Virus record (IMG/VR): IMGVR_UViG_3300037961_002747
Location: 1 to 27,842 of that record
Origin: a virus
Length of the DNA: 27,842 bases
Direction: 5' to 3' (one strand)
Numbering within the stretch: the first letter of the stretch is position 1; each line of letters begins with the position of its first letter. The position numbers and the translations under genes are program-made. The notes beneath the pieces are model-generated. The model did not search any database. It worked only from the letters and a program-made list of their open reading frames with translations, and was not told where the DNA came from. This document shows, in pieces, positions 1 to 27,842 of this stretch.

Positions 1-759
1 TATGCTTTTGCTAGAACACATGTAGATGTATACCAAAAGAAGCTCGGGCCTCATAGTGTTAATGTTTATCTCAATGGTAGACAAAGCATAATAGATGAAA
101 TGAAACCATACATGATTAGTTACACTCAGAAGGAGGCAGGGTTCAAAGCTCAGACAAACGAGCATGTCTTGAAAGTGAGATTGAAAGACAGGACTTATGA
201 GATTATAGATGAGCTAAGAAAACATAAGGTAGTGGAGAGTGAAAAAGTAAAGGATGCTATACTAGGAGACACTGCAGTCAAGGAGATGTCGAAGGTTCAT
301 CAGCTTTGTTCTGGAACTGTGAAGTTTGAGAGTGGTGAGAGTATGATTATTGATAAAACAAAAGCTGAGTTTATACGAACTAAATTTAAAAATAAGAAGC
401 TGGGCATATTTTATAAATTTACTGCCGAGTATAAGGCTCTTAAGGAGGTCTATGGCGATGATTTGACTAACGAATTAGATGAGTTTAAGACAACCAATAA
501 AAACATAGCTCTTCAGATAGTATCTGGAAGGGAAGGAATCAGTTTGAAAGAAGCTGATTGTCTTGTGTACTACAACATTGACTTCAGTGCTTTGAGTTAC
601 TGGCAGTCAAGAGATAGGATGACAACCAAAGACACCAAGGTCAACGATGTCTATTGGATTTTTTCAGAGGGAGGAATAGAAGAAAACATTTACAAAACAG
701 TGTCAAAGAAAAAAGACTATACCCTCAGGCACTTCAAAAAAGATTTATTAAGTTTATAA
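1..759 (+). CDS. SF2 (SNF2-like) helicase, C-terminal part; 5' end outside the window
   Basis: The frame is open from the first base of the window and ends with TAA at 757-759, so this is the C-terminal ~252 residues of a longer protein. It looks like the second RecA-like lobe of a superfamily 2 DNA/RNA helicase. Near the end, after a stretch resembling the strand before motif V, are REGISL (motif V) and YWQSRDRM (a motif VI-like Q-x-x-x-R). These are followed by the tail 'FSEGGIEENIY', typical of phage SNF2/DEAD helicases, where the chain loops back to a family-typical 'EE.IY' helix. The ATP-binding Walker A and DExx motifs must lie upstream and are not visible. Family members remodel or unwind nucleic acid during replication and repair. 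A VRR-NUC nuclease lies 0.4 kb downstream, a frequent phage partnership. The next gene starts 2 bases after the stop. Helicase identity is fairly sure; exact role is unknown. Confidence 0.8.
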   Translation, partial: YAFARTHVDVYQKKLGPHSVNVYLNGRQSIIDEMKPYMISYTQKEAGFKAQTNEHVLKVRLKDRTYEIIDELRKHKVVESEKVKDAILGDTAVKEMSKVHQLCSGTVKFESGESMIIDKTKAEFIRTKFKNKKLGIFYKFTAEYKALKEVYGDDLTNELDEFKTTNKNIALQIVSGREGISLKEADCLVYYNIDFSALSYWQSRDRMTTKDTKVNDVYWIFSEGGIEENIYKTVSKKKDYTLRHFKKDLLSL

Positions 760-761
760 TT

Positions 762-989
762 ATGAAAGAAGCAAAATTAATAGAGATGGCTAACAAGATT
801 AACAAGCTCGAAGAAACAATGGGTTTGGTAATATCTGATTTACGAAACATCAATAGCATAGCAAGAGGTACACTGGAAACTATCAAAAGAATGCCTGACT
901 ATCAAGAGGCTATTGATAAATTAAAAGAAGAAGCAGCTAAAGCAGAAGAAGCTGTTAAAAAACAAAAAGATGAAACTACAAGAGATTAA
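762..989 (+). CDS. Small coiled-coil protein, unknown function (75 aa)
   Basis: The ATG at 762 lies 2 bases after the helicase stop, so I prefer it to an earlier in-frame ATG at 654 that would run inside the helicase gene. The 75-residue product is highly charged and helical. Its first half has spaced hydrophobics (LIEMANKINKLEETMGLV), and its C-terminal third is a Lys/Glu/Ala-rich helix (KLKEEAAKAEEAVKKQKDE), which predicts a coiled coil. There is no signal peptide, no membrane segment and no recognisable catalytic motif. It overlaps the next gene by 20 bases, so the two are probably translated from one early message. I do not recognise the family; an oligomerising accessory to the replication proteins is only a guess. 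Confidence 0.65.
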   Translation: MKEAKLIEMANKINKLEETMGLVISDLRNINSIARGTLETIKRMPDYQEAIDKLKEEAAKAEEAVKKQKDETTRD

Positions 990-1170
990 AAAAGCTGTAG
1001 ACCAGGGTAAGCCAGTTAGATGGGCATCTGATATTTATCATGTTGAAGACTGGGGAGAACAGGGTTATCACATAAGATGTATTTTAAACAACCACGCTAT
1101 CGGTTTAACACACATGGATGAGGTGACTCTGAATGGTGATGAGAGTGAATTTTACATCCAAACAAATTAA
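970..1170 (+). CDS. Small hypothetical protein (66 aa)
   Basis: This 66-residue acidic protein starts at an ATG inside the end of the upstream gene (20-base overlap) and ends with TAA. After a basic helix (LQEIKKAVDQGK) it has a beta-rich body: PVRWASDIYHV, then YHIRCILNNHAIGL and a C-terminal 'DESEFYIQ'. This arrangement resembles the small 'helix plus beta-sheet' proteins often found between replication genes of phages, in which the opening phrase 'I..A...GK.V.W....Y.V' recurs. No catalytic residues can be assigned. A promoter-like box starts just after its stop codon and precedes the nuclease gene. Function unknown. Confidence 0.65.
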   Translation: MKLQEIKKAVDQGKPVRWASDIYHVEDWGEQGYHIRCILNNHAIGLTHMDEVTLNGDESEFYIQTN

Positions 1171-1171
1171 G

Positions 1172-1179
1172 TAAATTTG
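1172..1179 (+). promoter_or_regulatory. Possible Bacteroidetes-type -7 promoter box (TAAATTTG)
   Basis: TAAATTTG matches the Bacteroidetes -7 consensus TAnnTTTG and lies in the 13-base gap between two genes, 4 bases before the ATG of the nuclease gene. If used, the transcript would be nearly leaderless. No clear -33 TTTG is visible at the usual distance. The match may be chance in AT-rich DNA, but the same box precedes several late genes on the other strand. Confidence 0.35.
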
Positions 1180-1183
1180 TGTA

Positions 1184-1423
1184 ATGACCGAGCAACAGAT
1201 TCAGTCAAAGAAAATAAAAGAGCTTGAAGCTGAGGGTTACTTTGTTATTAAATTAATCAAGACTAACAAGAATGGTATACCTGATGTGTTGGCATTACAT
1301 AAAGACTTAGGGGTAAAGTTTTTTGAAATCAAAACTCCAAAAGGAAAAGTGTCAAAGCTGCAGGAATACAGGATAAAAGAATTAGAAGAATATGGCTTTA
1401 CAACAGAGATTTTCAGGGGATGA
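1184..1423 (+). CDS. VRR-NUC family nuclease (79 aa)
   Basis: A stand-alone VRR-NUC domain of the PD-(D/E)xK nuclease superfamily. The core motif is complete: GIPD (Asp34) after a loop with TNKNG, then FFEIKTPKGK with Glu48 and Lys50 as the catalytic E-x-K, and Gln60 in the following helix (KLQEYRIKELEEYG), as in family members. At 79 residues it is the typical length of the phage single-domain form. Related domains act as structure-specific DNA nucleases (for example in FAN1), and phage versions are usually linked to SF2 helicases, as here, so a role in replication or recombination intermediates is likely. The ATG at 1184 follows a TAAATTTG box. The end overlaps the next gene by 32 bases. 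Confidence 0.88.
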   Translation: MTEQQIQSKKIKELEAEGYFVIKLIKTNKNGIPDVLALHKDLGVKFFEIKTPKGKVSKLQEYRIKELEEYGFTTEIFRG

Positions 1424-1754
1424 ATATTATTACGAAATGGAAGAAACATTTTTAGAAGAGTTAGAACAACTACCACCTTTATACAGTGCAGGCATAATTA
1501 TGCAACTAGATAAGTTTGCTACCGAAATGTATGAAGAAACTAAAGTGACTGCTAAACCACGTAGGTTTGGAATGATTGCAGGAGTTGTGGCATTAGCAGA
1601 CCCTTTATTTTTTAGCGTAGAATATTTAAATTCAAAGAGCATGTTCCCTTTGTTTTATAAATTTAATATTATATCTTCCGATGATTATTTAGATTACTTA
1701 AACCTTAATAAAACTACTACAAATGAAAAGAAAAAGTTACAAAGAGATGACTAA
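1392..1754 (+). CDS. Hypothetical protein (120 aa)
   Basis: This 120-residue ORF overlaps both neighbours by 32 bases, as the other early genes here do. The N-terminus is acidic (EYYYEMEETFLEELEQL). A central segment around residues 60-88 is hydrophobic (GMIAGVVALADPLFF) and could be buried or membrane-associated, although it is interrupted by Asp. The C-terminus is polar (NKTTTNEKKKLQ). A second in-frame ATG at 1437 (residue 16) would remove most of the overlap and is an alternative start. I do not recognise the family. The conserved-looking gene order argues that it is real, but no function can be assigned. Confidence 0.55.
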   Translation: MALQQRFSGDEYYYEMEETFLEELEQLPPLYSAGIIMQLDKFATEMYEETKVTAKPRRFGMIAGVVALADPLFFSVEYLNSKSMFPLFYKFNIISSDDYLDYLNLNKTTTNEKKKLQRDD

Positions 1755-2253
1755 ATTAAAAGTTATTCTTGATGAAGTAAAAAATACTTTAGAAACAGAC
1801 ATTAGAGCCAAACGTAGAACTCGTGAATTAGTATATGCACGAGCAGTTTATTATAGATTATGTAAAGATTTAACTTCGCATTCGTTATCTGAGATAGGCT
1901 CTTGCTTACACAAAGACCACGCAACCGTACTACATGGGTTAAAAGTTTTCGAACATCTTGAATTTAACAAAGACTATACTTACATCAAGGCTTATGAACA
2001 AATGTATGATAGATTAAAAATGAATTATTTTATAAAGTTTAATAATTCAAAGGAAATGAAAACCAAATATTATAGGTACGTGAATGAAAATATAAATCTT
2101 AGAGAAAAAAATAAACACTTGAAGTTTTTTGTAAGCAAACAATTAAAAGATGTATTTGAAACGTGTAGAGAGGAGTTTGGGTTTGTTCCACAGACAGCTT
2201 ATTTAAAACAAAGATTTTCTCAAATAAACGAAATGTTGAAAAAAATTTCCTAA
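1723..2253 (+). CDS. DnaA domain IV-like DNA-binding protein (no AAA+ domain)
   Basis: Residues ~28-80 resemble the C-terminal DNA-binding domain of the replication initiator DnaA (Bac_DnaA_C, PF08299). There is a basic helix with RAKRRTRELVYARAVYY, then LSEIGSCLHKDHATVLHGLK. The phrase DHATVLH corresponds to the DnaA signature D-H-S/A-T-V-x-H, which contacts DnaA boxes in the major groove. The AAA+ ATPase domain of host DnaA is absent: the protein is only 176 residues and starts just before the DNA-binding domain. The C-terminal half is helical and charged, with a possible coiled coil (YVNENINLREKNKHL). It may mark a phage origin, compete with host DnaA or act as a repressor. The box similarity is clear; the role is inference. 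Confidence 0.8.
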   Translation: MKRKSYKEMTKLKVILDEVKNTLETDIRAKRRTRELVYARAVYYRLCKDLTSHSLSEIGSCLHKDHATVLHGLKVFEHLEFNKDYTYIKAYEQMYDRLKMNYFIKFNNSKEMKTKYYRYVNENINLREKNKHLKFFVSKQLKDVFETCREEFGFVPQTAYLKQRFSQINEMLKKIS

Positions 2254-2276
2254 CTTTAAGAAAGCATTAACAATTT

Positions 2277-2504
2277 ATGGCTTACACAATAGATGATATT
2301 GATAAGATTTTAGGCTATACATCGTGGAAGGATAAGAAAAAGATTGACACTCTTTTAGAAATAGACGCAGACTTGTATACTAATTTAGGAAAGGAATCAT
2401 CAAAGACACAAATTGAAAATGTAAAGAAAGCCTCAAAAAAAATATATAAGGCAATAAAAACAATCGATGAGTACACAGGAAGGTTATTGTTAAGAGAACA
2501 GTAA
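2277..2504 (+). CDS. Small hypothetical protein (75 aa)
   Basis: A 75-residue Lys-rich protein whose ATG follows a 23-base gap after the DnaA-like gene. That gap begins with TAACTTTA, one base off the TAnnTTTG promoter box. The sequence opens with 'YTIDDIDKILGYTSWKDKKKIDTLLEIDADLY', which looks like a short helix-turn-helix-sized helical bundle, and ends with a Lys-rich helix (NVKKASKKIYKAIKTIDEY). No cysteines, membrane segment or catalytic motif. I do not recognise it. Its position suggests a small early regulator or replication accessory, but that is only context. Confidence 0.6.
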   Translation: MAYTIDDIDKILGYTSWKDKKKIDTLLEIDADLYTNLGKESSKTQIENVKKASKKIYKAIKTIDEYTGRLLLREQ

Positions 2505-2514
2505 ACCTTATAAA

Positions 2515-2703
2515 ATGAATATAACACCGCTAGAGAAAAAGCGAATCCAGAACATTAACTTTATAATGTCAGATATTCATGACTCCGTAAATCAAATCTA
2601 CGAAACATTAATCGACCAAGAGTATGATGATACTCGCAAGTCTATACTGGCTCTTAATAGTAAATTAAAATCTATTAACGAATCAATAAACCATGAGCTA
2701 TAA
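2515..2703 (+). CDS. Small helical hypothetical protein (62 aa)
   Basis: A 62-residue protein of two predicted amphipathic helices: 'LEKKRIQNINFIMSDIHDSVNQIYETLI' and 'DTRKSILALNSKLKSINESI', with heptad-like spacing of Ile/Leu. It starts 10 bases after the preceding stop, and its last codons overlap the start of the phosphoesterase gene by 11 bases, which suggests translational coupling. It could be a small oligomerising or partner protein. No family recognised. Confidence 0.6.
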   Translation: MNITPLEKKRIQNINFIMSDIHDSVNQIYETLIDQEYDDTRKSILALNSKLKSINESINHEL

Positions 2704-3412
2704 AGACTTCCGACCTCGACTCAGAGGAAATAAAAAAGCAGCATTTGATAACCTAACTAAAAAAGAAAGAAGGATACTTGTAATAGGAGACCTGCACGCA
2801 CCATTCACACTTGAAGGATACTTAGATTTTTGTGTGGATATGTACGCTATATACAACTGCAATCAAGTAATATTCATAGGGGATATAATAGACAACCACT
2901 ACGCAAGCTTTCACACAACAGACCCAGATGGACTGGGCGGTGGCGATGAGCTTGAGCTAGCAGTAGAAGATGTGGCTAAATGGTATGAAGCTTTCCCTGT
3001 TGCTGATGTAACGATTGGAAACCACGATAGAATGATTATGCGTAAGGCATTTGATTCTCAGATACCTAAACGTTGGATTAAAAGTTATAACGATGTACTC
3101 GGTACACCTGATTGGAACTGGGTGGAGAACATTGTATATGATGATGTACTCTATGAGCATGGAGAGGGAAGCCAAGCAGCAATGAAAGCCCGTAACAATA
3201 TGATGTCCTCTGTTTGTGGGCATACACACACGTCAGCTTACGTCCAGTGGTATGTAGGTAAAAGGTTTAGAGTCTTTGGTATGCAGGTAGGTTGTGGTAT
3301 AGACGCAAAGAGTTATGCAGCTGCTTATGCAAAGAACTTCAAACGCCAAGCTATAGGCTGTGGTGTTGTTATTGGTGGACACACCGCATTTAATTGTCTA
3401 ATGAATTTATAA
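2693..3412 (+). CDS. Calcineurin-like metallophosphoesterase
   Basis: A 239-residue phosphoesterase of the calcineurin-like superfamily. All metal-binding blocks are present in order: GDLH (Asp33, His35), GDIID (Asp64), GNHD (Asn110, His111), a histidine in YEHGEG (His156) and GHTH (His177, His179). Two bound metal ions would hydrolyse a phosphomonoester or phosphodiester. Phage members of this type are found among replication genes and are often compared with DNA exonuclease/phosphatase families such as MRE11/SbcD, but this one is short and lacks capping domains, so the substrate (nucleic acid end, nucleotide or protein phosphate) cannot be told. It is the last substantial gene of the + strand block. 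A 27-residue ORF starts one base after its stop. Confidence 0.9.
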   Translation: MSYKDFRPRLRGNKKAAFDNLTKKERRILVIGDLHAPFTLEGYLDFCVDMYAIYNCNQVIFIGDIIDNHYASFHTTDPDGLGGGDELELAVEDVAKWYEAFPVADVTIGNHDRMIMRKAFDSQIPKRWIKSYNDVLGTPDWNWVENIVYDDVLYEHGEGSQAAMKARNNMMSSVCGHTHTSAYVQWYVGKRFRVFGMQVGCGIDAKSYAAAYAKNFKRQAIGCGVVIGGHTAFNCLMNL

Positions 3413-3413
3413 T

Positions 3414-3497
3414 ATGAAAAATCCTCAGCAAAGTTTTATCTTCGTGATTCTTCTCAACATACTTATATTCTATATGTTGTTCTGGGTTATCTTTTAA
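3414..3497 (+). CDS. Possible 27-aa single-span membrane peptide
   Basis: The ATG lies one base after the stop of the phosphoesterase gene and the frame ends with TAA at 3495-3497. The product has a short polar head (MKNPQQS) followed by an unbroken hydrophobic stretch of 19-20 residues with Phe, Ile, Leu, Val, Tyr and Trp, enough for one transmembrane helix. The head has one lysine, so the N-terminus may face the cytoplasm. It could be a small membrane or lysis-related peptide, or chance. It overlaps the convergent - strand gene by 11 bases. Confidence 0.4.
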   Translation: MKNPQQSFIFVILLNILIFYMLFWVIF

Positions 3498-3660
3498 GAG
3501 TACGCCTACGTCTTCTCTGACTTATCTTGGTTCTGGATTTAGATTTGGAATGCAATCGTTTTGGCAAACGACCTGGTGGTGTCTCATCTTCCCACTCTTT
3601 AGCCATCTCTGGCATATTAGCGTACATCCATTTTCTTTGTGCTTGACTTTTAAAAGGCAT
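3487..3660 (-). CDS. Small conserved phage protein of the 'MPFKS-AQR' type (57 aa)
   Basis: The start ATG overlaps the stop of the 1608-residue gene by one base (TAATG), and the frame closes with TAA at 3487-3489. The N-terminus, MPFKSQAQRKWMYANMPEMA, followed by KEWEDETPPG and LPKR, strongly resembles a short protein found in very many phages (opening M-P-F-K-S-x-A-Q, then F/W-M and a E-T-P motif). The function of that family is unknown to me. The C-terminus is unusually basic, with five arginines in a row, and could bind nucleic acid. It is the last gene of the late block and converges with the + strand genes. The reading was made codon by codon. Confidence 0.75.
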   Translation of the reverse strand: MPFKSQAQRKWMYANMPEMAKEWEDETPPGRLPKRLHSKSKSRTKISQRRRRRTLKR

Positions 3661-6600
3661 TATCTTTTAGCTTTTAATCTTTTTAAATTATAATTTATTA
3701 TGTTACCAGCTTCAGCGGGAACAATCCCTGCTATATAAAGAGGATAAAGAGCAGCTGTAATTTGTGCTAGTTGTCTTTCTTCTGCGTTAAATATTTTTCC
3801 ATCATATTCCCCGTCTAACATTCCTGAAATTTCAGTAAACTGCGCTGCTTTTTCCCCTAAAATTGAAAACAATCCAAGGTCTTCTATAAGAGGTTTTGAA
3901 CTTTCATAGAATTGATAAGGGTTTTCTCCTTTATCTATGGCTTCAACAAAATCATTAACTCTTCCTACTACCCAATCATCAAGAGGAGGTAAGGGACTTA
4001 AAACATCTGAAACCACATTTGTTAACCTTCCTTTTAATCTATTCTGGAATTGCTGGTTTATTTTTTCTCTATCTTTTTCTTCCGCTCCTAAAGCGCTTGA
4101 AAGTGCTGCGGTTAATTGTGTGAGAGTTAAACCAATAGAATTAAATGCTGCTGTCTCTACAGCTAAACCACCAAGTGAACGCATAGCTGAAGCTCTATCT
4201 TGTTTGCTAGCTGATTTACTAAAGGCAGTATTTATATCAGCATACATTCTTGATTTTTGATTTAATAAAAAGTTTGAAAAAGGAAGAAAAGCTTTTACTA
4301 AAAACCTAACTCTTAAATCTTTACTCTTAAATATTTCACCTTGCAAAGCTGAGGATGAAACGTTTTGTTGTCTATCTACTTGTTGTTGCGCAAAATCAGC
4401 AGCTGCTTCATTAACATCGTGTGTAGTCCAATCAAAAGATGGACTAAATACATTCACATTATTATTATCCTTCATATATTTTGCGTAGTAAGCAACCCAA
4501 GACGCATTAGCTGCAATTTTATCAGGTGAAACTAAAACCTTTTTTAACCACCAAGTTTGAAGGTCATCTATTTTTTTAATTGCTTTATCTGTTTTGGTTT
4601 CTGGTGCTTCTGCTAATTCAGAGTTAATATTTTCTAATTGAACTTCAGTCTCAATACCACGATTTGATATATCTCTTCCAACATCTTTTAACCAATCTCT
4701 AAGCTCAGGCTTGTTTATATATTGTTGAATTCCTTCATACGTATATTCACCACCAGCATTAACCATGGTGTTAAACAATGGAACTAATTGTTTTGGATAC
4801 TGACCTAAACTTCCTAATGTTCTTGACACCCCTACATTAACTAATCTATTAAATTTTCTAGCTAATTTTTCATCGTTCATAGATATATATTGATTGCCTC
4901 TTTTTTGCTGGACAAACTCTTTAAATCTATTAGCTATTAAATTTCTATCTACATCTTTTTTTACAATTTTTTTAAAAGCATCTGATTCGATATAACCTTT
5001 AACTCTTTGAATAGAAGGAGCAGTATATATGTCAGTCAAAGCTTTTCTCATTCTACTTGTCTGAATGTTATCGAAACTTAAATTAACATATCTATTATTT
5101 AATTTAGAGAGCTGTTTGTTTTCTTTGAAGACACCTGTTTCTTTATCATACACTTTTCTTCTATTAATATTTTCTGCATTTAGAATAGGTGCGTCAATAT
5201 CTGGAGTTTCAATATCTCTTAATAGTGTGAAAGCATCAGAGGTATAATTTAAATCATTGTCTAATTTGTTATTATACATATTAATATTTACCTCTTTCAA
5301 CTCAGGATAAAATTTTGCCCACTCAGAAGTTATCCACTCTACAGCTTGTAAATTTGTTTTATCAGCCTTGGAATCTACTTCTTGTGAATTATTAGAATCT
5401 CTTAATATCTTATTAAAAACTTCTTCATATACTTCAGCTCTTGCTACCTCCAAAGGTTGACCAGTGTTTTTTAAATCTATAATTGAGTTATCTATAAGTT
5501 TTTTTCTTCTATCAAAATCATCCTGTATTTTTTTCTCAGACCCTACTGGTGAACGTCTCATAAATGCGACCATTCCTCTTTCTACATTATTTTTAGATGT
5601 ATTAAATGCTTCATTGTTAGGATTAGTTTTAGAAAATTTAGTCGCATAAGAGTTGATAATTTTATTTATGTCAGTTTCAGCTTTTGCTGCACCGTTTCTA
5701 ATTCCTTGAAAACCTGACTCTCTTAAAAACCTTAATGCTTTTGTTTGCCCTTTAAATAAATATTCAGTTAATACAGGTATCGACGCAATATTTTGCCCCC
5801 ATAATCTACCACTTCCTACTAAATCTACTGCGCTAAACCCTTCATTTGCCATGACCTCTGCCATCTGTCCCCCTTCATAGTATTCCACAATCTTTTGCAT
5901 ACCCGCTGTATCAGAATTAGTGGCAAAATTTACTACAGCATCCAAAGCTTCAACTGAATTTTTTACATTTAATTTATCTAAATCCATATTCATAAACCTT
6001 TTCACTATAGATTTTTGTTGTGGTGTAATATCTACTTCTTGACCGGTAAATATATCAATACCTTGTTCTAATTGATTATCGACAAGAGCAGAATAAGTTC
6101 TAAAGGCATCCTTTAAAGATTCTTTTACAATCTGTTCTTTTCCTTCAAATTTATTTTTTATATATGAATCAGGCTCAATACCTTCAGTATTGTATGCTTC
6201 TTCTAATGTTTGTCTAATTTCATTAATTGATAAATCATCTGGTGATTTGCCAGTCAATTCTTCAAAAGCATCCTTTTGAATTTGCGCCTCAGTCTCTTCA
6301 GCTAATTTTATTTGCTCTTCAGTATAAGTTTCTAAATTATTTAAATTTACTGCTGGCGCTATTCTAATACCAGCTTTATCTCTTCTAGTTTTATTTAAGC
6401 CTGCGTTTAAACTTTCTGCTGTAGATATATACTCATCTAAATTTTTAACATTAAAAGGGTCAAGCCTTAAAAATTGTTGCGCACCTTCTTTAACATTAGC
6501 ACTTAAATTCCCTTTAATCTTTTTCTTAATTTGCTTCTGCAAACTAATAGCTTTTTTAAATGACGCTCTTCTTTTAGCTGTTTCAAAAGTTGAGGTAATT

Positions 6601-8486
6601 TCATTTAAAGTTTTCTTTACTTGTTGTGGATTATTAAAGTTTAATTTATTTACTTTATTAATTAAGGCCTTAGCATTCCTTGCTGCAACCGAACCTTTAG
6701 GTTGAATATTTTTAATTAAACTAACAAATGCTTGTTTACGAACACTAGGTGTTAGTTTAGGGTCTTGTATTTGTTTGTAGATTTTACCTCTTTGCTCTTT
6801 AATATTCTGTCTACTTGTTTCTTCTACAGTTTTTTGAATAGTTTCTTTTATTGGTTTTTCCTCAATAACTGTTTCTGCCTCGATATCGAGACCAGGGATT
6901 TTATCTATATTTAATTTTACTTCTTTTTCTAAAACAGGAGCTGGCTCACCTGTTTCTTCAATTATCTTTTCCTCTTCTATTTTAGCTGCCTCCGCTTCAC
7001 CTTCTATAGGTTTTGATTCTTTACCTATATTTTTTAACTCTTCATTAATCTCATCTACTCTTGTCTGTTCCTCCACAACAAGCTCAGGTTTTTTACCCGC
7101 CATATAATCTAATAAATTCTTTTGCTCTATAAGCAAACCCGCTGCTTTTGATTGTTGTTCTGTAGTTAAATTTTGTGATGGAATCTGCTGATAAATTCCT
7201 AAAGCTTGGTCATAAACATCTTTTATTATTTGTCCTTCAGACTCTGTTATCTCATTTCTTTTAACCATACCATTAACAGTGCTTTTTAAGAAAAGGTCAC
7301 TTGAAGGTAAACTAACTAAAGGAAGTTGGTCAATTTCAATTTTAGTTCCATCCTTTTTAGGAGTAAAAGCTTCTACTAAACTATTGTATTTACTTTTTTC
7401 TACCGCTTTATCTATTTTAGCTTTTTGTTTATTTTGAACTAATTTAACACCTAATCTAGGCAAACCTGATATAGGCCCTCCTATTGCTCCACCAATTAAG
7501 AAGGTGTCAATATAGTTGAAAAAATTGTCTTCAAATTTATTTTCTTCATCTAATAACAGATTGTCTAATAAATCTTCTGTTCCTTCTGTAGCAACCTCAG
7601 AGCTTCCTTCTATACCAAAACCTTTTCCAAATGCTAAAGCTATCTTAGTTAAAGTTTCTCTAGCTGCTTCTTTTCCTGCTGTTTTATTAATTTCTTTTAA
7701 TACTTTAAAAGCTTGTTTTCCAAGCCCTCTTGTAGCTAATTCAAACACCCCTTCTGCAACACCTGTACCTAAGGCATTTACAGTAGTTCTAAATCCTAAG
7801 TCTTTTCCTTCTTCTTGTAATTCTTTACTTTTGGTAGCAGCAGAACCCGCACCTAAAGCAACAACCCCACCCGGTACTAATGCTAATGCAACAGATGGTA
7901 AAGCTCCAATGGCTTGCTCGCCTAATCTTTGCAATCCTCGTCCAACTATTTCTGCCTCTCCACTAATTATATCTTCTGTTATACTCGTGTCGTATTGTTT
8001 TGTGGTCGCTAATATTTGTTGCGCCTCATTAGCTAATTCTCTTGAATATTTACTGAAACCCATGCCAGCTGCTCCAGGCAAACCTTGTCCAATTAAATCA
8101 ATGGTCTGTTCTCTAGTTTCAAAAGGAAGTTGATTTAAAACTTCTACTTTTTCTTTGATTGTAGGGGATAATTCCGCAGCGGTTGATATAACTTTTTCTT
8201 TTACAAAAGTAGGTATACGAGCTAATCCAGCTCCTAAATTCAAGCTGGTTGCTTTAAAAATTTTTCCTACTTCTGTTTCAGGAATATCAATTTGAGGTTC
8301 TTCTTCGATATCTGGTTGCCCCAATAAACCAGTTTCCAACTCTAACTCCGTATCTAGTTGTGTTAAGTCTTTTTTTTTTAAAAGACCTTGACTAACAAAC
8401 TCCTCAAATCTATCCCCATACTTATCACGTAATACAGTTTCAGAAACTTCTGTTCCATTAGGCGTTATGTATAAAATTTCTTCCAT
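3660..8486 (-). CDS. Giant internal virion / DNA-ejection-type protein (1608 aa)
   Basis: A 1608-residue protein, third of three consecutive ejection-type genes and so in the position of T7 gp16. The N-terminus (YITPNGTEV, then LRDKYGDRFEEF) resembles the opening of large phage virion proteins I have seen in aquatic phages. Two Gly/Ala-rich hydrophobic segments lie at residues ~192-218 (ALPSVALALVPGGVVALGAG) and ~329-346 (FLIGGAIGGPISGL); these could insert into the host membrane. Residues ~440-650 are Lys/Glu-rich and probably helical or coiled. The C-terminal third has a possible polyvalent-type domain ('FLPFSNFLLNQKSRMYADI' and following). I see no lysozyme or transglycosylase signature, unlike T7 gp16. 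It starts 2 bases after the upstream stop. Structural role by context; exact function not shown. Confidence 0.65.
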   Translation of the reverse strand: MEEILYITPNGTEVSETVLRDKYGDRFEEFVSQGLLKKKDLTQLDTELELETGLLGQPDIEEEPQIDIPETEVGKIFKATSLNLGAGLARIPTFVKEKVISTAAELSPTIKEKVEVLNQLPFETREQTIDLIGQGLPGAAGMGFSKYSRELANEAQQILATTKQYDTSITEDIISGEAEIVGRGLQRLGEQAIGALPSVALALVPGGVVALGAGSAATKSKELQEEGKDLGFRTTVNALGTGVAEGVFELATRGLGKQAFKVLKEINKTAGKEAARETLTKIALAFGKGFGIEGSSEVATEGTEDLLDNLLLDEENKFEDNFFNYIDTFLIGGAIGGPISGLPRLGVKLVQNKQKAKIDKAVEKSKYNSLVEAFTPKKDGTKIEIDQLPLVSLPSSDLFLKSTVNGMVKRNEITESEGQIIKDVYDQALGIYQQIPSQNLTTEQQSKAAGLLIEQKNLLDYMAGKKPELVVEEQTRVDEINEELKNIGKESKPIEGEAEAAKIEEEKIIEETGEPAPVLEKEVKLNIDKIPGLDIEAETVIEEKPIKETIQKTVEETSRQNIKEQRGKIYKQIQDPKLTPSVRKQAFVSLIKNIQPKGSVAARNAKALINKVNKLNFNNPQQVKKTLNEITSTFETAKRRASFKKAISLQKQIKKKIKGNLSANVKEGAQQFLRLDPFNVKNLDEYISTAESLNAGLNKTRRDKAGIRIAPAVNLNNLETYTEEQIKLAEETEAQIQKDAFEELTGKSPDDLSINEIRQTLEEAYNTEGIEPDSYIKNKFEGKEQIVKESLKDAFRTYSALVDNQLEQGIDIFTGQEVDITPQQKSIVKRFMNMDLDKLNVKNSVEALDAVVNFATNSDTAGMQKIVEYYEGGQMAEVMANEGFSAVDLVGSGRLWGQNIASIPVLTEYLFKGQTKALRFLRESGFQGIRNGAAKAETDINKIINSYATKFSKTNPNNEAFNTSKNNVERGMVAFMRRSPVGSEKKIQDDFDRRKKLIDNSIIDLKNTGQPLEVARAEVYEEVFNKILRDSNNSQEVDSKADKTNLQAVEWITSEWAKFYPELKEVNINMYNNKLDNDLNYTSDAFTLLRDIETPDIDAPILNAENINRRKVYDKETGVFKENKQLSKLNNRYVNLSFDNIQTSRMRKALTDIYTAPSIQRVKGYIESDAFKKIVKKDVDRNLIANRFKEFVQQKRGNQYISMNDEKLARKFNRLVNVGVSRTLGSLGQYPKQLVPLFNTMVNAGGEYTYEGIQQYINKPELRDWLKDVGRDISNRGIETEVQLENINSELAEAPETKTDKAIKKIDDLQTWWLKKVLVSPDKIAANASWVAYYAKYMKDNNNVNVFSPSFDWTTHDVNEAAADFAQQQVDRQQNVSSSALQGEIFKSKDLRVRFLVKAFLPFSNFLLNQKSRMYADINTAFSKSASKQDRASAMRSLGGLAVETAAFNSIGLTLTQLTAALSSALGAEEKDREKINQQFQNRLKGRLTNVVSDVLSPLPPLDDWVVGRVNDFVEAIDKGENPYQFYESSKPLIEDLGLFSILGEKAAQFTEISGMLDGEYDGKIFNAEERQLAQITAALYPLYIAGIVPAEAGNIINYNLKRLKAKR

Positions 8487-8488
8487 TA

Positions 8489-9985
8489 TTATTCTGGTAA
8501 ACCAAATTCATCAGTTTTTTGAATGTTAAAATCATATATGTTACTTAATGTTTTAGCTGGTAATTGTGACATTGCAGCCACAATTTCATTTTGAATTTGT
8601 GTAATTGTTTTGCCTCTTAAATTAATAGTAACCGGAATTGTTCCATCCTCACCAGGAATATCTATTTGAATGGTTTGCTTTAAAGCTTTAGCAGGGCTAA
8701 TATTAATATTAAATGCTGACAATACGCCTTGAAGTTGCCTTGATAATTCACCTTCACGGTCTACCATTGCTGTTTGCTCTGCCCCTGTTATTGCTGCTGC
8801 AATTGGAGCACCAATTAATTCAGAGAAATAATTATTTAAGTCAGTAGCAATAGTGTTTTGTTTTTTAACATCAAAACCAAGTTCAGCAATTTTAAGATTA
8901 ATTAATTCTCTATTTGCTTCAGATGCTTTTTTTGCTTCTTCTGCTCTTTCTATGTCAGCATCTACAATATCTTCTTTTCTATAAGGGTCTGCTTGTTTAG
9001 AAGTTATTTTATATTGGTCTAAATCTTTTTTAACATACTCTAATGCCTCGCTTCTTAATGTCTCTGTAATTATTGGCTGACCATTAACGCCAACATAAAT
9101 TTTATTTGGATTATTTTTTTGAAGTTCATCTAACGCTTTTAACTGACTTTCTCTAGTATTGTTTTCAGTATAAAAAGAATTTGGAAGTTTTTCAAAATCA
9201 TATCCACCTTTAAAGTCATGAAGGATACTGTAAACTGCATAATCTTGTTGAACTAAACCAGCTGCAGTTTTATTTAAAACATCTTGGTCTGCTTTTCCTG
9301 TTAATGGGTCAATAAAATATCCTTTAGTTATACCACCTAAATCGCTTTCATAAACTTTCATTCCTGTATCTTCTAAAGCTTTTGTAATGTTTCCACTATA
9401 ATTATAAGCTGCTTGATTATTTGTTGCAAGAGAGAATAACTCTGATGTATCAACTTGCTGTGTTGTACCATCAGGTAAAGTTTTAACAAAAGATATTTTT
9501 CCAGTTGGGTCAACCAAAGTAGACACACCTTGGAAATCCATATATTCTTGGGTGATAGAATTTGTCCAGTTAGCAAAACCAGAATTAGTTCCATTCTGAG
9601 CGGCTAAAATATTAGCATCAAAATTGTCTGCATAAGTTTTAGCAATTGCTAATATTCCTTGTGTTTCACTGAATAAAGTATTTTTAACGCTGTTAAAATC
9701 ACTTAATTTAATATCTCCTCTTCGTAAAGCTTTGTAATTTTCTAGTGAAGTAGACTCAAGTTGAGCTACTAAATTAGCCATTGCTTTATTGTACTGAGAG
9801 TTTTGACTAGTGGGTTTATTTAAAAGAAGCTTTGATTGTTCTCTCATTGCCTCTTCAACACCTTCTTTTTTCTTTTGCCTATCAGCTTCTATTTGTTTTA
9901 TAGAAGCTCTTGCTTCTCTAGTTATTGAAGCCCAGTCTACAATAGCTGGTTCTTCATCTCTAACATATCCAAAACCTACTGCCAT
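8489..9985 (-). CDS. Internal virion protein, T7 gp15-like by position (498 aa)
   Basis: A 498-residue soluble, mostly helical protein. The first ~110 residues are charged and coiled-coil-like (SITREARASIKQIEADRQKK...). The middle contains 'WTNSITQEYMDF' and a beta-containing stretch with DPTGK, then DPLTGKADQDVLN; the C-terminal part has Lys/Glu-rich helices near residue 340-380. It lies between a small Ala-rich protein and the 1608-residue protein, with gaps of 5 and 2 bases, so all three are one cotranscribed unit. This small-medium-giant order is that of T7 gp14, gp15 and gp16, which are ejected from the head to form the channel for DNA entry. There is no sequence motif that proves homology; the call rests on position, size and composition. 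Confidence 0.55.
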   Translation of the reverse strand: MAVGFGYVRDEEPAIVDWASITREARASIKQIEADRQKKKEGVEEAMREQSKLLLNKPTSQNSQYNKAMANLVAQLESTSLENYKALRRGDIKLSDFNSVKNTLFSETQGILAIAKTYADNFDANILAAQNGTNSGFANWTNSITQEYMDFQGVSTLVDPTGKISFVKTLPDGTTQQVDTSELFSLATNNQAAYNYSGNITKALEDTGMKVYESDLGGITKGYFIDPLTGKADQDVLNKTAAGLVQQDYAVYSILHDFKGGYDFEKLPNSFYTENNTRESQLKALDELQKNNPNKIYVGVNGQPIITETLRSEALEYVKKDLDQYKITSKQADPYRKEDIVDADIERAEEAKKASEANRELINLKIAELGFDVKKQNTIATDLNNYFSELIGAPIAAAITGAEQTAMVDREGELSRQLQGVLSAFNINISPAKALKQTIQIDIPGEDGTIPVTINLRGKTITQIQNEIVAAMSQLPAKTLSNIYDFNIQKTDEFGLPE

Positions 9986-9990
9986 ATTTT

Positions 9991-10728
9991 TTAACTATAC
10001 ATTGAACCTCCTAAACCTGGCATATTAATACCAAATACAGGCTCGTAATTAATACCCGGAACATCTAAAAAGTCTCTTGTTTGAATGTCTCTTGCTGCTT
10101 GCCTTGTTCCTCTTTTCATTTGTCTTTTAAGTTTTCTCCCTGCTCTTCTTTCTTGGCGAGCTGCTTTAGCTTCTGGAGAATCTGCATATAAATCTTGACT
10201 CTCTAAACCTGTCATGGCTATATCTACTAACCCTTGCACCCCAGCTTGTGTTGCCATTGCTGCAGCTCTTCTTGCATCCGCAGCCATAGCTTGTTGTCCT
10301 TGCACCTCTCCAATATCTAAACCAACTCTTTGTCTTTGAAGATTAGCCTCTTCTTCGGCTGCAAGTAATTCTAAATCTTTCATTTCTTTTGCCATTTGAG
10401 CTCTTTGTTGAGCTTGAGCTTGTTGTTGTGCCTGAACAACTCTACCAGCTGTAGCTGCTGCACCACGTGGGTCTCCTTCAACACCAGCTTGTAAAGCTGA
10501 TGCGCCAGCCTGTAATAAAGCTTCACGCTCTAATTCATAAGGTTCTTTCGCAATTGAAAGTCCTTTTAAATAATTTACTTCTAATTTTTTTCGTGCTTCA
10601 GCTAAAGCTTGTTCTGCATCTTTTTGAGCTTGTCTTTCTATTTTTCTTTGTCTACCAGCTTCTGCAAAACTAAATCCAGCTCCTGCTGCAGATATTGTTG
10701 TTAATGCTATTGTACTAAATGCGGGCAT
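9991..10728 (-). CDS. Internal virion protein, T7 gp14-like by position (245 aa)
   Basis: A 245-residue protein with a hydrophobic N-terminus (AFSTIALTTISAAGAGFSF, residues 3-21), followed by a long Ala/Gln/Glu/Arg-rich helix that runs to about residue 175 and includes an unusually Gln/Ala-rich stretch (VVQAQQQAQAQQRAQMAK). The C-terminal part is strongly basic (RAGRKLKRQMKRGTRQAARD), then Gly/Pro-rich (MPGLGGSMYS). A short hydrophobic head plus a long coiled coil is the architecture of the smallest podovirus ejection protein (T7 gp14, P22 gp7/gp16 class), and it is the first of the three ejection-type genes. The basic tail may contact DNA. Its base composition is more Ala- and GC-rich than its neighbours because of the amino-acid content. 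Assignment is by architecture and context. Confidence 0.6.
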   Translation of the reverse strand: MPAFSTIALTTISAAGAGFSFAEAGRQRKIERQAQKDAEQALAEARKKLEVNYLKGLSIAKEPYELEREALLQAGASALQAGVEGDPRGAAATAGRVVQAQQQAQAQQRAQMAKEMKDLELLAAEEEANLQRQRVGLDIGEVQGQQAMAADARRAAAMATQAGVQGLVDIAMTGLESQDLYADSPEAKAARQERRAGRKLKRQMKRGTRQAARDIQTRDFLDVPGINYEPVFGINMPGLGGSMYS

Positions 10729-10729
10729 A

Positions 10730-11140
10730 TTATATTTTTTTAATCATTTCAGTTGCGTTGCTATCTCCTTTTATATATCCTAATTCTTCGTATGTTTTAA
10801 TTAAGTTATCATTTTTTAAAAGCGCATAAATATAAACGCTTCCATTATCTTGACAGATGTTAGTTAAAACAGCTATCAAAAACTTTACTGCTTCGTGTCT
10901 TAGTTTGGTATCCTCTATTTTTTTGTCGGATATAATCCAATCCACCCACGAAACTTTTGAGTTGGTCATATACATAAAACCAGCGCATATAGGCTTTTCA
11001 TTATGTAAAACCATCAATCCTCCTACTCCTTCGTTTGGTAAAAAATCTTTAGGAGGCGGTTGCCAATCCCAATCTTTCCACCAACCTACCAATACATCTT
11101 CATAATCAGAAGGATTTAATTCTTTTATATTAAATTCCAT
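10730..11140 (-). CDS. GNAT-like acetyltransferase-fold protein (136 aa)
   Basis: I chose the ATG at 11140-11138; a TTG nine bases upstream would add three residues and is less likely. The 136-residue product looks like the small GNAT-fold proteins common near phage structural genes. It has an N-terminal 'IKELNPSDYEDVLVGWWKDW', a central beta region with VLHNEKPICAGFMY and VSWVDWIISDK, a helix with KFLIAVLTNIC, and a C-terminal 'LIKTYEELGYIKGD' that matches the last helix and strand of GNAT enzymes. The acetyl-CoA loop R/Q-x-x-G-x-G/A is not clear, so catalytic activity is uncertain. It follows a TATCTTTG box and sits between a tail protein and the ejection genes. It could acylate a virion protein or have only a structural role. 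Confidence 0.6.
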   Translation of the reverse strand: MEFNIKELNPSDYEDVLVGWWKDWDWQPPPKDFLPNEGVGGLMVLHNEKPICAGFMYMTNSKVSWVDWIISDKKIEDTKLRHEAVKFLIAVLTNICQDNGSVYIYALLKNDNLIKTYEELGYIKGDSNATEMIKKI

Positions 11141-11146
11141 TCTATG

Positions 11147-11154
11147 CAAAGATA
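11147..11154 (-). promoter_or_regulatory. Possible Bacteroidetes -7 promoter box (TATCTTTG)
   Basis: TATCTTTG on the - strand is an exact TAnnTTTG match in the 20-base gap before the GNAT-like gene, 6 bases ahead of its ATG. No -33 TTTG at the usual spacing was found. It would drive the GNAT gene and the three ejection-protein genes behind it. Confidence 0.5.
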
Positions 11155-11160
11155 CTAATT

Positions 11161-12906
11161 TTACGGATAGCTTTTCATTACATCGCTTTCTACAGCAAAG
11201 AGTTCCGTCTTATTAGTATTCACATTTACTATAGTAAATATACAATAATGTCCTAGTAATCCATGCGATTCTGCTTCAGAACTTTTGATAAACATTATAT
11301 ATGGGTCATTAAGTGGGAAGGCTACTGCTCCATCATAGGTAGTGCTTACAAATAAATTATTGATACCATTTTGTAAATCAACCTGTATATTAGTTACAAC
11401 ACCACCAAATGTAACCTCAGTGTATTGAGGCAGTGAGTGGTATACATAATCACCAATACTTATGATATTACCTATTGAAACCAGTGGGTCTGTTGAAAAA
11501 CTAAGTGTAGTTAAACCACCATCAACTGTTACGTTGGACGTTTTACCGATACCATTAGCTGACCTTAGTGCATACTGCCCTTCAAGTGCAGGCACTTTAC
11601 CTTCTTGTCTTACATACGCAAACCAGCTTCCTTCTTTCTTTTCAAACCACCCATCTTCAATTAATCCGTTTTGCTGTATGTCTGTTTCCATATATGCTTG
11701 CCAAGCATTATCAGATTCTAAATTTAAAGTTTTAAATATTTTATTTTCTAGTGGATTTATGTTAAATACACTTGATATTTGTGAATTAAACTGCTCACCA
11801 TAGTAGTTGTTTCTTAACTCGTTAGTGTTATGTTGGTATAAGTTACCTCCTTTGAATGTGTAAAAGAAGTTGTTCATACCTATCATATATTCAGGTATAA
11901 AAGAATAAAATGAAGGCCAACCTTGTGCATTATCACTATAAGATAACGTCCACTCTGTATTAACAGGAGATGGTATAGGTGGCACAACACTTGTTGGAGC
12001 TGGTGTAGGAGAAGGAGCAACGGGTGTTGGGTCTGTTGGTGACGCACATGTCGAGTCATATCTTAAATTATTTTCACCTCCCATGTATCCGTGGAAGTAA
12101 CACGCATAGCTTACTGCTCCAAAGTCACCGTTTACATTTATAGTTATATCTCCATAGTAATAAGTGTAGCTGTATCCATCTGGCCCAGTCTTTGTTCCTG
12201 CATTATATTGTCCTGTATATGAAATCAATGTATCTAAACCATAATTAAGAATAGCAATTGGGTGCGCTGAAGGAACACCGCTTAAAGTATACTGCCCTAA
12301 TTGTACTTTATAAATACCATAAGCGCCATTAAACACGTAAGCTCTACCTGTTCCAAATCCTAAAGAACTTAAATCTATTTCCAAAACCGTTACTGGATTA
12401 GTTTGAACCAAACAATACTCTGGATAAGTAGTGCTCGTAGGAACGGGAGATGGGCTAGGGCTAGGTGTAGGTACAGTATTACAAGATGCACAGTCTATAA
12501 ATGACTCTAATGAACTTACATTTACATTAGAACGATTTATAGTTACAACTGGATTGTGCCAACATTTTGAATTATGCCTAACAACATTTGGCCATAAAGT
12601 AGGAGGGTCAGTAGTTCCTCTAAATGTTTGTTTTAGACCACTATCACAATCATCATATTCGTAATACTCATATTCTATTAAAACTGTATCATCAGCTTCT
12701 CCACAATTTGTGTTACAATTTGTTTGTAAATATTGCCACGAACCATATTGAGACATTAAGAGAATAGGAGTGTTAAACCCTAAACATAAATCCGCTGTCT
12801 TGTTTTCATCAAGCTCATATTCAATTTTATTTCCATTGGCACATTCCACTGTAAATTTACAAGTGTCTGCTCCAATAGGACAGAAAAATCTAACTGTTAC
12901 AGCCAT
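11161..12906 (-). CDS. Modular tail/virion protein with cupredoxin-like domain and Pro-rich linkers (581 aa)
   Basis: Four parts are visible. Residues 1-143 form a Cys-rich N-terminal region; 80-143 (YEYYEYDDC...LWPNVVRHNSKCW...DCASC) match the 'A' modules of the 830-residue protein. Residues 146-158 are a Pro linker (TPSPSPSPVP). Residues ~165-287 form a beta domain ending YGDITINVNGDFGAVSYACYFHGYMGG, in which His215, Cys269, His272 and Met275 match a type-1 copper ligand set (H...C-x2-H-x2-M). Residues 290-315 are a second Pro linker, and ~317-581 form a domain with 'GWPSFYSFIPEYMIGMNN', which resembles a C-terminal domain of virion proteins. It is likely a tail fibre or tail-attached adsorption protein. 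It directly follows the modification operon and is a candidate substrate for it. The start lies 18 bases after a TAAATTTG box. Confidence 0.75.
   Translation of the reverse strand: MAVTVRFFCPIGADTCKFTVECANGNKIEYELDENKTADLCLGFNTPILLMSQYGSWQYLQTNCNTNCGEADDTVLIEYEYYEYDDCDSGLKQTFRGTTDPPTLWPNVVRHNSKCWHNPVVTINRSNVNVSSLESFIDCASCNTVPTPSPSPSPVPTSTTYPEYCLVQTNPVTVLEIDLSSLGFGTGRAYVFNGAYGIYKVQLGQYTLSGVPSAHPIAILNYGLDTLISYTGQYNAGTKTGPDGYSYTYYYGDITINVNGDFGAVSYACYFHGYMGGENNLRYDSTCASPTDPTPVAPSPTPAPTSVVPPIPSPVNTEWTLSYSDNAQGWPSFYSFIPEYMIGMNNFFYTFKGGNLYQHNTNELRNNYYGEQFNSQISSVFNINPLENKIFKTLNLESDNAWQAYMETDIQQNGLIEDGWFEKKEGSWFAYVRQEGKVPALEGQYALRSANGIGKTSNVTVDGGLTTLSFSTDPLVSIGNIISIGDYVYHSLPQYTEVTFGGVVTNIQVDLQNGINNLFVSTTYDGAVAFPLNDPYIMFIKSSEAESHGLLGHYCIFTIVNVNTNKTELFAVESDVMKSYP
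12046..12345 (-). other. Cupredoxin-like domain inside the 581-aa tail protein
   Basis: Residues ~188-287 read as a small beta domain with the pattern H-P (His215), then an aromatic-rich 'YSYTYYYGD', then CYFHGYMGG. The spacing C-x-x-H-x-x-M, preceded by a distant His, fits a mononuclear blue-copper site. Similar 'HGYMGG'-type sequences are found in marine proteins with cupredoxin folds. Whether copper binds is not known. Confidence 0.5.
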
Positions 12907-12924
12907 AAACTTTTAATTGAATTA

Positions 12925-12932
12925 CAAATTTA
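12925..12932 (-). promoter_or_regulatory. Possible Bacteroidetes -7 promoter box (TAAATTTG)
   Basis: TAAATTTG on the - strand overlaps the stop codon of the epimerase gene and lies 18 bases before the ATG of the 581-residue tail protein. It fits TAnnTTTG exactly and would uncouple the tail gene from the modification operon. Confidence 0.5.
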
Positions 12933-13895
12933 CGAATTATTTAGTTGACTTTTAATCCAAGCGTATGTAAGAGCCACGCCTTCTTTTAAAGGTCTTGCGT
13001 AATCAGCTATGCTTACTTTTTGTCTATATAAATCATTGTCACTGTTTCTTCCACGCACTCCAAGTGGCCCTGGTATATGAACCTTTTTAAGTTTTTTACC
13101 ATCTACTTCGCAGGCGTAATCAACCAAAGTGTTTATAGAAACCATCTCTTCACTTCCGATATTTATAGGGCCTTGAAATTGTACAGCATTATTACAAAAA
13201 TCAAGCGTAGCTTTTATACAATCATCTATATACAGAAAACTTCTTGTCTGCTCACCATCACCCCATATTTGAATTTCATCTTTTCCTGTCAATACTTTTC
13301 TACATATAGCCGCTGGTGCTTTTTCTCTGCCACCCTGCCAAGTTCCCTCTGGCCCAAAAACATTGTGGTATCTAGCTATTCGAACTTTTGTGCCATTGTC
13401 TCTGGCAAGAGCTGCATATAGTCTTTCACTAAATAGCTTTTCCCAGCCATACTCTGAGTCTGGATTAGCTGGATATGCTGATGACTCTTCACAGTTAGGA
13501 TTATCTGCATCCATTTGGTTATGCTCTGGATATATGCAGGCACTACTGCTAAAAAAAACCATAGGTATATTTTTTTCTTTTACTATACGAGTCACATTTA
13601 AATTTATAGTAGCACTGTTTAGCATTACATTTAAATCATTGTCACCTGTAAATATATATCCAGCACCACCCATATCTGCAGCCAACTGATATATCTCATC
13701 TACATTCTCATCTATTGATTTATTTAAATGCTTATAATTAGTGGCGTCTAGTTTATGAAATTCATTAGCAGCGGTTGAACTAAACTCTGGAAATTTAATA
13801 TCTATACCGATAACATAATTACCTAGAGAACTTAATTTTCTTACTAAGTGTGAGCCAATAAAACCACCAGCTCCTATAACGACTATTCTTTTCAT
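12930..13895 (-). CDS. GDP-mannose 3,5-epimerase (GDP-L-galactose synthesis)
   Basis: A 321-residue extended short-chain dehydrogenase/epimerase. The N-terminal Rossmann motif is GAGGFIG (residues 8-14). Similarity to plant GDP-mannose 3,5-epimerase is high throughout: LAADMGGAGY (71-80), SSACIYPE, YGWEK (149-153), GTWQGGREKAPAA, WGDGEQTRSF, INIGSEEMVS and GPLGVRGRNSDN. The catalytic residues I recall for the Arabidopsis enzyme (Cys145, Tyr174, Lys178, Lys217, Arg306) all line up here with one constant offset of 25: Cys120, Tyr149, Lys153, Lys192 and Arg281. The enzyme converts GDP-D-mannose to GDP-L-galactose (and GDP-L-gulose). Its start overlaps the stop of the GlcNAc-transferase gene by four bases (ATGA). 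It would supply an L-sugar donor for the fucosyltransferase-like protein of the same operon. A GDP-fucose synthase is less likely, since the 'AADMGG' and 'GREKAPAA' phrases are specific to this group. Confidence 0.92.
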   Translation of the reverse strand: MKRIVVIGAGGFIGSHLVRKLSSLGNYVIGIDIKFPEFSSTAANEFHKLDATNYKHLNKSIDENVDEIYQLAADMGGAGYIFTGDNDLNVMLNSATINLNVTRIVKEKNIPMVFFSSSACIYPEHNQMDADNPNCEESSAYPANPDSEYGWEKLFSERLYAALARDNGTKVRIARYHNVFGPEGTWQGGREKAPAAICRKVLTGKDEIQIWGDGEQTRSFLYIDDCIKATLDFCNNAVQFQGPINIGSEEMVSINTLVDYACEVDGKKLKKVHIPGPLGVRGRNSDNDLYRQKVSIADYARPLKEGVALTYAWIKSQLNNS

Positions 13896-14719
13896 TGCTT
13901 AAATTTTAATATATGTTGTGTCCATTCTGTTGCGCTACGTGGACTATTTCTCTGGTTGAGCACGTCAACAAACTCTGATATATAGCCTGTTAGCTTTACT
14001 TCTTCTGATACCAAGGTACGATATTTTTCTTTACTCCCTGGAGAGTTGTTTCTATAGTTATGCCAAACAAGAGCTTCTCTCATAAACTCTACTTTATGAC
14101 CATACATAAAAGCCATGCAGCTTGTAATTTCTTGGTCTAAAAAAGGGTGCAGGTATTCATCAAATAAACTTAGCTGGGTAAATGCTCCTGACGAAAAAGT
14201 GTTTGAACCACTAACAACTGCTGTTTCTTTAAAATCATCTTGCACACCTATACCTAAGCCACGCATGTGAAAATTATGAGATAAATGTTTTATTATATTA
14301 TATGTATTGTGAGGTCTTTGTGTGGTATAATAACTATAATCTTCATCAAAATCAAAGTTTGGAGGAAATCCTGTTAGCACTACATTTTCACCACGCTCAA
14401 GCAAACTATTTATATATATATCATCCCAGTTGTATTTAAATCTGCAATGACTATCTACAGTCAAACAAAAATCTTCTCCATCATATAGCTCTTTATATAT
14501 TTCATTTCTATGCCACCCTGTTCCTTTACTAAAATTACTTGGTGTAAATTTATATCTAACGTTTTGAATTTGTTGAACCTCTGTATTGGGAGTTTCAGCT
14601 TGTTCACTAACTCCTATGTATATTCTTTCTGGGTATTTAGCTTTAGAAAAAGCGTCGTTAATAGTGTTGATTAAATCAGGGTCTTTAAAACAAGCGATAT
14701 TAACAAAGAGTTTAAACAT
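13892..14719 (-). CDS. GlcNAc transferase-like protein, Skp1-Gnt1 type (PF11397)
   Basis: The start is the ATG at 14719, which overlaps the stop of the preceding gene by 8 bases; a longer frame to 14848 lies inside that gene and is rejected. The 275-residue product begins with FVNIACFKDPDLINTI, the usual opening of this family, followed by YPERIYIGV. It has GWHRNEIYKELYDGEDF (residues 68-84) and then TVDSHCRF with the D-x-H metal/nucleotide motif (Asp89-Ser90-His91), and later SGSNTFSSGAF, FLDQE (193-197) and VWHNY. This set matches the GNT family, whose founding member adds GlcNAc to hydroxyproline of Skp1 in Dictyostelium. Activity here, presumably in the cell cytoplasm, would be on a hydroxylated protein made by the oxygenase encoded in the same operon. 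Donor and acceptor are inferred. Confidence 0.78.
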   Translation of the reverse strand: MFKLFVNIACFKDPDLINTINDAFSKAKYPERIYIGVSEQAETPNTEVQQIQNVRYKFTPSNFSKGTGWHRNEIYKELYDGEDFCLTVDSHCRFKYNWDDIYINSLLERGENVVLTGFPPNFDFDEDYSYYTTQRPHNTYNIIKHLSHNFHMRGLGIGVQDDFKETAVVSGSNTFSSGAFTQLSLFDEYLHPFLDQEITSCMAFMYGHKVEFMREALVWHNYRNNSPGSKEKYRTLVSEEVKLTGYISEFVDVLNQRNSPRSATEWTQHILKFKQ

Positions 14720-15773
14720 CCCAATAGTATCTGTATAAATGTTGCCAGCTCCACTCTTCCTCTTCCCAAGGATATTTGTCGTATATAAGCTCTGGTTTAT
14801 CAAAATTACACCCAACTCTTGGATTTGTAAACATTCCCATACTTGCACGATTCACGTGTATGTAATCTGTAAATGTAGACATCACGCTGCCAAGAAACTG
14901 AAATGAATAACTTGGAATTATCTGGTCATATATAGTTGCTTTTAGTGGTGTAAGGTTTTGCATAAAATTATCTAAAAAGTATATCTCATATTTGTCTTTT
15001 AAAAAATTAAATATTGATTTATCTTTTTCATCAGTTGCAATGTAAAGTGGTAGATTATTTTTAAATAAATGTTTATCAAGAAAATCCGGTATTTGTTCAA
15101 GAAGCGGAACGGTGTGTGGCCTAGTATCTATAAAATCCCCTCGTCTTATGTGTATAGCATTGTATGCACCAAGAGCTTGTTTTATAAAATCTACGGCTTC
15201 TATGTTCTCTTGTTTAAACTTAAAACCATTTAACATTTTAGATTTGATTTCTTTCTTTTTATTATCATTTGCTGCGTATACGCTGTGATAAAAATGACCA
15301 AATAAATTTCTAGGAAAGTGTATGAATTTATCTTCGTGCAACAAATTATATTGTTTTCTACCTTGTGAAAACTTATTAAAGTCTTCTTCATCGTGAACAT
15401 CTGTTGTTAAAACAAAACCAATACAACTATGAAGTGGGTGTAGTTCTTTATAGACTTCATCAAACAACATTAGTTTAGCAAAGTTATCTACTCCAGTAAA
15501 ATATGTTTTCCCACTTATAGCTGCATACTCTGGTATATCGTTGTAGTTAACTGTATTGAAAGTTTGTTTAAACACACTCTCATCCCATATATCAAAAGGA
15601 TTTATATAAGTTTCTTTTTTATCCCAAGGATTAATAGCATTAAAATAGATACCAGGTGGTATTATAAACTTTCGATTGGTAAGCTCTGATATGGCCAGAC
15701 CTATTTCTAAAGACATCCTTACGTTAGCAAATCCTGCCCACCAAGGTTCAATAGAAATATATTTATCCGACAT
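14712..15773 (-). CDS. Fucosyltransferase-like (O-FucT/GT11-type) glycosyltransferase (353 aa)
   Basis: A 353-residue protein with the features of the GDP-fucose transferase superfamily. The N-terminal phrase GFANVRMSLEIGLAISEL (residues 14-31), with FIIPP following, is the 'gx.N....l..al.la..l.r.lvlPp' opening. AIHIRRGDF (residues 206-214), with Arg210-Arg211-Gly212-Asp213, is the conserved H-x-R-R-G-D motif that binds the GDP-sugar. LYIATDE (243-249) then EIYFLDNF are the later conserved strands. No signal peptide or membrane anchor is present, so it acts in the cytoplasm. Its start overlaps the oxygenase stop by 11 bases. The operon encodes a GDP-L-galactose synthase but no GDP-fucose synthase, so it may transfer L-galactose rather than L-fucose; fucosyltransferases can accept GDP-L-galactose, as in plant mur1 mutants. 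Acceptor unknown. Confidence 0.78.
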   Translation of the reverse strand: MSDKYISIEPWWAGFANVRMSLEIGLAISELTNRKFIIPPGIYFNAINPWDKKETYINPFDIWDESVFKQTFNTVNYNDIPEYAAISGKTYFTGVDNFAKLMLFDEVYKELHPLHSCIGFVLTTDVHDEEDFNKFSQGRKQYNLLHEDKFIHFPRNLFGHFYHSVYAANDNKKKEIKSKMLNGFKFKQENIEAVDFIKQALGAYNAIHIRRGDFIDTRPHTVPLLEQIPDFLDKHLFKNNLPLYIATDEKDKSIFNFLKDKYEIYFLDNFMQNLTPLKATIYDQIIPSYSFQFLGSVMSTFTDYIHVNRASMGMFTNPRVGCNFDKPELIYDKYPWEEEEWSWQHLYRYYWDV

Positions 15774-17073
15774 ACTCCCAATCTTTTAATTTATAATGTA
15801 CATAAAAGTTTCTAAAGTGTGTTCCACCAAAAACTTCTTTTCTTCCGTGTTCACACACAGCTGATTCGTATAGTATCATGTCGCCTGGTTGAGCATATAC
15901 TTTATACCAATCTCCATCGTGTCCTTGGATATCAAGCGGCCAATCATCAGCTTCTGGTTTATTTGCACATCCACAAGCTAAATCTTTATCCACTATAATT
16001 ATAGACGATATGTGATGTGTAGCTATTCTATCTACGTGTGAAGTTAACGTTGCTCCTTTTTTATATGAACGTATACCGTATATAAAAGATTTTAAAAGCG
16101 GTTCTTTAGCCCATTCTTGATGCGTAGATAATAGCTGGTCGTGTATCATTGTTCTTACTGTAGGCAAATGGTCAAAAGACATAAGGTCTGAATCTCCACC
16201 CACAATAAACTGGTCTTTTCCTGTAAAGTTTTCTGTTTCTAATTTATCTTTTAACAGCTCGTAAGATTCTCTAATTAAATTCCAGGTTTCAGTAGGGCAT
16301 TTAATTAATGCAAAACCATTGTCTGTAAATCTAGGAAAATCATCAACGTTTTTAAACTCTTTTACTTGCGTTGGTTGTTTTAAATCGGCAGCCTGTGATG
16401 CTTTTACTATATATGATTTATTCTGCATACCCTCTACTATTTTAGTCTCAATAGGGTCTTGTACTTTTTCTACTTTATTTTCTTTTTTAGAATCATTATA
16501 CATTTTCTCATCACCAGCTCCATCCCAACTTCTTTCTCTCCACCACGATGTAACAATATATTTTTTACCTTCATCTACAGTGACACCCTCGTGCATGTAT
16601 TGCTCTTGCAATTCACCATCTTTCATATTCTCCCACCATAAAGCTTTACCTACATCTGGATATATTGTTTTTTTAAGTTTTGGAAAATGTGTACCTCCTC
16701 CTTTGTATCCTACATTTAAGTATATCATAAATGTATGCGTTCTATTTCCTGATGCTTTGCAGTGCATATCATAGGCAGGCCCACTAAAAAAATCATTATG
16801 TGGTTTAAAATATTGTCCAGGCTCATATAACTGTCCTTGTAATGCTTCACCTTTATTTACATCAATACCAAGTGTGTCTGCAATCTTTTGTTTTATATTC
16901 CAAACTAAACCACTTTGAGAATCTAAATTTGATGTGCTTGATGTTCTGTGGTCTGTAACATCACTTCTGTCAGTGCCTCCAACAACTACAGAAGAGCGTG
17001 AATGATTGGCGTCAATCATAGTTATTAACTGCTGACACTCGTCAGGAGTTAGAAAGTTGTTTATTTCTTGCAT
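15763..17073 (-). CDS. Double-domain prolyl-4-hydroxylase-like 2-oxoglutarate/Fe(II) oxygenase (436 aa)
   Basis: Two catalytic domains are fused. Domain 1 (residues ~1-180) is a standard P4H: GQYFKPHNDFF gives the iron ligands His92 and Asp94, then RTHTFMIYLN, GGGTHFP, and YMHEGVTVDEGKKYIVTSWWRE, with His161 as the third ligand and Lys171 ten residues later as the 2-oxoglutarate salt-bridge residue. Domain 2 (~240-436) has HVD (His346, Asp348), then ISSIIIVDKD, PGDMILYESAVCEHGRK with His409, and Arg421 as a likely 2-oxoglutarate contact. This second half resembles algal proteins annotated as prolyl hydroxylases. The linker (~185-235) is Lys/Glu-rich. Such enzymes hydroxylate proline in Pro-rich proteins. 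It is the first gene of the modification operon and lies 53 bases after a protein full of (Ser/Thr/Ala)-Pro repeats. Substrate inferred. Confidence 0.9.
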   Translation of the reverse strand: MQEINNFLTPDECQQLITMIDANHSRSSVVVGGTDRSDVTDHRTSSTSNLDSQSGLVWNIKQKIADTLGIDVNKGEALQGQLYEPGQYFKPHNDFFSGPAYDMHCKASGNRTHTFMIYLNVGYKGGGTHFPKLKKTIYPDVGKALWWENMKDGELQEQYMHEGVTVDEGKKYIVTSWWRERSWDGAGDEKMYNDSKKENKVEKVQDPIETKIVEGMQNKSYIVKASQAADLKQPTQVKEFKNVDDFPRFTDNGFALIKCPTETWNLIRESYELLKDKLETENFTGKDQFIVGGDSDLMSFDHLPTVRTMIHDQLLSTHQEWAKEPLLKSFIYGIRSYKKGATLTSHVDRIATHHISSIIIVDKDLACGCANKPEADDWPLDIQGHDGDWYKVYAQPGDMILYESAVCEHGRKEVFGGTHFRNFYVHYKLKDWEYVG

Positions 17074-17093
17074 TAGATTTAATTAAATTTTAA

Positions 17094-17101
17094 TAAAGTT
17101 A
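17094..17101 (-). promoter_or_regulatory. Possible promoter box, one base off TAnnTTTG (TAACTTTA)
   Basis: TAACTTTA lies in the 52-base gap before the oxygenase gene, 20 bases ahead of the ATG. It differs from the Bacteroidetes -7 consensus only at the last base. The gap has no hairpin, so read-through from the 830-residue gene is also possible. Confidence 0.35.
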
Positions 17102-17125
17102 GTAATTATTATGAGAAAGTAAAAA

Positions 17126-19618
17126 CTATGGGCAATTAGTTACTGTACAAGAAGTTGTAAATGCTGAGCCATCCCAATATCTAGTGAAGCTACCATTTGT
17201 ATAATATCCTGGTAATGCTAATCTATCACAACTACTTGTTCTATCAAGTCTTGTAGCTGTACACCAGTCTGTAGTGTTCATAAAGAATCCAAGAGAAGTA
17301 TTACATGTCCAACCAGTATCACTTGCAAATGGCCCTTCTAATGAAATTGCATTACATGATGCCACTGGTGCAGGCGTTGGAGCTGGCGTAGGCGATGGCG
17401 TTGGACTAGGAGCTGGCGTAGGCGCAGGTGCTGGAGTAGGCACTGTTGCATTACACGTTGCACAATCAGAGTGAGTTGAGACTGGTACGTTTGAGTTTAC
17501 TATACCTGCTGCATCTTGAACTTCATAACAAACTCCATCTGACATTTTTACTGAACTACCAGGCGATAAGATTGAAGTAGAAGCTACTTCTGTAAATCCA
17601 GTTCCACTACCATCACAGTTTTCAATTAGATAATAGTATGTTGAAACCACTGGTGCTGGAGTCGGTGATGGTGTAGGAGTCGGTGCAACTGTTGGTACAG
17701 GTACAGGAATAGGTGATGGTGCAGGCGTTGGAGCTCCACAACCAGATAATCCACCACAATTAGAGCTTGCAGAATCAAACACTCCTTGACAGTTGTGGAA
17801 TCCTGGACTAGCATCTGTTATTTCGTAACATTGTGTTGTGTCAAATGTTGGACATCCACCTGTTGTACCACCTGAACTAAACTTAATACCTAACCCTACA
17901 ACTAAACCACTTGCTCCTATCACTTCAACGTAATAAGTTGGGCTTGTAGTACCACACGCTACTACTCCAATTTTCTGCGTAGCTACTGGAGCAGGTGTTG
18001 GACTAGGGCTTGGAGATGGGGATATAGAACAATTTACTATTGCTTGTACTTCTCCAGTTGACAATATTAATAGTGCGTAATCCGAAGATGCTTGACCTTG
18101 TACGTTTGATACCCCATACCATTGTAGACCACCATTAAATGGTGTAGAAAGTGATGAGTTAGCGTACATTATATCTCCTGTTTGAATCAATGATACATTA
18201 GCTCTACTTGTAAATATGTATGCTGGAGTTGATGCAGCACACGCAAGTGTGTCAGAACTTAATCCATTACCTGCAAATCCAGATACAAATTTTCTATTAG
18301 CACTTTCACAATCAAAACAATTAGTGTGACTAGTTAAAGATTCTACACTTACTGTTGATGTTGCTGTTGTTGTTGCAGTATAGTTGAAACATAAATCATT
18401 ACCGCTTACATTGTATTCTACAACATTAGGCCAGCTAGATGTAGTTAATTTTCTGAATACTTGAGTTGTACTCGTGTAACACTCTGTATAAGTTGCATAA
18501 TCATATATTGGTGTTGGTACACATCCACCACAACTACTATAAGCTGTGTTAACAGTAACAGTTGAATTGAATGTTGAAGCAGCATTATCAATTATTTCCC
18601 AACAAGTTGAACCAGTAAACTCTGGGTTTGGCCCTGCTGCAGCTCCTGTTATTTCTATAGCTTGTGAATTTAAGTATCCTGATGTTCCACTAATTCTTAC
18701 TAGATATGTTGGACTTGTAGTACCACACTGTCTTATTTCAACATCTTGTGTTGAAACCGGCGCTGGTGTAGGTGTTATAGGGACAGGAGTTGGAGCACAA
18801 TTAACTGTTGCATCAACCACACCTAAAGAGTTAATTAATAAAGCATAACCACCATCTAAATCTGGATAATGACCGTTTACATTAGTTACACCATAAAAGT
18901 TTAATCCACCATTCCAAATATTTGTTAATCCAGCATTTGTATAAATAGTGTCTCCAGTTTGTATTGAAGCCACATTAGGTCTTGATGTGTACATACTATT
19001 AGTAGCTTGTGCAGCACATGCAGTTGTTGAATTACCAACTCCATTTCCTACTGTATATGTAGAGAATATTTGAGTTGATGCCACTGGTGCGGGCGTTGGT
19101 ATAGGAACTGGACTAGGAGTTGGTGATGGTGTAGGAGTTATACAAGATGCACAATCTGCAAAAGTTGGCAGTCCTGCTGCATCTACTAAAGAAGTTGAAG
19201 CAGTTGCTCCTGTATTTTCCCAACATTTACCATCATAAACAAGTACATTAGGGAATGTTCCACCAGATACAAGTCTAAATATTTGTGTGTTTGTTCCGCT
19301 ACATTCTGTATATTCTCTGTAATCATAAGTTACAACTGGCGCAGGTGTTGGACTAGGACTAGGTGTTGGACTAGGACTAGGTGTTGGACTAGGTGTTACT
19401 GTTGGCGCAGGTGTTGGTATAGGGCTTGGCGATGGTGATAAACAATTTGGACATTGTTGCTCTGCATATAAAATACCTGCAGCTTGTTGTCTTACAATTG
19501 TTTGGTCTGAATACCATCCATCAGGAGCAAAAGTCGATAGTGCCGCATCAGTATATAATGCAGTTGCAGTTGAAAAACTTGCTGAACTATAATAATATGT
19601 TCCTGTTGTTGCCGGCAT
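17126..19618 (-). CDS. Modular Cys-rich tail protein with arabinogalactan-like Pro linkers (830 aa)
   Basis: An 830-residue protein of small Cys-containing beta modules joined by Pro linkers. The N-terminal module is 1-59. Linkers are 60-96 (37 residues), 161-179, 275-288, 533-546, 629-658 and 725-753, all alternating Ser/Thr/Ala with Pro. Modules in order are A (97-159, YTEC...PNVLVYDGKCW...DCASC), B (181-274, TGDTIYTNAGL...NGGLNFYG), C (289-366, CGTTSPTY...CGGC), then A (372-437), B (444-531), C (547-627), an A-like one (659-722) and a C-terminal Cys-rich module. The A-B-C set is duplicated. There is no signal peptide. It is probably a tail fibre or adsorption protein; its 5' neighbour is the tail hub, whose C-terminus carries the same linker and module. 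Alternation of Ser/Thr/Ala-Pro is what hydroxyproline-O-glycosylation uses in plants. The start follows a TAACTTTG box. Confidence 0.7.
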   Translation of the reverse strand: MPATTGTYYYSSASFSTATALYTDAALSTFAPDGWYSDQTIVRQQAAGILYAEQQCPNCLSPSPSPIPTPAPTVTPSPTPSPSPTPSPSPTPAPVVTYDYREYTECSGTNTQIFRLVSGGTFPNVLVYDGKCWENTGATASTSLVDAAGLPTFADCASCITPTPSPTPSPVPIPTPAPVASTQIFSTYTVGNGVGNSTTACAAQATNSMYTSRPNVASIQTGDTIYTNAGLTNIWNGGLNFYGVTNVNGHYPDLDGGYALLINSLGVVDATVNCAPTPVPITPTPAPVSTQDVEIRQCGTTSPTYLVRISGTSGYLNSQAIEITGAAAGPNPEFTGSTCWEIIDNAASTFNSTVTVNTAYSSCGGCVPTPIYDYATYTECYTSTTQVFRKLTTSSWPNVVEYNVSGNDLCFNYTATTTATSTVSVESLTSHTNCFDCESANRKFVSGFAGNGLSSDTLACAASTPAYIFTSRANVSLIQTGDIMYANSSLSTPFNGGLQWYGVSNVQGQASSDYALLILSTGEVQAIVNCSISPSPSPSPTPAPVATQKIGVVACGTTSPTYYVEVIGASGLVVGLGIKFSSGGTTGGCPTFDTTQCYEITDASPGFHNCQGVFDSASSNCGGLSGCGAPTPAPSPIPVPVPTVAPTPTPSPTPAPVVSTYYYLIENCDGSGTGFTEVASTSILSPGSSVKMSDGVCYEVQDAAGIVNSNVPVSTHSDCATCNATVPTPAPAPTPAPSPTPSPTPAPTPAPVASCNAISLEGPFASDTGWTCNTSLGFFMNTTDWCTATRLDRTSSCDRLALPGYYTNGSFTRYWDGSAFTTSCTVTNCP
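17738..19330 (-). repeat. Duplicated A-B-C module triplet in the 830-aa tail protein
   Basis: Residues 97-366 and 371-627 carry the same three modules in the same order. Matching phrases: YTECSGTNTQIFR / YTECYTSTTQVFR; IQTGDTIYTNAGL / IQTGDIMYANSSL with NGGLNFYGV / NGGLQWYGV; and CGTTSPTYLVRI / CGTTSPTYYVEV. The duplication is old: the two copies differ at many positions, and the second copy has lost its inter-module linkers between C and A and between A and B. Confidence 0.75.
19343..19398. repeat. 18-bp tandem repeat encoding Pro linker
   Basis: On the + strand the unit AGGTGTTGGACTAGGACT occurs at 19343-19360 and 19361-19378, then its first 12 bases at 19379-19390 and a further partial copy. 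The unit encodes a six-residue Ser/Thr-Pro block of the first linker (residues 60-96). Identical adjacent copies suggest that linker length changes by slippage or unequal recombination. Confidence 0.8.
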
Positions 19619-19629
19619 TTATAATTTTA

Positions 19630-19637
19630 CAAAGTTA
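19630..19637 (-). promoter_or_regulatory. Possible Bacteroidetes -7 promoter box (TAACTTTG)
   Basis: TAACTTTG, an exact TAnnTTTG match, lies in the 24-base gap between the tail hub stop and the ATG of the 830-residue protein, 11 bases ahead of that ATG. Confidence 0.5.
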
Positions 19638-19642
19638 ACCAT

Positions 19643-22600
19643 TTATACTGAACATCTTGAATCTCCACATCCTGCTACTACAAATGTTACCTCTCCATTT
19701 GTTCCTGTTCCACCTGTTGCGTATAATGAAGCACATCCTATCACTGTTCCTCCGCTTGTATACTGAACTTCATTTCCAACTACTATTCCAAGAGTAGTGT
19801 TTGCTTTTAAATAAACAGCTTGTAAACTTACACAATCAATACCAATAAAATAATCATACGTTGGTATAGCTGGTGCAGGCGTAGGTGATGGACTTGGTGT
19901 TGGTGTTGGACTAAATGTACAATCACAACAAGCTTCAAAATAACTTCCAGAAGAAAAACATAATTCTTGTCCTATAGAATTTCTTAAATCATATATTAAA
20001 TATAATTTATCACCACCAGCTGGCAGAGTAAAGTCAGCAGTATATAAGTTTGGAGCTCCTGTTGTTATAATTGGAGTTGCTTGAACTGATGCTGCTAATA
20101 ATATATTAATGTCAGTTGAATTGTTCTCATATAGTGCGTCTGTTCTTAAATATCTAAATTCATTTTCTGTAGGGTCAAACTGGAAATTATCAAAGTTTAT
20201 TTTATTACTTCTCATTGTAATAATAGCTCCATCTTGAGGTATTACGTTTGCACCCTGTCCTCCTTCAAGTTCTCTATACTGAGAGACAATAGGGTCATTA
20301 GGACTATTAATAAATGTTACTAAGTCAGATTGTGTTGGCGATATAACTGTTCCTTTTGACCAGAAAAATTCAGTGTGAGTAAACTGACCTGCATTTGCAT
20401 TTGTTGATAAGGTTATACTGTATACATTAAATAATTCTGGGCCTGGACATTTAACTGTTATTTGTATAGTATCATCAACTGCTGCGTCTGTACTTACTAT
20501 TAAAACTACTTCCGTTGGAACGGAGTTTGGTTTACTAAAAGATAAAGTTCCGCTTTGATAAACCACACCAGTGGTGTAAGTTACTCCGTCATAAATAGCT
20601 TGTACGGTGTATCCTGTACCAGATACTTGACCTTCAGTTTCAATATCATCACCTCCTTCAGTTATTATTTGTTGCTCCGTTGCTTCTGTTACAATTAAAT
20701 CAGAGTTTTCAAAAGGTATTACATAATCTATATAAACAGTTCCAACTTCTTGTTTTATATCAACACAATAAACAAACTCTTGTCCTGCAACTACAGTAAT
20801 ATTTTTTGTAACACCACAAGCTAAACATAATTCTGTTTCTGGTTTAATTATCGTATTAGAAGTAAAAACATATTCGTGCATGTATGGGTCATAACCACCA
20901 AGCTTTTGAGTAGCTGAAGCATCAGCAAATAAATCTCTAAACCAACTTCTCATTCCTTGATTAGAAATAACAGTTAGTATTTCATTTTGGGCTGAGCTTC
21001 CAGTTAATTTTACAATTACATTTCTTTTGGCATCAGAAAAGTATTTGTTTTCACCAAACTCTGCAAAACTTTCAGGGTGATTACTTATACCATAATCTTC
21101 TATACGAGCTATCTGCGTTCCTAATACTTCAGGAACAGATGTAACTGCACCACCACCAGTAGAATCTGATAATAAGTTTTTGCCTGCAAGAACATAAGAT
21201 ATTTTATCTTCTTGTAAAACAAGTATATCCGTTTCTCTTGCAAATAATATCTCTACATCACCATAAGTTTCTTCAAGAGCTTTAAAGTTTAATAAACCTA
21301 AATTAAACTCGTTTAATCTGTTTACATTTGACTCATCATTATAAACACCACTGTATGTCAAATCAGCAAATCTATGCGCTGCTTTATATTCTTCATTAGA
21401 AGTAGTAAATATTCTATTACCTAAATTAAACGCTGGTTCTTTTATTGAATCTCTAACCCTATAACTTTCAACTCCGTTTCCAAAAGTAAAACAGTTTGCA
21501 AATCCTGTATTTATAATAGCAGGCTGAGTAACTACTCCAGATGAATCTTTTACTTGATTCTGAACGTTACCTAAATGCAAATCTCCATTTATGTCAAAAG
21601 ATTCACTATTTTCATACCAAACATCAGGTAGAGCGTCTACTGGTTCAGTTTCAAATACATATATAGAATCAGTTCTGTAAACAGTAAATGAGACTTGAAC
21701 TTCAGAACGTTTATTAGTTGAGCTTCCACAAGCCCTTCCTCCATTTATAAGTAAATAAATTAAATTATTTCCATTAGGGTCTTGATTAGCTGTATCTTCA
21801 TACATTCTAAAATAAAAAGTTTCTTCAGGGTCACTAGCTGTAGGGCCAAATAAGTTAGCATCTGCTATTTGTGATTTACTTTTTTTATCTGACGTGTAAA
21901 CATTAACAGCTCCAAGAGGCGGAGCAGCCACTGAATTTGTAGTCGTAATATATTGAGTGTCGATAACTACTGAACCAGTAGTGTCTTCGACACCTTCATC
22001 TAAAGTTTGGTCTACGTTATCACCATTAAACCAATCAATCATATTAGTATAACTTCTTGAAGAAGTAAAGTTTTTTTCTAAAACATAATTCTGCCTTTGA
22101 CAAGTAGGGCCAACAGTTGCTGAGCCTCCGTTTCTTTGAAACTCAATACGCATTGTAATTCTTGTTCCTACTGGAACGTCATACACATCATAAACTGGAA
22201 GAGAACCAGATTGGTTAGTGGCTGTAAAAAACGGGAACGCTACAACTGGATAGAATGTGTCATCTTTACATATCGCTTTTTTTTCAGGAACAGAGACAAT
22301 AGCATTATTAGATTCTACAGCCGAAAAATTAGAAGCGTTAATTTTCATATATACTCCAGCAAACACTTCTATTTCATTTCCAGCAGCATCAAACACATCA
22401 ATAAAGCCTGCAGTTTTCGCTTCTTTTTCTAAAACTGTAGCAATGGCACATTTATTCATTGGGCCTCTTGCATCTGCTTTTACAATTAATTTATCCCCAG
22501 ACTCAACCTTATTAGCATTTTCTCCGTCAAGTAAAAAATAACTAGCTCCAGTTCCCGAATCTCTATATACTATATTACTATATATAGTTTGATAATCTGT

Positions 22601-24598
22601 TGCTGTTGGTTTTATAACAAATTTATATTTTGTTGCCCAATAAGGCGCTATTTGTTCAGGAGCAATACTTACTTGAATATAATTTCTTGACGTTGATAAA
22701 TTACATGGAAGATTCACACTATTTAATTCACTTACTTGAGCTGTAGAAGCTCTGTTGTAATCATCCATATACACCATTCCTATCTCATACCCTCTGTTAC
22801 TATGTAGACTTCTTGCTGTAGCAGATGATTGAAAAGTAACAGTTGCATCAGTAATTCTATTATATGTAAATAAATAAGCTAAAGCAACTGGGTCATAATA
22901 AACAGCAGCTAAAATTTGAAGACCAAATGTATTACTTCCAATTGAGTAATTTGTTCTAATAATTGGCTCACCCACAGCTCCAGCTGCAGGCACTGGCGTT
23001 GCACTTGACACACCTGTTTGGTTTAATTGTGTATAATTAGAATCAAAAGATTGAGGTAAAGCTAAATTAAATACATCAGTTAATGTGTTTCCATTTTCTG
23101 CGTTGGAAACAGCTTGTATAGATGTTGGGCTACCTACTTTGTCGTAAAAGTCTGTGCTATTTACTAAATCATAAACAGTGTCATAATCTTGTTGCAAAGT
23201 ATAAGTCCAGTTAACATAATAATTTTGATTTCCTGGTGTAGCTGCTGGGCCTCCTCCTGTTACAACTGAACTGCTGTATTCAAATCCAAATGAAAAAGTA
23301 AGCGATGAACCAGCTTTTAACTTAGAACCACTTGAAGTAATTAATGAACTTAAATCAATCATCATATTACTGTCATCAATATTTACAGGCGGGGGAGTGC
23401 TAGGAGTAGAACTTAAATCTATAGAATAATAACCTTTCGAAATATTAACAGGCAGATTAGATAAATTTATTTCTTCTGATTTTAAAGTTGCAGTAAAATC
23501 AAATTTAACATTACCTCCGTCAGCTGTAACAAAATCATATCCTTCTGTATAATTACCATACACTAATCTATTACCCATTAAAGTTTGAGCTTTAGCAAGC
23601 TGTGGAACATTGTCATATAATCTTAAAATTTCTGAATCAGGTAAAACACTAAATATTTTTCTTTTAGTAAAAGTGGTTTGTTGTTCTTGATTTACACCAT
23701 ATTGAGCTCTACTTATTGTTTTTATAATTTTAATTACATTAGAATCTGCTTCTTTAAATAAAATTTGTATATCAGTTACTTTAGAGCTACCAGTATTAAA
23801 ATATATAGTTACAGCATTATCTTCATTTAACATACCCTCATTTAAATAACTATTCACGCTAAAATCAAAACCACCTGGAGTAAATGCTGGTTCAGTAAAC
23901 TGAGATATTGCAGAATATTCATTATTTTCATATTTATATCTGTAAGCAAAACAAATAAATTTATCTTCTAAATAAGCGTCAGTTTGGCCAGGGGCATAAT
24001 AAGTTTCAATCCTTGGCGCACTAGTCGGAGGTTTTTTAATAACTAATATATCATCCTGGTTAAAACCATCTGTCAAAATTCCTGGTTGTGGGTCACCATA
24101 ATTTTCATTGATATTAATTACTCTTGGTGGGTTTGTATTATCAGTAAAAAATAAAAGGTTTTCAATCTTATCTACACCTGTAATTAAAAAGTTTGGATTA
24201 AAATTTAAAGTAGTGTTTATACCATTTCCGTCATCTATACTTATAACATGATATATAAGTTCTCCTGTCTCTACATCATAAGAAACAATCATATCTAACT
24301 TACCAGTCGCTCCTTGAGTAAACGCAGGGTCGTGTACAAACCAATAAATTACAAGCTGTGCTCCATCTTGAAATGCCCCAATACATTTTGCTTGAGAACT
24401 AAGTTTTGTTCCATCAACATACTGAAGCTCTGTTAATGGAATGTTTCCTTTTGAATTTTCAACAGCACCTATTTCTGATTCTTCCGTAGAACCAAGTCTT
24501 ACATTCAAAGCATCTACATACTCTCCATTCGGGACAAGCCTTTCATCAAGGCTTTTATTCATACGGCCCGCTATAAAATTTCTTTGAATGTTTGCCAT
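19643..24598 (-). CDS. Tail hub / nozzle (stabilisation) protein, P22 gp10 or T7 gp12 role, with added C-terminal module (1651 aa)
   Basis: The N-terminus 'RNFIAGRMNKSLDERLVPNG' followed by EYVDALNVRLGS and GAVENSKGN is the typical opening of large podovirus tail hub proteins of aquatic phages. These use a beta-propeller-like body to close the portal channel and carry fibres. Residues ~50-1550 are a long beta-rich body with repeated 'D.I..LLFFTDN.NPPR'-like elements, as in propeller blades. Near the C-terminus there is a new part: Cys-rich CCDC (1557-1560), a Pro linker SPTPTPSPSPTPAP (1563-1576) and a C-type module (1579-1651) with YDYFIGIDC and VGNEVQYTSGGTVIGC, related to module C of the next protein. 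It starts 1 base after the upstream stop. At 1651 residues it is longer than T7 gp12 (~800). Hub role by sequence style and order. Confidence 0.75.
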   Translation of the reverse strand: MANIQRNFIAGRMNKSLDERLVPNGEYVDALNVRLGSTEESEIGAVENSKGNIPLTELQYVDGTKLSSQAKCIGAFQDGAQLVIYWFVHDPAFTQGATGKLDMIVSYDVETGELIYHVISIDDGNGINTTLNFNPNFLITGVDKIENLLFFTDNTNPPRVININENYGDPQPGILTDGFNQDDILVIKKPPTSAPRIETYYAPGQTDAYLEDKFICFAYRYKYENNEYSAISQFTEPAFTPGGFDFSVNSYLNEGMLNEDNAVTIYFNTGSSKVTDIQILFKEADSNVIKIIKTISRAQYGVNQEQQTTFTKRKIFSVLPDSEILRLYDNVPQLAKAQTLMGNRLVYGNYTEGYDFVTADGGNVKFDFTATLKSEEINLSNLPVNISKGYYSIDLSSTPSTPPPVNIDDSNMMIDLSSLITSSGSKLKAGSSLTFSFGFEYSSSVVTGGGPAATPGNQNYYVNWTYTLQQDYDTVYDLVNSTDFYDKVGSPTSIQAVSNAENGNTLTDVFNLALPQSFDSNYTQLNQTGVSSATPVPAAGAVGEPIIRTNYSIGSNTFGLQILAAVYYDPVALAYLFTYNRITDATVTFQSSATARSLHSNRGYEIGMVYMDDYNRASTAQVSELNSVNLPCNLSTSRNYIQVSIAPEQIAPYWATKYKFVIKPTATDYQTIYSNIVYRDSGTGASYFLLDGENANKVESGDKLIVKADARGPMNKCAIATVLEKEAKTAGFIDVFDAAGNEIEVFAGVYMKINASNFSAVESNNAIVSVPEKKAICKDDTFYPVVAFPFFTATNQSGSLPVYDVYDVPVGTRITMRIEFQRNGGSATVGPTCQRQNYVLEKNFTSSRSYTNMIDWFNGDNVDQTLDEGVEDTTGSVVIDTQYITTTNSVAAPPLGAVNVYTSDKKSKSQIADANLFGPTASDPEETFYFRMYEDTANQDPNGNNLIYLLINGGRACGSSTNKRSEVQVSFTVYRTDSIYVFETEPVDALPDVWYENSESFDINGDLHLGNVQNQVKDSSGVVTQPAIINTGFANCFTFGNGVESYRVRDSIKEPAFNLGNRIFTTSNEEYKAAHRFADLTYSGVYNDESNVNRLNEFNLGLLNFKALEETYGDVEILFARETDILVLQEDKISYVLAGKNLLSDSTGGGAVTSVPEVLGTQIARIEDYGISNHPESFAEFGENKYFSDAKRNVIVKLTGSSAQNEILTVISNQGMRSWFRDLFADASATQKLGGYDPYMHEYVFTSNTIIKPETELCLACGVTKNITVVAGQEFVYCVDIKQEVGTVYIDYVIPFENSDLIVTEATEQQIITEGGDDIETEGQVSGTGYTVQAIYDGVTYTTGVVYQSGTLSFSKPNSVPTEVVLIVSTDAAVDDTIQITVKCPGPELFNVYSITLSTNANAGQFTHTEFFWSKGTVISPTQSDLVTFINSPNDPIVSQYRELEGGQGANVIPQDGAIITMRSNKINFDNFQFDPTENEFRYLRTDALYENNSTDINILLAASVQATPIITTGAPNLYTADFTLPAGGDKLYLIYDLRNSIGQELCFSSGSYFEACCDCTFSPTPTPSPSPTPAPAIPTYDYFIGIDCVSLQAVYLKANTTLGIVVGNEVQYTSGGTVIGCASLYATGGTGTNGEVTFVVAGCGDSRCSV

Positions 24599-24599
24599 T

Positions 24600-25520
24600 T
24601 TATTTTAGCCACTTATTCTCACCTCTAAGATTCATAAGCAATCTTGATGGGTGAATGTTACTTAATCTGATTTTAGCATTTCTTAATAAAGCTTGTTTGT
24701 TTTTTCTTGCTCTATTAACAATATACTCTTGCACTCCAAATTTACTATTTAAAATAGCATATTGTATGTAAGCGTATATATAATCTTCGAATAATTTATT
24801 TACACTTATTTGTGTGTCATCTCCGTTTTCCATTCCATCAGAGATATACTGCAATACACATTGCTGATTTGCCATTGTAGAATCAAAATTAATAACACCA
24901 GCTTTTTTATCAATAGTAAACGTAGGATTTATATTAGCTGTTTCTGTATTTAAACCATATCTTGCTCCTATTCTGTAATTATATAAGTCATTATCATAAT
25001 AATACGCATTAGGATTCACATTTTCATCACTCTCATCATTTAAATAAATACTTTTCAGTGAACCATCTTTTCTTTCTGTATCAAGAGTTGATTCTTTTAT
25101 TGTTGCATTATTATCAGCATCATAAGTAAAGGTAGATGTTGCTGATTGTACAAAAGAAGTTGCAGATTGTACTTGAATATTTTCAGTAAGCTCTCTTAAT
25201 ACTTTATCTTTTAAAAGATATAACTTTACCCAGTTTACATAATCAGGTGGTAATACAAACCTTAAGTCATCATATACTGTAAGCTCTAATGCTTTGATTT
25301 GTTTAAATGCGTCATAATTTAACTCTTGAATACCACGTTTAGCGTGAAATAAAATCTTATATCTGTTTGTATTGTTAATCAACTCATGGTTTCCAGCATA
25401 CATTAACTGAAAATTATTAACTATATCTGATAAACTAACATACTGATATGACCCCCAATTTGCATCTGTTGGATTTACACCATCGTTTGTATAATATTTT
25501 TTTTGATTTATATATGCCAT
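24600..25520 (-). CDS. Head-tail adaptor / tail tubular protein A-like structural protein (306 aa)
   Basis: A 306-residue protein upstream of the tail hub, where podoviruses encode the adaptor (P22 gp4 / T7 gp11). Features: 'YVSLSDIVNNFQLMYAG', then 'RYKILFHAKRGIQELNYDAFKQIKALELTVYDDLRFVLPPDYVNWV', which looks like the helix-helix-strand opening of adaptor proteins of this class; a variable middle rich in Asn/Asp/Tyr; and a C-terminal helix (FEDYIYAYIQYAILNSK, then VNRARKNKQALLRNAKIRLS) that could bind the portal ring. It begins 2 bases after the upstream stop, so both are cotranscribed. Homology to P22 gp4/T7 gp11 is by pattern only. Confidence 0.6.
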   Translation of the reverse strand: MAYINQKKYYTNDGVNPTDANWGSYQYVSLSDIVNNFQLMYAGNHELINNTNRYKILFHAKRGIQELNYDAFKQIKALELTVYDDLRFVLPPDYVNWVKLYLLKDKVLRELTENIQVQSATSFVQSATSTFTYDADNNATIKESTLDTERKDGSLKSIYLNDESDENVNPNAYYYDNDLYNYRIGARYGLNTETANINPTFTIDKKAGVINFDSTMANQQCVLQYISDGMENGDDTQISVNKLFEDYIYAYIQYAILNSKFGVQEYIVNRARKNKQALLRNAKIRLSNIHPSRLLMNLRGENKWLK

Positions 25521-25522
25521 AA

Positions 25523-26254
25523 TTATATATTAGATTGATTTTGTTGTTGCTCTTCTATTTGTCCAAACTGAAATACATCAGCTTCTCTTATCGATATGCC
25601 TGCATACTGTAATATCTTTGCTACTAAATTATTTGCATCATCAATTGGTAATTCAAAATCCTGATAATCATTTTGTGTCTGGTCAAACAGCGGCTCTCCT
25701 CCATAAAGGGTAACATAAGTCCACTTAGGGTCTCTAGGGTATCTTATGTATTGTGCTTGCACATCGTTTGCTCCACTAAATGTATTTGGAAAAATTGTAA
25801 TTTCATCAGCTTCTTGCGTATACGCAGGAAACAAAGTTGATGGTGAAGTTAACAAAGAACTGTTCAGCATAGTTATTTTACTATGTGTTACTTTTTCTGC
25901 TTCACCTTTAAGTGTACCTCCAGAAAAACATAACACTTTATTAAGTAAATAATAATCCGAGCCAGTTGTAGATTGTGATGGTAAGAAAAATACGTTTTGA
26001 GTTTTTTGTGTTAAAAAAGATGTAACTGAAAATGTATCAATAACTTCTTCGTATCCTTTCTTTAAATCAGCATATCCCGTTCCAGACACTCTTGCATTTT
26101 CTTCATTTATCTGAGTGTTATATCTTATAAAATATTCATCGAATAAATCTAGTTGCGCTTGTTTTGCAAATAAGTTAAAATCACTAGGGGATATATACCC
26201 ATAGTTATTTTTATTTATAATTGCAAGTACAGTATTTCTTACAGAATTTATCAT
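25523..26254 (-). CDS. Structural protein, probable tail/adaptor component (243 aa)
   Basis: A 243-residue protein at the start of the tail unit. It begins with 'VRNTVLAIINKNNYGYISPSDFNLFAKQAQLDLFDEYF', an opening I associate with a conserved structural family of Bacteroidetes and marine phages. A beta-rich middle follows, ending in ITIFPNTF and VQAQYIRYPRDPKWTYV, and then a helical C-terminus (ANNLVAKILQYAGISIREADV) with a Gln-rich tail. The pattern of an N-terminal helical part, a 'R.P..P.W.Y' strand and a long C-terminal helix resembles adaptor and ring proteins between portal and tail. It starts 15 bases after a TATCTTTG box and just after a strong terminator, so it heads its own transcription unit. 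Confidence 0.55.
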   Translation of the reverse strand: MINSVRNTVLAIINKNNYGYISPSDFNLFAKQAQLDLFDEYFIRYNTQINEENARVSGTGYADLKKGYEEVIDTFSVTSFLTQKTQNVFFLPSQSTTGSDYYLLNKVLCFSGGTLKGEAEKVTHSKITMLNSSLLTSPSTLFPAYTQEADEITIFPNTFSGANDVQAQYIRYPRDPKWTYVTLYGGEPLFDQTQNDYQDFELPIDDANNLVAKILQYAGISIREADVFQFGQIEEQQQNQSNI

Positions 26255-26269
26255 TTGAAAATGTTTCTA

Positions 26270-26277
26270 CAAAGATA
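26270..26277 (-). promoter_or_regulatory. Possible Bacteroidetes -7 promoter box (TATCTTTG)
   Basis: TATCTTTG, an exact TAnnTTTG match, sits between the terminator hairpin and the ATG of the 243-residue gene (15 bases ahead). A terminator directly followed by a promoter box is the best-supported transcription boundary in the window. Confidence 0.6.
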
Positions 26278-26288
26278 CATAAAATAAA

Positions 26289-26313
26289 AAAGCACCTAGG
26301 ATTTAGGTGCTTT
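26289..26313 (-). terminator. Rho-independent terminator after the 94-aa gene
   Basis: A perfect 10-bp stem (AAAGCACCTA at 26289-26298 pairs with TAGGTGCTTT at 26304-26313) with a five-base loop. On the - strand the stem is followed by TTTTTT then ATTTTA, a good U-tract. It ends the capsid-proximal unit. Confidence 0.9.
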
Positions 26314-26338
26314 CTCGCTGTCGATAGTAAAGGAAGGA

Positions 26339-26623
26339 TTAAACTGTTCCTATAGCGATACTAGTAAATACTAGTCCACCATCTTTCGATACTGGTACTG
26401 CTGCATTTGTCCAAGAAGTTTCTGCTGCTGTTACAAGAGCTGCATTTACATTCTCACCAAATCCTGAAGTTAATCCAGTTCCAGTAACCGTTAATTTGTG
26501 TGTACCATTACTTAAATAAATATCTCCCGCAGTTGAACTTGCAGTTTCTGCGTAAAGAATTTGGTCTGTATTAATGTGTACATTACCGTCATTTGCTGTA
26601 TCTAATGTTATATATTTTGGCAT
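26339..26623 (-). CDS. Small beta-rich virion-associated protein, unknown (94 aa)
   Basis: A 94-residue, Thr/Ala/Gly-rich protein with predicted beta strands: 'PKYITLDTANDGNVHINTDQILYAE', then GDIYLSNGTHKLTVTGT, and a C-terminal 'GLVFTSIAIGTV'. It has no cysteine, no Trp-rich core and no signal. It is followed immediately by a strong terminator and preceded by a TAACTTTG box, so it may be an abundant, separately expressed protein. Small beta proteins two genes after the capsid gene are often head decoration proteins, but nothing in this sequence proves that. The start ATG at 26623 is the only reasonable one. Confidence 0.6.
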   Translation of the reverse strand: MPKYITLDTANDGNVHINTDQILYAETASSTAGDIYLSNGTHKLTVTGTGLTSGFGENVNAALVTAAETSWTNAAVPVSKDGGLVFTSIAIGTV

Positions 26624-26653
26624 CGTTAAAAAATTTATGCGTTAAACAAAGTA

Positions 26654-26661
26654 CAAAGTTA
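26654..26661 (-). promoter_or_regulatory. Possible Bacteroidetes -7 promoter box (TAACTTTG)
   Basis: TAACTTTG, an exact TAnnTTTG match, overlaps the stop codon of the 268-residue gene and lies 30 bases before the ATG of the 94-residue gene. Confidence 0.45.
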
Positions 26662-27465
26662 AGAATTTTTTGCAAGCGTTTTTAAGTGCTTGTAAGATTC
26701 AAGGCCTTCGTCACTTTGAAAGAATGATGCAATGATAAACATAGGGTCTTCTCCGTATGGAATATTACACATTTTCTTTTTATTAGATGGAGTGTTATAC
26801 CATACCTCTTTGTTTTTGTTTCTTAGCTGCAACAAGTTCTTATCAATCATTGTCTGAATTGTTGCATTTAATTTAAGCATAGGGTCTTTTAATAACATCA
26901 AGAATCCTTTAGGGTCTCTTTTTGCAAACACTAAAATATCTCTTCTAAGCTCTGCTGTACTCACGGTAGTAACATCTCTTTGAAATAATACTCTAGCTAC
27001 GTTTTCAACTTGTTCTACATCAAGCTGTCTTGCTTCAATAAGAGCATCGACTTCTGCGTTTAAGTTGTCCACTAAATCTTGAGCTTCTTTTTTCTTGTTT
27101 ATCTCTGTAAATATTGTTCCGTTACCAGGATGATAACTTAAAAACTTTTGTAATACTTGATTTGTTCTAGGAACAAATAAAAAACCATCTTCAAATACGA
27201 TAGGCTCAAGTATAGCGTTATCATCTTGTTCATCTTGAAAAGGAGAGTTTTGGTTTCTTGCATATCTCAGAGGTCTATTTACTCCTGTGTCTTCATCAAA
27301 ATATAGTAAAGGCACACGATTAGTATGTCTTGATGCTAATATTAATGATAAGGGAGCTACCTCTCTTGTGAGTTTGTATGCTTTATCTTCTAAATTTAAT
27401 TTAGGTTTTGTGGATTTTACTTTAACAGTATCCACTTTTTTTGTGGAAGTTTTATCTTTTTTCAT
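26659..27465 (-). CDS. Hypothetical phage protein next to capsid gene (268 aa)
   Basis: A 268-residue protein between the major capsid gene and the small beta-rich gene. The first ~30 residues are Lys/Thr/Val-rich and probably disordered (KKDKTSTKKVDTVKVKSTK). The rest is mixed: 'APLSLILASRHTNRVPLLYFDE', 'FEDGFLFVPRTNQVLQKFLSYHPGNG', then a helical region (VDNLNAEVDALIEARQLDVEQVENVARVLF; residues ~132-161) and 'ELRRDILVFAKRDPKGFL', ending in NIPYGEDPMFIIASFFQSDEG. It looks like a well-conserved family that I have met next to phage structural genes, but I cannot name a function. The start is 28 bases after a terminator hairpin; no clear promoter box precedes it, so it may depend on read-through from the capsid gene. 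Confidence 0.6.
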   Translation of the reverse strand: MKKDKTSTKKVDTVKVKSTKPKLNLEDKAYKLTREVAPLSLILASRHTNRVPLLYFDEDTGVNRPLRYARNQNSPFQDEQDDNAILEPIVFEDGFLFVPRTNQVLQKFLSYHPGNGTIFTEINKKKEAQDLVDNLNAEVDALIEARQLDVEQVENVARVLFQRDVTTVSTAELRRDILVFAKRDPKGFLMLLKDPMLKLNATIQTMIDKNLLQLRNKNKEVWYNTPSNKKKMCNIPYGEDPMFIIASFFQSDEGLESYKHLKTLAKNS

Positions 27466-27492
27466 TTGATTTAATTTAATTTAAAATTTAAA

Positions 27493-27518
27493 AAAGGGGC
27501 GTATTGCTACACCCCTTT
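27493..27518 (-). terminator. Terminator after the major capsid gene
   Basis: AAAGGGG at 27493-27499 pairs with CCCCTTT at 27512-27518. Inside, after one C/A mismatch, GTA pairs with TAC around a TTGC tetraloop. On the - strand a run of T follows. It lies 10 bases after the capsid stop. Confidence 0.85.
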
Positions 27519-27528
27519 GAATTAATTA

Positions 27529-27842
27529 TTACTGATTGAATATAAAGAAGTTGTTTGCACCTAGTGTACATACAGCTCTTTCACTCAAGAAGTTTACTTG
27601 CATGTTATCGATATCGTTAGTCGCAGCACCACCAGCAGAACCAGTAATCCACGTCTTATATCTTCTGTCTTCAGTTTCTGAAGCTCTATATCTTACATGT
27701 AAGAAAGGTCTTTTAGCGTTCTTACCAAGAATTTGGTCGTATACGCTAGTTGAACCTGCTGGTACTAGTAAACCATTTACTTTACCTGAACCAGTATTTG
27801 TTGGTAAATCCCCTCTCATTGTAGGGTCGTTTAGGTATTTCC
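27529..27842 (-). CDS. Major capsid protein, C-terminal part; 5' end outside the window
   Basis: The - strand frame is open to the right edge. An ATG at 27819 is internal: the codons before it (K-Y-L-N-D-P-T) continue the frame and no ribosome site precedes it, so about 104 C-terminal residues are seen. The sequence 'MRGDLPTNTGSGKVNGLLVPAG' and 'YDQILGKNAKRPFLHVRYRA', with a final 'VNFLSERAVCTLGANNFFIF', is like the end of the major head proteins of marine podovirus-like phages as I recall them. A strong terminator follows, as expected for the most abundant virion protein. The call rests on sequence resemblance from memory, and on gene order; terminase and portal genes would lie beyond the edge. 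Confidence 0.65.
   Translation of the reverse strand, partial: KYLNDPTMRGDLPTNTGSGKVNGLLVPAGSTSVYDQILGKNAKRPFLHVRYRASETEDRRYKTWITGSAGGAATNDIDNMQVNFLSERAVCTLGANNFFIFNQ

Follow-up and report, generated by a model that had tools for sequence, protein, structure and literature searches.

A putative prolyl hydroxylation and glycosylation operon beside X-Pro-rich tail proteins in a crAss-like marine phage

The DNA analysed here (the window) is a stretch of 27,842 nucleotides, namely positions 1 to 27,842 of the IMG/VR record IMGVR_UViG_3300037961_002747, and is a fragment of a crAss-like phage; all features given below lie on its minus strand. The original prediction had named four operon ORFs and two flanking tail ORFs, and all six were found where it had placed them. 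In transcription order, the operon encodes a two-domain prolyl 4-hydroxylase (P4H; 15763..17073, 436 aa), an O-fucosyltransferase-like glycosyltransferase (FUT-like; 14712..15773, 353 aa), a PF11397/GT60-type glycosyltransferase (GT60; 13892..14719, 275 aa with a corrected start), and a GDP-mannose 3,5-epimerase-like enzyme (GME; 12930..13895, 321 aa), an order that our analysis upholds, with the genes overlapping end to end between those of linker-bearing virion proteins. The GTG start listed for the GT60 gene (14848) is probably wrong, as judged from homologues, which begin at Met44, and once it is corrected the overlaps among the four genes amount to 4-11 nt. On one side lie the genes of an 830-aa virion-module protein (17126..19618) and a 1651-aa virion structural protein (phrog_14478; 19643..24598), and on the other that of a 581-aa protein (11161..12906), all three being likely substrates of the operon. 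Since the 581-aa protein ends in a crAssvirus muzzle C-terminal domain (PF25729, E 2.3e-18), to which its linker-bearing N-terminal half is joined, the operon sits among tail-tip genes. A scan for promoters and terminators gave matches at chance level only.

The P4H assignment draws on profile, motifs and fold. The protein matches PF13640 (E 1.5e-13), and its N-domain matches solved P4Hs with E values from 1e-23 to 1e-10. This domain carries the iron triad and the 2OG-binding Lys of prolyl 4-hydroxylases (HxD...H...K; H92, D94, H161 and K171), which are identical in 72/72 loci, while the motif residues of the C-domain are H346, D348 and H409. In loci L064 and L078 the C-domain is devoid of HxD, from which the N-domain is predicted to be sufficient. 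By Foldseek, the phage enzyme is nearest in fold to P4Hs from bacteria, chlorovirus and algae (E 1e-12 to 1e-9), among them the enzymes of B. anthracis, PBCV-1 (vCPH) and Chlamydomonas, the latter crystallised with (Ser-Pro)5. The substrate-contacting Tyr140 of the algal enzyme CrP4H (beta I-II region) is replaced by Phe89 in all 72 phage enzymes; a Tyr at this position is highly conserved among P4Hs without being strictly defining. Because of this conservative change, we refer to the enzyme as P4H-type, with a predicted activity. Two exact-motif scans of genome contigs, which detect close relatives only, revealed no cellular relatives of the P4H or of the HPAT-like proteins described below.

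As to the sugar enzymes, the FUT-like protein scored slightly below the Pfam cut-off for PF10250 (E 8.6e-7, 29.3 bits; cut-off 31.5), while its homologue in the same slot of locus L050 scored above it (49.9 bits). It also matched human POFUT2 (E 9e-6), and residues H208, R210 and D213 of its HxRRGD motif are invariant among homologues. The GT60 product combines a PF11397 score far above the curated cut-off (E 2.2e-26; 93.6 bits, cut-off 21) with the DxH/DxD-type motif of this family, here DSH, whose D132 and H134 (numbering of the longer frame) are invariant. The GME aligned over its full length with a structurally characterised GDP-mannose 3,5-epimerase (2c59; E 5e-87), of which both segments, SSACIYPE and GGREKAPA, are conserved; it would indicate GDP-L-galactose as a donor at least as much as fucose. 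GME genes are common among cyanophages.

The tail proteins on both sides of the operon do harbor linkers of alternating Ser/Thr/Ala/Val-Pro, and a third linker-bearing protein, that of 1651 aa, came to light. Near the C-terminus of the latter lies a single linker, SPTPTPSPSPTPAP (19871..19912). In the 830-aa protein, an N-terminal domain and beta-rich domains are separated by the linkers SPSPSPIPTPAP and TPSPTPSPSPTPSPSPTPAP (19337..19438), TPTPSPTPSPVPIPTPAP (19085..19138), SPSPSPSPTPAP (17987..18022), APTPAPSPIPVPVP and APTPTPSPTPAP (17651..17734), and VPTPAPAPTPAPSPTPSPTPAPTPAP (17366..17443), while the 581-aa protein contains VPTPSPSPSPVP (12439..12474) and, directly upstream of the muzzle domain, APSPTPAP (11995..12018). 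Runs of (XP)>=4 comprise 114 residues of the 830-aa protein (mean 0.6 and maximum 18 in 2000 composition shuffles) and 20 residues of the 581-aa protein (composition-shuffled mean 0.07, maximum 10). The structural model of the 830-aa protein shows folded blocks alternating with low-confidence segments, the latter at the linkers; by Foldseek it had no match in the PDB and matched uncharacterised viral proteins only, and profile searches of the PDB gave no match for the 1651- and 581-aa proteins. Across the P4H-bearing relatives, X is Thr (41%), Ser (20%), Ala (15%) or Val (11%) at 87% of linker positions, as in the X-Pro repeats of hydroxyproline-rich glycoproteins, while the few short X-Pro runs of P4H-less phages contain more Asp, Ile, Lys and Asn. 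Of 126 linker-bearing ORFs on P4H contigs, 93 are members of either the structural-protein or the muzzle-domain family, and gene layouts place most of the others in the family of the 830-aa protein.

Throughout this marine phage group, the whole clade keeps hydroxylase and sugar genes amid its tail genes. Related phages that keep the operon in the absence of Pro-rich linkers, which would have spoken against the tail linkers as substrate, were looked for. Compilation of the dereplicated viral P4H loci revealed that (i) linkers are present on the contig in 71/72, the exception being a 5-kb fragment, (ii) all P4H loci with a complete interval (45/45) have linkers, with a median of 142 residues, and (iii) 73 of the 84 P4H-less relatives have none, the others having at most 28 residues. 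Linker extent varies from 18 to 358 residues, with no loss where P4H is kept. The same division is seen in larger records: each of eight with P4H (44-63 kb) showed the long alternating-Pro pattern together with one 2OG oxygenase, and four P4H-less relatives (56-67 kb) showed neither. In one of the P4H-less relatives, L002, the tail-protein homologues are short and devoid of linkers, and the 581-aa homologue consists of the C-terminal part only. These data strongly support the tail linkers as P4H substrate. On the structural-protein tree, the P4H-bearing phages form one clade, so that the linker association represents one event that was kept rather than many independent ones. Sister to this clade is L240, which has linkers and GT60, with no 2OG oxygenase detected in its incomplete 24.6-kb record.

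While the P4H slot is fixed among relatives, the genes that follow it swap. The alternative cassettes comprise GT60, GT32-like or O-FucT-like enzymes, or matches to the Pfam family of hydroxyproline O-arabinosyltransferases (HPAT), and, rarely, nothing; a recognised cassette gene was present in 60 of 63 P4H-to-muzzle intervals, leaving three loci without a recognised transferase. In L082 and L083, P4H and linkers occur with no glycosyltransferase in the slot, and some loci carry a NodU-like carbamoyltransferase. An HPAT-like transferase, absent from the window, occurs in several cassette types of the relatives: 6/13 of these proteins match Pfam HPAT at E<=0.01 (best 4e-8), and that of L138 is a distant match to PF23452 (25.2 bits, gathering score 23.9). 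As an HPAT-matching protein occupies the same slot, hydroxyproline glycosylation is supported as a theme.

The gene identities, the catalytic motifs, the fixed slot, the linker/P4H association and the cassette swapping are established at the level of sequence. We consider it probable that the operon forms a unit dedicated to modifying the tail proteins of the same phage after translation, in which P4H and then the cassette act on the linkers. The two-domain P4H would hydroxylate linker prolines in the 830-aa and 581-aa proteins and at the C-terminus of the 1651-aa protein, where the linkers would join small beta-rich domains, and the cassette would then place sugars on the same linkers. GT60 may add the first sugar and the FUT-like enzyme extend it or add a second, in a presumed order, with GME supplying GDP-L-galactose or a related donor. 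Rigid, sugar-bearing rods would thereby surround the tail tip, and the conceivable benefits include stiffness, resistance to proteases, adsorption or camouflage. The parts of this reading differ in strength. That the X-Pro tail linkers are the P4H substrate is very likely, while hydroxyproline and Ser/Thr have about even chances of being the sugar site. The hydroxyproline-linked glycan of the original prediction is plausible and stands as a theme; its attachment site is less firm, as L240 and L082/L083 separate the two activities. The single P4H origin, L240, L082/L083, and Phe89 in place of Tyr140 all count against the modification unit.

The main alternative, which we hold possible without favouring it, is that GT60 and the FUT-like enzyme sugar the linkers on Ser/Thr (mucin-type), prolyl hydroxylation being a separate stiffening step. 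X is Thr or Ser at 61% of linker positions, the GT60 family contains, besides the Skp1 hydroxyproline enzyme, protist members that modify Thr, and the substrates of POFUTs are Ser/Thr. Owing to the single P4H origin, the three loci without a recognised transferase and the linkers plus GT60 of L240, Ser/Thr glycosylation stays a candidate, and the empty slot of L082/L083 is also in its favour. However, HPAT, whose relatives recur in several cassette types, is named for hydroxyproline, and P4H comes first in the cassette and accompanies every glycosyltransferase type, L240 alone having a glycosyltransferase without it.

The other readings concern the target of P4H or the whole island. It is unlikely that P4H promotes infection by modifying a host protein, EF-Tu or a ribosomal one for example, with the linkers as ordinary spacers: the nearest solved P4Hs do include 5v7y, described as EF-Tu-modifying, and in phages Erwinia Y3, Salmonella Sen-NF and Microcystis Mel-JY01 P4H-like genes lie away from annotated tail genes in genomes lacking long X-Pro arrays, but here P4H has linker-bearing tail genes on either side, is retained only alongside linkers and is followed by sugar enzymes. 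Those three phages, for want of such arrays, were rejected as independent support for a modification unit. A passenger sugar island at a tolerated site, linked to the linkers by descent only, would agree with the one P4H origin on the tree; we judge it very improbable, given that the P4H catalytic residues stay in 72/72 loci despite complete turnover of the sugar genes, and that linkers of such varied extent are never lost where P4H is kept. Least probable of all is hypermodification of phage DNA as in phage TET systems, which likewise combine an oxygenase, a glycosyltransferase and a carbamoyltransferase, the last recalling the NodU-like gene of some loci. The oxygenase matches PF13640/P4H, with no Tet_JBP match in the window, the association is with tail linkers rather than replication genes, and no C5-cytosine methylase (PF00145) was found in 12 large related records.

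Returning to a modification unit for tail proteins, the best-known instances of proline hydroxylation with sugar attachment are found in the cell walls of plants and algae, and hydroxyproline glycoproteins are known mainly from plants, algae and protists. Extensins and arabinogalactan proteins share with the phage the X-Pro repeats (X = Ser/Thr/Ala/Val) and the P4H fold, and HPAT has its counterpart in some phage relatives; the phage differs in having one operon beside its substrate, in the bacterial cytoplasm, with a swapping cassette, and its hydroxyproline and arabinose are only predicted. The original prediction had likened the operon to the Skp1 succession of Dictyostelium. The Dictyostelium/Toxoplasma pathway (PhyA, Gnt1, PgtA) does likewise pair a cytoplasmic prolyl hydroxylase with a PF11397/GT60 enzyme, but the succession as proposed is not supported: the phage P4H is not of the PhyA/PHD type, Dictyostelium PHD being a far weaker fold match (Foldseek 6e-6), and several cassettes are interchangeable, the GT60/FUT-like pair among them. 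Skp1 moreover has one modified Pro, and the phage proteins many in repeats. As the phage enzyme resembles bacterial and algal ones, the Skp1 analogy is loose. Chlorovirus PBCV-1 vCPH (5c5t) is also virus-encoded and has the same fold, but it has one catalytic domain and belongs to a eukaryotic virus. The PBCV-1 enzyme is active on Pro-containing peptides, and hydroxyproline was not detected in PBCV-1 virions (PMC7019647), an observation that counts against the modification-unit reading for the phage.

In the open-access literature, no paper was found that connects crAss-like phages to prolyl 4-hydroxylase, and none of relevance to virions and a prolyl hydroxylase encoded by phages. In several phages, phage glycosyltransferases decorate virion structural proteins; we know of no phage virion glycosylation involving prolyl hydroxylation, nor of any described phage system of this kind. 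Since the cassette is swapped between phages, the sugar coat would differ between them. Tentatively, and at somewhat less than even chances, this marine clade may make plant-like hydroxyproline-rich tail-tip glycoproteins, with a fixed hydroxylase and swapping GT60, GT32-like, HPAT-like or O-fucosyl plus carbamoyl cassettes varying the coat. If so, viruses would make hydroxyproline glycoproteins inside bacteria, with the enzyme beside its substrate, in a compact bacterial system for hydroxylated, glycosylated polyproline rods; phages would vary their tail-tip sugar coat, and a role would emerge for a share of the numerous phage 2OG oxygenases without assigned function. Owing to cassette swapping, one can test directly what each transferase is specific for. 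A further likeness, which may be coincidence, was found in Synechococcus phage S-SCSM1, a myovirus with several further 2OG oxygenases and with its cluster apart from the arrays: a 2OG oxygenase, a FUT-like protein (30% to P0003) and a C-domain-like 2OG oxygenase (30%) are adjacent there, and virion proteins carry X-Pro arrays, as here.

The window is an entire 27,842-base virus record with a minus-strand structural module spanning ~27.8 kb to 3.7 kb. Because, among isolates and named records, a Manatee Spring uncultured podovirus (42%) and Cellulophaga and Flavobacterium phages come nearest to its 1651-aa structural protein (19643-24598(-)), and because the 581-aa protein (11161-12906(-)) contains the crAssvirus muzzle C-terminal domain (PF25729), the module is classed by homology as crAss-like; the host is probably a marine member of the Bacteroidota. 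Transcription runs from the 1651-aa gene through those for an 830-aa protein (17126-19618(-)), a two-domain prolyl-4-hydroxylase-type oxygenase (P4H; 15763-17073(-)), a fucosyltransferase (FUT)-like protein (14712-15773(-)), a PF11397 transferase (GT60), a GDP-mannose 3,5-epimerase (GME)-like protein (12930-13895(-)) and the 581-aa protein. The four enzymes of the operon were each identified by a profile or solved-structure match. Homologues of the GT60 protein (longest frame 13892-14848(-)) begin at Met44 (14719); the GTG start of the longest frame is probably wrong and 14719 the true one, and with this correction overlaps of 4-11 nt join the four enzyme genes. A 139-aa protein (10730-11149(-)), conserved with and without P4H, adjoins the muzzle gene; its homologue in ctfjg026 carries the annotation of a subunit of an N-terminal acetyltransferase complex.

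Using P4H, FUT-like, GT60, 1651-aa, HPAT (hydroxyproline O-arabinosyltransferase)-like and P4H-less structural proteins as queries, we gathered viral contigs, the dereplicated set comprising 214 loci. In the layouts examined, P4H occupies a slot bounded on one side by the muzzle-domain protein and on the other by either the structural protein or the adjoining 830-aa protein. Linkers, or X-Pro runs, were present on the contig in 71/72 dereplicated P4H loci and in all 45 complete P4H intervals (18-358 residues, median 142); among 84 P4H-less intervals, 73 had none and two had at least 18 residues (maximum 28). At the level of whole records, the array pattern occurred in all eight large P4H records, each with a single PF13640 gene, and both were absent from the four large P4H-less relatives. 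P4H phages form one clade of the structural-protein tree (support 99), so that significance tests treating loci as independent overstate the association; the data show a single P4H acquisition, then strict joint retention with linkers across large divergence.

Linkers in the window are far above composition-shuffled expectation. Across P4H-bearing relatives, Thr, Ser, Ala or Val precedes the linker Pro in 87%. The model of the 830-aa protein, which has no confident structure for the N-terminal 95 residues (two linkers included), predicts a beads-on-a-string architecture, with beta-rich blocks (pLDDT ~80-90; residues 96-160, 181-275, 289-531, 546-627 and 660-725) separated by low-confidence stretches (162-177, 277-288, 532-545, 628-658 and 728-796) where the linkers lie. 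In the P4H-less locus L002, the counterpart spans 183 aa, and the N-terminal half is missing from the muzzle-domain protein; in some phages the 830-aa protein is apparently fused to the structural protein (~1900-2250 aa). The extreme is locus L172 (3349-5223, 8880-11471), with 358 residues of X-Pro linkers, a broken-up structural-protein frame and a P4H N-terminus that looks unrelated.

The P4H N-domain retains HxD...H...K in 72/72 dereplicated loci, and the C-domain HxD in 67/69 (lost in L064 and L078). Structures matched by the AlphaFold2 model of the oxygenase (mean pLDDT 77) include B. anthracis P4H (E 1e-12), PBCV-1 vCPH and Chlamydomonas P4H, the last also in complex with (Ser-Pro)5, a peptide that the algal enzyme binds in a tunnel flanked by two loops (PMC9676403). 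As a caution, Phe89 is invariant in phage P4H where the algal enzyme has a Tyr contacting the substrate proline. By analogy, PBCV-1 also serves as a warning, as its viral P4H is active, yet hydroxyproline was not detected in virions (PMC7019647). In the favoured scheme, P4H would hydroxylate the linkers, and sugars would then be added onto the same proteins. We consider it likely that the linkers are the P4H substrate; that the sugar is linked to hydroxyproline has about an even chance. Sugar may instead be placed on Ser/Thr, with hydroxylation a separate event, an alternative we consider somewhat less likely, and two observations count against a strict hydroxyproline link: L240, a sister phage with linkers and GT60, in whose 24.6-kb record no 2OG oxygenase was found, and three loci in whose slot no transferase was recognised. 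L240 (7822-11756), with TP/SP linkers in its muzzle-domain protein and GT60 in the slot, possibly represents an ancestral or derived state without hydroxylation; the closest relatives of its GT60 are from Xanthomonas and Stenotrophomonas jumbo phages, a carbamoyltransferase adjoining in XacN1.

The cassette that separates P4H from the muzzle gene varies, consisting of a GT32-like gene alone (18 loci), FUT-carbamoyltransferase sets (8), FUT, GT60 and GME (7, including the window), a GT60-GT32 fusion (6), a dTDP-glucose-dehydratase-like, a 273-aa and an HPAT-like protein (6), a 220-aa and an HPAT-like protein (6), radical SAM/SPASM with GT60 (2), other HPAT-like sets, or no recognised gene (3). 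The 273- and 220-aa proteins, without Pfam match, are counted as cassette genes by position only. Both signature segments of solved GME are conserved in the window protein. GME yields GDP-L-galactose, and the FUT-like enzyme may therefore transfer L-galactose rather than L-fucose. NodU-like carbamoyltransferase and small PhyH-like genes accompany the FUT-like gene in L050 (10000-12802), L037 and L031, which suggests carbamoylated sugars or further oxidation. The radical SAM/SPASM enzyme (L064:11236-12138) occurs in L064 and L078, both without HxD in the P4H C-domain. The HPAT-like glycosyltransferases that related phages carry in the P4H slot (L138:20772-21605 plus 12 homologues; alignment A1) match PF23452 in 6/13 members (best E 4e-8), with zero matches among 50,697 phage records and none in an exact-motif scan of cellular genomes. 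Arabidopsis HPATs are implicated in attaching the arabinose that lies innermost in chains linked to hydroxyproline (PMC4132260).

Neither a P4H encoded by a virus nor glycosylation of phage virions is new in itself; a search of open-access papers turned up no account of a phage operon uniting them with its own X-Pro substrate. In cyanophage S-SCSM1 (L001:11409-13826 = 102203-104620), genes for a 2OG oxygenase, an O-FucT-like protein and a C-domain-like 2OG oxygenase are consecutive, and virion proteins bear long X-Pro arrays (record 28463-28788 and 172919-172992).
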